DNA from: Treponema sp.
GTDB taxonomy: Bacteria; Spirochaetota; Spirochaetia; Treponematales; Breznakiellaceae
Length of the DNA stretch: 47,230 nt
NCBI GenBank assembly: GCA_031268975.1
Contig: JAIRWM010000017.1
Location: 1 to 47,230, forward strand
Direction of reading: 5' to 3'
Shown here: positions 1 through 47,230 of the stretch, piece by piece
How the letters are laid out: each line of letters starts with the position of its first letter
Position numbering within the stretch: position 1 is the first letter of the stretch
Program-made: the position numbers and the translations under genes
The notes under the pieces: model-generated
What the model saw: only the letters and a program-made list of their open reading frames with translations
What the model was told of the DNA's origin: nothing
Database searches by the model: none

Positions 1-507
1 AATCGGGTTCATTGCCTGACCAAACATATAAAACGGAATACCTGCGGCAATCCATACAAAATATTCTTTCGATAAGGAAAATGTTTCTTCGTTGACTTTC
101 CCGCCAAATAAAGCAAGAATCGGCTCCATAAAAATAAAGTAAAGTGCGGTCAGCACAATGCTTAAAATAATTGTCAGAAGAACGGCATTTCCAATGCTGC
201 GGTGAGCGTTTTCATGTTGTTTTGCCCCAAGGTTGATACTGACAAACGCGCAGGCGCCATCGCCAATCATAACGGCGATTGCAAGCGCCACAACGGTAAG
301 CGGAAAAACAACTGTATTAGCGGCGTTTCCGTTTGAACCGAGATAGCTTGCGTTTGCGATGAATATTTGGTCAACAATGTTATATAATGCGCCAACCAAA
401 AGGGAAATAATACACGGAATGGAAAACTTTTTCATTAGCTTTCCAATCGGTTCAAGTACAAGAAAGGCATTAACATCGCCTTCCATTTTGCCAGTAATGG
501 ATTCCAT
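1..507 (-). CDS. MATE-family multidrug efflux transporter, N-terminal part (runs off left edge)
   Basis: The reverse strand is open from an ATG at 507 to the window edge (169 codons visible, no stop). The translation has the MATE/NorM pattern: a short cytoplasmic N-terminus, then hydrophobic helices with KLMKKFSIPCIISLLVGALY, NIVDQIFIAN and a GDGACAFVSINLGAK block typical of the first helices of the family. MATE proteins are 12-helix inner-membrane antiporters that export drugs or metabolites using Na+ or H+. The start is set by TGGAGG eight bases upstream. The gene is visibly AT-richer than the genes to its right and lies beyond a tRNA-Gly 3'-end repeat, so horizontal acquisition is plausible (inference). 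The substrate cannot be told. Confidence 0.85.
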   Translation of the reverse strand, partial: MESITGKMEGDVNAFLVLEPIGKLMKKFSIPCIISLLVGALYNIVDQIFIANASYLGSNGNAANTVVFPLTVVALAIAVMIGDGACAFVSINLGAKQHENAHRSIGNAVLLTIILSIVLTALYFIFMEPILALFGGKVNEETFSLSKEYFVWIAAGIPFYMFGQAMNPI

Positions 508-542
508 AGACCTGCCTCCATAGAAGATTATGTGTAGGTCTA
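507..542 (-). promoter_or_regulatory. Hairpin enclosing the MATE gene ribosome binding site
   Basis: TAGACCT (507-513) and AGGTCTA (536-542) are perfect 7-bp inverted arms around a 22-nt loop that holds the TGGAGG ribosome binding site; the inner arm includes the first base of the start codon. In the mRNA this could gate translation. It sits at the end of a roughly 110-nt leader. No known riboswitch class was recognised. Confidence 0.4.
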
Positions 543-625
543 TTGGTAGACAACAATGAGCCATACACATCAACCGGACTTACGTGTACACAGCTATGGC
601 TTCCACTACTCGTTGTATGAACTAT

Positions 626-653
626 TTTATAGTATATTCACTTTTTTTGTCAA
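626..653 (-). promoter_or_regulatory. Sigma-70 type promoter for the MATE gene
   Basis: On the reverse strand TTGACA (648-653), a 16-bp spacer and TATAAA (626-631) match the vegetative consensus closely. The predicted start of transcription near 619 leaves a leader of about 110 nt before the ATG at 507. Confidence 0.6.
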
Positions 654-698
654 CAAAGAAGAAGATCGCCGCAAATCCCCTATTATCAAGCGGCCGCC

Positions 699-759
699 TT
701 GCCGGGTGCGATTTACGTTGGCGGGCTGTTTTTTTGTTTCCAGCGGCCGGCGGGAGTCG
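699..759. repeat. Direct repeat copy A: partial duplicate of tRNA-Gly 3' end and downstream DNA
   Basis: This 61-bp stretch matches 882-942 with about five mismatches at an offset of 183 bp. Its right-hand part reproduces the acceptor and half T-arm of the tRNA-Gly gene (GCGGCCG followed by CGGGAGTCG), while the rest copies the DNA immediately downstream of the tRNA. The 123 bp between the copies hold no gene. Duplicated tRNA 3' ends are typical scars of tyrosine-recombinase integration, but no integrase gene is visible. Confidence 0.75.
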
Positions 760-881
760 GCTTCCTGCCGTCCGCTTCCAGGCCGGCTGCACGCCCCGCG
801 GCGCGTCCTGCGCCGCGCCTTTGCTTTGCAAGGCTGGCGCCTTGGGGGCTGGTGTACAGGCGTTCCGCTTCGACTCCACTT

Positions 882-942
882 TTGCCAGGTACTGTTTACG
901 TTGGCGGGCTGTTTTTTTGTTTCCAGCGGCCGACGGGAGTCG
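882..942. repeat. Direct repeat copy B, overlapping the tRNA-Gly 3' end
   Basis: Partner of the repeat at 699-759, about 92% identical over 61 bp by eye. Positions 925-942 are the 3' end of the functional tRNA-Gly gene; 882-924 is its downstream flank, including the shared T-run at 912-918. Confidence 0.75.
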
Positions 943-995
943 AACCCGCGTCACGAGCTTGGGAAGCTCGGGTAATACCGTTATACAACGGCCGC
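925..995 (-). tRNA. tRNA-Gly, anticodon CCC
   Basis: Read on the reverse strand from 995, the sequence folds as a cloverleaf: acceptor arm GCGGCCG/CGGCCGC, anticodon stem CGAGC/GCTCG around loop TTCCCAA (anticodon CCC, reading GGG), and T-arm GCGGG-TTCGACT-CCCGT. The discriminator base is T, usual for bacterial tRNA-Gly. The CCA end is not encoded (next bases GGA) and must be added enzymatically. Confidence 0.93.
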
Positions 996-1010
996 AGAAA
1001 TCACTCCTCC

Positions 1011-1040
1011 ATAATACCATATGACCGGTATTCTGCACAA
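1011..1040 (-). promoter_or_regulatory. Probable promoter of tRNA-Gly
   Basis: Reverse strand TTGTGC (1035-1040), an 18-bp spacer and TATTAT (1011-1016), ending about 15 bp before the mature tRNA 5' end. The match is moderate and the position is right for a tRNA promoter. Confidence 0.4.
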
Positions 1041-1140
1041 GTCCGATCGGTTGAAGTGAGCGTTGCCGGCCGCCTGTAGCGGTTTTCGGCGTTTTCTCCT
1101 ATAATTACTCAAATATGGATAAACCGCGCGGGAGGCATAT

Positions 1141-2811
1141 CTGAACGAAGACAAGCCTCTTATCGTACAGAGCGACAGAACCCTTCTCCTTGATGTGCAT
1201 GCCCGCGGGGCGGAAGACGCCCGGGCGGCGGTGCTGCCGTTCGCCGAACTGGAAAAATCTCCCGAACATATTCATACGTACCGCATTACCCCGCTTTCAC
1301 TCTGGAACGCGGCCAGCGCGGGGCTGACTGTCCGGGATGTGGTACATACGCTCGAGGTTTACAGCCGTTACCGGGTGCCCGAGGGTATTGCCGGCGGCTT
1401 TGCGGATACCATGTCCCGTTACGGAAAAATCAAGCTGAGGGCGCTTGACGCCGAATCGGATTCACAGCTGCTGCTTGTCGCGGAGGGCGCGGTGGAAAAG
1501 GAAATAAGCGCCGCGAAATCACTTTCGGACTATCTTGTGAAGACGGATAAGGGCTTTGTTCTTAAACTGGTTGACCGGGGGACGGTCAAGCGGGAACTTA
1601 TCGCCCTGGGCTGGCCGGTGGAAGACCAGGCGCCGCTGCGGGAGGGTGAACGGCTTGAACTGGCTCTGCGGGAAACCTGCGGCTCGGGAAAACCGTTTGT
1701 GCTGCGGGATTATCAGAGCGAGGCGGCCCGATCCGTGCTGGGGCAGGGCGGGCCGGGAACGGGTTTCGGCGTTGTGGTTCTTCCCTGCGGTTCCGGGAAA
1801 ACCGTTGTGGGTATGGCGGTTATGGCCATGCTCAAAACCAATACGCTTATTCTTTCGGCGAATGTGGCCGCGGTACACCAATGGATCGACGAGCTTTTGG
1901 ACAAGACGACTCTTGCGCGGGAACAGATCGCCGAATATTCCGGAGACAGCAAGTCTGTCGCTCCGGTAACCATCGCCACATACCAGATTCTTACGTGGCG
2001 GCCTGGAAAAAACGGGGACTTTCCCCACTTTTCCCTGTTCCGCACATGGCCGTGGGGTCTTGTCATTTATGATGAAGTGCACCTGCTTCCGGCGCCGGTT
2101 TTCAGGGTAACGGCGGAGCTTCAGGCGGTGCGGCGGCTTGGACTGACCGCGACCCTGGTGCGGGAAGATCATGCCGAAGACGCGGTGTTCAGCCTTGTCG
2201 GGCCCAAACGCTATGATGTGCCCTGGAAGGATCTGGAACGCCAGGGCTGGATAGCCGAGGCGGTCTGTATCGAGGTGCGGCTTGATCTTCCGGAAAAAAG
2301 CAAAATCCCCTACGCGGTGGCGGGAAAGCGGGAGAAATACCGCATTGCCTCGGAAAATCCGTTCAAGGAAGAAGCGGCGCTGGAGCTTATCGAGCTTCAC
2401 AAGGAAGACAGCATTCTTGTAATCGGCCAGTACATAGCCCAGCTTGAATCCATCGCCCGGCGGCTCAAGGCGCCGCTTGTAACCGGGAAAACGGCAAATG
2501 CCGAAAGGGAACGGATTTACCGGGCGTTCAAAAACAAGGAACTGCGGATAATTGTGGTTTCCCGGGTGGCCAATTTTGCCCTGGATCTTCCCGACGCTTC
2601 GATGGCGGTTGAAATTTCCGGGGCTTTTGGATCGCGGCAGGAAGAAGCCCAGCGCCTGGGCCGGATACTCCGCCCGAAAGGCGGACGAAGTTCCTGGTTT
2701 TACGCCGTCGTTTCCCGGCTTACCGTCGAAGAAGAATTTGCCGCCAACCGTCAGAAATTTCTTGCCGAACAGGGATACCGGTATTCGATCCAGTATTGGG
2801 GGAAAAAGTGA
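1141..2811 (+). CDS. XPB/ERCC3-family superfamily 2 DNA helicase
   Basis: A 556-residue DNA-dependent ATPase of the XPB (Rad25) type, a nucleotide-excision-repair-like 3'-5' helicase also found in actinobacteria and spirochaetes. Seen: N-terminal domain (1-150), damage-recognition-like region, Walker A PCGSGKT (residues 215-221), DEVH box (311-314), GLTATLVRED with the RED motif typical of XPB, then a second helicase domain ending in the RLGRILRPKG motif VI. The first canonical start is GTG at 1195, but it has no ribosome binding site and would drop the segment KPLIVQSDRTLLLDV, which looks like genuine protein. GGGAGG at 1130-1134 is correctly spaced to a CTG at 1141, chosen here. The stop overlaps the next start (GTGA), so the genes are translationally coupled. 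Confidence 0.9.
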   Translation: MNEDKPLIVQSDRTLLLDVHARGAEDARAAVLPFAELEKSPEHIHTYRITPLSLWNAASAGLTVRDVVHTLEVYSRYRVPEGIAGGFADTMSRYGKIKLRALDAESDSQLLLVAEGAVEKEISAAKSLSDYLVKTDKGFVLKLVDRGTVKRELIALGWPVEDQAPLREGERLELALRETCGSGKPFVLRDYQSEAARSVLGQGGPGTGFGVVVLPCGSGKTVVGMAVMAMLKTNTLILSANVAAVHQWIDELLDKTTLAREQIAEYSGDSKSVAPVTIATYQILTWRPGKNGDFPHFSLFRTWPWGLVIYDEVHLLPAPVFRVTAELQAVRRLGLTATLVREDHAEDAVFSLVGPKRYDVPWKDLERQGWIAEAVCIEVRLDLPEKSKIPYAVAGKREKYRIASENPFKEEAALELIELHKEDSILVIGQYIAQLESIARRLKAPLVTGKTANAERERIYRAFKNKELRIIVVSRVANFALDLPDASMAVEISGAFGSRQEEAQRLGRILRPKGGRSSWFYAVVSRLTVEEEFAANRQKFLAEQGYRYSIQYWGKK

Positions 2812-4928
2812 CCCGTCCCCTGTTTCGGCCGCTGCAATTTTGGCAGTCCGCCCTGATGACCCTGCCCGATACGGCGTTTTTCGAGCTTATGCGCAGCGTA
2901 CTGGGAAATATCAAAACTCCGTTCAATAAGCAGCGGCTCCTTGGGGATTTGAGCGCCTTTCTGGCCCGTCCCGGGATTCAGGAAACCATCACCGCATTTT
3001 TGGATGATGGTGATCGCCGGATCATTGCGGCCATTGCCACCCTTGGCGAGCCTGTCTCCGGGGAGCTGGAAAGTTTTTTCTCCGGTGAATATTCCTACGC
3101 GGATCTGCACAGCATCCTGCTTAACCTGGAAGAACGGCTTGTCGTGTACCGGTTCCGCGAAGACGGCCTTTTCCGCATTGCCCTTAATCCCCGGCTTGAA
3201 CCGGTGCTTGCCCCCATCGCCGCCGGCCGTTCCGTACTTTTTTCCCCGGTTCCCGAAACGGAAGAACCGGCTTCCTCCGGCGGCGGGGAAAAAAGCGGGC
3301 CGCTTGACGGGCGGTCTTTGGCGGCGCTTTTCTCGTTCTTTCTTTCGGGGAAAAGCCGGAAGAAAATTTTTGACGAATGCGGGAAGCTTTTCCCGGATCT
3401 GGACATAGACACAATTGCCGGGGGCCTTGTCTCCCTGGGCATACTGGAACAGGATGACGACCGGTACAAAGTGGACGGAAAACGGCTTTCCGCTTTCAAG
3501 GATCTTTCTCCGCTCTGCCGGCTTGAGTACCTTGCTGCGGGCGCGGCCCTGTATCTGCAAAGCCTTGCGCCAAACCCCCTGCCCGGCTATGTTCACCGCA
3601 GTCTGCTTAAAAACACGGTCCGGCTCATCCACCGGCTGTTCACCCTGATTGGGACGCCGTCTTCTCCGGCCCGGCTTTACCGGAAACCGGTACTGGTAAA
3701 ATGCTCCGAGGTGCTGCGCCGGGAAGAAGCCGGATCCTGGGGTTTGACGGGAGAACTTCCACAAACTAAAGTGATTATAAAAGCGCTCCAGGCCGCCGGA
3801 CTGGTCATTCCCTCGGGGGATTATGCGGCGGCGGTTTGGCCTGACGGGGAAACGCCTCCGCCGGGAACCCCCGCCGTGTCCGCCGGGCGGGTAATCGCGA
3901 TGGATTCGCCGTTTTCGTTTGTTCTGTATCCGGGAATTTCTTTTGCCGACGCACTGGACTTGTCTTTGTTCTGCACGATTGAAGAAACAGGAACGGCCAT
4001 CAGGTTTTCCATTTCCCGCGCTTCGGTGGTACAGGGATTTAACCGGGGCCTCGGCGCCGGTTTTCTGTGGGCCCTTCTTGAAAAATGTTCCGGGGGCAGG
4101 GCGGGGGATGCCCTCAAGTGGAATCTTGAAGACTGGGAAAAACGGTACCGCGAAGTGGCGCTTTACCGGGGGGTTGTACTTACCCTCGGCGGTGAACGGA
4201 TGTATCTGGCGGAAAACGGCCCGCTGGCAAAAAACGTCCGTAAAGTTCTGGCGCCGGGCGTTTTTCTCCTTGACGTTTCCTCCCGGGAAGAAGCCGCCGA
4301 AGTTTTGCGGGCGGCCGGCGTAGACATACTCGCCGAACCGGCAGGCGAAATACATGCCGCCGGCGGGCAGGACGCGGTATTTCCCGAAACGCAAAGTGAA
4401 GCCGGAAGACAGGACGCTTCCGCCGGGGCGCCCGGAAGCTTCTTTTTTTCAGGAAAAACGGAATCAGACGGCCCCGGCACCGCCGGGGCCGCCGCCCCGT
4501 ATAACGGGGAAAAAGCGGAACGCCTCAAGGAAAAGTTCCGCGCGTATCTGGAATCGGACGGGTGCCGCTGCAGCAGGGAAGAGCGCACGGAACTTTCGGC
4601 CCGCATTGAACGGCGGCTTGTGGTAAGCGAATCCCAGCTTCAGGATATTTCGATTCGCTACGAAAAACTTGAAGCCCGGTCCCTGGATTATGCCGGAAAA
4701 ACGGCAATTGCCAAACAGGCCATCGTACAGGGATCGCTTCTTGAAGTAAACTGGCCTTCCGGCGGCGCCGGGGAAAAAGTGCTGGGGACTCCGGAAACCC
4801 TGGAAAAGAAAGCGGGCGAAATGGTTCTTGTACTGCGGCCCCGGGACGGCCGGACGGAAAACGTCAGGATACCCCTTGGACAAATCAGCCTTTTGCGGCG
4901 GATTAAGAAATCAATATTCGGAGAATAG
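2808..4928 (+). CDS. Helicase-associated partner protein of XPB (XPB/Ssl2-like domain protein)
   Basis: A 706-residue protein with the layout of the large protein encoded next to bacterial XPB genes (known pairing in mycobacteria). The first 500 residues are winged-helix-like and helicase-associated in character (FWQSALMTLPDTAFF, GIPSS-type turns, long leucine-rich segments). Residues about 505-570 are a low-complexity Gly/Ala/Ser linker. The last 130 form a compact WYL-like beta domain (AIVQGSLLEVNWPSG ... MVLVLRPRDGR). No nuclease motif was recognised. The GTG at 2808 overlaps the helicase stop (GTGA) and follows GGGGGA. It probably forms a complex with XPB in DNA repair or transcription-coupled processes (inference); the biochemical role is unknown. 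Confidence 0.75.
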   Translation: MTRPLFRPLQFWQSALMTLPDTAFFELMRSVLGNIKTPFNKQRLLGDLSAFLARPGIQETITAFLDDGDRRIIAAIATLGEPVSGELESFFSGEYSYADLHSILLNLEERLVVYRFREDGLFRIALNPRLEPVLAPIAAGRSVLFSPVPETEEPASSGGGEKSGPLDGRSLAALFSFFLSGKSRKKIFDECGKLFPDLDIDTIAGGLVSLGILEQDDDRYKVDGKRLSAFKDLSPLCRLEYLAAGAALYLQSLAPNPLPGYVHRSLLKNTVRLIHRLFTLIGTPSSPARLYRKPVLVKCSEVLRREEAGSWGLTGELPQTKVIIKALQAAGLVIPSGDYAAAVWPDGETPPPGTPAVSAGRVIAMDSPFSFVLYPGISFADALDLSLFCTIEETGTAIRFSISRASVVQGFNRGLGAGFLWALLEKCSGGRAGDALKWNLEDWEKRYREVALYRGVVLTLGGERMYLAENGPLAKNVRKVLAPGVFLLDVSSREEAAEVLRAAGVDILAEPAGEIHAAGGQDAVFPETQSEAGRQDASAGAPGSFFFSGKTESDGPGTAGAAAPYNGEKAERLKEKFRAYLESDGCRCSREERTELSARIERRLVVSESQLQDISIRYEKLEARSLDYAGKTAIAKQAIVQGSLLEVNWPSGGAGEKVLGTPETLEKKAGEMVLVLRPRDGRTENVRIPLGQISLLRRIKKSIFGE

Positions 4929-4936
4929 GAGTATAT

Positions 4937-5707
4937 ATGCCATTAGTACCTTTTCAGGCCCAACGGGAACAGAGCAGCCAGGATAAGCTTGCCGTTCTTG
5001 TAGACGCCGACAATACACAGGCCGTGATCATTGAAGGCCTTCTTGCGGAAGTTGCCAAATACGGCGTAGCCAGCGTAAAACGCATTTACGGCGACTGGAC
5101 CAGCGTTAACCTGCGTTCCTGGAAGGACAAACTGCTGGAATACGCGATTCAGCCCATACAGCAGTTTGCGTACACATCGGGAAAGAACGCCACAGACTCC
5201 GCGATGATCATTGACGCCATGGATCTGCTGTACAGCGAAAACCTTGACGGATTCTGCATCGTTTCAAGCGATTCGGATTTTACCCGCCTTGCCCAGCGCC
5301 TGCGGGAAAGCGGCCGCAAAGTGTACGGTTTCGGCGAGAAAAAAACTCCCCGCGCCTTTGTGTCCGTCTGCGACAAATTCATTTATACGGAAATACTCAA
5401 AGATAATCATGATGATGAAGATAAACCCATCACGAAAGTCCGCAAAGACTTTAAGGTAGACAGACGCCTGCTCAACCTGCTTCGGGATACGGTAGACGAT
5501 CTGGCCGATGATTCCGGCTGGGCGTATCTGGGCGGGATAGGGCAGAAAATCACCCTCCGTTCCAGCGAGTTCGATCCCCGCAACTACGGCTTCCGTAAAC
5601 TGGCCGATATGTTCCGCGCCATAGCGCAGTTTGAAGTCGAGGAACGGCCGCAGGAAAACGGCACCGGCCGGCAAATTTACATCCGCTGGAAACGCAGATC
5701 GCGCTGA
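4937..5707 (+). CDS. NYN-domain (LabA/DUF88-like) protein with C-terminal OST-HTH/LOTUS domain
   Basis: 256 residues. The N-terminal 150 are a NYN/PIN-like fold: VLVDADN (D23, D25), KNATDSAMIIDAMDLLY and CIVSSDSDFTRLAQRLRESG carry the acidic residues that bind metal in this family of predicted RNases. Residues about 180-253 (RRLLNLLRDTVDDLADDSGW ... DPRNYGFRKLADMF) match the OST-HTH/LOTUS pattern, an RNA-binding module. GGAG lies eight bases before the ATG, and only eight bases separate it from the XPB partner gene, so the three genes look like one operon. Predicted role: RNA-binding or RNA-cleaving factor working with the XPB pair (inference). Confidence 0.85.
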   Translation: MPLVPFQAQREQSSQDKLAVLVDADNTQAVIIEGLLAEVAKYGVASVKRIYGDWTSVNLRSWKDKLLEYAIQPIQQFAYTSGKNATDSAMIIDAMDLLYSENLDGFCIVSSDSDFTRLAQRLRESGRKVYGFGEKKTPRAFVSVCDKFIYTEILKDNHDDEDKPITKVRKDFKVDRRLLNLLRDTVDDLADDSGWAYLGGIGQKITLRSSEFDPRNYGFRKLADMFRAIAQFEVEERPQENGTGRQIYIRWKRRSR

Positions 5708-5795
5708 CCCGAAGGCGGCCGCCGGACAGACACCCGGAAAAAAGGGCTTGCGTTCCGGGGGCGCCGGGATTATACTCCCACAAAAGGAGTGCCCC

Positions 5796-6392
5796 ATGAA
5801 AACGTATATCAAACGCCTTGTGTGTATCCCCCTCTGCCTTGTCGCCGCCGCGCTCACCGTAGAGGCGCAAAACACGCCGGGAGGATCCCTTTTCGGGAAC
5901 CCCCGGCGGCCCGCGGTGTTGTCTCCCGAAATAGTTCAAAACTTTGTCGCGCACATCGAGGAGATGGACGACATCTTTGCCGATATGGAAGGCGATCCGG
6001 ATTACCGTGTTTTTGAGGAAAACATGGACGACTGCAATGCCGCCGTCGTGGCGTATCTGGAGGACGACGGCGATTTTGCCGCGTTCCAGGCGGCGTTTGA
6101 GCGCGTACGGAGCGTCCGGGCCCCCGCGATGGACAGGGTATTTTCGTCACTCGGCCTTGGACAGCGGGGCACCGAAGCGTTCTTTGTTATCACCCTGGGA
6201 ACGGTACTGTATTTCCTCGAGCAGCAGCTTGAATCCTTTCAGGAACTGGAAGGGCTTGAATACGCCGGGGAACTGCCCGGCGAATACGGGCTCCTGCGGG
6301 AACGGATTGTCCGCGCGCGCACCGTTATCCACCCCGAGGACATCCTCATTTTGAATGAAAACCTGGAGACCTCCCGGCTCTTTCTCTTTTAA
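5796..6392 (+). CDS. Small exported protein of unknown function
   Basis: 198 residues, not recognised. A clear signal peptide (MKTYIKRLVCIPLCLVAAAL then TVEAQ, cleavage likely after VEA) is followed by an acidic, alpha-helical-looking domain rich in Glu/Asp/Phe (HIEEMDDIFADMEGDPDY, YLEDDGDFAAFQAAFERV) and a hydrophobic stretch (FFVITLGTVLYFLEQQL) that could be a core helix. Probably periplasmic. The ribosome binding site AAAGGAG is seven bases upstream of the ATG. The gene may be co-transcribed with the SGNH hydrolase, which begins four bases after its stop. Confidence 0.75.
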   Translation: MKTYIKRLVCIPLCLVAAALTVEAQNTPGGSLFGNPRRPAVLSPEIVQNFVAHIEEMDDIFADMEGDPDYRVFEENMDDCNAAVVAYLEDDGDFAAFQAAFERVRSVRAPAMDRVFSSLGLGQRGTEAFFVITLGTVLYFLEQQLESFQELEGLEYAGELPGEYGLLRERIVRARTVIHPEDILILNENLETSRLFLF

Positions 6393-6395
6393 GTG

Positions 6396-7463
6396 ATGCC
6401 GCGCCGGAAACGCCCCGGGGCGCCCCGCCCGGAACCCGCGGCGTCGGGCCCGGACGTTTTTGCGGGACGAAAACGCCCGGACCTCCGCAAACCGCTTCCT
6501 TTTGCCGGCAAAACCGCATCCCCGGTACGCAAAACGCCATCCCCGGCATGCAAAACGCTGTCCCCGGCATGCAAAACCCTTTCTCTTGCACGCAAAACAT
6601 TTCCTTTTGCGTGCAAAACATTTTCTTTTGCACGCAAAACAGTTTCTTTTGCATGCAAAACATTTTCCGCAGCATGCAAAACCCTTTCTTTTGCATGCAA
6701 AACATTTTCTTTTGTATGCAAAACATTTCCCCCGGCATGCAAAACATTTTCTTTTGCATGCAAAACGCCGTCTCCGGGGCACAAAAAACCGTCCCCGGTA
6801 CGCAAAAAACCGTCCCCGCGTGTTCCCTGGCTGATTCCGGCGGTCTGCGGTTTATTCCTGCTGGTACGGTGCGGCGGCGAACGGCTTCCGGTCATTGTCT
6901 GCTTCGGCGACAGCCTTACCGCCGGCAAGGGGGCGGAGCATTCCGAAGCGTGGCCTGCGCTGCTGGAAAAGCGGGTGCGGGCCCGTGTGGTGAACGCCGG
7001 GACTAGCGGCGATACGACATTGGACGCTCTTGGCCGTGTCCAGGCGGTGCTCGCCGAAAAACCCGATGTGGTTATTGTTGAATTCGGCGCCAACGACATT
7101 CTGGACGCGGTTCAGGGGGGGAAAGTCCCCGATCTGGCGGGGCTGCGGGACCGCCTTGGCCTGCTTGTCGAGGCGCTGGACGGCGGGGCGGCGGTGTACC
7201 TGGTCAAGTTTTACAGCCTGAGCATGATTTCGGACTTTCCCGGCGGAGACGGGGAACTGCCCGCCGCCCTTGACGGGCTCTTCGCCTCCCTGGAAGCGGA
7301 GTATCACATCGGGATTATTGACGGTATCTGGGACGGCATTTGGGGCGACGTGTCGCTCATGTCCGACGGCACGCATCCCAATGCCGCCGGGTACCGCGTT
7401 ATGGCGGACAACTATGTTACCGCCCTGGCGCCCTTCCTGAAAGAACAGGGGCTCCTCCGCTAA
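6396..7463 (+). CDS. SGNH/GDSL hydrolase with N-terminal heptapeptide repeats
   Basis: The C-terminal 200 residues are a TesA-like SGNH esterase: GDSL block VCFGDSLTAGKG (Ser174 counting from GTG 6393), GANDILD, and the Asp/His block DGTHPNAAGY. Before it comes a hydrophobic segment PWLIPAVCGLFLLVRC (about 145-160) that could be a membrane anchor or an atypical lipoprotein signal. The first 142 residues are basic, and about 110 of them are 16 heptads of the type C/R-K-T-F/L/P-S-F/P-A. No start codon lies between the repeats and the hydrolase, so the repeats are probably translated. Neither GTG 6393 nor ATG 6396 has a good ribosome binding site. The 3' end overlaps the convergent glycosidase gene by 47 bp. 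Confidence 0.75.
   Translation: MPRRKRPGAPRPEPAASGPDVFAGRKRPDLRKPLPFAGKTASPVRKTPSPACKTLSPACKTLSLARKTFPFACKTFSFARKTVSFACKTFSAACKTLSFACKTFSFVCKTFPPACKTFSFACKTPSPGHKKPSPVRKKPSPRVPWLIPAVCGLFLLVRCGGERLPVIVCFGDSLTAGKGAEHSEAWPALLEKRVRARVVNAGTSGDTTLDALGRVQAVLAEKPDVVIVEFGANDILDAVQGGKVPDLAGLRDRLGLLVEALDGGAAVYLVKFYSLSMISDFPGGDGELPAALDGLFASLEAEYHIGIIDGIWDGIWGDVSLMSDGTHPNAAGYRVMADNYVTALAPFLKEQGLLR
6487..6822 (+). repeat. 21-bp tandem repeat array (16 units), in frame
   Basis: Sixteen consecutive units begin with GCAAAA-type sequence at exact 21-bp intervals (6487, 6508, 6529 ... 6760 and on) with no insertion or deletion. Outer units are CCCCGG-rich, inner ones TTTTCTTTTG-rich; many junctions contain GCATGC. 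In the plus frame Thr (aca/acc/acg), Ser (tct/tcc) and Ala (gca/gcc/gcg) codons vary silently, which supports coding on this strand rather than in the equally open reverse frames. Confidence 0.9.
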
Positions 7464-8739
7464 AGCCTTCTTCCGTAGTCCAGGTAAGGAAGACCGGTTC
7501 GTTTGTCAGGCGGAATACCGCCTCGTTTCCGGTTTCCTCGGCTCCGCCGCCGGTAATGTTGTGCCGCCAGAGCGCGGGTGTTCCCGGTGCGCTTACGTAT
7601 ACGGTTTTTGGCGCGGCGGCGGCGCTTGCGGCGTTGTCCCAGAGCAAAAGGGTATGTTCGTTGTTTTTTCTGAAGTACAGGCTTGTTACCGTCCGCTGGA
7701 CATTGTTCCGCAGCGGCAGTTCGGGCCGGTATTCCGCGCCGGGAAGATAGCGGCTGCAAAGCTTAAACGCCTCCCCGCCGTTTTTTAAATCGCCGTTCGG
7801 GTACATCAGCCCAAAGTATTGTCCCGCCCACCAGTTGTTGCGCTGCTGTCCCGCGTCATACTCATCCATCAATTCATACCATACGATATGTTCCAGTTTC
7901 CGCACTGCAAGCCCGCTGAGTGTTTTTACGACATATTCCGGATAGTTTTCAAGATTGCACTGGGAAAAATAAAGTCCTCCGGTCGCGTATCCGACTTCCG
8001 TTATCCAGATTGGCTTTGCGCAGTTAAATTCGTCCATGATCTTTCTGAGCTTGTCAATTTGCCTGACGGTATGTATGGCGTCGGAGGAATACGGATGGAG
8101 TGATATGCCGTCTACATTGTCAAACGCGCCGGCTTTGAACATACCCCGGACAAAGCGCGGCGTTACCCTGAAAAGCGATCCGGCAAGAACGACGGCGTCC
8201 GGGTCAAGTTCTTTTATTTTTTTCCCCGCCGCCGCGGAAAGCGCGAAAAACCGCCTGTTGGATCCGTACCAGAACCATCCGTTGGGCTCGTTCCAGATTT
8301 CATAGGCCCCGATGCGGCCCCGGTAACGGGTTACCATTTGTTCCACGTATTTCAGAAAATAACCGATTTCCCGTTCCGTAAAATTCCGGTGTTCTTTGTT
8401 GTCTTTGTACAGCCAGGGAACGTCATAGCAGAGAAGCATTACGATTTTTTTCCCCGCCGCTTCCGCTCTGGAGATGTACTGGTCCCATCCCGAAAAGTCC
8501 CAAACGCCTTCCTGTGACTCGATATTGCGCCAGTCGGCGGCGGACCGTATCCAGGTAACTCCGAATTCATCAAGCTTTTCCACATATTGCGGGGAAAGGC
8601 CTGTTCTGTCAGGCGATACGCCGATAACGTCTTCCGGGATGGTATGGGCGCCGGGGTAAGAAAAAGAAGTTGACGCGCAGGACGCGGAACATAACGCAAG
8701 GGCCGCCGCTATCAAAAAGACGGGGTAGTGTTGTTTCAT
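7417..8739 (-). CDS. Glycoside hydrolase of the clan GH-A TIM-barrel type, lipoprotein
   Basis: 440 residues. An N-terminal lipoprotein signal has its lipobox cysteine near residue 21 (LCSAS-C), predicting a lipid-anchored surface or periplasmic enzyme. The barrel resembles GH39/GH5-like glycosidases: WIRSAADWRNIE near strand 2, acid/base Glu151 in EIWNEPNGW, LHPYSSD, and candidate nucleophile Glu248 in IWITEVGYA. A C-terminal beta-sandwich-like tail (about 350-440) follows. The ATG overlaps the stop of the upstream phosphatase gene (ATGA), and GAGGAGG precedes it, so expression is coupled. The substrate is unknown; a beta-xyloside or similar plant glycan is a reasonable guess only. Confidence 0.8.
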   Translation of the reverse strand: MKQHYPVFLIAAALALCSASCASTSFSYPGAHTIPEDVIGVSPDRTGLSPQYVEKLDEFGVTWIRSAADWRNIESQEGVWDFSGWDQYISRAEAAGKKIVMLLCYDVPWLYKDNKEHRNFTEREIGYFLKYVEQMVTRYRGRIGAYEIWNEPNGWFWYGSNRRFFALSAAAGKKIKELDPDAVVLAGSLFRVTPRFVRGMFKAGAFDNVDGISLHPYSSDAIHTVRQIDKLRKIMDEFNCAKPIWITEVGYATGGLYFSQCNLENYPEYVVKTLSGLAVRKLEHIVWYELMDEYDAGQQRNNWWAGQYFGLMYPNGDLKNGGEAFKLCSRYLPGAEYRPELPLRNNVQRTVTSLYFRKNNEHTLLLWDNAASAAAAPKTVYVSAPGTPALWRHNITGGGAEETGNEAVFRLTNEPVFLTWTTEEGFSGGAPVLSGRAPGR

Positions 8740-9746
8740 TTCGCGCTTACCTCCTCGATAAAAATTTCACCAATGGCCCGCCCTGTCCATGCCGAAGGCG
8801 GGGTGCGGCCGAATATCGCCGCAATGGTCGGGGCAATGTCGTAAATGCCGGTCTGCCGGGGAATGGTAAAACCCCTGCGGATGTTTTTTCCATACACGAT
8901 CAGCGGAATGGTTCTTTGGCGGGGCAGGTTAAAGCCGTGTCCCCAAAGCCAGCCGCCGTGATCCGAGGTCAGGATGAATACCGTATCGCCGTAAAAGCCG
9001 CCGGAACGCACGGCGTTCTCAAGCCGCGCGATATATCCGTCAAGTTCCCTGAGTTTCGCGTAGTATTCAGGCGATCCGTGGCGCTTTGAATGTCCCACGC
9101 TGTCCGGTTCGTTGAAAACGACAACGGTAAACTCCGGTTTCTGTTCCGTTATGTACCGGGCGATTTTTTCCACGGCGTCCGGGTCCGCCGAAAGGCCGGC
9201 GACATGCTCTGTTGTGTCCGCCGCTCCGGCCGGACACAACAGACCGATTTTGTCCCATTCGTAAAACAGCGCCGTCATGTTTTTTGAAGGGGCCGCTTCC
9301 GGGAAACGGTCTTCCGGCGGCGCATCGTCTGCCTGTTCTTTCAGCAGGGCAAAGATTGTCGGGAAAAATCCGTAGCGGTCCCGTACCGGGCTGTCAAAAC
9401 GCGGTTCGCCGCCGGTGTCGACACAGCCGTGAACTTCAGGCGGCGCACCCATAAACATCGACGACCAGTTTGGCCAGCTGTTTGTGGGGAGTACGCTTTG
9501 CACCCGCATCGACGACGAGCCGCAGGCGATCATGCGTTTGACGGTGGGCATATCCGATTTGGGAACATAGTACGCGCCCCATCCGTCAAGGCCGATAAGC
9601 ACCACATGAACCGCCGCGTTTCTGTCCTGCCGTTCATAGACAAAGGGCTGTACCGCCTCGTCCATGCCTTTTTTTTGGGGCGCGGCGCATGAGGCGGCTA
9701 CGGCAAGAAATATAACCGCCGGATACAAAATCGTTTTTTTTATCAT
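8736..9746 (-). CDS. Alkaline-phosphatase-superfamily (phosphodiesterase-like) lipoprotein
   Basis: 336 residues. A lipoprotein signal with Cys20 (FLAVAAS-C) suggests envelope anchoring. Superfamily motifs are visible: metal-binding Asp54 in VLIGLDGWG, the nucleophile loop LPTNSWPNWSSMFMG (Ser90 at the usual Thr position), FNEPDSVGHSKRHGS, and SDHGGWLWGHG near residue 250. These match type I phosphodiesterase/nucleotide pyrophosphatase and sulfatase-like enzymes, acting on a phospho- or sulfo-ester outside the cytoplasm. The ATG overlaps the stop of the methyltransferase gene (ATGA). The downstream glycosidase in the same operon suggests joint processing of a modified glycan (inference). Confidence 0.8.
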   Translation of the reverse strand: MIKKTILYPAVIFLAVAASCAAPQKKGMDEAVQPFVYERQDRNAAVHVVLIGLDGWGAYYVPKSDMPTVKRMIACGSSSMRVQSVLPTNSWPNWSSMFMGAPPEVHGCVDTGGEPRFDSPVRDRYGFFPTIFALLKEQADDAPPEDRFPEAAPSKNMTALFYEWDKIGLLCPAGAADTTEHVAGLSADPDAVEKIARYITEQKPEFTVVVFNEPDSVGHSKRHGSPEYYAKLRELDGYIARLENAVRSGGFYGDTVFILTSDHGGWLWGHGFNLPRQRTIPLIVYGKNIRRGFTIPRQTGIYDIAPTIAAIFGRTPPSAWTGRAIGEIFIEEVSAK

Positions 9747-10363
9747 TTTTTCCCCAGTCCCAGAAAATACGTTTCAAACGAATCGCTTCTGCACGCTTTT
9801 GGCTTGAAACTCCGGGCCGCTGTAAAGCGTTCCCGAATCCGCTCCAGAAGATCTTCGGATCCGGCGCCCTGAAACACTTTTATCGCCATGTTTCCCCCCG
9901 GCGCAAGACAGGCGTCCGCGTATTCAAGAACCTGTTCGGCAAGGGCAAGTGATTTCCCGGTATCGACGATGCGGTTCCCCGTTGTGCCCGGCGCGGCGTC
10001 GCTTAACAGTACCGTATAAGGCCCTCTGCCGGAAAGCGCTTCGCGTACCGGGCCGGATTCAAGATCACCCTGAATAAAGAAAAAGTCTTTTCTGTCAAAA
10101 ACGCCTTTGTCAAAACGCCGGGAAAGTCCCTGGAGATCCGCGGCCGCCAAACGCAGTTCCCCCCCCGGCGCCGGGGCAAAGCGCCTGAGAATATAAAGGC
10201 TCCAGCTTCCCGGGGCAGCGCCCAGATCGAGAATTTTCGGCGGAACTTTGCCGAAAAGCCCGAATTTTCCGTCGATTTCCATAAGTTTATATACGGATCG
10301 GGCGGGGTATCCTTCCTTTTGGGCTTTCAGTGACCAAAAATCTAGCTTTTCGTAAGATGTCAT
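9743..10363 (-). CDS. rlmE: RlmE/FtsJ-family 23S rRNA 2'-O-methyltransferase
   Basis: 206 residues from the ATG at 10363, the start that gives the family's usual N-terminus (DFWSLKAQKEGYPARSVYKL). The SAM-binding motif DLGAAPGSWSLY and the K-D-K-E catalytic tetrad (K in SVYKL, D in LLSDAAPG, K in AIKVFQG, E in SFETYFLGLGKK) are all present. The family methylates U2552 of 23S rRNA late in 50S assembly. An extended open frame upstream of 10363 runs into the divergent gene and is not needed. It heads a three-gene set with two envelope lipoproteins through 4-bp overlaps, an odd functional mix. Confidence 0.9.
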   Translation of the reverse strand: MTSYEKLDFWSLKAQKEGYPARSVYKLMEIDGKFGLFGKVPPKILDLGAAPGSWSLYILRRFAPAPGGELRLAAADLQGLSRRFDKGVFDRKDFFFIQGDLESGPVREALSGRGPYTVLLSDAAPGTTGNRIVDTGKSLALAEQVLEYADACLAPGGNMAIKVFQGAGSEDLLERIRERFTAARSFKPKACRSDSFETYFLGLGKK

Positions 10364-10402
10364 GATACTGTTAGACCTATGGAAAGGGAGTATACCCTGC
10401 GT

Positions 10403-11428
10403 ATGGGGAAAATAGAAGATACGCTTGCCCGCGCTCTTCCCCGTCTGCCCGGAGCGGCCTGGCTTCGGGAAACGTTTCCCGCTCTGGAGTTTGACCCCTC
10501 TCTGGCGCGGCATCTTACCGCCCCGTGCAGGGAGCTTCTTGACCGGGGCGGCAAGCGCTGGCGGCCGCTGCTTTCACTTTTGGTCTGCGAGGCCCTTGGC
10601 GGCGGGGACGCGGTACTGCCGCTTTTGCCGCTGGTGGAATTCCCTCATAACGCGAGCCTTATCCATGACGACATAGAGGACAATTCCAGCCTGCGGCGGG
10701 GAAAACCGGCGGTTCATGTGCTTTACGGGAACGATACCGCCATCAATTCGGGCAGTTTTCTCTACTTCCTTCCGCTTTCCTGTGTTGAGTCCTGGGACGG
10801 TCCGGCGGAAACAAAAACGCGCATCCTGCTTCTGTGGGGAGAATACATGCGCCGCCTGCATCTGGGTCAGTCAATGGACATTGCCTGGCACCGGGATTTT
10901 TTCTCCCTGCCTTCCATAGAGGATTATCTGCTCATGTGCCGCCTTAAAACCGGCTGCCTTGCCCGTTTTGCCGCCCTCCTTGGGGCCGTGTGCTCCGGCT
11001 GTCCGTCCCCGGAAGCCGTCATGGAACGGTACGGCGCCGCCGCGGAAAAGCTTGGGGTTGGTTTTCAGATACTTGATGATGTCAAAAACCTGAGTTCCGG
11101 CGTGCCCGGAAAAGAACGGGGCGACGATATTGTGGAAGGGAAGAAGAGCCTCCCCGTACTGCTGTACCTTCACGGGCAGGGGCCCGGCCGTGAAGACAGG
11201 GCCGCTTTTGCCGCGTCCTGTTTTAAGGCCGCTTCTGAAAAAGGCCCCGGCGCCGGTGAAATAGTCCTGTTTATCACTGAGCTGGAGCGGTCCGGCGCCC
11301 TCGAAGCGGCCCTGCAAAAGGGCGAGCGGCTTATCGGGGAAGCAAAAGCGGCGTTTGGGGAAGCCCCAGACGTGCGGGCGTTCCCGGCGGGCGATTTGCT
11401 GGCCGGTCTGGCGGAGACGCTGCGGTGA
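10403..11428 (+). CDS. Polyprenyl (isoprenyl) diphosphate synthase
   Basis: About 341 residues. Trans-prenyltransferase signatures: GGKRWRP, first Asp-rich motif in SLIHDDIEDNSSLRRGKP, and second in GFQILDDVKN (DDxxN rather than DDxxD). It condenses isopentenyl diphosphate with allylic diphosphates to make a C15-C50 chain for quinone or cell-wall lipid carriers; chain length cannot be told by eye. The start is uncertain. ATG 10379 lacks a ribosome binding site; GGGAG at 10386-10390 lies 6 nt before CTG 10397 and 12 nt before ATG 10403. The stop overlaps the next start (GTGA). Confidence 0.88.
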   Translation: MGKIEDTLARALPRLPGAAWLRETFPALEFDPSLARHLTAPCRELLDRGGKRWRPLLSLLVCEALGGGDAVLPLLPLVEFPHNASLIHDDIEDNSSLRRGKPAVHVLYGNDTAINSGSFLYFLPLSCVESWDGPAETKTRILLLWGEYMRRLHLGQSMDIAWHRDFFSLPSIEDYLLMCRLKTGCLARFAALLGAVCSGCPSPEAVMERYGAAAEKLGVGFQILDDVKNLSSGVPGKERGDDIVEGKKSLPVLLYLHGQGPGREDRAAFAASCFKAASEKGPGAGEIVLFITELERSGALEAALQKGERLIGEAKAAFGEAPDVRAFPAGDLLAGLAETLR

Positions 11429-12063
11429 AAAACATACTGGAAGCGGAAATCTGGGGAATTGCCCGGGCCGGCGACGGGAGCATGGTGTTCCTGCGGCCTT
11501 TAAATTCAGATTATGCCGTACCGATTTTTATCGGCCAACTGGAAACCCAGACCATTCTTATTGGGTACGGCAATGTCAGCGTGCCCCGGCCCCTTACCCC
11601 GGATCTGCTTCTCGACGTCATACGCCACGCGGGACTCCTCCTGCTCAGGGTGGAAATCAGCGAAATCAGGGAAAACACTTTTTTCGCCCGGTTGGTGCTG
11701 TGTTCCCCGGAAAGCGCGGCCGGGTCCGCCCCGGAAGGCGGCGGCTCTCCGCCGGCGGGAAAATATACCCCGCAAGCGCCGCTTTTGATTGACGCCCGGC
11801 CGTCCGATGCCCTGGCGCTTGCGGTACGAAGCAAATGCCCTATCTATGTAGCGGAAAAAGTCCTTTCAGAGGCGGGCATACTCGCGGAAAGCATTATTGA
11901 AAGCGACGCCGACGGGCCGGGGGAACACCGGGAATCGCTGAGGGAAGAGCTGGAAGCCGCCGTTGCCGCCGAGAATTATGAAAAAGCCGCCGAACTGCGG
12001 GATATTCTCAAACAGGTTGACAGGGGGGAGGCTTGGCAAAATAATGAAACTAGCGTAGAATGA
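11425..12063 (+). CDS. Bifunctional nuclease family (BFN/DUF151) protein with UvrB/UvrC motif
   Basis: 212 residues. Residues 1-160 show the BFN fold pattern (VFLRPLNSDYAVPIFIGQLETQ, DLLLDVIRHAG, IDARPSDALALAVRSKCPIYVAEKVL). A small Gly/Pro insert (about 95-115) and a C-terminal UVR motif (LREELEAAVAAENYEKAAELRDILK) follow. The family was described as a bifunctional RNase/DNase, and bacterial versions are often paired with UVR motifs that contact Clp or Uvr proteins. The GTG start overlaps the stop of the prenyl synthase gene (GTGA), so the two are coupled. Confidence 0.88.
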   Translation: MKNILEAEIWGIARAGDGSMVFLRPLNSDYAVPIFIGQLETQTILIGYGNVSVPRPLTPDLLLDVIRHAGLLLLRVEISEIRENTFFARLVLCSPESAAGSAPEGGGSPPAGKYTPQAPLLIDARPSDALALAVRSKCPIYVAEKVLSEAGILAESIIESDADGPGEHRESLREELEAAVAAENYEKAAELRDILKQVDRGEAWQNNETSVE

Positions 12064-12092
12064 TACCGATATTGAAATGACAGGTGGAGAAT

Positions 12093-13055
12093 TTGAATAG
12101 ACGGTCTTATATCGCGGATATACTTAGACTTGTGATGGTCGCGATGGTAGTCTACTATGCACCCGTGGCCCGGTTCCTGTCTGTGCGGAACGTCGGAAAC
12201 TTTCCAGGCAATGTTGTCAATGCGCCTGAAGAAAGCATGGGTGGTCGTGAAAGCGCCGTTTCCCTGGAAAACGCCTCTTTTGAGGAAACGGAACAGGGAC
12301 TTCCCGAACCGCTGGAATTTTCCAAACCCCGAATGCTGCTTCATACCTCCTATACCGTTCAGCAGGGCGACGTACTTGGCGAAGTCGCGAAACATTTCGG
12401 TCTCAGTACCGGGACCCTGGTTTCGCTGAACAATGTCAAATATACCCGGAACCTTCAAATCGGTCATACGCTCAAGGTTCCCAATCAGGATGGGATAATA
12501 TACAAGGTAAAAAAAGGGGACAGCCTCCGGTCAATAGCGGGAAAACATAAAATTGATCCGGAAGCGGTTAAAGTATCCAATGAACTTTTTTCCGATCAGA
12601 TAAACGAAAACACCAGCCTTTTCCTTCCCGGCGCGGTCATGCCCTGGGAAGATCTTCAGGAAATTAACGGCGACCTTTTCCTGTGGCCGGTACGGGGGTA
12701 TGTTTCCTCGTATTACGGCTACCGCAGGAGCCCTTTTACCGGCGCACGGAGCTTCCATTCCGGGCTTGACATAGCGGCGCCCATGGGAACCGCCATTCGA
12801 GCCGCCATGTCCGGCAGGGTCAGCGCCGTGGGCTACGACAACGTATACGGAAACTTTGTGGTCATTACCCATCAGGCCGGTTACCGGACCCTGTACGGTC
12901 ACATGAGCGTAACCCGTACCCGTACCGGCGTTTATGTCAATGCCGGCGACAGGATTGGCGACGTCGGCAGTACGGGGCAGAGTACCGGCCCCCATGTTCA
13001 CTTTACGGTTTACAAGAACGGCGCCACCGTAAACCCCCGTAACGTGATTCGGTAA
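12093..13055 (+). CDS. LysM/M23 peptidase (cell-wall endopeptidase or divisome activator)
   Basis: 320 residues from TTG 12093 (AGGTGG five bases upstream); GTG 12084 is an in-frame alternative. An N-terminal hydrophobic helix (about 9-30, LRLVMVAMVVYYAPVARFL) anchors or exports it. Two LysM modules follow (about 86-130 and 136-180: YTVQQGDVLGEVAKHFGLS, YKVKKGDSLRSIAGKHKID). The C-terminal LytM domain has HSGLDIA, YGHMS and GPHVHFTVY, so all zinc ligands of an active lysostaphin-type peptidase are there. It probably cleaves peptidoglycan cross-links in the periplasm. Confidence 0.92.
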   Translation: MNRRSYIADILRLVMVAMVVYYAPVARFLSVRNVGNFPGNVVNAPEESMGGRESAVSLENASFEETEQGLPEPLEFSKPRMLLHTSYTVQQGDVLGEVAKHFGLSTGTLVSLNNVKYTRNLQIGHTLKVPNQDGIIYKVKKGDSLRSIAGKHKIDPEAVKVSNELFSDQINENTSLFLPGAVMPWEDLQEINGDLFLWPVRGYVSSYYGYRRSPFTGARSFHSGLDIAAPMGTAIRAAMSGRVSAVGYDNVYGNFVVITHQAGYRTLYGHMSVTRTRTGVYVNAGDRIGDVGSTGQSTGPHVHFTVYKNGATVNPRNVIR

Positions 13056-13094
13056 GGGAGAACGCAAATAAAAGAACGGTGGCGGATATTTTTA

Positions 13095-13523
13095 TTGATT
13101 CTTCTTGCCGTTTCTCTTGCGGCTGTCTTTTATTACTTTTCCTTTAGAAGCATTGGTTCAAAAGAATCTTTCGTTATCAGTAATCTTTCCGGCGAAAATT
13201 TCAATTTAGCTGTCGCGGCCAGTGAAAAAAATCCCGTTTTTACCTTAAAAAAGTACCGGGACGTAAATGGGATACGATACGTTTATATACACAAATCGGA
13301 CGTCAGTAAAATACGGGGGCCGGTGATATTATTTCAGTGTGAAAGGGATGATTCAGTGGACGTTGTTACCAAATTAAAAAATGTCTTTGATGAATTAACA
13401 ATAACCGATGACCGCAACACCGTAATCTGGGACTTAAACAGCGCCGGTGGAATTACCAGCATGGAAGATACGATTCTTACAAACACCATATCGCACATAC
13501 TCTTGTTGGGCAGAACAGAATAA
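13095..13523 (+). CDS. Small membrane-anchored protein of unknown function
   Basis: 142 residues from TTG 13095. It opens with a transmembrane or signal segment (LLAVSLAAVFYYFSF) and then a mixed alpha/beta domain (ESFVISNLSGENFNLAVAA, YRDVNGIRYVYIHKSDVSK, TVIWDLNSAGGITSMED) that was not recognised. GGGAG at 13056-13060 points to an ATA at 13068, in frame, which would add KERWRIFL and give a normal positively charged signal N-terminus, so the true start may be that rare codon. The gene follows the M23 peptidase by about 40 bases and is probably in its operon. Confidence 0.7.
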   Translation: MILLAVSLAAVFYYFSFRSIGSKESFVISNLSGENFNLAVAASEKNPVFTLKKYRDVNGIRYVYIHKSDVSKIRGPVILFQCERDDSVDVVTKLKNVFDELTITDDRNTVIWDLNSAGGITSMEDTILTNTISHILLLGRTE

Positions 13524-13584
13524 CCGCGCGGGGAACGGGCTTTACGGGGAAAACCATACGGGGAACAGAAATGGCGGGGAAAAA

Positions 13585-14355
13585 TTATACAAGGATTAAC
13601 TGTACGCCGGCGTTTCGGATATGCTGGGCATATTCATCGGGGATTCCCGCATCGGTAATTACCATGGAAAATTCCGTAATGTTCCCAAAAAGACAGGCGC
13701 TCACCTGGCCAAACTTGGCGGAATCGGTTAAAAGTATTCTGTCCTTGCTGGATTCAATCATGGCCTGTTTCAGCGGCGCGTCTTCCACATAACCACAGGT
13801 AAGCCCCAGGTTTAAGTCAAAGCCGGTGGTTCCGATAAACGCCTTGCTGGCCCGGTACTTCCGGAGCGCCATGGTAGAATCCGAATCGTAGAAGACCGCC
13901 GGTTTGGGAGAATAAACGCCCCCTGGAATTATTACCGTACAATGAGGCAGCTGCACCAGTACTTTGATGGTATTGAGGCTGGGACAAATTATCGTATTGG
14001 CGTAGTCCTGGGGTATCAGTTCGGCAAAAAGCTGCACGGTAGTTCCTGAATCGAGAAAAATTACGTCGTTTGGTTCAAGAAGCTGAATGGCCTGTTTTAC
14101 GATTGCCAGCTTCTGCTCGGTATTTTTGTCCTGTTCTTTGGTCAGTGTGTAGCCGTTTTGATTGGTTCCCACCGAAGTTGAGACAACGCCGCCATAAACC
14201 AGCTTCACCTTGTTTTCATCCGCAAGACCGCGAAGATCCCGGCGTACTGTCATTTCGGATACATCAAGCTCCCGCGCAAGCTGGCTGACAGTAATAAAAT
14301 GGCTGCCGGTGATGATATCAATCTCTTCCTGTATCCGCTTGCCTATGTTCGCCAT
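13585..14355 (-). CDS. DeoR/GlpR-family transcriptional regulator
   Basis: 256 residues. The N-terminal winged helix-turn-helix (residues about 18-55, ITVSQLARELDVSEMTVRRDLRGL) is the DeoR signature. The C-terminal sugar-phosphate-binding domain has LDSGTT, PGGVYSP, FIGTTGFDLNLGLTCG and the DSAKFGQVS motif. These regulators usually repress sugar operons and are released by a phosphorylated intermediate. AAGGTG precedes the ATG. As last gene of the cluster behind araD-like, permease, ATPase and binding protein, it is the prime candidate to bind the TTAACA/TGTTAA dyads found in this region (inference). Confidence 0.93.
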   Translation of the reverse strand: MANIGKRIQEEIDIITGSHFITVSQLARELDVSEMTVRRDLRGLADENKVKLVYGGVVSTSVGTNQNGYTLTKEQDKNTEQKLAIVKQAIQLLEPNDVIFLDSGTTVQLFAELIPQDYANTIICPSLNTIKVLVQLPHCTVIIPGGVYSPKPAVFYDSDSTMALRKYRASKAFIGTTGFDLNLGLTCGYVEDAPLKQAMIESSKDRILLTDSAKFGQVSACLFGNITEFSMVITDAGIPDEYAQHIRNAGVQLILV

Positions 14356-14464
14356 ATTGCACCTTCACTACATAATACATGACGTGCTTTCTTTTGATCA
14401 ACAACTCCGCCTCGGAACGCGGACCGGCGCCCCGAGGACCCCGCCGCGGACCGCCGCCCCTGCA

Positions 14465-15193
14465 TCACGTTTTGGATGCTTGTCCGTAATACGCGCCGGG
14501 GCCGAATTTCCGGTTGTAATGTTTGTCCGCCAGTTCCTGCTGTATCCGGGGAATGGGCTTATCCCGGAAAGAACAGTTCATGGTAACATTGCAATACGCC
14601 ATTTTTGAAATGTATTCCAAAACCAGGCTGTGTTCAACGGCTTCCGCGGGACTGTCCCCCCATACAAAGGGGCCGTGACTGTGAACCAATACCGCCGACA
14701 TGCGGCGGCAGCCGGTTTTTTTTGTTTCAAGCGTTTCCAGTATTACATCCCCGGTGTTTTTTTCATATTCGCCCTGTATTTCTTCCGCGAGCAGCGGGCG
14801 GGAAACCGGAATATCGCCGTAAAAGTAATCTCCGTGTGTCGTACCCAAACAGGGAACATCGACTCCCGACTGGGCCCATACCGTAGCAAATTGGGAATGT
14901 GTGTGAACAATACCCCGTATTCCCTGATCTTTAAATGCCCGGTAAAGCACTAAATGGGTAGGCGTATCCGTAGATGGTTTATATTTTCCCTCAACGATCC
15001 TGCCCTCCATGTCCAGAACCGTCATGTGTTCACTGTTCATCTCCTCGTATTTGACTCCGCTTGCCTTTATGGCAATATAGCCTGTTTCAGGATCATACCC
15101 GGAAACATTGCCCCATGTCATAATGACCAGGTTTTTTTTAACTAAATCCAGATTCGCTTCCAGAGTCTGTTCTCTTAATACCTTGATATTCAT
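14465..15193 (-). CDS. araD: L-ribulose-5-phosphate 4-epimerase (AraD/UlaF type)
   Basis: 242 residues, full length for the class II aldolase/adducin epimerase subfamily. It shares the AraD landmarks: LEANLDLVKKNLVIMTWGNV, ASGVKYEEM, SDTPTHLVLYRAF-like segment, zinc ligands in IVHTHSQFATVWAQ, GTTHGDYFYG, and LVHSHGPFVWG with the C-terminal AYYGQ. It interconverts L-ribulose-5-P and D-xylulose-5-P, feeding the pentose phosphate pathway. The gene lies 13 bases after the permease gene. No arabinose isomerase gene accompanies it, so the upstream substrate may not be L-arabinose. An UlaF-like role in L-xylulose or ascorbate use is possible. Confidence 0.9.
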   Translation of the reverse strand: MNIKVLREQTLEANLDLVKKNLVIMTWGNVSGYDPETGYIAIKASGVKYEEMNSEHMTVLDMEGRIVEGKYKPSTDTPTHLVLYRAFKDQGIRGIVHTHSQFATVWAQSGVDVPCLGTTHGDYFYGDIPVSRPLLAEEIQGEYEKNTGDVILETLETKKTGCRRMSAVLVHSHGPFVWGDSPAEAVEHSLVLEYISKMAYCNVTMNCSFRDKPIPRIQQELADKHYNRKFGPGAYYGQASKT

Positions 15194-15206
15194 GTTCCCT
15201 CTCCAG

Positions 15207-16172
15207 TTACTCCGCCTTGGAAGTCAATTTAGTTTGTATTCGCTTTGAAATACTCGCGAACGCCACCGCCGCTATAAGGACCAGTCCCTTTACCAGTTGT
15301 TGTACATAATCGTTGATGTTGCACATTTGCATTCCTGTGGTCAGAATACCCATGATAAGTACGCCGACCAATACCAGGCTGATATTGCCCTGCCCGCCGC
15401 TCAGGCTCACTCCGCCAAGAACGACGGCGGTTATGGCGTCCATTTCATAGTTTTGACCCGAAGACGGCTGCCCGCTGTTTGTTCTGGATAACAATACCAA
15501 TCCGGCGATTCCCGAAAGAAATCCGCTTAAACTGTACGCGAAGGTTGTTATCCTTGAGACATTGATGCCTGAAAGACGTGACGCTTCCGCGTTGCCTCCA
15601 ACCCCGTAAATATGCCGTCCAACGGTGGTACGGCTTAAAACGAAACGGGCTATAATAAAAATGGCTGCCAGCAATATAACCGGATAGGGAATAACCCAGA
15701 GCGAATTTTTGGCAAAATCGCCGAATGTCTGACTGAAACCAAACACAGGGAGGCCTCCCGTTACTATAAACGCCATTCCCCTGAGGGAAGTCATCATCCC
15801 CAGGGTGCAAATAAGGGGCGGCATACCGAGCCTTGTTATGAATGTTCCGTTGATTGTACCGTACGCGAAACCGATCAGCACTGTAGCGACACATGCCAGT
15901 GGAGCCGGAACCCCTGCCATCATGAGCATGGCCGCTGTTACGCTGGACACTCCGGCGATTGAACCGACTGAAAGATCAATGCCGCCGGTAAGAATAACAA
16001 AACACATTCCAATTGAAATGATCCCCGTAATGGAGATCTGTTTCAAAATGGTAAAAATGGTATTTACTTTCATGAAATTTTCCGACGCAAAGGAAAAAAT
16101 GATTACCAATACGATCAAAATACCCACAATGCCGTAGTCCAGCAAAAAGGTTGAGGTTTTTTTGTTACCCAT
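15207..16172 (-). CDS. Sugar ABC transporter permease (RbsC type), cluster 1
   Basis: 321 residues with about 8-10 hydrophobic helices of the BPD_transp_2 family. Landmarks: GMCFVILTGGIDLSVGSIAG, GTFITRLGMPPLICTLGMM, the coupling region YGVGGNAEASRLSGINV, and AVVLGGVSLSGGQGNI. It forms the inner-membrane channel of a ribose/xylose/galactose-class importer together with the ATPase encoded five bases upstream and the binding protein before that. A homodimer is likely because this cluster has a single permease gene. Confidence 0.93.
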   Translation of the reverse strand: MGNKKTSTFLLDYGIVGILIVLVIIFSFASENFMKVNTIFTILKQISITGIISIGMCFVILTGGIDLSVGSIAGVSSVTAAMLMMAGVPAPLACVATVLIGFAYGTINGTFITRLGMPPLICTLGMMTSLRGMAFIVTGGLPVFGFSQTFGDFAKNSLWVIPYPVILLAAIFIIARFVLSRTTVGRHIYGVGGNAEASRLSGINVSRITTFAYSLSGFLSGIAGLVLLSRTNSGQPSSGQNYEMDAITAVVLGGVSLSGGQGNISLVLVGVLIMGILTTGMQMCNINDYVQQLVKGLVLIAAVAFASISKRIQTKLTSKAE

Positions 16173-16177
16173 GTCTT

Positions 16178-17677
16178 TTAGGCCCCTTCCTTGAATAGAT
16201 TGCTTGAAGCCATTTCCAGGATCGTTTCCTGGGAAAATTCATGCCTCTGTAGTTCACCGCAGATTTTTCCGCCGCTCATTACCAGAATTCTGTGAGACAT
16301 GCCTATCAGTTCCGGCATTTCACTGGAGATCATGATAATGCTTTTGCCCATATCAATAAACTGGCACATAAGATGATATATCTCCTGTTTTGCCCCCACA
16401 TCGATACCGCGTGTCGGCTCGTCAAAAATAAGGATGTCACAATTCGTAGCCAGCATTTTCGCCAAAACTACCTTCTGCTGATTGCCGCCGGAAAGGTTTC
16501 TTATCAATTGCAGGCGGGAAGGTGTTCTTATATTTAAATCCCTGATGTACATGTCAACTGTTTCCCGTTCGCTGCTGCGGTTGATAACCGTGTATTTCGC
16601 GTGGTTTTTCAGGGCGCTGTAGACAATATTGTCTTTTACCGAAAGCCCCTGGATAATCCCCTGGTTTTTCCGATCTTCGGGAATCAGGCCTATTCCGTCT
16701 GCCAGCGCGTCGCGGGGGGAGGCGGGATTGTAGGGCTTTCCGCGGTACAGCATGTTTCCGCCCGTCTTTTTATCAACTCCAAAAATTATCCGGGCCAGCT
16801 CTGTCCGCCCGGCGCCGACAAGACCGCTAAAGCCCAGAATTTCCCCCTGGCGCAGAGCAAAACTGGCGTTATGCACAAAAAGACTGCTCAGATTTTTTGC
16901 CTCAAAAACCGGCGCCGAAGGCGCGTTTGCCGGAACCGGGTAATCTTCGGCCAATTCGCGCCCTACCATGAAGGAAATAAGCTGTTTTTTATTGATATTG
17001 GCAACATCCTGGGTGGTGACGAATTTTCCATCGCATAAAACAGTTACCCGATCGCAGATGTCAAAGACCTCTTCCAGGCGGTGGGAAATAAAAACAATGG
17101 TTGTGTTGTTTTCCTTGAGTTTCTTTATTATGCCAAAGAAAATTTCAGTCTCGTTAAGGGTAAGCGGCGCGGTCGGTTCATCCATTATAATGAACTTTGA
17201 CTGTTGTGAAACCGCTTTGAGTATCTCCACAATCTCCTGGTATGCTACGCCCAGATCGCAGATTCTGGCATGAATGTCTATTTTAACGCCCATGCGATCA
17301 CACAAAGCCTGCGCGTCTTTATTCATTTTTTTGACATTGCGAATTCCATAATTATGAATTTCCCTGCCAAGAAAAATATTTTCCGCGACCGAAAGATAGG
17401 GTATTAAACTGAATTCCTGATAAATAACCGTTATTCCAAGATTCATCGCCTGGCGGGGTTCCAGCTTGGTATAGACAATTCCCTCAAACTCTATGGTGCC
17501 CGATACAGGTACATTGGCGCCGGTCAACAGTTTGATGAGTGTTGATTTACCCGCGCCATTTTCCCCGCAAATGGCGTGAACTTCACCCCTGCGTATGGAA
17601 AGCGAAACGTTATCCAGCGCCTTGACGCCCGCGAAATACCGGGAAAGCCCGTGTGTTTTTAATATGTAATCATCCAT
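16178..17677 (-). CDS. Sugar ABC transporter ATPase (RbsA/MglA type), cluster 1
   Basis: 499 residues with two fused nucleotide-binding domains. The N-terminal domain has a good Walker A (GENGAGKSTLIKLL) and Walker B (IIMDEPTAPL). The second has the degenerate Walker A usual in this family (GLVGAGRTELARIIFG), signature LSGGNQQKVVLAKML and IFDEPTRGIDVGAK. It powers uptake with the adjacent permease. Sixty bases and a strong hairpin separate it from the binding-protein gene upstream, and no clear ribosome binding site was found before its ATG. Confidence 0.93.
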   Translation of the reverse strand: MDDYILKTHGLSRYFAGVKALDNVSLSIRRGEVHAICGENGAGKSTLIKLLTGANVPVSGTIEFEGIVYTKLEPRQAMNLGITVIYQEFSLIPYLSVAENIFLGREIHNYGIRNVKKMNKDAQALCDRMGVKIDIHARICDLGVAYQEIVEILKAVSQQSKFIIMDEPTAPLTLNETEIFFGIIKKLKENNTTIVFISHRLEEVFDICDRVTVLCDGKFVTTQDVANINKKQLISFMVGRELAEDYPVPANAPSAPVFEAKNLSSLFVHNASFALRQGEILGFSGLVGAGRTELARIIFGVDKKTGGNMLYRGKPYNPASPRDALADGIGLIPEDRKNQGIIQGLSVKDNIVYSALKNHAKYTVINRSSERETVDMYIRDLNIRTPSRLQLIRNLSGGNQQKVVLAKMLATNCDILIFDEPTRGIDVGAKQEIYHLMCQFIDMGKSIIMISSEMPELIGMSHRILVMSGGKICGELQRHEFSQETILEMASSNLFKEGA

Positions 17678-17704
17678 GTACGATTCGTCCTGTCCGGATA
17701 TAAC

Positions 17705-17726
17705 CGCGCCGGAGCTCTCCGGCGCG
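17705..17726 (-). terminator. Intercistronic hairpin between binding protein and ATPase, cluster 1
   Basis: CGCGCCGGA (17705-17713) and TCCGGCGCG (17718-17726) form a perfect 9-bp GC-rich stem with a 4-nt loop, 11 bases after the binding-protein stop codon. No T-run follows, so it is more likely an mRNA-stabilising or partial attenuation structure than a full terminator. Confidence 0.55.
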
Positions 17727-17737
17727 GCGCCAACCTG

Positions 17738-18700
17738 TTAATTCTTTGGCTGGTATTTCCCGCTTGCGAGATCTTCACGGGGAACCGCAAAAGGTTTCAT
17801 GTAGATGACTTCCTGCTGGGCCGGAATACCCTGGGTTACGTAGCGATACAGAATTTGCGCGCTGTCGTAACCGGCCTTATAGGGGTCAAGGTCCACAGTA
17901 CCTCTGTAAATGCCATTGCTTTCCTGCATGCAGGCCAATGCTTCGGCAGTGGCGTCGCCGGAGAAAACCGCGCGATTATTTCCGATTTTTCCGCCGGCTA
18001 CCATGGCCCGGTAACCGCCGATTCCGCCGGAATCGTTGGTCGCTACCACCACGTTCAGGTCCGGGTGGGCCTGAAGGACGCTTTCGATGATCTGCTGCCC
18101 TTTCTCGGGAATGTCGCCGGCCTGGCGGGAAACAATTTGCACATTGGGGCAGACTTTCAGAATGCCGTCGCGGACACCGTTACCCCGGGCAATAACCGCT
18201 TCAACATTGTCCTGGGTAATAAGGGCCACTTTTGCCCTTCCGCCAAGGTTGTCCCGGATCCAGTTTCCGGCCTGGCCTCCAATCGCGAGCCCGTACTCAT
18301 ATTCATCCAGTGTATAGACCAGATTCGCGTTTTTTTGGGGCTGGGCGACACTGGCTGTAGCGATGCCCTTGGCTTTAGCGGCTTCAAACAGATCAAAAGT
18401 CGCGTTTTCGTCAATGGGAAGCAGCGTAAACCCGCTGTAGTTGTTGTTGATCACATTTTCCAGGTCGCTGATCTGTTTTTCCAGCCGATACTGGGGGTCA
18501 ATGGTAAGCGCCTGAACTCCCAGTTCCTTGCAGGCGTCTTCAAAGCCCGCTTTGACCGCCAGGCACCAGGGGTTGGCCAGCGTATTACTGATGTAGGCAA
18601 GGCGGATAGTCCCCGAGTCGGCGGTCTGGGGTCTCGCGAACAAGCTCATCGACAGCGCGGACAACATCACCAACACAACAATAACACCACGTTTTTTCAT
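17738..18700 (-). CDS. Periplasmic sugar-binding protein (RbsB type), cluster 1
   Basis: 320 residues. Signal peptide MKKRGVIVVLVMLSALSMSLFARP, then a type I periplasmic binding fold: LAYISNTLANPWCLAVKAGF, INNNYSGFTLLPIDENAT, DNVEAVIARGNGV, VVATNDSGGIGGYRAMVAGG, FSGDATAEALACM. It delivers a sugar to the cluster 1 permease. A GAGGAGG ribosome binding site is present. It is paralogous to the binding protein at 22960-23934: the middle of the C-terminal half is identical for over 50 residues, while the N-terminal lobe differs at many positions that usually contact ligand. It has its own strong promoter at 18746-18773 with a perfect dyad just downstream. Confidence 0.93.
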   Translation of the reverse strand: MKKRGVIVVLVMLSALSMSLFARPQTADSGTIRLAYISNTLANPWCLAVKAGFEDACKELGVQALTIDPQYRLEKQISDLENVINNNYSGFTLLPIDENATFDLFEAAKAKGIATASVAQPQKNANLVYTLDEYEYGLAIGGQAGNWIRDNLGGRAKVALITQDNVEAVIARGNGVRDGILKVCPNVQIVSRQAGDIPEKGQQIIESVLQAHPDLNVVVATNDSGGIGGYRAMVAGGKIGNNRAVFSGDATAEALACMQESNGIYRGTVDLDPYKAGYDSAQILYRYVTQGIPAQQEVIYMKPFAVPREDLASGKYQPKN

Positions 18701-18720
18701 AAAAACCTCCTCGAAAGTGT

Positions 18721-18773
18721 TTTAACAAAATGTTAAACTGTTATCAGTATATCAGATAATTTTCGGCTGTCAA
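18721..18773 (-). promoter_or_regulatory. Promoter and operator of the cluster 1 transporter operon
   Basis: Reverse strand TTGACA (18768-18773), 16-bp spacer, TATACT (18746-18751). The perfect dyad TTTAACA-AAA-TGTTAAA (18721-18737) begins at the predicted transcription start, a classic repressor position. Confidence 0.6.
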
Positions 18774-18797
18774 TAAACATTTTAGCTCGTTTTCTGG

Positions 18798-20291
18798 TTA
18801 AACTTTTGCACCGTCTACCGCAAAGGCGCTTTCCTTTTTGACATGACTGTGCAGCTCGCGGTACATGTCGAATTTTTCCCGGTAGAATCCGGCGTGAACC
18901 GGATTCGGAGGAATCGTTTCCTTGATGTGGGACATGTTACGCGCCGCTTCTTCAACCGTGCGGTACACGCCGGCGGCCACCGCGGAGAGTATCGCGCAGC
19001 CCAGAGCCCCCGCTTCCTTCACCAGCAGGACGCTTACCGGTATTTGCAAAATATCCGCCTTAATTTCCAGCCAGGGCCGGCTTTTGCTGCCTCCGCCAAC
19101 GGCAATTAAACGATCAACAAAGACATTCTGTTCCTTGAGTACCGAAATATTCAACCGTTGATCCAGACAAAGCCCTTCCAAAAGAGCGCGGTACAGGTCG
19201 AATTTGGTAACGCCGTAATCAACGCCGGTTACGGCAAGCCGCGCGCCGCTGTCCATATAGGGAGTACCGCTGCCCATAAGGTAAGGCTGCACCATTATCT
19301 TTGTCGGAACCGGAGGGACATTGCTGTTAAACAAGTCGTAAGGCAGCTCTTTGCCGCCGGCAAACAGGGCAAGAAACCACTGCACCAGGAGCCCCGATGT
19401 CTGGTTGTAGGCCAGGCAGGAAAACGACCCTTTTTCCAGAAATGGTTCCGAAGGAATGCCTTTTTCGGCGATAAAATCAGCCGGGAGCATAGCGCCGATT
19501 ATGGGGGTGATACACTCGGCGGTGCCCATGGAATTGACCGCACAGCCCTTCTGCAGCCCTGAACCAATGGCGTTCACCGGCTGATCGTGGCCCCCCGCCA
19601 CGACTTTTACGTTTTCACCGATTCCCAGTTCCCCGGCAAGATTTTTACGCAGGGTCCCCAGCAGGGTTCCTATGGGCACGGGCGTGTAATAGTGCCGTTT
19701 ATCCAGGCCGAATTTTGCCATCAGTCCGGCGCTCCAGACACATTCCCTCGCGTCGAAAAACATGGTTCGGGACGCCGACGCGTAATCTACCGCCGTTTCG
19801 CCGCAGAGCATGAAGGTGATAAAATCCTGCATGAGGAGTATTTTTTTCGTTTTCCCGTAAACGCCGGGAAGCTCTTTTTGCAGGTACAGAATTTTTGAAA
19901 GACTGTAGGAAGGGGAAAGGGGAAGGCCGCAAATACGGGCTATTTCTTCGGCGTTTGTTTTTTGCTCCGCCTCAAGGTATTCCTTTTCCCCCCAGCGGTC
20001 GGTAAAAAGCATGGGATCGCAGATGATTGAATCTTGCGCGTCAAGGGCTACAAATGCTTCGCCAAAAGAGCTCGCGCAGACAGCTTCAATTTTGCCGGTT
20101 GTTTTCGCGGCGGCTTGTGCAAGTACCTCTTTGGTTTTATCCCAAATTTCCTGTCCCCGCAGCAAACGGGTGCCGTCCCGCGCAACCTGGATTGAATAGG
20201 CCCGGTAAGCGCCGCCTGTCTCGCTTCCCTTTTCATCAAATACCACTGCCTTGACGCCCGACGTGCCTACATCCAGTCCGCAAAAAAACAT
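18798..20291 (-). CDS. FGGY-family carbohydrate kinase (xylulokinase-like)
   Basis: 497 residues, the normal length for XylB. The N-terminal phosphate-binding motif GLDVGTSGVKAVVFDEKG, mid-protein GGHDQPVNAIGSG, substrate region YMDSGARLAVTGVDYG and adenosine motif AVGGGSKSRPWLEIKADILQ are all present. It phosphorylates a ketose or polyol, giving a ketose phosphate for the AraD-type epimerase or the class II aldolase of the same cluster. Ribosome binding site GGAGGAG. It follows the aldolase gene in the same direction with a 173-bp gap that contains a hairpin and a copy of a dispersed repeat. D-xylulose is the default guess; the true substrate is open. Confidence 0.88.
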   Translation of the reverse strand: MFFCGLDVGTSGVKAVVFDEKGSETGGAYRAYSIQVARDGTRLLRGQEIWDKTKEVLAQAAAKTTGKIEAVCASSFGEAFVALDAQDSIICDPMLFTDRWGEKEYLEAEQKTNAEEIARICGLPLSPSYSLSKILYLQKELPGVYGKTKKILLMQDFITFMLCGETAVDYASASRTMFFDARECVWSAGLMAKFGLDKRHYYTPVPIGTLLGTLRKNLAGELGIGENVKVVAGGHDQPVNAIGSGLQKGCAVNSMGTAECITPIIGAMLPADFIAEKGIPSEPFLEKGSFSCLAYNQTSGLLVQWFLALFAGGKELPYDLFNSNVPPVPTKIMVQPYLMGSGTPYMDSGARLAVTGVDYGVTKFDLYRALLEGLCLDQRLNISVLKEQNVFVDRLIAVGGGSKSRPWLEIKADILQIPVSVLLVKEAGALGCAILSAVAAGVYRTVEEAARNMSHIKETIPPNPVHAGFYREKFDMYRELHSHVKKESAFAVDGAKV

Positions 20292-20337
20292 ATCTCCTCC
20301 TGGTTTCTAAGGAAGCGCCAATTTCTTCTCGATTAAA

Positions 20338-20353
20338 CAAATCAGCGTTCCCC
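20338..20353. repeat. Dispersed repeat AATCAGCGTTACCC, degenerate copy
   Basis: AAATCAGCGTTCCCC matches the 14-mer found at 22849-22863 (inverted), 22889-22903 and 44178-44192, lacking one A. It lies between the aldolase and kinase genes. The rest of 20292-20464 contains only a GGCCG/CGGCC hairpin (20414-20427). Confidence 0.5.
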
Positions 20354-20464
20354 AATGTAGAATAACCACCGCGGGCGACACCGGCAGGGAAAAGCGTGAA
20401 ACCGGAAAAGACTGGCCGCTTCCGGCCTTTTTCCGCGTTTTCAGCGTCCGTATGGTTAAAATTA

Positions 20465-21427
20465 TCATCCGGCCAGGCGGGCGTATCCCAGCTGTCCCAT
20501 GATGCCTTCCATGATTTCAGAGGCCTTGTCGATGTTGTCGTTAATATAGGCCGTCGCTTCACATGCTTCAAAGTCATTGGCGGCCATGCGATTCGATCGC
20601 TCAATCAGATGCCGCGCCGCGTACTGTCCTGATTCCCGGACTATCCTGGTCCACATGTTGGCCCGGATGACCCCGTCGTTGCAAATCGTTCCGATTTGCT
20701 CATTTGTGAGGCTCGATACCCCATGGAGTACCAGCATGGGCTTTCCCAGGGCTGTGGTGAGGCTTTGGGCCCGTGTCTTGAGGTACTTTGAGTCCGTACC
20801 GGCGGACTGCTGTTCCGTCCCCAGATCCGCCACGAGAAAATCCACCCCGGTCTCTTTTACAAACCGGACGCCTTTTTCCACGTAGTCATCCTGTTGTCTG
20901 GCCCTTTGCCCGTCCCCTACCGAAAGACCCTCGAAAACTCCCTCAATGAGAATTTTATCCCCCATGGCCTTCACGTAATCCCTGGTCATCGCCAAATTTT
21001 CCTCATACGGGTAAGTTTGGGCGTCAAACATAACGCTGGCGAAATAGCCGGCCCCTTCCGTCAGGGCCCAGCGATCCGCCTTGGGGTCTCCGTGATCCAG
21101 GTGGGGCATTACATCAACCCGGCTGTACGGGGCCCCGGACCCCCCGCAGAGCAGCCTGCAATAATCCATCACCGCCTTTATGCCGATCCGGTCATCGCCG
21201 CAGCGGGTTATCCGCCTTGCCTGGGCCATGTGGGAATAATTCGATGTCATGGCCACCACCACCGGAATGGTTGCCAATCCGTGCTTGTCCGCGAAATTGA
21301 GCGCCCCCCGCAGAATGGCCTCTGTATTCCAAAAGCTGCCGGTGCAGAACAGGGCGGTACACGTCCCTTTTTCCGCGGCGCCGTAAATTAACCGGCGCGC
21401 TTCGTTTTTATCCGTGATAAAGGCCAT
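20465..21427 (-). CDS. Class II (zinc) aldolase of the fructose/tagatose-bisphosphate type, divergent
   Basis: 320 residues from ATG 21427, which has GGAG at the right distance; 15 nt further out is an in-frame ATG without one. Class II aldolase pattern: VMPHLDHGDP (catalytic Asp and zinc His), SVMFDAQTYPYEENLAMTRDYV, EGVFEGLSVGDG, and LVLHGVSSLTNEQI. The segment that normally reads G-N/T-x-H-G and supplies a zinc histidine is here ADLGTEQQSAG, with no His. Either zinc is held differently or the enzyme has changed activity. With a ketose kinase directly downstream, cleavage of a ketose phosphate to a triose phosphate is the likely step (inference). Confidence 0.8.
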   Translation of the reverse strand: MAFITDKNEARRLIYGAAEKGTCTALFCTGSFWNTEAILRGALNFADKHGLATIPVVVAMTSNYSHMAQARRITRCGDDRIGIKAVMDYCRLLCGGSGAPYSRVDVMPHLDHGDPKADRWALTEGAGYFASVMFDAQTYPYEENLAMTRDYVKAMGDKILIEGVFEGLSVGDGQRARQQDDYVEKGVRFVKETGVDFLVADLGTEQQSAGTDSKYLKTRAQSLTTALGKPMLVLHGVSSLTNEQIGTICNDGVIRANMWTRIVRESGQYAARHLIERSNRMAANDFEACEATAYINDNIDKASEIMEGIMGQLGYARLAG

Positions 21428-21518
21428 AAACACTCCTGACATTCTTTTTATTCATTGGGCGATTAAGCCGGTTTCAAAATCAATCAACCGTGTGCCCACT
21501 TGTGAAATCATCCCGGCC

Positions 21519-21547
21519 ATTATACCCGGTAAATTTTTTTTTGTCAG
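21519..21547 (-). promoter_or_regulatory. Promoter of the aldolase-kinase genes
   Basis: Reverse strand CTGACA (21542-21547), 17-bp spacer, TATAAT (21519-21524). It leaves a leader of about 85 nt to the aldolase ATG. A second dyad, AAAGTTT/AAACTTT, lies at about 21552-21566 between this promoter and the divergent one. Confidence 0.6.
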
Positions 21548-21575
21548 CAAAAAAGTTTAAAACTTTGCTAAATCA

Positions 21576-21614
21576 TTGACACAAATTTATATAAAGTAAT
21601 AAAATGTTAACATT
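21576..21614 (+). promoter_or_regulatory. Promoter and palindromic operator of the Gfo/Idh/MocA gene
   Basis: TTGACA (21576-21581) followed 15 bp later by TAATAA (21597-21602); the short spacer makes the -10 assignment tentative. The perfect 12-bp palindrome AATGTTAACATT (21603-21614) overlaps the expected transcription start and shares the TGTTAACA core with other dyads in this region. Confidence 0.5.
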
Positions 21615-21650
21615 AAAAGGTAAAGTATTATTATTTTAAGGAGTGCCGAT

Positions 21651-22802
21651 ATGAAACATAAATTACGCTATGGAATGATAGGCGGAGGTCCGAGCGGCGG
21701 AGTGGGGAGTCTTCACCGTGCCGCGCTCAGGCTAAACAATGAAGCGGATCTGGTTGCGGGGGCTTTTTCCAGTGACTTTGAAAAAACCAGGGAAATGGCC
21801 ACGGAGCTGGGGTTGGATCCGGATCGGATGTACCATTCACACGAGGACATGGCGGAAAAAGAATCAAAACGTCCCGATCCGATAGATTTTGTCATTATCT
21901 GTACGCCGAACTATCTGCACTATCCCGCGGCAAAGGCGTTTTTGGAAAAGGGTTTCAATGTTTCCTGTGAAAAGCCCCTGAGCTTTACGCCGGAACAAGC
22001 CTGTGAACTCAAGGCGCTGGCTGAGAAAAACAACTGCCTTTTTTGTGTTACCCATACTTTTACCGGACACCTGGTGTCACGGGAAGCCCGGGCGCTGGTG
22101 CGCAAGGGGGTACTTGGAACCATCCGCACGGTAGTGGTTGAATATCCGCAGGACTGGCTTCTTGACGCCCTTGAAAGCGAAACCGAAACTTCAAAAACCT
22201 GGCGATCCAGGCCGGAACTTTCCGGAAGGGGGGCGGCTATTGGGGATATTGGTTCCCACATGGAAAACTGGGTTAACTTTGTCACGGGAATGAAGATCGA
22301 CAAGGTATTGGCTCATCTTGAAGCGGTCGGAAAGGGAACCATGCTGGACAACAACTTTCAGGTAATCGTAAAATACCAGAACGGCGCTTCGGGGTTCTTT
22401 TGGGGGTCCCAGGTAGCCATTGGGTACGATAACGCCTTCCACGTCAAACTGCTTGGTGACAAGGGAACACTGGAATTCTGGCAGGAGGACAACAACTACC
22501 TTACCCTGCGGCTGCGCGGCCAGCCCCTGCAAAGGCTTTCCCGGGGCAGCAAATACAGTCAGGGCGAATCCCTGAAATATGTCCGCACCCCGGCGGGACA
22601 TCCGGAAGGTTTAACTGAAGCTTTTGCCAATATATACAAATCCTTTTGCGAAGCTATCTTTGATAAGCTGGCCGGAAAGCCCGTTGACGAAGACAAGTAC
22701 GCTTATCCTACCATCGATATGGGTATTGAGGGAGTCAAATTCTTCAACGCGTGTGTGGACAGCGACGAGCAGGGGAATGTTTGGGTGCCTTTGAATAAAT
22801 AG
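21651..22802 (+). CDS. Gfo/Idh/MocA-family NAD(P)-dependent oxidoreductase
   Basis: 383 residues. The N-terminal Rossmann fold starts YGMIGGGPSGGVGSLHRAALRL (slightly extended GxGxxG-type turn), then ADLVAGAFSSDFEKT and VIICTPNYLHYPAAKAFLEKGFNVSCEKPLSF, whose E-K-P supplies the catalytic Lys. The C-terminal domain has RSRPELSGRGAAIGDIGSHMENWVNFVTG with the D-x-x-x-H pair common to inositol and sugar dehydrogenases. AAGGAG precedes the ATG. Expected reaction: oxidation of a sugar or polyol hydroxyl to a keto group, or the reverse. Divergent from the aldolase-kinase genes, it probably performs the entry step of that pathway (inference). Confidence 0.92.
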   Translation: MKHKLRYGMIGGGPSGGVGSLHRAALRLNNEADLVAGAFSSDFEKTREMATELGLDPDRMYHSHEDMAEKESKRPDPIDFVIICTPNYLHYPAAKAFLEKGFNVSCEKPLSFTPEQACELKALAEKNNCLFCVTHTFTGHLVSREARALVRKGVLGTIRTVVVEYPQDWLLDALESETETSKTWRSRPELSGRGAAIGDIGSHMENWVNFVTGMKIDKVLAHLEAVGKGTMLDNNFQVIVKYQNGASGFFWGSQVAIGYDNAFHVKLLGDKGTLEFWQEDNNYLTLRLRGQPLQRLSRGSKYSQGESLKYVRTPAGHPEGLTEAFANIYKSFCEAIFDKLAGKPVDEDKYAYPTIDMGIEGVKFFNACVDSDEQGNVWVPLNK

Positions 22803-22811
22803 CGCTTGGGA

Positions 22812-22903
22812 CTGTCCGAAAAGTTTGAAAAACTTGTTCGGACAGCTTAGGGTAACGCTGATTAACTTGATGCCGGACTAACGTCCGCAATCAGCGTTAC
22901 CCT
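22812..22903. repeat. Double palindromic element after the oxidoreductase gene
   Basis: Two hairpins in tandem. CTGTCCGAA (22812-22820) pairs with TTCGGACAG (22837-22845). AGGGTAACGCTGATT (22849-22863) pairs perfectly over 15 bp with AATCAGCGTTACCCT (22889-22903), with an inner CGGAC/GTCCG stem. There is no T-run, so it is not a canonical terminator. The CTGTCCG/CGGACAG arms recur at 28641-28694, and the AATCAGCGTTACCC arm recurs at the parB end. Confidence 0.8.
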
Positions 22904-22959
22904 GTCATTTTTCTCGTTTTCCCGCGGAAAACGCGCTTTTTCAAAGCGGCGAAAAATCC

Positions 22960-23934
22960 TTAGTTCTGGGGCACGTATTTGCCGCTTAGCAGATCCGCGC
23001 GGGGAACAGGAACATAGGGAAGATAAATAGTTTCCTGGGTTGGAGGGATACCCTCGGTCACATACTTATAGAGAATTTTCGCGCTTTCGTAGCCGCCCTT
23101 ATAGGGGAAGAGATCTACCGTACCGCGATAGATACCGTTGCTCTCCCGCATACAGGCCAGGGCTTCCGCGGTGGCGTCGCCGGAAAAGACCGCCCGGTCA
23201 TTGCCGACTTTGCCACCGGCTACCATGGCCCGGTAACCGCCGATTCCGCCGGAATCGTTGGTTGCCACAACCACATTCAGATCCGGATGAGCCTGAAGAA
23301 CGCTTTCAATGATCTGCTGTCCTTTTTCCGGAATATCACCGGCCTGGCGGGAAACGATTTGCACATTGGGGCAGAGTTTTAAAATGGCTTCCTGCACGCC
23401 GTTACCCCGGGGAATAACCGCTTCCACATTGTCCTGTGAAATGATCGCGACTTTGGCCCTTCCGCCCAGATTGTCACGTATCCATTCTCCGGCCTGGGTA
23501 CCGATGGACCAGCCGTAATCATACTCCTTGAGGGTATAAATCAAATGTACGTTGTCCTGCATTTGAGCTATGCTGCCTGTGGCTATGCCCCTGGCCTTGG
23601 CGGTTTCCACAAGCGCCCTTGTCGCGTTGGGGTCAATTGGAGTAAAGGTAAAACCGCTGAAATTGTTGTTAATCAGGTTCTCTATATCCGAGACTTGTTT
23701 GTCAACCTTGTACTGGGAATCGATGCTGAGGTACTGCACTCCCAACTCCTGGCACGCCGCCTCAAAACCCTTCATTACGGCGACATTCCAGGGATTTGCC
23801 AGATTCATGCTGACATAGGCCAGTTTGATGTCGGACTTGGTCCCCCCGCCCGATTTGGGAGCGGCAGAGACAGCGCCCGCCAGGAGAGACACCATGACTA
23901 GCGCGACAATGCCAATCCTGTGAGATTTATTCAT
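22960..23934 (-). CDS. Periplasmic sugar-binding protein (RbsB type), cluster 2a
   Basis: 324 residues from ATG 23934, preceded by GAGGAGG. Signal peptide MNKSHRIGIVALVMVSLLAG then AVSAAP. The mature part is a close paralogue of the cluster 1 binding protein: about 55 consecutive residues around SRQAGDIPEKGQQIIESVLQ are the same and even the DNA is nearly identical there, while the N-terminal lobe has diverged. It lies downstream of the epimerase gene but behind a 245-bp gap with a hairpin (24143-24174) and a TTGACA-like box, so it may be transcribed alone. It may supply either transporter. Confidence 0.92.
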   Translation of the reverse strand: MNKSHRIGIVALVMVSLLAGAVSAAPKSGGGTKSDIKLAYVSMNLANPWNVAVMKGFEAACQELGVQYLSIDSQYKVDKQVSDIENLINNNFSGFTFTPIDPNATRALVETAKARGIATGSIAQMQDNVHLIYTLKEYDYGWSIGTQAGEWIRDNLGGRAKVAIISQDNVEAVIPRGNGVQEAILKLCPNVQIVSRQAGDIPEKGQQIIESVLQAHPDLNVVVATNDSGGIGGYRAMVAGGKVGNDRAVFSGDATAEALACMRESNGIYRGTVDLFPYKGGYESAKILYKYVTEGIPPTQETIYLPYVPVPRADLLSGKYVPQN

Positions 23935-24142
23935 AAGAACCTCCTCATAAAATGTATTTAGCTTTAACGCCAATAAACCATTTTCCCGCATGTTTTGATA
24001 ATTGTCAATTGTTTTTTTGTGAATACTTACATATTTTGATAAAGTTTTGATAAGAAAGCGGAATAATTATTCAATTATCTGTAGAACATTACCATGTCCC
24101 GGCCGGCGCTGTTCCGGGGACGCCTTTCCCCGCCGGCGGGTG

Positions 24143-24174
24143 CCAGGTTCCAAAACCGCTGTTTTGGAACCTGG
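24143..24174. terminator. Perfect 14-bp hairpin downstream of the epimerase gene
   Basis: CCAGGTTCCAAAAC (24143-24156), loop CGCT, GTTTTGGAACCTGG (24161-24174), seven bases after the epimerase stop (TAG at 24183-24181). No T-run follows on either strand; it could end or protect the operon transcript. Confidence 0.55.
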
Positions 24175-24180
24175 TTCATC

Positions 24181-25026
24181 CTATATCGTTTTTTGAATGT
24201 TTTGCAAATAGTCAAAAGATTGCTTAAGCTCAGCGGTGAGTTCCTCAATCGGCAATTCCCCGGCGAACAGCTGGGCCTGGGTCATTTTACGCGGCAGCGG
24301 TTCAAAGGATACCGCGCTGGTGTAGTTAATTTCGTTCAAGGCCAGCAGAAAGTCCCGCCAGTTCATGCAGCCTCGTCCGGGAACCTCTCTGGTGTTATCA
24401 CCCATGTGGACATGCTGCAGCCAGTCGCTGCCCGCATCCCGGATGGCGTGGGGTATTCCCAGTTGTTCTTCCAGCTGCATGTGAAACGTATCGGCGATAA
24501 TTTTTACGTTATCGCAGCCTGTTTCTTTTGCCATTTTAATGCCGTCACGAAGGGTTCTAACCAGAGTAACTTCGTATGCGTTGACACACTCGATCATAAT
24601 GATAATATTTTTTGGTTTCGCGTACTCGGCAATTTTTTTAAGGCTTTCCACCGAGTGCTGCCAGTCTGCCTGTCTGGATACATAGAAGGTTGATCCCATT
24701 ACGCGGCTGGGAACAATCAACACTTTTTTGCAGTCAAGGGCCGCCGCCATATCTATGCATTTTTTTCCGTAATCCACGGCAGTTTCCCGAAAAGCGGGAT
24801 CTCCGTGGCAGCAAACTCTCTTTTCGTCGGAAAAATTGCCGTTAATGCAAAACGGAACAAGTCCGTATTTTGCCAGCGCGTCTTTAACTTCGTTAACATT
24901 TGTAGTGTCCGGTTCTCCGCTGATATCAATGCCGTCCACGCCGATTTCTTTTGCCCGCTTGGCGATCTCGCCGATGGTTGCCCCGCCGAAAATCCAGCTG
25001 TTAATTGAAAACAATCTTTTCGCCAT
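24181..25026 (-). CDS. Sugar (phosphate) isomerase/epimerase, AP-endonuclease-2 TIM-barrel family
   Basis: 281 residues from ATG 25026 (GAAGGAG in place). The TIM barrel resembles UlaE, D-tagatose/psicose 3-epimerases and IolE/IolI: GVDGIDISGEPDTTNV, metal ligand Glu in IIMIECVNAYEV, IIADTFHMQLEEQ with Asp/His, LQHVHMGDNTREVPG, and AVSFEPLPRKMTQ with a final Glu. These residues form the divalent metal site. It probably epimerises a ketose or ketose phosphate at C3 (inference), which would link unusual ketoses to the kinases and AraD-type epimerase nearby. It closes the permease operon. Confidence 0.85.
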   Translation of the reverse strand: MAKRLFSINSWIFGGATIGEIAKRAKEIGVDGIDISGEPDTTNVNEVKDALAKYGLVPFCINGNFSDEKRVCCHGDPAFRETAVDYGKKCIDMAAALDCKKVLIVPSRVMGSTFYVSRQADWQHSVESLKKIAEYAKPKNIIIMIECVNAYEVTLVRTLRDGIKMAKETGCDNVKIIADTFHMQLEEQLGIPHAIRDAGSDWLQHVHMGDNTREVPGRGCMNWRDFLLALNEINYTSAVSFEPLPRKMTQAQLFAGELPIEELTAELKQSFDYLQNIQKTI

Positions 25027-25132
25027 CTTTGTCTCCTTCAAAATTATTTGTATAGGGGAGGCGGTTCCAAAAAATCAGATTTCGGAACTGTCTCTCTGTA
25101 ACAACCGTAGTCCCCGGCCCAAAGGGCAAAAA

Positions 25133-26110
25133 TCATACCCTGATATTTTTTCTTTTTTTCATTACCACAGGTGAAGCCATAAGCGCCTGTATAAAAATAA
25201 CCAGCAGCAAAACAGCGCCGATTACCACATTTTGCCATACCGCGTTCAGGATCCGCTGCATATTAAAAATGTTTGAAAAAGAGCCCATCACCAGGGCGCC
25301 AAAAAACGTTCCCGATATTTTTCCTTTTCCGCCGGACAGCTCGGCGCCGCCGATAACAACAGACGCGATGGCGTACAGCTCGTAGCCCGTTCCCGCCAGG
25401 GGCAGGGCTGAACCTATGCGGGACGCGAAAATAATACCGCCAAAAGCCGCCATTGCGCCGCAGAATATATGCGCGGTAAAGAGGGTCTTCTGGGGGCTTA
25501 CCCCCATCATTTTGGCGGCTTCGGGGTTGCCTCCTACAATGTACATGGCCCTTCCTACGGGCATTTTTTTCATCATATAGGCGACCAGTATGGTTAGTAT
25601 AATGAACAGGACGAAGGGCATCGATACATACGGGAAGACATTCCCCCGTCCCAGGAATTTTAAAAACGGCGCGATATTTCCCCCGTTTATTGTGGTTTCC
25701 TTTGTGCAGATTAAAACCAGGCTTCGCACAAATATCATGGTGGCAAGTGTTCCCACAAAAGCGGGAATGGACATTTTTGTTACAAGAAATCCGTTTACAA
25801 GACCTATGGCCATGCCCGCCAGTATGGGAATGACAATGGCAAGGGCGGGCGTTTTTTGTCCAAGCGTAATAAACAAAAATCCGGCAAAGGCAAAGACAGA
25901 GCTGGTACTGAGATCAATCGAACCGCACAATATTACAAAGGTCATTCCGATGGCGACAAAACCGATAATGCTCGCGAAGCGGAGCATGTTATTCATGTTT
26001 TCCGGGGTAAGAAACAGGGGATTTATTAAACCGCCGGCAATAACGACAAATATCAGTCCCGCAAACGCGACATTTTTGGAAATGAAAAGCCTGATCTTTT
26101 CCAAAATCAT
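25133..26110 (-). CDS. Sugar ABC transporter permease B (RbsC type), cluster 2
   Basis: 325 residues, hydrophobic throughout, BPD_transp_2 family. Landmarks: IGMTFVILCGSIDLSTSSVFAF, GFLVTKMSIPAFVGTLATM, YIVGGNPEAAKMMGVSP and SVVIGGAELSGGKGKISG. Strong ribosome binding site GGAAGGAG. The gene starts 15 bases after permease A; together they would form a heterodimeric channel served by the ATPase upstream. Confidence 0.93.
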   Translation of the reverse strand: MILEKIRLFISKNVAFAGLIFVVIAGGLINPLFLTPENMNNMLRFASIIGFVAIGMTFVILCGSIDLSTSSVFAFAGFLFITLGQKTPALAIVIPILAGMAIGLVNGFLVTKMSIPAFVGTLATMIFVRSLVLICTKETTINGGNIAPFLKFLGRGNVFPYVSMPFVLFIILTILVAYMMKKMPVGRAMYIVGGNPEAAKMMGVSPQKTLFTAHIFCGAMAAFGGIIFASRIGSALPLAGTGYELYAIASVVIGGAELSGGKGKISGTFFGALVMGSFSNIFNMQRILNAVWQNVVIGAVLLLVIFIQALMASPVVMKKRKNIRV

Positions 26111-26125
26111 ATCTCCTTCCCGGCT

Positions 26126-27073
26126 CTAGCGGAGGTTTTTATTGCGCAGTCCATGAAAGAAAAGCGCGAAGATAATAATTCCCGCCTTAAGCATCATGGA
26201 ATAAGAATAGGGAATATTGTGCATGTTGCACATCATTGTAATAAGCTGCAGCAGAAACGCTCCGCACACAGAACCGATAATATTCGGATAACCGCCTGTG
26301 ATCGGAGTGCCGCCGATCAATGTTGCCGCAATGGCGTCTGTTTCCAGATCCAGGCCGATTTTTGAGGGGTCAGCGCTTGATACCATGAACATATCTATCA
26401 TTCCCCCAAACCAGGCGAAAATCGCGGAAATCATATAACAGAGAAGAACTATCCTTGAAGTGTTTATTCCGCATATCCTTGTGGCAAGTGGATTGTTGCC
26501 GTAAAATTCAATGTACGACCCAAACTTCATGCGGTTAACAAGAATGTACATCACAATAACCGCGGCCAACAGCACAAAAAAATGGGCCGGGACGGGGCCG
26601 ATCAACGGATTGATAAAAAAATTGGTAAGCTTCGGCAGCGTGTACGCGATGGTTCCCCTGCCGCTGACTCCTTTCGCCAGTCCCCGCATTATGTACTGCA
26701 TCGCGAGCGTAACGACCATGGGCAGAATGGAGAACCTGGCGACAAGGGCCCCGGAGAGGAGTCCGAGGAGGCATATAACAAGCAGCGAAATTAAAACGCC
26801 TTCCGGATGCCCGGAGGCAAGAAAAATGGCGGAAATTGTCGCCGCGAGCCCCATGGCGGATCCGACTGAAATATCAATGCCGCCGGTGGCGATAACAAGG
26901 GTCATCCCCAGTGACAGCATCATAACGCTGGATGTCTGGGTAATAATGTTGGCAAAAGTGGTCCAACTGACAAAATTTCGGGTAAACAGCAGGTTAAAAA
27001 CAAGAAGCACGAGAAAAACCAGCGCCGATATGTATTTTGTGAAAAGCAAATTCAGAAAATTACCGTTTTTCAC
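26126..27073 (-). CDS. Sugar ABC transporter permease A (RbsC type), cluster 2
   Basis: 315 residues of the same permease family: LGMTLVIATGGIDISVGSAMG, ARFSILPMVVTLAMQYIMRG, coupling region FYGNNPLATRICGINTSR, and ATLIGGTPITGGYPNI. The GTG start overlaps the ATPase stop (GTGA), giving translational coupling. It differs clearly from permease B, consistent with a two-permease transporter as in AraH/YtfT-YjfF-type systems. Confidence 0.93.
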   Translation of the reverse strand: MKNGNFLNLLFTKYISALVFLVLLVFNLLFTRNFVSWTTFANIITQTSSVMMLSLGMTLVIATGGIDISVGSAMGLAATISAIFLASGHPEGVLISLLVICLLGLLSGALVARFSILPMVVTLAMQYIMRGLAKGVSGRGTIAYTLPKLTNFFINPLIGPVPAHFFVLLAAVIVMYILVNRMKFGSYIEFYGNNPLATRICGINTSRIVLLCYMISAIFAWFGGMIDMFMVSSADPSKIGLDLETDAIAATLIGGTPITGGYPNIIGSVCGAFLLQLITMMCNMHNIPYSYSMMLKAGIIIFALFFHGLRNKNLR

Positions 27074-28611
27074 CGTTCCGCTCCTTCCTGTCCGGGAACC
27101 TGGGCGTCTTCGGCTTTTGACTCGGCAATCATCTGCATAATCTGTTCCGGCGAAATATTTTTTCCGGCAAGTTCACCCGCTATCATGCCGTCACGCAAAA
27201 CAATGATCCTGTCACAGTTTCTAATCAGCTCTGAAATCTCCGAAGAAATAAAGAGGACGCTTATATTTTGTTCCGAAAATTCCCTGATGAGTTTTTCAAT
27301 CTCAAACTTGGCGCCCACATCGATGCCCCGGGTAGGTTCGTCAAGAATGATAAATTTTGGTTTTGTGGCGAGCCAGCGGGCCAGTATCACCTTTTGCTGA
27401 TTTCCGCCGGAAAGATTTTTTACCAATTGATCATCTGAAGGAGTTTTGATCGCCAATGTCTTGATATAGTCTTCGGAAAGCTGTTTTCTTCCCCTGAGAT
27501 TTATAAATCCGCCCACCGTGAGTCTTGGCAGGGCGCAGGCGGTAAGGTTGCTCTGCACCGTAACATTGGGGAACAGTCCCTCTTCGCGGCGGTTCTCGGT
27601 ACAGAAGGCCATGCCTTTGGCCACCGCGTCATGAGGCGACCCGGGGGCCAGGGGTTTCCCTTCAAAAATAATCTTTCCCGAGTCGGGAAGATCGCAGCCA
27701 AAGAGCAGCCGGGCTATTTCAGTCCGGCCCGATCCGAGGAGGCCGGCAAACCCTACTACCTCCCCGCGCTTTATGCTAAAACTTACGTTATTTACGGAAG
27801 GAAAGCGGGAGAGGTTTTTGACTTCCACAAGCGTGTCGTTTTTTCCGGTCCGTCTTCCTGCGGCAATGCGCTCCATGGAAATGTTTTTTTGGCCTATCAT
27901 TTTTGTCAATAATTCATACTGGGTCAATTCAGATACGGCATAAGTCCCGGCGCACTTGCCGTCTTTAAGCACCGTAACCCGGTCGCATTTTTTATACACT
28001 TCGTCAAGCCGGTGCGTTATAAATATAATGGAGATTCCGGATTTTTTCAGCTTGTCGATAATGTCGAACAGAATATGGACTTCCCGGTCATCCAGGGAAG
28101 AGGTTGGTTCGTCCATAATGATAAGTTTGCTTTCCATACTCACCGCGCGGAGAATCGCGACAATCTGCTGTTTTGCCGTTCCATAATTCCCGAGAGGCTG
28201 GTACACATCAATGTCAACGCCGATATCGTTTATCAGTTTTTGCGCGCCGGAATGCATTGCTTTCCAGTCGATGCCTCCGCGGTTCATGGGGTACCGGCTG
28301 ATAAAAATATTTTCGCTGACAGAGAGGCCGGCGACCATGTTAAGTTCCTGGTAAATCGCGTTCACGCCGGCATGGTGGGCGCTGGACACATCCCGAAACA
28401 CGGTTTTTTTGCCGTTAAAATAAATATCCCCGGAATCTGTTTTATAAACGCCGGTAAGAATTTTTATTAACGTGGATTTGCCCGCGCCGTTTTCGCCCAT
28501 CAGGGCATGGACTTCGCCGGATGTGACTGACATGGAAACATCATCAAGGGCTGTTACCCCCGCAAACCTTTTGGTCAGATTTTTTATTTCAAGGATATTG
28601 CCATTCATCAT
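27070..28611 (-). CDS. Sugar ABC transporter ATPase (RbsA/MglA type), cluster 2
   Basis: 513 residues, two fused nucleotide-binding domains. First Walker A GENGAGKSTLIKILTG, Walker B IIMDEPTSSLDDREV; second domain degenerate Walker A GLLGSGRTEIARLLFG, signature LSGGNQQKVILARWL, ILDEPTRGIDVGAK. The double start ATGATG at 28611 has only a weak ribosome binding site. The gene lies 120 bp after the lipoprotein binding-protein gene, across a hairpin ending in a T-run. Confidence 0.93.
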   Translation of the reverse strand: MMNGNILEIKNLTKRFAGVTALDDVSMSVTSGEVHALMGENGAGKSTLIKILTGVYKTDSGDIYFNGKKTVFRDVSSAHHAGVNAIYQELNMVAGLSVSENIFISRYPMNRGGIDWKAMHSGAQKLINDIGVDIDVYQPLGNYGTAKQQIVAILRAVSMESKLIIMDEPTSSLDDREVHILFDIIDKLKKSGISIIFITHRLDEVYKKCDRVTVLKDGKCAGTYAVSELTQYELLTKMIGQKNISMERIAAGRRTGKNDTLVEVKNLSRFPSVNNVSFSIKRGEVVGFAGLLGSGRTEIARLLFGCDLPDSGKIIFEGKPLAPGSPHDAVAKGMAFCTENRREEGLFPNVTVQSNLTACALPRLTVGGFINLRGRKQLSEDYIKTLAIKTPSDDQLVKNLSGGNQQKVILARWLATKPKFIILDEPTRGIDVGAKFEIEKLIREFSEQNISVLFISSEISELIRNCDRIIVLRDGMIAGELAGKNISPEQIMQMIAESKAEDAQVPGQEGAER

Positions 28612-28636
28612 TATTCGATCCCGCCCCGGTAATGTT

Positions 28637-28694
28637 AAAAAAGCTGTCCGGGCAAGTTTTCAACAGACAGAATGTCTGACTTTTCGGACAGCTT
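28637..28694 (-). terminator. Attenuator-like hairpin with T-run between binding protein and ATPase, cluster 2
   Basis: On the reverse strand AAGCTGTCCG (28694-28685) pairs with CGGACAGCTT (28650-28641), enclosing a smaller AGACA/TGTCT stem, and is followed by six T (28642-28637). This is terminator-like and would reduce read-through from the binding-protein gene into the transporter genes. The outer arms match a hairpin at 22812-22845. Confidence 0.6.
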
Positions 28695-28730
28695 CCATTA
28701 AACACCACTGTCACCGTTTACGGCAATAGA

Positions 28731-29714
28731 TTAGAACCCCAGTGAAAAGAATTCATCCACATTGGTTATGTCAACCAATTTGTCGTCGACCGCCACATAA
28801 CCGGGGAGCGCTTCGCCACGTATACCGGATTCGATAACGTCAAATATTTTCGCGGCGAATTTCGGCGTACAGGTAACTGTCGCGGACAAGCTGCCGGATT
28901 TAATGGCGTTCAGCGCTTCGATCATGCCGTCCACGCCGACAAGCAGTATATCTTCGTTGACCCGCCTGCCTGCCGCCTGTAAAGCCAGGGACGCGCCCAG
29001 GGCCATTTCATCATTGTGGCAATAAATGGCTTCTATCCGCCCGCCGGTGGACTGCAGCACGTTCTGCACTACCGCCTGGGCTTCCGACCGGGACCAGTTG
29101 GCCGATTGCTGGGCTACGGTTTCAAAACCTTTCGCGTCGGCGATATTGTGGAAGCCCTGGGAACGATCCCGCACGTCGGTGCCGCCGATAACTCCCTGGA
29201 TTTCGACAACCCTGATCTGATTCCAGCCTTTTTTGGCGGCTTCATTGGCGATGAAGGTAGCCGCCTGCTCACCTTCCCACACAAAGTCGGAAGCCACAAA
29301 AGAAGCGTAATCAACGCCGGGTGTGCCATTCGCGCCCCTGGCCTTCATGACTACCGGAACATTCTTCGCGGCGCAGGCTTCCAGCGCCGGTTTAATGGCG
29401 TCGGCGTCAATGGCGACGATAACCATCACATTACAGCCCTGGGCCAAAAGGGATTCCACGTCGGAAATCTGCCGGCCGGTGTCCCCTTCGGCGTTGGTTA
29501 TTACCACCTGGTACCCCCGTTCCCTGGCGACGTCCCTCATGTTATCGCTCTCAACGGTCCGCCATGTGCTCATCAGGTCGGCCTGGGAAAACCCTACCAC
29601 GAGCTTGTCTTTTGAGGGCCATACCGGGCCTTCGACCTTTGCGCTCTGCCGATCGCACGCGATAAACAAACCACCCGCGGCAATCAACGCCATCACTACT
29701 TTTGTAAACTTCAT
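28731..29714 (-). CDS. Sugar-binding lipoprotein (RbsB type), cluster 2b
   Basis: 327 residues with an N-terminal lipoprotein signal (MKFTKVVMALIAAGGLFIAC, lipobox Cys20). Type I periplasmic-binding fold: VGFSQADLMSTWRTVESDNM, MVIVAIDADAIKPAL, AIYCHNDEMALGASLALQAAG and LLVGVDGMIEALNAI. It resembles the galactofuranose/ribose branch rather than the other two binding proteins of this region. It is first in the cluster 2 operon behind a good promoter with a TGTTAA/TTAACA dyad, and is presumably the main receptor for the permease pair. Confidence 0.92.
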   Translation of the reverse strand: MKFTKVVMALIAAGGLFIACDRQSAKVEGPVWPSKDKLVVGFSQADLMSTWRTVESDNMRDVARERGYQVVITNAEGDTGRQISDVESLLAQGCNVMVIVAIDADAIKPALEACAAKNVPVVMKARGANGTPGVDYASFVASDFVWEGEQAATFIANEAAKKGWNQIRVVEIQGVIGGTDVRDRSQGFHNIADAKGFETVAQQSANWSRSEAQAVVQNVLQSTGGRIEAIYCHNDEMALGASLALQAAGRRVNEDILLVGVDGMIEALNAIKSGSLSATVTCTPKFAAKIFDVIESGIRGEALPGYVAVDDKLVDITNVDEFFSLGF

Positions 29715-29818
29715 TTTTTCTCCTCTCCGTAAACCAAGATACTTATATGGCCTGCGGATTCAACAGGCTGACCCGCGCGCCATTTCCGCCTGTAACACAG
29801 ACAGAGTATAACCAACCG

Positions 29819-29872
29819 TGTTAATTCTTTAACATTTCATCCGAGAGTACCCCGTATTTGGTTAAATGTCAA
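29819..29872 (-). promoter_or_regulatory. Promoter and operator of the cluster 2 transporter operon
   Basis: Reverse strand TTGACA (29867-29872), 17-bp spacer, TACTCT (29844-29849). The dyad TGTTAA-TTCT-TTAACA (29819-29834) covers the expected transcription start. Confidence 0.55.
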
Positions 29873-29891
29873 TAGAAAAAGGGAAAAATAT

Positions 29892-29920
29892 TTGACATTC
29901 TGTTACAAATAGTGTAAAGT
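29892..29920 (+). promoter_or_regulatory. Promoter of the hexuloisomerase-VOC-ribulokinase operon
   Basis: TTGACA (29892-29897), 17-bp spacer, TAAAGT (29915-29920), about 30 bp before the ATG at 29951. It is back to back with the transporter promoter. Confidence 0.6.
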
Positions 29921-29950
29921 CTAACATGCCGCGAGGCACAAGGAGAAATC

Positions 29951-30514
29951 ATGACGGCGAAAGATTTTGAACAGGCAAGCACCGCGATCGTAAATGAGAT
30001 AAGCATCTGCGTTAAACAGCTTGATTTTTCCCCGCTCGAGGTTCTTTTGCGGGAAATGCAATCGGCAAAAAGAATATTCTGCATAGGCGCCGGGCGGTCG
30101 GGTATTATGCTCCAGGCTTTCTGTATGCGTTTGAACCATCTGGGGTTACAGGCGTTTATGCTGGGAACCGTGTCCTGCCCCCCGACCGAGCCGGGAGACC
30201 TGGTCATCGCCGCCTCCGGTTCCGGGGAAAACGCGGGCGTTGTCGCCATACTGCAAAAGGCGAAAAAGCTGGGCGCGAAAACGGCGGCTTTTACCGCCTC
30301 GAGCAATGCCGGCATAGAGCCCCATACGGATACCATTATCCGGATTTGCGCCCCCAACGGCCTGGTAAACGACGGGAAGTGCAGCAGCCAGCCCATGAGG
30401 ACCTTGTTTGAACAGGTATCTTTCATTACATATGAAGTGTTGATCGCGCTTTTGAGAAAACAGTGTGGAACGAGTGAGCGGGAGATGGCGGAACGCCATG
30501 CAAATCTGGAATAA
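29951..30514 (+). CDS. 6-phospho-3-hexuloisomerase-like SIS-domain protein
   Basis: 187 residues, the normal length of PHI/HxlB. SIS motifs: IFCIGAGRSGIMLQAFCMRL, VIAASGSGENAGVV (phosphate-binding Ser/Gly loop), TAAFTASSNAGIEPHTD and the C-terminal DGKCSSQPMRTLFEQVSF. PHI converts D-arabino-3-hexulose-6-phosphate to fructose-6-phosphate. Its usual partner, 3-hexulose-6-phosphate synthase, is absent here, so it probably acts on a 3-keto sugar phosphate made another way (inference). AAGGAG precedes the ATG. First gene of a plus-strand operon with a VOC protein and a ribulokinase. Confidence 0.85.
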   Translation: MTAKDFEQASTAIVNEISICVKQLDFSPLEVLLREMQSAKRIFCIGAGRSGIMLQAFCMRLNHLGLQAFMLGTVSCPPTEPGDLVIAASGSGENAGVVAILQKAKKLGAKTAAFTASSNAGIEPHTDTIIRICAPNGLVNDGKCSSQPMRTLFEQVSFITYEVLIALLRKQCGTSEREMAERHANLE

Positions 30515-30526
30515 AGGCGGTAAAAT

Positions 30527-31030
30527 GTGGACAAGCTTGGATTTTTGGGCAAAAAAGTAGATCAGCTGGGGTTCGTTGTCAAAAACGTTGACGAATCGGT
30601 AAGGGATTATTACAACCGCTTCGGCATTGGCGACTGGAAAATCTATACCTACGGTCCTCCTCTTCTTACTTATATGACGCGGTACGGGAAACCCTTTTCG
30701 TACAAAGCCAGAATAGCCCTTAGCTATTTCGGCGAAACAAGGGTAGAGTTGATCCAAAACCTGGAAGGGGATACAGTTTACTCTGAGTTTGCCGAACGTC
30801 ACGGTTACGGGCTTCATCATCTGGGAATTTACGTTCCCGATATCAAGGCGGCGCTGGCAGAGGCGGTGGCTGCCGGGCTTATGGTAACCATGGAAGGGGC
30901 CGGCTTCGGCCTGGACGGGGACGGTTATTTTGCCTATTTGGATACGGATGATATGTTTAGCACCACCTACGAGCTTATCCAGCGCCCTTTGCGCCGCCAT
31001 GAGCCGGAGGCGGTATTTCCCGTTCCCTGA
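30527..31030 (+). CDS. VOC-superfamily (glyoxalase/methylmalonyl-CoA-epimerase-like) protein
   Basis: 167 residues with two beta-alpha-beta-beta-beta units: VDQLGFVVKNVDESVRDYYNRFGI begins the first, YGLHHLGIYVPDIKAALAEA the second. Candidate metal ligands are Gln/His at each unit start and Glu in VELIQ and YELIQRP. VOC enzymes catalyse isomerisations, epimerisations or ring openings through metal-stabilised enolates. The GTG start follows AAAGGCGG; an out-of-frame ATG overlapping it is blocked by an early stop. Placed between an isomerase and a kinase gene, it probably acts on a sugar-derived intermediate, identity unknown. Confidence 0.8.
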   Translation: MDKLGFLGKKVDQLGFVVKNVDESVRDYYNRFGIGDWKIYTYGPPLLTYMTRYGKPFSYKARIALSYFGETRVELIQNLEGDTVYSEFAERHGYGLHHLGIYVPDIKAALAEAVAAGLMVTMEGAGFGLDGDGYFAYLDTDDMFSTTYELIQRPLRRHEPEAVFPVP

Positions 31031-31079
31031 TTCAGGGACGTGATGGACGGTGTCCGAAACCGTTTTTATGGAGGTTTGT

Positions 31080-32762
31080 ATGGGAGTAAAAGGTGAAGCG
31101 TACGTACTGGGCCTGGACTACGGTACCGATTCCTGCCGGGCCGTTATTATAGACGCGGCGGACGGCAGTGAAGCCGGAAGTTCCGTGATGTATTATCCCC
31201 GCTGGGGCAGGGGCCTGTACTGTGATCCGGCAAAGAACCAGTTTCGTCAACATCCGCAGGATTATATTGACGTTCTCTCAGGTTCGGTAAAAGAAGCCGG
31301 CGCCGCGGTGGGAAAAGGGATATTGGCCAAAATCCGGGGTATCGCCATCGACACTACCGGTTCCACTCCCTGCGCGGTGAGGCAGGACTGTACTCCGCTG
31401 GCGCTGCTGCCCGAGTTCGCGGAAAACCCCAGCGCCATGTTTGTGTTATGGAAGGATCATACCGCCATCGCGGAGGCCGCCCGGATTAACGAATTGGCAA
31501 AAACCTGGGGAGGAACGGATTTTACCCAGTTTGTCGGCGGTATTTATTCTACTGAATGGTACTGGTCAAAAATACTGCGGGTTTTTTCGGAAGACGGTAA
31601 AATCGCGTCAACAGCGTATGCTTTTCTGGAACACTGCGACTGGATGACTGCCGTACTCACCGGGATAAAAGATGTCACGGCCGTGAAAAAAAGCCGTACC
31701 GCCATGGGGCATAAAGCCATGTGGCACGCGGATTGGGGATACCCTTCGGATGATTTTTTATCCCGGCTTGATCCCCGGCTCGTAAAAATAAAAAACGCCC
31801 TGGGAACGGAAACCTACACAAACGATACCGTGGGCGGATATTTAACCGCCGCGTGGGCCGCGGATTTGGGGCTGCCGGAAGGGATTCCGGTCGCGGTATG
31901 CGGATACGACGCCCACATGGGGGCGGTTGGGGGCGGCGTAAAACCGGGGTGGCTTGTCAAGGTGATGGGCACTTCCACCTGCGACATCATTGTCGGGCCA
32001 AAGCCGTCCTCCCCGGAGAAAGCGGTCCGGGGTATCTGCGGGCAGGTTGACGGATCGACGATTCCCGGTTTGTTGGGGTACGAAGCGGGACAAAGCGCAT
32101 TTGGGGATGTGTACGCCTGGTTTAAAGATATCCTGGCGTGGCCGCTGAAAGCCATGCTTCCTTCCGTGGACGGCATTGATCCGGGGATCAGGGAAAAAAT
32201 AACCCGGGATATCGAAAAAAAGATCATCCCGGAGCTGGAAAAAGCGGCGGACAAAATCAATCCCGAAGACACGGGGATTATCGCGCTGGACTGGCTTAAC
32301 GGCCGTCGTACTCCCGACGCGAACCAGGAACTGAAAGGGGCCGTTACCGGGCTTTCCCTGGGTTCCGACGCGCCAAAGGTGTTTCGGGCTTTAGTGGAAG
32401 CTACGGCCTTCGGCGCGCGGGCCATTGTCGAGCGGTTCCGCGATGAGGGGGTTGCCATTGAAGGGGTTATCGCCATAGGCGGAGTGGCCAGAAAATCCTC
32501 ATTTGTTACACAAATTGTCGCCGACGTGCTTAAAATGCCCATTAACGTGCCCGCCAGCGATCAATGCGTCGCTTTGGGAGCGGCAATGTTCGCGGCGGTC
32601 GCGGCGGGACTTTACCCGGACGTTCCATCCGCGCAAAAAGCGTTGTGCGCGCCTATCGAAAAAGTCTATACCCCGAATCCCGGCAGGGCCGCGGTGTATG
32701 ACAAACTGTTTGCCAGGTATAAGGCGCTGGGAACTTTCGCGGAGAGTGAAGCCGGGAAGTAG
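31080..32762 (+). CDS. araB: Ribulokinase (FGGY family, AraB type)
   Basis: 560 residues, the size of AraB and larger than the xylulokinase-like enzyme in cluster 1. N-terminal GLDYGTDSCRAVIIDAADG, TPCAVRQDCTPLALLPEF, CGYDAHMGAVGGGVKPG, a GTSTCDI phosphate motif, DWLNGRRTPDANQELKGAVTGL and IAIGGVARKSSFVTQIVADV. ATG 31080 has GGAGG six bases before; upstream in-frame starts do not. It phosphorylates L-ribulose or a related ketose at C5, whose product the AraD-type epimerase would convert to D-xylulose-5-P. No AraA isomerase is present in the window. Confidence 0.9.
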   Translation: MGVKGEAYVLGLDYGTDSCRAVIIDAADGSEAGSSVMYYPRWGRGLYCDPAKNQFRQHPQDYIDVLSGSVKEAGAAVGKGILAKIRGIAIDTTGSTPCAVRQDCTPLALLPEFAENPSAMFVLWKDHTAIAEAARINELAKTWGGTDFTQFVGGIYSTEWYWSKILRVFSEDGKIASTAYAFLEHCDWMTAVLTGIKDVTAVKKSRTAMGHKAMWHADWGYPSDDFLSRLDPRLVKIKNALGTETYTNDTVGGYLTAAWAADLGLPEGIPVAVCGYDAHMGAVGGGVKPGWLVKVMGTSTCDIIVGPKPSSPEKAVRGICGQVDGSTIPGLLGYEAGQSAFGDVYAWFKDILAWPLKAMLPSVDGIDPGIREKITRDIEKKIIPELEKAADKINPEDTGIIALDWLNGRRTPDANQELKGAVTGLSLGSDAPKVFRALVEATAFGARAIVERFRDEGVAIEGVIAIGGVARKSSFVTQIVADVLKMPINVPASDQCVALGAAMFAAVAAGLYPDVPSAQKALCAPIEKVYTPNPGRAAVYDKLFARYKALGTFAESEAGK

Positions 32763-32779
32763 AACAGGGGAGGAACGAA

Positions 32780-32854
32780 ATGGAGGGCGGCCGCGCCTTA
32801 CGCGGGCCAGGGTCCTTCTCCAATGCGGAGCGGCGTTACCTCGTCCCCGCTTAA
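32780..32854 (+). other. Orphan start: strong ribosome binding site with 24-codon open frame after araB
   Basis: AGGGGAGG stands a few bases before an ATG at 32780, 17 bases after the araB stop. The frame is only 24 codons long and runs into the antisense of the neighbouring YrdC-like gene. It looks like the retained start of a former next gene of the araB operon, or a chance site. Confidence 0.3.
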
Positions 32855-33454
32855 GTCAAGGATTGTGGAAAAGATCCGCGGCCGTTCGTCCCCGGAATCC
32901 AGGATAAGGTCCAGTCCTTCCAGCGCCTCAAGCTCCCAGCCGCCTTCAAACAGGTCTTCTTCCGGGATTGCGGACAGTTCGCCGCCGTCCGCCTCGCCTG
33001 AGTTTTCGCCGTGCGCCATGCTTTTTTTCGCCGTTACCGAATAAAGCGGCCGGCCAAGGCAGTGAATCAGGGCAAGGGGTACGGGATGATTCGGGATGCG
33101 TACGCCGATTTCGCGGCGCTTTAACATAAGGTCCTTTTCCGTACCGGACAGCGTTTTAAGGATAAACACATACGGCCCCGGTGAAAGCCGCTTAATAAGA
33201 CGGAACCGGGTATTGTCAAGGCTGCAAAATTCGCCGAACTGGGAAATATCGGAACAGAGCAGGGTAAAACGGCGTTCGTCCCGCTCCCCGGAAATGCGGC
33301 GCAGTTTTTTCAGGCCCTCCCGGGACGCGGAAGAACAGGCCGCCGTCCAGCTTGTGTCGGACGGAATGCCGGCAAGGCCGCCCCGCTCAAGAACCTGCGA
33401 AGCGCGGGCAAGAATCCGGTCGTCAATATTCGCGGCGGTGATGTATTCGATCAT
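32798..33454 (-). CDS. YrdC/Sua5-family (YciO-like) protein
   Basis: 218 residues. The YrdC-fold landmarks are recognisable but altered: GGLAGIPSDTSWTAACS in place of the usual G-x-PTDTVYGL, KKLRRISGERDERRFTLLC, and LSPGPYVFILKTLSG for the W/S-PGP motif, then IGVRIPNHPVPLALIHCLGRPLYSVTAKKS. Canonical members make threonylcarbamoyl-AMP for tRNA t6A. The weak PTDT motif suggests a YciO-like paralogue rather than TsaC itself. A short Glu/Gly-rich insert lies at about 150-170. It starts five bases after the upstream gene and shares its operon. TsaD is encoded 2.7 kb away. Confidence 0.82.
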   Translation of the reverse strand: MIEYITAANIDDRILARASQVLERGGLAGIPSDTSWTAACSSASREGLKKLRRISGERDERRFTLLCSDISQFGEFCSLDNTRFRLIKRLSPGPYVFILKTLSGTEKDLMLKRREIGVRIPNHPVPLALIHCLGRPLYSVTAKKSMAHGENSGEADGGELSAIPEEDLFEGGWELEALEGLDLILDSGDERPRIFSTILDLSGDEVTPLRIGEGPWPA

Positions 33455-33459
33455 ACCCG

Positions 33460-33915
33460 CTATGGAATCCAGATAAGCTTGTCCGGCTCCGATTCGTTTA
33501 TAAAAATTCTTTCGTAGCGGCCGGAATGTTCAACGCCGGGATTTTCGGGAAAATATGTTTTGCGGAAAAACCACAGTATGTCCGCCATTATCATCGCGGA
33601 ATTACACGGGGCGAAGCGGAACCATATCTCTTCATCTTCCAGGATTTTTTTCGCGGCGCTGTCGTTTGTAAGCTCCGGATCGGTCAGCCGGCGGATCTCC
33701 GTACGAAGGCCGCCGTAATGGGTTCTGCCCACCGTAAGCATGCGCAGATGTTTGTGATCGTCCATCCAGTAAATTTCGTACACACCCGCCACAGATGGAA
33801 CTTTGGCGTTAATGGCCCATCGATCCGCAATCGCCAGCGGCGACCATTTAATGGCATAGTGTATGTCTTTGCCTTTTTCCCGCGCGTATACGCCGTATTC
33901 GTCTAACCCGGACAT
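33460..33915 (-). CDS. Conserved-looking protein of unknown function
   Basis: 151 residues, no confident family. A segment PSVAGVYEIYW ... LRMLTVGRTHYGGLRTEIRR has the spacing of a GIY-YIG-like core (GVY, then T-V-G-R-T), followed by FAPCNSAMIMADILWFFRKTYFPENPG, where the family often has a helix and a conserved Asn; the catalytic Tyr/Arg/Glu set is not clearly complete. It is rich in Trp and charged residues, with no signal peptide or membrane segment, so likely cytoplasmic. The start has no strong ribosome binding site. It is the first gene of a two-gene unit with the YrdC-like protein. Confidence 0.65.
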   Translation of the reverse strand: MSGLDEYGVYAREKGKDIHYAIKWSPLAIADRWAINAKVPSVAGVYEIYWMDDHKHLRMLTVGRTHYGGLRTEIRRLTDPELTNDSAAKKILEDEEIWFRFAPCNSAMIMADILWFFRKTYFPENPGVEHSGRYERIFINESEPDKLIWIP

Positions 33916-34080
33916 GAGCTGACTATATCATGGATTTGTTATGTTTTCCATACACCCATCACCGGGAGATTGTATATATTTTCATACAGCAATGGTCTCT
34001 TTTTTTACCACATGGATAACCGCAATTCTATTTCCTTATGGTACAACAAATTAAAAATTATCCTCTGTTCGTGATAAAGT

Positions 34081-34097
34081 TGGCACGGTTTTTGCTA
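34081..34097 (+). promoter_or_regulatory. Sigma-54 (-24/-12) promoter of the rpoS-like gene
   Basis: TGGCAC-GGTTT-TTGCTA matches the RpoN consensus TGGCAC-N5-TTGCW at every position, with GG at 34082-34083 and GC at 34094-34095. A start of transcription near 34108 gives a leader of about 30 nt containing AGGAGG before the ATG at 34140. Confidence 0.85.
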
Positions 34098-34139
34098 CAG
34101 TATGACTGCGAGAATAGTTTTTGGTTCCAGGAGGAACAT

Positions 34140-34970
34140 ATGGGGATGCCTAGAAGCTCCGATGATCTTGTGGCGATGTATTTTGAACAGTTGAAGCGCT
34201 ATCCTCTCGTTTCCGTTGACGAAGAAAAGGATCTCGCGAAACGAATACAGAATGGAGACGCCGCCGCCCGCCGCCGGCTTATCGAAGCCAATCTCAGGCT
34301 TGTGATAAAAATCGCGAAGTCCTATCTTTCGTACGGGGTTTCTTTCATTGACCTCATTCAGGAGGGCAATCTGGGGCTTGTGCATGCCGTGGACAAGTTT
34401 GATCCCGCAAAGGGCGTGCATTTTTCCACGTACGCGAATTGGTGGATCCGCCAGGGTATTATCCGCTTTTTAACGGACAAGCGCCGGATGATACGGCTCC
34501 CGGCGCGCAAGGAAGAATTGCTTCGCAGGGTACAAAGGGCTTCCCAGACGTTAAGCCAAAAACTTTCCCGCAGCCCCAGTTCCGCCGAGCTGTCGGCGGC
34601 AGTCGGCGTTCCCGCCGGTGATATCAGCCTCATGCTTGCCGTTTCGGAAGGAATATCCTCTCTGGATGCGGCCGAAGAATGTTCCTCGACAACTCTTCTT
34701 GAAAACCTCGCGGATTATACGTACAACCCGGAACAGATCCTGGTAAGGAAAAATTCCCGCAGGGTTACTCTTGACATACTCGACCGTCTTAAAGAAAAAG
34801 AGAAAAACATTCTTGTACATCGTTACCGGCTTGGGGGTGGTGAATGTCATACTCTGAAGAAAATCAGCGATAAAATGGGTATCTCTCCCGAAACGGTACG
34901 GCAGATCGAAATGCGCGCCCTGAGGAAAATGCGGGAAAGCGCCGAGGAATTAAAGAGCTGCCTGGCGTAG
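34140..34970 (+). CDS. RpoS-like alternative sigma factor (sigma-70 family)
   Basis: 276 residues from ATG 34140, set by AGGAGG; in-frame codons upstream overlap the promoter. Region 1.2/2: SSDDLVAMYFEQLKRYPLVS, RRRLIEANLRLVIKIAKSY, DLIQEGNLGLVHAVDKFDP and FSTYANWWIRQGIIRFLTDK. Region 3: RSPSSAELSAAVGVP. Region 4: LDILDRLKEKEKNILVHRYR and a helix-turn-helix LKKISDKMGISPETVRQIEM. It lacks the long region 1.1 of the housekeeping factor. It directs core RNA polymerase to an alternative promoter set. A perfect sigma-54 promoter in front suggests an RpoN-to-RpoS relay like that known in Borrelia (the parallel is inference). Confidence 0.9.
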   Translation: MGMPRSSDDLVAMYFEQLKRYPLVSVDEEKDLAKRIQNGDAAARRRLIEANLRLVIKIAKSYLSYGVSFIDLIQEGNLGLVHAVDKFDPAKGVHFSTYANWWIRQGIIRFLTDKRRMIRLPARKEELLRRVQRASQTLSQKLSRSPSSAELSAAVGVPAGDISLMLAVSEGISSLDAAEECSSTTLLENLADYTYNPEQILVRKNSRRVTLDILDRLKEKEKNILVHRYRLGGGECHTLKKISDKMGISPETVRQIEMRALRKMRESAEELKSCLA

Positions 34971-35039
34971 CCCCGCCCGGAGACAAACGCGAAAAACGGC
35001 CCTTTACCTCCCCGGATTTTCCGGTTATTCTGGGGACAG

Positions 35040-36083
35040 GTGAAATCTGACACAAGGGTAAAAAAGCCCAAAAAGACCAAAAATTCTCCGGCGGGCCGTA
35101 AAAAGGCGGGTTTTGAGGATGGAGTCCGCTCTGTCCTTGTTGCCGGCATTGTGGTATGCGCCGTGGTTCTCGGCGCGGCGGGCATTTTCGCCGCCCGTTC
35201 CGTTTTGGGCGGCGGCTTTACCCCGCCGCCGTCTACCGGCGATGCGCCCGCGGAGGCGGAAGGTTCCGGCGAAGGTTTCGGAACGGAGACGTTTCCCGAA
35301 CTGGAAGACGCCATAAGACAGCTGGAAGCGGACCGGGAATCAGGCGTCCGGCCGGTTTTGCCCGGTGTGCCGGCCGCGGGGAAAGGCGGAGAGGCGGGCC
35401 TTCCTTCCGAACGGCGGGGAATTCTTGTGTTTGTCATTGACGATGCCGGCAACAACCTGAAAGAGCTCGATCCGTTTCTCGCGTTTCCCGGGCCGCTTAC
35501 CATAGCCGTTCTGCCCGGTCTGCCGTATTCCGCGGAAGCCGCGAAAAAGGTGCGGGATGCCAAAAAGGAAGTTTTTCTTCATCAGCCGATGGAGCCCCTT
35601 GGCGGCCAGGATCCGGGGCCCGGCGCGATCAAAACAGGGATGGATGATCAGGAGATACGGCAAATTATCACCAAAAACCTTGCCGGGGTATGGCCAGTCG
35701 CCGGGATGAACAACCACGAAGGCAGCAAGGTAACCATGGATCCGGAGATGATGAGGACCGTGCTGGAACTGTGCCGGGAAAACCGTATCCACTTTCTCGA
35801 TTCCCGTACCACCGCCGATACCGCGGCGCCGGGAGTGGCCGCGGATATGGGTTTTGCCATCGCCCGGCGGGACGTGTTTCTTGATAACGAACAGGGCAGG
35901 GACGAAATCATACAGGCGATAGAGCAGGGGTGCAGAAAGGCCGAAAGGGACGGTCTTGCGGTGATGATAGGCCACGCCTGGTCGCCCAGGCTTGCCGGTA
36001 TACTTGCGGAAATGTACCCCGGCCTTGTAAAAAAAGGCTTTTTCCTGACCACCGTATCGGGAATACTTGACGCGGGAAAATAA
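35040..36083 (+). CDS. Divergent polysaccharide deacetylase family protein (YibQ-like)
   Basis: 347 residues. A lysine-rich cytoplasmic start is followed by one membrane helix (about 31-52, SVLVAGIVVCAVVLGAAGIF), a Pro/Gly/Glu-rich linker (55-120), and a NodB-like barrel: LVFVIDDAGNNLKELDPFLAF, LTIAVLPGLPYSAEAAKKV, EVFLHQPMEPLG, MNNHEGSKVTMD, FLDSRTTADT and VMIGHAWSPRLAGIL. The Asp/His pattern is that of the divergent deacetylase family whose substrate is unsettled. GTG start after GGGGACAG. Periplasmic, membrane-tethered. Confidence 0.88.
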   Translation: MKSDTRVKKPKKTKNSPAGRKKAGFEDGVRSVLVAGIVVCAVVLGAAGIFAARSVLGGGFTPPPSTGDAPAEAEGSGEGFGTETFPELEDAIRQLEADRESGVRPVLPGVPAAGKGGEAGLPSERRGILVFVIDDAGNNLKELDPFLAFPGPLTIAVLPGLPYSAEAAKKVRDAKKEVFLHQPMEPLGGQDPGPGAIKTGMDDQEIRQIITKNLAGVWPVAGMNNHEGSKVTMDPEMMRTVLELCRENRIHFLDSRTTADTAAPGVAADMGFAIARRDVFLDNEQGRDEIIQAIEQGCRKAERDGLAVMIGHAWSPRLAGILAEMYPGLVKKGFFLTTVSGILDAGK

Positions 36084-36124
36084 TTCAGCTTTATGGCAGC
36101 CTTGTATCCGTATGGCCGAAAGTC

Positions 36125-37168
36125 ATGAACGTCCTCGGCATAGAAACATCCTGTGATGAATGCGCCGCCGCGGTTGTCAGCGGCGGGAAAATCCTCTCCA
36201 ATGTGGTAGCCACACAGGTGCCCTTTCACGCGCGCTGGCAGGGAGTGGTTCCCGAAATTGCCAGCCGTATGCACACCGAATGGATTTACGGTGTTGTTGA
36301 AAAAGCCCTGTCGGACGCCGGTCTGGAGCCGGAACAGGTGGAAGGAGTCGCCGTTACCGCCCATCCGGGACTGCTCGGCTCGCTTTTGGTCGGATTGCAT
36401 TTTGCCAAAGCGTTTGCCTGGGCAAGGGGTATTCCGTTTATCGCCGTCGATCATCTTCTGGCCCATTTGTACGCCTCACGGCTAGGCGCAAAAGATCCGC
36501 CGGAATATCCTTTTCTGGGGCTGCTTGTTTCAGGCGGACACAGCGCCATTTGCCGGGTAGACGATTTTGACAATGTGACGGTTCTGGGAACCACCATAGA
36601 CGACGCTGTCGGTGAAGCGTTCGACAAAGTGGCGAAATTTTACGGTTTTGGCTATCCCGGCGGGGCGGTTATCGACAGGATGGCACAGAGCGGAGACAGC
36701 GGCGCTTTTAAATTTCCCATGCCGAATCTGTACAAAACCGGAAAAGACGGGAAAGATCACCGTTGCGATTTTTCTTATTCGGGCCTTAAAACCGCGGTGA
36801 TAAACCAGTTGGAACAATTTCGGAAAAAAAAACCGAGCGGCACACCCGGCGGGGAAGCCTGCGACATTGCCGCCTCGTTTCAGAAAACCGCCGTCGAGAT
36901 CCTCCTCCGGGGCCTGTTCCGCGCCGCCTGTGATACCGGCATCACGACCGTTGTGGCAGGCGGCGGCGTCGCGGCAAACAGCTGCCTCCGCTCAAGGCTT
37001 GCCGAACACGGCGGACTGCGGATAATTTTTCCGCCCCCGGAACTTTGCGGCGACAACGGCGCCATGGTCGCGGGAATTGGAGAACAGTACCTGCTGCGGG
37101 GCGGCGCTTCGCCGTTAAGCGAAACGGCTTCGGCGCGGGTAAAGGCATTCCGGCGGCGGTACCCGTAG
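36125..37168 (+). CDS. tsaD: tRNA N6-threonylcarbamoyladenosine transferase TsaD
   Basis: 347 residues. Kae1/TsaD signatures: VLGIETSCDECAAAVV, GVVPEIASRMHTEWI, metal-binding DHLLAHLYASRL, FLGLLVSGGHSAICRV, TIDDAVGEAFDKVAKFYGFG, YPGGAVIDRMA, VAGGGVAANSCLRSRL and PPPELCGDNGAMVAG. It transfers the threonylcarbamoyl group to A37 of ANN-decoding tRNAs with TsaB/TsaE (not seen here). Ribosome binding site weak. It follows the deacetylase gene by 41 bases and is probably co-transcribed. Confidence 0.95.
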   Translation: MNVLGIETSCDECAAAVVSGGKILSNVVATQVPFHARWQGVVPEIASRMHTEWIYGVVEKALSDAGLEPEQVEGVAVTAHPGLLGSLLVGLHFAKAFAWARGIPFIAVDHLLAHLYASRLGAKDPPEYPFLGLLVSGGHSAICRVDDFDNVTVLGTTIDDAVGEAFDKVAKFYGFGYPGGAVIDRMAQSGDSGAFKFPMPNLYKTGKDGKDHRCDFSYSGLKTAVINQLEQFRKKKPSGTPGGEACDIAASFQKTAVEILLRGLFRAACDTGITTVVAGGGVAANSCLRSRLAEHGGLRIIFPPPELCGDNGAMVAGIGEQYLLRGGASPLSETASARVKAFRRRYP

Positions 37169-37176
37169 GGCCGGGC

Positions 37177-38376
37177 CTAAAGGGTTATCAAGTCTGTCAG
37201 TCTTCTGTTCAAATAGTCCTCTATAGCCATAAGAGCGCTTCCTGCCAACGTACTGTTCGATTTTAGGACAGACTGTTTAAATTTTGTTGAAATTCTTAAT
37301 GGTTCGTAGCAGGTGTTATTGTATTTTGCTGTCGATAAATCAAATAAAAAAGGGTGTTTATCAATCAAGCTGCCTCCCATAATAATATTCGCCGGATTAA
37401 GGTAACATATGGTATTACTGAGAACGATTGAAATATAGTCGCATATTCGTTCAACCTGTGGAATTGCCCACGCCTCTCCTTTTTGAAAGGAGGACATTAA
37501 TTCATCAATACTTGATATTCTAGGCGCGACCTCTTTAATTTTAGATATAATACGTTCCTCTGAAAGATAAGCGGCAGAACAACCTCTTCTTCCACAGGGA
37601 CAAAGCCGGCCGTCAGAATAATCAACAATGGCATGTCCGATTTCTCCTGCATAGTTTGAGATGCCGCGAACCAGCGATCCGTTATTGTATATTGCGCCGC
37701 CGATACCCCGTCCAAAAGTAATATATACTGTGTCGTCATTTTCAGAAATGTTCCCTGCCCGAATCTCTCCAAGCAGCGCACATTTTACTTCATTGTCCAC
37801 CGATACGGGAATCCCAAAAAGATCTTCCGCGTATCTGCGTATTGGAACATTTGACCATTGTAACAGATCCGCGTACAACACGGTTCCGGACTTAATATCC
37901 ACGGTTCCGATAGTTCCAATGCCTACCGCTTTAACACTTGATTCGGGAATATAACTTTTTGCAAGCACTTTTTTGTACATATCATGGATTTGTCTGGCCA
38001 TTGTTATTCCATCTTGAGGATCCCGGCGAATCCGTTCGGTATGGGTTGACAGTATGGTCCCCCTGAAATTCACAATTCCGATTAAAAGTTCTTTTTGGGA
38101 AATATCAATCCCCGCGCAGTGGAACGACTCCGCGTTAATATCCAATAATACCGCTTTACGTCCTACGCCGCCTGATGTTGATGTTGTTGTTTCTTTTACC
38201 AGTCCCATTTCCTGAAGATCCGATACAATGCGGGTTGCGCTGGTGGGACTCATCCCGGTCATGCGGGCTATTTCACTTCTCGAAATGCCGGAAGCGGTTC
38301 TGATAATATTCAGTACCATTTTTGTGTTATTGTACTTAATTGTGTTTTGATCCTGGGATCCAAACTCAGTCAGCAT
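37177..38376 (-). CDS. ROK-family transcriptional regulator (NagC/XylR type)
   Basis: 399 residues. Winged HTH at about 30-60 (ISRSEIARMTGMSPTSATRI, then VSDLQEMGLVKE) and a sugar-kinase-like ROK domain: ITFGRGIGGAIYNNGSLVRG, NYAGEIGHAIVDYSDG and the zinc motif LCPCGRRGCSAAYLS. The usual Glu after the last Cys is Ala here, and there is no DIGGT ATP loop, as expected for a regulator. GGGGGAAG precedes the ATG. It probably controls the M81/ABC operon behind it, with an aldose as effector (inference). Its own promoter is flanked by inverted CCGTGCGGT sites. Confidence 0.92.
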   Translation of the reverse strand: MLTEFGSQDQNTIKYNNTKMVLNIIRTASGISRSEIARMTGMSPTSATRIVSDLQEMGLVKETTTSTSGGVGRKAVLLDINAESFHCAGIDISQKELLIGIVNFRGTILSTHTERIRRDPQDGITMARQIHDMYKKVLAKSYIPESSVKAVGIGTIGTVDIKSGTVLYADLLQWSNVPIRRYAEDLFGIPVSVDNEVKCALLGEIRAGNISENDDTVYITFGRGIGGAIYNNGSLVRGISNYAGEIGHAIVDYSDGRLCPCGRRGCSAAYLSEERIISKIKEVAPRISSIDELMSSFQKGEAWAIPQVERICDYISIVLSNTICYLNPANIIMGGSLIDKHPFLFDLSTAKYNNTCYEPLRISTKFKQSVLKSNSTLAGSALMAIEDYLNRRLTDLITL

Positions 38377-38386
38377 GAAACTTCCC

Positions 38387-38433
38387 CCGTGCGGTCATTA
38401 TATCGAAAGTATGTTAAATCAACAACCGCACGG
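38387..38433 (-). promoter_or_regulatory. Promoter and flanking inverted sites of the ROK gene
   Basis: Reverse strand TTGTTG (38420-38425), 17-bp spacer, TATAAT (38397-38402). The inverted arms CCGTGCGGT (38387-38395) and ACCGCACGG (38425-38433) bracket the promoter; each arm is itself nearly palindromic. Possible autoregulatory operators, or a 5' hairpin. Confidence 0.5.
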
Positions 38434-38472
38434 CAGGCCCAAATGTCAAAAAAATTTTGAAATCATATTCGG

Positions 38473-39909
38473 TTATTTCACATATGTCAGCGGATAGACC
38501 GGGGGCGTTATCCGTTTAAAGGGCAGTTTCTCTATCATCATGTTTGTAGCGCCATTTGTAAGGGCTAAAATCGCAAGATCGGCCTTTTCCCTTAACTCGG
38601 CAAAGAGATATCCCTGCTTGACTACAATTACGTGGTATTCCTCCAGATTAAGACCTGCCGCGTTAAAGTGGTGCGCCGAAATAAAAGAGCCCGGTTTATC
38701 CGTGATAACTATATCAATATTTCCGGCAGTTAAAGTGACGGAATTTCCAACAGTATCGGTTTCGCAGCTCATGTACCCTTTTAGCTCGCCTTTTTTTTTC
38801 AATACCGCGGTAACAGTAACCGCCTTTGAATCTTCATTTTTGCCGTGTCCTATGCTGACCGTAAGTCTTTCTCCCTCCCGGTGTTTTATGCATTCGGCGA
38901 CCGTTTTTTCATCCCAGATTGATGTTATGATCACTTTTTTTCCGTTAAGATTCCTGGCCGACAAGTATTCCCTGAGCAGGGTGGTATGATCGCCGACGGC
39001 GCCGCCTGTCGTGTTGTCCCCGGAATCGGAAACATAAACGGGACCGCCTTTATATGCAAGAGAATATCGCATGGCTTCATGAGGCAAGAGCGGAAGCTGG
39101 TCAAAATCAAAGCTGTCGCGCAAAGAATAAACATAATCGGCCAGATTTCTTGCTTCTTTTTCCGCCGTACCGGTGAAATCGGCGGATTGAGGTGTTACGA
39201 TTATATTTGTGTGCAGCGTAGGACAATCACACCATACCATTCCTATTCCAAGAGACGCTATCGCGATTCCGGTTTTTTTTTCTGTTTCACAGAGCATTTT
39301 GAAAATTTCCGAGAGCGGCCAGACGGTTCCAAGGGCTTTTTCCGGATGGATCGCATACGGCAGCTGAAAAAAGACAGGGCTCGTTTTTATGTTTTCACGA
39401 AGGCACCGTAACATCTGCCGCGCCACAATATGTTCCGATTCCCGTTGATCAATATGGGGGACAGTTCGATAATGCCGGATGATATTAACAAATTTCACAA
39501 ATTCAGGATGTGTATTGGCATGGATATCAAAGACAATGCCTACAATTTTTTCCCTGCCAACAACATCTCGTATTCGTTTTAAAAGTTCATATTCTCCGCT
39601 GCCAATATCCGAAACTTCCATACTTCCATGAAGATGAAGAAAAATCCCGTCAATGTCCTTATTTCGCTCCAGAATATCAATAATGCGTCCTGAATAGTAA
39701 TCAAATGCTTCCCTGGATACAAGACCATTTGGAAGAGAAACGGCATAAACAAGCGGTATCATTTCAACGCCCTCTTTTTCAAATATTTCCCCGGCATACA
39801 TCCTCTTGAGCACGTCTTCTCCCTCACAGTAGACAAAATCCTCCTTTCTCACCTGTGTCGGATTAAACGAATTGGCTTCATGATAAAACATACCCACCGC
39901 TATTTTCAT
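38473..39909 (-). CDS. M81-family (MlrC-like) metallopeptidase
   Basis: 478 residues, full length. N-terminal KIAVGMFYHEANSFNPTQ is the family's H-E-x-N-S/T-F motif; IFLHLHGSMEVSDIGSGEYE, GIVFDIHANTHPEFV, YRTVPHIDQRESE and VWCDCPTLHTNI supply further metal ligands; the C-terminal domain (about 300-478) includes VYVSDSGDNTTGGAVGDHT. The name-giving member opens and degrades microcystin-derived peptides, but most are uncharacterised. Here the gene lies between a ROK regulator and a sugar-type importer rather than peptide transport genes, suggesting an amide or peptide-bearing sugar ligand, or a different hydrolase activity (inference). Confidence 0.88.
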   Translation of the reverse strand: MKIAVGMFYHEANSFNPTQVRKEDFVYCEGEDVLKRMYAGEIFEKEGVEMIPLVYAVSLPNGLVSREAFDYYSGRIIDILERNKDIDGIFLHLHGSMEVSDIGSGEYELLKRIRDVVGREKIVGIVFDIHANTHPEFVKFVNIIRHYRTVPHIDQRESEHIVARQMLRCLRENIKTSPVFFQLPYAIHPEKALGTVWPLSEIFKMLCETEKKTGIAIASLGIGMVWCDCPTLHTNIIVTPQSADFTGTAEKEARNLADYVYSLRDSFDFDQLPLLPHEAMRYSLAYKGGPVYVSDSGDNTTGGAVGDHTTLLREYLSARNLNGKKVIITSIWDEKTVAECIKHREGERLTVSIGHGKNEDSKAVTVTAVLKKKGELKGYMSCETDTVGNSVTLTAGNIDIVITDKPGSFISAHHFNAAGLNLEEYHVIVVKQGYLFAELREKADLAILALTNGATNMMIEKLPFKRITPPVYPLTYVK

Positions 39910-39936
39910 ACTGAACCCCTAAAAAGGAAGTTGTTC

Positions 39937-39989
39937 AAAAACCGGAGTTCCCAGACAGCCCTGGCAAATGATCCAAAAATCCGGTTTTT
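39937..39989. terminator. Inverted repeat between permease and M81 genes
   Basis: AAAAACCGGA (39937-39946) and TCCGGTTTTT (39980-39989) are perfect 10-bp arms with a 33-nt loop. A second structure, CCACGG/CCGTGG with an inner GAGGA/TCCTC stem, lies at about 40023-40055. They may end or process the cluster 3 transporter mRNA before the M81 gene. Confidence 0.45.
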
Positions 39990-40068
39990 GCGCTTTGTTC
40001 CAAATTGTAATGTTTCACAAGACCACGGATTGAGGAAACTCCTCGAAGCGCCGTGGAACAGTAATCAT

Positions 40069-41244
40069 TCATTTCCCCGCAGGACTTTTCTTTTTCAGTT
40101 TAAATTGAAACTGTGATTTGTTTACATAAAGGTCAAGACATATTGCTATAAGCAATATTAAACCTTTAACGACCATTTGAAGATAAGAGGAAACATTCAT
40201 CAAGCTCATCACGTTATCTATTGCCGTAAGAACAAGACATCCTGTGAGCATCCCTCCTATGGTACCGATACCTCCGTTCATACTGGTTCCTCCAATGCAA
40301 CAGGCCGCGACAGCGTCAAGTTCAAGCAAGGCACCTCCGGTAGCGGCCGCTCCGCCCAGACGCGCCGTTAAAACAATACCGCCGATGCCGTACATAAGCC
40401 CTTCCAGTAAATATGCCTGGAAAATTCTCCGTTTCGTCCTGATTCCCGCAAGGAAGGCAGCTTCGATATTGCCTCCTATGATGTAAGCGTGCCTGCCGAA
40501 TACGGTCTTTGATGTTATAAAATGCATGAGTCCGGCGACAAAGAGGGCGATTATGACAGCCATGGGAAAACCCCTATAACCAAAAAAAACCCAGGCGAAA
40601 AGTGACGCGATAAGAACAGCTCCTGCTATGTGCCGGATAAGATAACCGAGGCCATCACCATATTTTTTCATTCTTTGAAAACGAAAAACCTGCGAAATAA
40701 CGAAAAACGCGAAAGTGAAAATAATAATAACAAGTGACGCTGCCGGTGAAATATACGCTTCACTGATAAGGGTGAAATTCTTTGGCATGGGGCCGACAGT
40801 TGCCGCATTTGTAAGCGTATACCCAATTCCGCGAAACATTTGCTGAAAAGCAAGTGTTACTATAAAAGCCGGAAGACTCAGATATCCGATAAAGAAACCA
40901 TTGGCCATGCCCATGATGATGCCCAAAAAAAGGCCCACGGAAATAGCTATATACATCGAAACGCCGAGCCGGACAATCAGTATGGCAACTACGACCCCCG
41001 TAAGGTAGACGCCGGAACCACCCGCAATATCAAAATTCCGCTCAATAAGCAGTACCATAAGACTTGAAGCGAGGATCATCAAGACGGCTGACTGTTTAAA
41101 GAGCATGGTAAGATTTCGCTGGGAAAAGAAAGTGTTGTTTGAGATGGAATTAAAGAAAAACAGCATCATCGCTGCCGCGATGATAAAACCTGTGGTTTTG
41201 AGAATATTTTTGTTCTTAAAAAGATCTTCCGCATTAGTTGTCAT
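40069..41244 (-). CDS. Sugar ABC transporter permease (XylH type), cluster 3
   Basis: 391 residues from ATG 41244 (GAGGAGG), overlapping the ATPase stop by 11 bp. Longer than the RbsC-like permeases and closer to XylH: LASSLMVLLIERNFDIAGGSGV, FFIGYLSLPAFIVTLAFQQM, an extra central helix pair (about 215-260), AYIIGGNIEAAFLAGIRTKRR and AACCIGGTSMNGGIGTIG. Xylose or another sugar is likely but cannot be fixed. Confidence 0.92.
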   Translation of the reverse strand: MTTNAEDLFKNKNILKTTGFIIAAAMMLFFFNSISNNTFFSQRNLTMLFKQSAVLMILASSLMVLLIERNFDIAGGSGVYLTGVVVAILIVRLGVSMYIAISVGLFLGIIMGMANGFFIGYLSLPAFIVTLAFQQMFRGIGYTLTNAATVGPMPKNFTLISEAYISPAASLVIIIFTFAFFVISQVFRFQRMKKYGDGLGYLIRHIAGAVLIASLFAWVFFGYRGFPMAVIIALFVAGLMHFITSKTVFGRHAYIIGGNIEAAFLAGIRTKRRIFQAYLLEGLMYGIGGIVLTARLGGAAATGGALLELDAVAACCIGGTSMNGGIGTIGGMLTGCLVLTAIDNVMSLMNVSSYLQMVVKGLILLIAICLDLYVNKSQFQFKLKKKSPAGK

Positions 41245-42778
41245 GTAGTGCCTCCTCTTTTTCCCCAATCGCCGCTTCCCAGATAATTTGTTCTCTAACT
41301 GCCTTTTTTCCGTCGGAAATATTTACGACTTTTCCATGCCTCATGGTGAGAATCCTGTCCGATACCCCCATCACCTCAGAAAGATCGGAAGAAATAAAAA
41401 GGATTGATTTGCCCTGTTTTGCCAGACCATCCATAATGGAATAGATTTGGCTCTTTGCCTCTACATCGATTCCCTGGGTAGCTTCATCCAGAATTAGAAT
41501 ATCCGAATCCGCGGCGATCCAGCGTCCAAGTACGCATTTCTGGGCATTCCCGCCTGAAAGATTGTTAATTTTGGTCTGGGTGGACGGGGTTTTAATGGCG
41601 AGCGCCTTTATTATTCGGGCAACAGTTTCATTTTCCCGTTTTTTATTGACTATGCCTTTTGAAGCCAATTGGTACAAACTGGCGACGGAAATATTTTTAT
41701 CAACTCCGAGTATATCTATAACCCCCTGTCTTTTTCTATCTTCGGGCAGGTATCCGATTTTTTTATCTATTGCTTCCGAAGGAGAAAGTATTTTGACGGG
41801 TTTATGATTTTTTTCCATAAGGATATCTACGGTTCCCCCGAACGCTCCAATCATCGCCAGCGCGGTCTCGCTCCTGCCCGCGCCTACAAGGCCGTAAAAT
41901 GACAGAATTTCCCCTTTTTTCAGATCAAAAGCGGCATTATCCACTATTTTTTTGCCGGGAACCTTTGGATCGTAGACAGTAACGGTTTTTACTGAAAGTA
42001 TGACTTCCCCGGGTGTTCTCTCCCGCGGCGGGTACATGCTCCCGGCTTCTTTTCCAACCATGAGGGAAACGATTTTTTTCTCGTCCATGTTTTCATTTTT
42101 ACCGGTTTCTATAATCTGACCGTCTCTCATAACGGTAATTATATCGGATATCATTTTTACTTCTTCCATTCTGTGAGAAATATAAATAAGGGCTATGTTC
42201 TTTTTCTTGAGTTTTCTGATTTTTTCAAAAAGAATTTTACATTCGTTGTCCGATAACGTCGCCGTTGGTTCGTCAAGTAACAGAACCTTGACATCATTGC
42301 GCATTGCCCTGGCAATTGTGATAAGCTGTCGCTGCGCTATCCCAATTTCACGAACAAGAGTTGAGGCCCGAAGGGAAAGGCCGAAATTTTCAAGAATTTT
42401 TTCCGATTCACCATACATTATGCGGCGGTCTATTATGCCATGACGGGCGGGATAATTGTCGAGAAACAGATTTTCGGCTATTGTTAAATCGTTGACCATG
42501 TTGAGTTCCTGGGGTATCATGAATATCCCCGCTTTTTGAGCTTCAGTTACATTCTTGAATGAGCAGAGGCTGCCTTCGCAGATGATACTGCCGTCGAAAG
42601 AGCTGTCCGGATATACACCGGCTATCATTTTCATAAGGGTTGATTTTCCGGCGCCATTGCCGCCGACTATTGCGTGAACTTCCCCGGCGCGAATTGAAAG
42701 AGCCGCGTCTTTAACGGCGACAACACTGGTGAACCGTTTGGTAAGGTTGCAGAAATTTATTATTATTTCACCGCTCAT
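41234..42778 (-). CDS. Sugar ABC transporter ATPase (XylG/MglA type), cluster 3
   Basis: 514 residues, duplicated nucleotide-binding domains. First Walker A GGNGAGKSTLMKMIAG and Walker B LLLDEPTATLSDNE; second domain GLVGAGRSETALAMIG, signature LSGGNAQKCVLGRWI and ILDEATQGIDVEAK, where the usual EPTRG is EATQG. It begins 49 bases downstream of the binding-protein stop, across a strong hairpin, and is coupled to the permease by overlap. Confidence 0.93.
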   Translation of the reverse strand: MSGEIIINFCNLTKRFTSVVAVKDAALSIRAGEVHAIVGGNGAGKSTLMKMIAGVYPDSSFDGSIICEGSLCSFKNVTEAQKAGIFMIPQELNMVNDLTIAENLFLDNYPARHGIIDRRIMYGESEKILENFGLSLRASTLVREIGIAQRQLITIARAMRNDVKVLLLDEPTATLSDNECKILFEKIRKLKKKNIALIYISHRMEEVKMISDIITVMRDGQIIETGKNENMDEKKIVSLMVGKEAGSMYPPRERTPGEVILSVKTVTVYDPKVPGKKIVDNAAFDLKKGEILSFYGLVGAGRSETALAMIGAFGGTVDILMEKNHKPVKILSPSEAIDKKIGYLPEDRKRQGVIDILGVDKNISVASLYQLASKGIVNKKRENETVARIIKALAIKTPSTQTKINNLSGGNAQKCVLGRWIAADSDILILDEATQGIDVEAKSQIYSIMDGLAKQGKSILFISSDLSEVMGVSDRILTMRHGKVVNISDGKKAVREQIIWEAAIGEKEEALHDN

Positions 42779-42792
42779 ACCGCCCCCGTGTA

Positions 42793-42829
42793 CAGGGACT
42801 TTCCCTGCCGGGAAAGTCCCTGTTTTTTT
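42793..42829. terminator. Strong hairpin between binding protein and ATPase, cluster 3
   Basis: CAGGGACTTTCCC (42793-42805), loop TGCC, GGGAAAGTCCCTG (42810-42822) is a perfect 13-bp stem. Seven T follow on the plus strand (42823-42829), so on the operon strand the stem is preceded by A7 and has no T-run. It is thus a canonical terminator only for antisense transcription; on the operon mRNA it directly follows the stop codon and could protect the binding-protein message. Confidence 0.65.
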
Positions 42830-43844
42830 AGCCTCGTATATCCTGTATGCTTATCCATCCCCCGGGAGCAACATTGGTAACCCAATTTTCCATGTTGTCC
42901 CTGTTTACACCCAGGATGGGGACAAAAATCTTGGGTATCTGATAACTTCCGCTTCCCATAAGATTGTCATATTCGAATTTTTCTCCCCTGACCAAAGCAC
43001 AGGCAATTTCGACAGAGCGGATTGCGCATTTGTCAATTTCGGTCCAAATATCAATGCCAATAATTCCCTTATCAACCGCCTGCATTGCGGCTACTTCACA
43101 ATCCATTCCGGTAAGAAAAGCTTTTCCGGAAAGGCCCGCGGCTTCAATGGCGGGCAGAATGCCCAGCGTTAACACGTCGGAAGTACAAATGAAGGCGCCA
43201 ATGCTGTCGTTATTTGCGGAAAGCGCGTTTTCGGCGATCCTCAGCGCTTTTTCAGCCGAGTAACCTTCGCAATACTGTTCTGTTACAACATTGATATCCG
43301 GATAAGACTCAAGTATCTCGTGATAGCCTGTTCTCATCCCCTGTACCACCGCGCTTGTGGGCTCTCCATGGATAATAGCCACATTGCCCTTGCCGCCGAT
43401 TGCCGCCGCGGCGGCTCTCATTTGGATGCGTCCCGCTTCCTGATTATCCCGGTCAAGGTAGGCGTCAAGGGGAGCATTCTCGATAAAATTATCATAACAG
43501 ACTACGGGGATGCCTTCGGCTTTAACTTTTTCCACCAAAGGCGCCATATTGGTACTAACTGCGACCAGAATGAGGGCGTCTATATCCTGGGTAATGAGGT
43601 TTTCAACCTGGTTTTCCTGTCTGGTTTGATCATAGTTGGCCCATTGGACCAACAGTTCGGCGCCCAATGCTTCGGCAGTTTCCTGCATAAACCGCTCGTC
43701 AAACTGAAAACGCGCCGCGACTTGCGTAGCAAAAGATACGCCGATCCTGATTTTTTTGGTTTCCGGTTCAGCGGATTTTGTACATCCCGTAACAAGAAAC
43801 GACAAAAGAATTGCAGAGACAATCACAACAACAGTCTTTTTCAT
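42828..43844 (-). CDS. Sugar-binding lipoprotein, cluster 3
   Basis: 338 residues from ATG 43844 (AAGGAG-like site). Lipoprotein signal MKKTVVVIVSAILLSFLVTG with Cys21. Type I binding fold: IGVSFATQVAARFQFDERFM, LILVAVSTNMAPLVEKV, VVCYDNFIENAPLDAYLDRD and FLTGMDCEVAAMQAVDKG. It resembles XylF-type receptors and is first in the operon with the XylH-type permease. Confidence 0.92.
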   Translation of the reverse strand: MKKTVVVIVSAILLSFLVTGCTKSAEPETKKIRIGVSFATQVAARFQFDERFMQETAEALGAELLVQWANYDQTRQENQVENLITQDIDALILVAVSTNMAPLVEKVKAEGIPVVCYDNFIENAPLDAYLDRDNQEAGRIQMRAAAAAIGGKGNVAIIHGEPTSAVVQGMRTGYHEILESYPDINVVTEQYCEGYSAEKALRIAENALSANNDSIGAFICTSDVLTLGILPAIEAAGLSGKAFLTGMDCEVAAMQAVDKGIIGIDIWTEIDKCAIRSVEIACALVRGEKFEYDNLMGSGSYQIPKIFVPILGVNRDNMENWVTNVAPGGWISIQDIRG

Positions 43845-43946
43845 CTTCCTTCTCCTTAAGTAAGGTTTTATTGTGATACCAGGAAATTCCTGATACATCA
43901 CCCTGTCAAACCGTGGCGTATGCTAACAATTAATTACTTCACTGGT

Positions 43947-43985
43947 GTTACTAATTAGATAACCACAGTCCATTGTTTTTGTCAA
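43947..43985 (-). promoter_or_regulatory. Promoter of the cluster 3 operon with overlapping dyad
   Basis: Reverse strand TTGACA (43980-43985), 17-bp spacer, TTATCT (43957-43962). The dyad GTTACTAATTAGATAAC (43947-43963) covers the -10 box and is a candidate operator for the ROK regulator. The remaining gene-free sequence to 44175 holds a TCTGCCTT/AAGGCAGA hairpin (44125-44142) and a small palindrome CAGGAAATTCCTG near 43882-43894; nothing else was recognised. Confidence 0.55.
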
Positions 43986-44175
43986 GAAAATTTTCGGGAT
44001 TCTTACTTTTTAGATCGGATTTTGGAAAATATACGGTTTCTGCCGGGTCATTTGGGATCTGTTTTTTGTTCAGCGTGCCGGAAATTCGGTTTTTTGACAG
44101 CTTGCCCGGGTATGCGTTGAGGGGTCTGCCTTAAAAGGCAGAAATGACATCTTCATTGGTCAGCCGGGCCTAAAG

Positions 44176-45150
44176 CTAATCAGCGTTACCCCGGCTTCCA
44201 AGGAGCCCGTAGAGCCTGTCCAGGTCGTCCATGGAATAATATTCTATCTCTATGCGGCCTTTTTTAAGGGTTCCGTCGATCGTTACCTTTGTCCCCAGGG
44301 TTTCTATCATTTTTTCTTCCAGCGCCTTTAATTCCGGGTCCCGGCCTGCCGCCGGTTTTAGTCCGGCCTTTTTTTTGCCGTTTCCGCCGCCGGAACCCAG
44401 TTCAAGGGCGCGTTTTTCCGCGGCCCGTACGGAAAGGGCCTTTGCCGTAATTTCCCGGTACAGTTTTTCCTGGTCCTCAGGCCGCGCAAGGGACAATACC
44501 GCCCTGGCATGGCCCGGACTGAGCGAGCCGTCTTCGAGGCTTTCCCGCATATGGCCGGGAAGCTTGAGGAGCCGCAGGGCGTTCGCCACCGTGGAACGGT
44601 TTTTGCCGACCCGGGCAGCCAGACCATCCTGGGAGAGACAAGCGTCCTCCATGATCTGTTTATAGGCGGACGCTTCCTCCAGGGGACTCAGATCCTGACG
44701 GTGGATGTTTTCGACAAGGGCGACTTCCAGCCGTTTTCCGGTTGAATAATTTTTGATAACAACGGGGATTTCGGAAAGTCCGGCAAGTTTGGCGGCCCGG
44801 CAGCGGCGTTCCCCGGCTATAATAACGTACGTTGTTCCGTGCGGAGCGTTTTTCTCAAGTTCGTCCACAACGACAGGCTGAATGATCCCATGCTGTTTTA
44901 TTGACGCGGCCAGCTCCGACAGCCCCGCTTCGTCAAAATGTTTCCGTGGCTGGCCGGGATTGGCGAGGATACTGTCTATGGGAACAAGCGTTTCCCCGCC
45001 GGATCCCGCCGCCGGGCCCGCGCCGCGCTGTCCGCTTTTTCCGGGAACCGCCGGCCGGGAACCCTCCCGGCCGGCATCGGCAAAATCGTCGTCGGGGAGG
45101 AGGGCGCCAAGGCCCTTGCCGAGCCGGCTTGCGCTTCGGGTTTTAGCCAC
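44176..45150 (-). CDS. parB: Chromosome-partitioning protein ParB
   Basis: 324 residues from GTG 45150, which overlaps the parA stop by 8 bp. Family start KTRSASRLGKGLGALLPDDD, a Gly/Pro-rich spacer, ParB core VPIDSILANPGQPRKHFDEA and VIIAGERRCRAAKLAGL (CTPase box), HTH SQDGLAARVGKNRSTVANAL, and a C-terminal dimerisation domain after a Lys-rich linker. It loads on parS sites and, with ParA, segregates the chromosome. No consensus parS was spotted in the window. The final codons (GNAD, stop) lie within a copy of the dispersed repeat. Confidence 0.94.
   Translation of the reverse strand: MAKTRSASRLGKGLGALLPDDDFADAGREGSRPAVPGKSGQRGAGPAAGSGGETLVPIDSILANPGQPRKHFDEAGLSELAASIKQHGIIQPVVVDELEKNAPHGTTYVIIAGERRCRAAKLAGLSEIPVVIKNYSTGKRLEVALVENIHRQDLSPLEEASAYKQIMEDACLSQDGLAARVGKNRSTVANALRLLKLPGHMRESLEDGSLSPGHARAVLSLARPEDQEKLYREITAKALSVRAAEKRALELGSGGGNGKKKAGLKPAAGRDPELKALEEKMIETLGTKVTIDGTLKKGRIEIEYYSMDDLDRLYGLLGSRGNAD
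44178..44192. repeat. Dispersed repeat AATCAGCGTTACCC at the parB 3' end
   Basis: Same 14-mer as the arms of the large palindrome at 22849-22903. Here it encodes the last four residues and part of the stop codon of ParB, suggesting the element inserted at or eroded the gene end. Confidence 0.6.
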
Positions 45151-45913
45151 GTGCGCCTTCGCAGCGGGCCAACAGTTCCCCGGCAAGGCTCCTGTAGGCC
45201 TTTCCGCCGTTGCTTTCGGGATCGTACTGGGAGATAGGCAGACCGTGGGACGGCGCCTCGGATATCCGTACATTCCTTGGAATAATCGTCCTGAAGATTT
45301 TTTCCCGGAAATAGGCGCTTACTTCCCTGACGACATCCTGGGCGAGCCGCGTTCTTTGATCGTACATGGTGAAGAAAATGCCGCCGATTTCAAGACGAGT
45401 GTTCAGATTTTTCTGTATACGCCTGATAGTCTGCAAAAGAAGGGAAAGACCCTCCATTGCGAAATATTCACACTGCATGGGGATAAGGACCGAATCCGCG
45501 GCGGCAAGCCCGTTCAGGGTAAGTACGCCAAGCGAAGGCGGGCAGTCGATAAGGATAAAGTCGTACTTTTCGCGGACAGGCGCAAGGGCATTTTTCAGAT
45601 ACAGATCACGCTGTTCCTGTTCCACAAGCTCTACCGCGGCGCCGGAAAGATCTATCCCCGACGGAATAACCGAAAGCCCCTTGACCGACGTTTCCCGAAC
45701 CGCCTCTTCAACACGGGCCCCGCCGGAAATAAGCTCGTACACCCCCGGTTTGGACTTTGTAACCCCCACGCCGCTTGTCAGGTTAGCCTGCGAATCAAAG
45801 TCAACCAGCAGCGTACTTTTCCCCGCTTCCGCGAGGTAAGCCCCCAGATTGACCGCCGAGGTGGTTTTTCCGACCCCCCCCTTTTGGTTAACAAATACGA
45901 ATATCCTGCCCAT
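45143..45913 (-). CDS. parA: Chromosome-partitioning ATPase ParA (Soj type)
   Basis: 256 residues, a Soj-size ParA without an N-terminal DNA-binding extension. Deviant Walker A KGGVGKTTSAVNLGAYLAEA with the signature Lys, DFDSQANLTSGVGV, Walker B ILIDCPPSLGVLTLNGL, and IIPRNVRISEAPSHGLPI. It binds DNA non-specifically in the ATP form and moves ParB-parS complexes. Operon with parB through an 8-bp overlap. Confidence 0.95.
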   Translation of the reverse strand: MGRIFVFVNQKGGVGKTTSAVNLGAYLAEAGKSTLLVDFDSQANLTSGVGVTKSKPGVYELISGGARVEEAVRETSVKGLSVIPSGIDLSGAAVELVEQEQRDLYLKNALAPVREKYDFILIDCPPSLGVLTLNGLAAADSVLIPMQCEYFAMEGLSLLLQTIRRIQKNLNTRLEIGGIFFTMYDQRTRLAQDVVREVSAYFREKIFRTIIPRNVRISEAPSHGLPISQYDPESNGGKAYRSLAGELLARCEGARG

Positions 45914-46172
45914 AAAACAACTCTACCACAGAAAAGATGTTTTGGGAACTTCACGCAGGGAACCCCCTCCCGCCGGACGATACGAAGCGTCGTGCCGGCT
46001 GGGGAAAAGGGAAGGGGGGGGCGCATTTCCGGACCGGCGCCGCGTAAGGGCCAAAACACCGCCGCGCCCCCCTCGCGGGAGCCGGGCAGCGCCCGTCTCC
46101 CGCTACCCCCCGGACGGCGCCGTTACGGCACCCCGGATGCGCACCACCGATGGCGCCGAAGGTAAACTCCAA

Positions 46173-46206
46173 TGCCGTAATTTGGCATGGATGCCAAATT
46201 ACGGCA
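46173..46206. repeat. Perfect 16-bp palindrome overlapping a gene end
   Basis: TGCCGTAATTTGGCAT (46173-46188), GG, ATGCCAAATTACGGCA (46191-46206). The right arm contains the TAA of the reverse-strand gene ending at 46199. No T-run. The upstream 45914-46172 stretch is GC-rich with no recognisable gene. Confidence 0.8.
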
Positions 46207-46876
46207 CAAGCTCACTTTCTATCTCGCTCCAGGGACTTTCGCACTTTTCTCTCCGGGTGCTCCACTTCAGCGCGAAGTACGCACGCTTGCCGCGGTCGGC
46301 CTCGCGGAAGCGGATCACGTGGGGAACCCTCGTGGCCCACACCATCCCCGGAAGCTCCTCCTGGTCCTCTGGCGGCGCGGAAGGAACCCCGTAGTGAACC
46401 TCCGCGCCCGTCATCCCCTTCGGCTTGGACCCCCGTTTGCCCTTATCCCCGTTACGGTAGACAATGCCCAGCGCCCCCGGCCCCATCTGCATAATCGAGT
46501 ACGAAGGCCCCTCCTCCGGCGGCTGTACCGGCGAGGGCTTCGTGTCCTTGTTGGGGATGCCCATGGCCGTGCGGTCTTCGTTCGTCACCGGCGGGAACCG
46601 CAAAAACTGGTTCACAAACGGCCGGATGACCGCCTTGCCCGCCGCCTTCGCGTCGTTCTTCGCCTCCGTATCCACCTTCGTATGCGGCTTCACCGTCACC
46701 GCGTACGCCGTGTACCAGTCCGCGTACGCCCCGTTAAGCGCCGTAAGCGAACCCGCAGGAATGTGCGTCCATTCCGGATCCTGCCCCGTACATTTCGCGT
46801 TCACGTACTGACACAGATTCTTGAAAAACGTGTCAAACGCCGCGTCTTTGTCGGGAACATAATCTTTCGACATCAT
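46199..46876 (-). CDS. Uncharacterised protein, possible C-terminal beta-sandwich
   Basis: 225 residues, no named family recognised. Start chosen at ATGATG (46876/46873) because AGGAGG stands just before; the result begins MSKDYVPDKDAAFDTFFKNL, an ordinary cytoplasmic N-terminus. The first 120 residues are helical with a conserved-looking NEDRTAMGIPNKDTKPSPV turn. The last 90 suggest an Ig/FnIII-like sandwich ending SPWSEIESELVP (MVWATRVPHVIRF, KRAYFALKWS). No signal peptide. The same frame stays open upstream through the heptad array to the window edge, so a fused longer protein is not excluded. Confidence 0.65.
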   Translation of the reverse strand: MMSKDYVPDKDAAFDTFFKNLCQYVNAKCTGQDPEWTHIPAGSLTALNGAYADWYTAYAVTVKPHTKVDTEAKNDAKAAGKAVIRPFVNQFLRFPPVTNEDRTAMGIPNKDTKPSPVQPPEEGPSYSIMQMGPGALGIVYRNGDKGKRGSKPKGMTGAEVHYGVPSAPPEDQEELPGMVWATRVPHVIRFREADRGKRAYFALKWSTRREKCESPWSEIESELVP

Positions 46877-46928
46877 GTTCCTCCTTCCCTTCGTGTTCTT
46901 CGTGCCCCGCCGTCCCTGGACTCTTGAT

Positions 46929-46943
46929 GGCCGCAAAGCGGCC
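46929..46943. terminator. Small GC hairpin upstream of the last gene
   Basis: GGCCGC-AAA-GCGGCC forms a perfect 6-bp stem between the heptad array and the ribosome binding site of the gene at 46199-46876. It may be a terminator for the upstream repeat gene or part of the leader; there is no T-run. Confidence 0.35.
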
Positions 46944-47028
46944 TTCTCTGTGGTGGAATTCTTCCTGAAAAGAACTAACCACACTTTGAGTTGCCGGTCA
47001 AGTTTAGCCCTATGCGGCGGGGTATCTT

Positions 47029-47230
47029 CATTTTGGGCGTCCTTGAAATCATTTTGGGCGTCCTTGAAATCATTTTGGGCGTCCTTAAAATGATTTTGGG
47101 CGTCCTTAAAATGATCTTGAGCGTCCTTGAAATCATTTTGGGCGTCCTTAAAATGATTTTGGGCGTCCTTAAAATGATCTTGAGCGTCCTTGAAGTCATT
47201 TTGGGCGTCCTTAAAATGATTTTGGGCGTC
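47029..47230 (-). repeat. 21-bp tandem repeat array encoding a heptad repeat, runs off right edge
   Basis: Nearly ten units at exact 21-bp pitch (starts at 47029, 47050, 47071 ... 47218). From the third unit on, they follow a 63-bp higher order of two ATTTTGGGCGTCCTTAAAATG-type units and one ATCTTGAGCG-type unit. In the reverse frame that joins the gene at 46199 they encode F-K-D-A-Q-N/D-D/H. Phe (TTC/TTT), Ala (GCC/GCT) and Asp (GAT/GAC) codons vary silently, pointing to coding in that frame. Phe and Ala sit at coiled-coil a/d spacing. The array may be the C-terminal part of a larger gene beyond the window. Confidence 0.85.

Follow-up and report, generated by a model that had tools for sequence, protein, structure and literature searches.

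The closest described counterpart of the locus reported here is the Rrp2-RpoN-RpoS relay of Borrelia burgdorferi (BB0763, BB0450, BB0771), a need for BosR being counted among the traits of the Borrelia-type relay. The rpoS promoter of B. burgdorferi has been found by experiment to be RpoN-dependent (PMC1976401, PMC11109971), and it is the only promoter of the sigma-54 type that has been identified in this species (PMC11109971). Moreover, Borrelia Rrp2 is reported to act enhancer-independently (PMC1976401), and activation via Rrp2-RpoN-RpoS has been considered unique (PMC11109971). Leptospira employs an EbpA-RpoN system, in which sigma-54 and an activator have amtB as a target, and it is reported to be without RpoS (PMC12655853). 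No earlier report of the relay outside Borrelia was found in the literature, as far as open-access papers are concerned.

This paper describes a sigma factor gene of a termite-gut Treponema sp. and its upstream region, encountered in a stretch of DNA of 47,230 nucleotides, the whole of which is referred to as the window. Comparison of this locus with those of other spirochaetes makes it very probable that the gene is transcribed by RpoN as part of a conserved relay, a prediction in which promoter use and start site are inferred in the absence of expression data.

Materials and Methods

The window corresponds to contig 13 of a draft genome of 2.78 Mb that is 93% complete. Comparisons were made with other genomes of its family, the named records of which include termite-gut Treponema MAGs, and with a phylum-wide sample (297 genomes). 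The names Breznakiellaceae, Treponemataceae, and Borreliaceae were inferred for the sampled families, which include about 20 further spirochaete families. Loci were picked by protein score with the promoter disregarded, and the counted set consisted of 145 distinct RpoS-clade genes from 24 families, after removal of duplicates and with sufficient upstream sequence required. The conservation counts are not independent, given the shared ancestry of related genomes, though families with diverged flanks have kept the site. With the exception of the sigma factors, gene names at sites in the window's own genome were read from translations without a family search.

Results

A sigma-54 promoter in front of the sigma gene

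The locus comprises the following features:

33971..33988, no strand assigned: palindrome TGTATATATTTTCATACA, TGTAT-N8-ATACA, candidate UAS/enhancer, from dyad counting, no binding data
34081..34096, + strand: sigma-54 (-24/-12) promoter TGGCACGGTTTTTGCT, exact consensus, kept before 143 of 145 orthologues
34107 (+/- 1-2), + strand: predicted transcription start, about 12 nt past the GC, inferred from general sigma-54 geometry, no expression data
34129..34134, + strand: ribosome-binding site AGGAGG, from the sequence
34140..34970, + strand: group-2 sigma-70-family gene, 276 aa, spirochaete RpoS, from its Pfam domains and its clade with Borrelia RpoS (support 100/99)

An initial annotation had proposed a perfect RpoN consensus before the sigma gene, and TGGCAC-GGTTT-TTGCTA (34081-34097, + strand) indeed matches the sigma-54 consensus exactly. 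Its GG (34082-83) and GC (34094-95) have the canonical 10-bp spacing, so that the definition of a sigma-54 promoter as GG-N10-GC within TGGCAC-N5-TTGCW is met, and TGGCAC is preceded by T and followed by G, as in the extended consensus. The proposed start is likewise borne out by the AGGAGG located 5 nt upstream of the ATG at 34140. The promoter had correctly been placed close to this start, although the gap measures 42 bp instead of 43. A longer open reading frame in the same frame would start at 34038, upstream of the promoter; the alignment of orthologues begins near 34140. Divergent from the sigma gene lies an open reading frame of 151 amino acids (33460-33915, - strand) without Pfam match but with GIY-YIG-like motifs (GVYEIYW, VGRT, GGL), and the same neighbor is found in two relatives (G014 and G016; L267, L298).

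The sigma factor is orthologous to Borrelia RpoS

The protein encoded in the window contains regions 1.2, 2, 3, and 4 (PF00140, PF04542, PF04539, PF04545), and its best NCBIfam match is RpoS (TIGR02394), with 247.2 bits versus a curated cut-off of 378.7. In the phylogenetic tree, it shares a clade of 60 rows with Borrelia RpoS (support 100/99), apart from RpoS of E. coli, RpoD, and the other spirochaete sigma factors. The designation 'RpoS-like' is thus appropriate in the Borrelia sense and not for the proteobacterial equivalog (247 versus 379 bits); an RpoS of the proteobacterial type was ruled out by both the TIGR02394 cut-off and the tree. Borrelia has a long branch, and its placement immediately outside the clade formed by the remaining members, as their sister, was not rejected (p-AU 0.30). 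In a published neighbor-joining tree, Borrelia RpoS grouped broadly with homologues from diverse proteobacteria (PMC6719511).

Conservation of the promoter among spirochaetes

A sigma-54 site was observed before 143 of the 145 distinct RpoS-clade genes when up to two mismatches were allowed, before 131 with at most one mismatch, and in exact form before 65, the two exceptions being L124 and L181. After dinucleotide shuffling of the same upstream regions, sites with at most one or at most two mismatches were found in 0.1-0.4% and about 4-5%, respectively, and for the f1 set none of 35 matched downstream windows contained the site. In the aligned sites T, GG, and TGC are essentially invariant, as is the GG-N10-GC spacing, and position 7 is a G in 72%, in agreement with the extended consensus. 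The conserved GG/GC spacing that the initial annotation had asked for at orthologous genes was thereby found across 24 families. Borreliaceae served as positive control, with the site present in 9 of 9 cases; the family concerned (f6) is presumed to be Borreliaceae, the gene being located at about 810-840 kb of a 0.9-Mb main chromosome, as expected for rpoS (BB0771). The use of genomes of the same genus as a source of orthologues was given up, the two concerned (82% and 62% complete) having no direct one. The presence of a sigma-54 site before rpoS throughout the phylum makes the two-step switch look ancestral instead of an invention of the Lyme lineage. The suggestion that the cascade is older or wider than that lineage hence finds support in the conserved sites, the single sigma clade, and the presence of rpoN and Rrp2.

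RpoN, its activators, and other sigma-54 sites

The window's own genome contains one copy of rpoN (PF04552, at C169), and the gene is present in 292 of the 297 genomes of the phylum. The search for sigma-54 activators that had been recommended along with that for rpoN was equally successful: five NtrC-type activators and one LevR-like activator were found, the Rrp2 orthologue among them, so that both rpoN and AAA+ activators are available in this genome. Exact TGGCAC-N5-TTGCW sites occur seven times, including those before the window sigma gene, a second sigma gene (C62), and an hsp20-like gene, and classic sigma-54 targets such as amtB are among those with near-exact sites. Such sites precede amtB, beside a GAF-type activator (L040, L002; C187), and an HPr/PTS gene, beside a LevR-like activator (L020, L007; C32).

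The exact site before the gene for the Hsp20-like small heat-shock protein (L016, C152) suggests that RpoN may control a stress gene. At four of the seven exact motifs (L012, L014, L017, and L018, on C1, C23, C175, and C202), TTGCT is directly followed by a long (CT)n microsatellite, and the initially transcribed region would consequently be a slippage-prone repeat.

The second, paralogous group-2 sigma gene (C62:19916-20701, - strand; L045/L345) encodes a protein that is 35% identical to the window sigma factor and belongs to another clade, and it has a perfect sigma-54 site of its own, TGGCACAGTTCTTGCT. The site was present in all 29 distinct family members of this clade with enough upstream sequence, and also in members from f2 and f12. 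Related genes of the second type in f28, f34, f36, f41, and f46 have no sigma-54 site and represent natural negatives. Close to the promoter, many family members of the second-sigma group carry a different palindrome, TAATTCCTTATA-N-TATAAGGAATTA, as judged by eye. Moreover, a sigma gene of the second type directly follows rrp2 in one genome (G202, L348) and lies at approximately 4 kb from it in another (G475, L342), by which Rrp2 is linked to sigma genes at the level of the genome.

An Rrp2 orthologue and its adjacent kinase

One response-regulator activator (C209) is 53% identical to Borrelia Rrp2 and forms one clade with it (support 100/99), to which the window's own genome and nine others contribute exactly one protein each. 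A histidine-kinase gene is located directly upstream of rrp2 in the own genome, in six relatives (G141, G016, G306, G414, G242, G475), and in Borrelia, so that orthologue and neighboring kinase are both in place; the kinase match upstream of rrp2 is weaker in G202. The kinase-rrp2 pair is preceded by holB-like and CvpA-like genes in several families. Full-length Rrp2 orthologues with at least 53% identity were present in 31 of the 40 genomes tested. One of these is a genome of 1.1 Mb (G248) that looks like T. pallidum, in which rpoN has been kept and the Rrp2 orthologue is 59% identical, but which, judged by the count of matches, apparently has no RpoS-clade sigma factor; Rrp2 must therefore serve other genes there. 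In the alignment of Rrp2 recognition helices, the two Borreliaceae have IGRKTLHNK, and all eight proteins from outside Borrelia have IGRKTLHRK.

A palindrome at enhancer distance

Spaced-dyad counting detected GTAT-N8-ATAC in 50 of the family's 68 distinct upstream regions, versus 13 for the best shuffled dyad, with alignment columns outside the dyad near background. The center of the palindrome is located about 101-103 bp before TGGCAC (101 in the window, about 103 in the family). Exact copies at 60-137 bp before rpoS also occur in f2, f3, f5, f11, f14, f17, f18, f20, and f31, which brings the palindrome at enhancer distance to ten families, and none were found in the 9 Borreliaceae or before the 29 second-sigma genes. 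An activator site of a sigma-54-dependent promoter would be expected about 80-150 bp upstream, and the presence of the palindrome, at -101 from TGGCAC, suggests that the window's system may make use of an enhancer, for which binding data are lacking; the best reading of the palindrome appears to be that of a candidate enhancer in a relay that would be enhancer-equipped in many spirochaete lineages.

Comparison of 40 genomes related the palindrome to the activators. Rrp2 is present in 14 of the 15 genomes with the palindrome (at most one mismatch), the exception being an 85%-complete MAG (G252), and the palindrome was absent from all 8 other RpoS-bearing genomes without Rrp2, whereas the GAF-type activator co-occurs with the palindrome in 11 of the 15 and is absent from the remaining four. 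These co-occurrences make Rrp2 the better, albeit unproven, candidate binder. The link is only one-directional, because several Rrp2-bearing genomes (e.g., G302 and G254) have no recognizable palindrome. We therefore favor Rrp2 as the activator that works through the palindrome, but only modestly, its binding being inferred. A search for the activator by way of palindromes beside activator genes yielded a single imperfect match, upstream of a response-regulator activator in G016 that is not the Rrp2 orthologue, and was abandoned.

Two other assignments of the palindrome appear unlikely but cannot be set aside. The promoter and the relay may be real while palindrome and activation belong to the GAF-type EBP (C7 in the own genome) and Rrp2 serves other genes; this EBP, which likewise has an invariant recognition helix, is found in 18 of the 40 genomes and, like the palindrome, is absent from Borrelia. 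Nevertheless, f18 and f31 genomes (G224, G246, G214) contain the palindrome and Rrp2 without a full-length GAF-type orthologue, and the N in the Borrelia Rrp2 recognition helix, where the other eight aligned proteins have R, matches the loss of the palindrome. Moreover, it is Rrp2 that activates rpoS in Borrelia (PMC4014564).

Similarly improbable is that an unrelated regulator (a repressor or general activator) uses the palindrome as its operator, possibly serving the divergent neighbor, and that the promoter is enhancer-independent as reported for Borrelia. Perfect copies are present at only three places in the own genome, and the two others have no convincing sigma-54 site adjacent to them. 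Since copies are also found apart from sigma-54 sites, the palindrome could be bound by another kind of regulator. However, families without a divergent upstream gene (G202) retain the position at about 100 bp upstream, and at unrelated genes of two other genomes the palindrome is again paired with perfect sigma-54 sites.

Frequency of the motif

Motif counting on its own was dropped as evidence, since the counts were at or below those of the controls: one match with at most one mismatch in the window versus 1.3 expected, and 35 matches in the whole genome, where the reversed control pattern gave 82. Chance alone would produce single matches, which makes the motif by itself weak evidence, so that the assignment of the promoter rests on context and conservation. 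A chance origin of the -24/-12 match, with the sigma gene using another promoter, would agree with these unremarkable counts, but this can practically be discarded, as it is already contradicted by conservation of the site at the same place in 143 of the 145 orthologues, and no sigma-70-like promoter was found on the + strand from 33900 to the gene.

Discussion

The most probable course of events at this locus would be that RpoN-RNA polymerase transcribes the orthologue of Borrelia rpoS (34140-34970) from the promoter at 34081-34096. The closed complex would be opened through looping by an activator that occupies the palindrome (33971-33988). This activator would most likely be the Rrp2 orthologue (C209), which would receive its phosphate from the product of the kinase gene directly upstream, and the sigma factor produced would redirect RNA polymerase to a regulon of its own, the existence of which is inferred. 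Such an HK-Rrp2-RpoN-RpoS relay is probably ancestral to most Spirochaetota, with Borrelia having retained the relay and not the palindrome.

A more far-reaching interpretation, to which we would give even chances, is that the Rrp2-RpoN-RpoS switch of the Lyme lineage is the stripped-down remnant of a phylum-wide module. Ancestrally, Rrp2 would have bound TGTAT-N8-ATACA before rpoS, and RpoN would have driven two group-2 sigma genes, each preceded by a palindrome of its own; Borreliaceae would have lost both the enhancer and the conserved arginine in the recognition helix of Rrp2.

Work on the cascade has been confined almost entirely to Borrelia, and sharing of the relay by most spirochaetes would give the Borrelia system an evolutionary origin. 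A shared relay, activator operon, and enhancer-like element would also open the way to culturable, non-pathogenic models. In addition, the long-standing question why Borrelia Rrp2 functions without a specific binding site would become testable.

Among known systems, sigma-S of E. coli has the group-2 sigma-70 architecture in common with the window sigma factor, but the latter is on a separate branch of the tree and below the RpoS equivalog cut-off; E. coli rpoS is not known to be a direct target of a sigma-54 relay of this kind. The EbpA-RpoN system of Leptospira shares a spirochaete sigma-54 with an activator and amtB as a target, but, with RpoS reportedly absent, it has no second step. The Rrp2-RpoN-RpoS system of B. 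burgdorferi shares the orthologous sigma factor, Rrp2 with its adjacent kinase, and a near-consensus -24/-12 element close to the rpoS start. Unlike Borreliaceae, in which none was seen, many other spirochaetes have a conserved palindrome at enhancer distance, and RpoN of the window's genome, in contrast to that of B. burgdorferi, has other likely targets, namely amtB, hsp20, and the second sigma gene.
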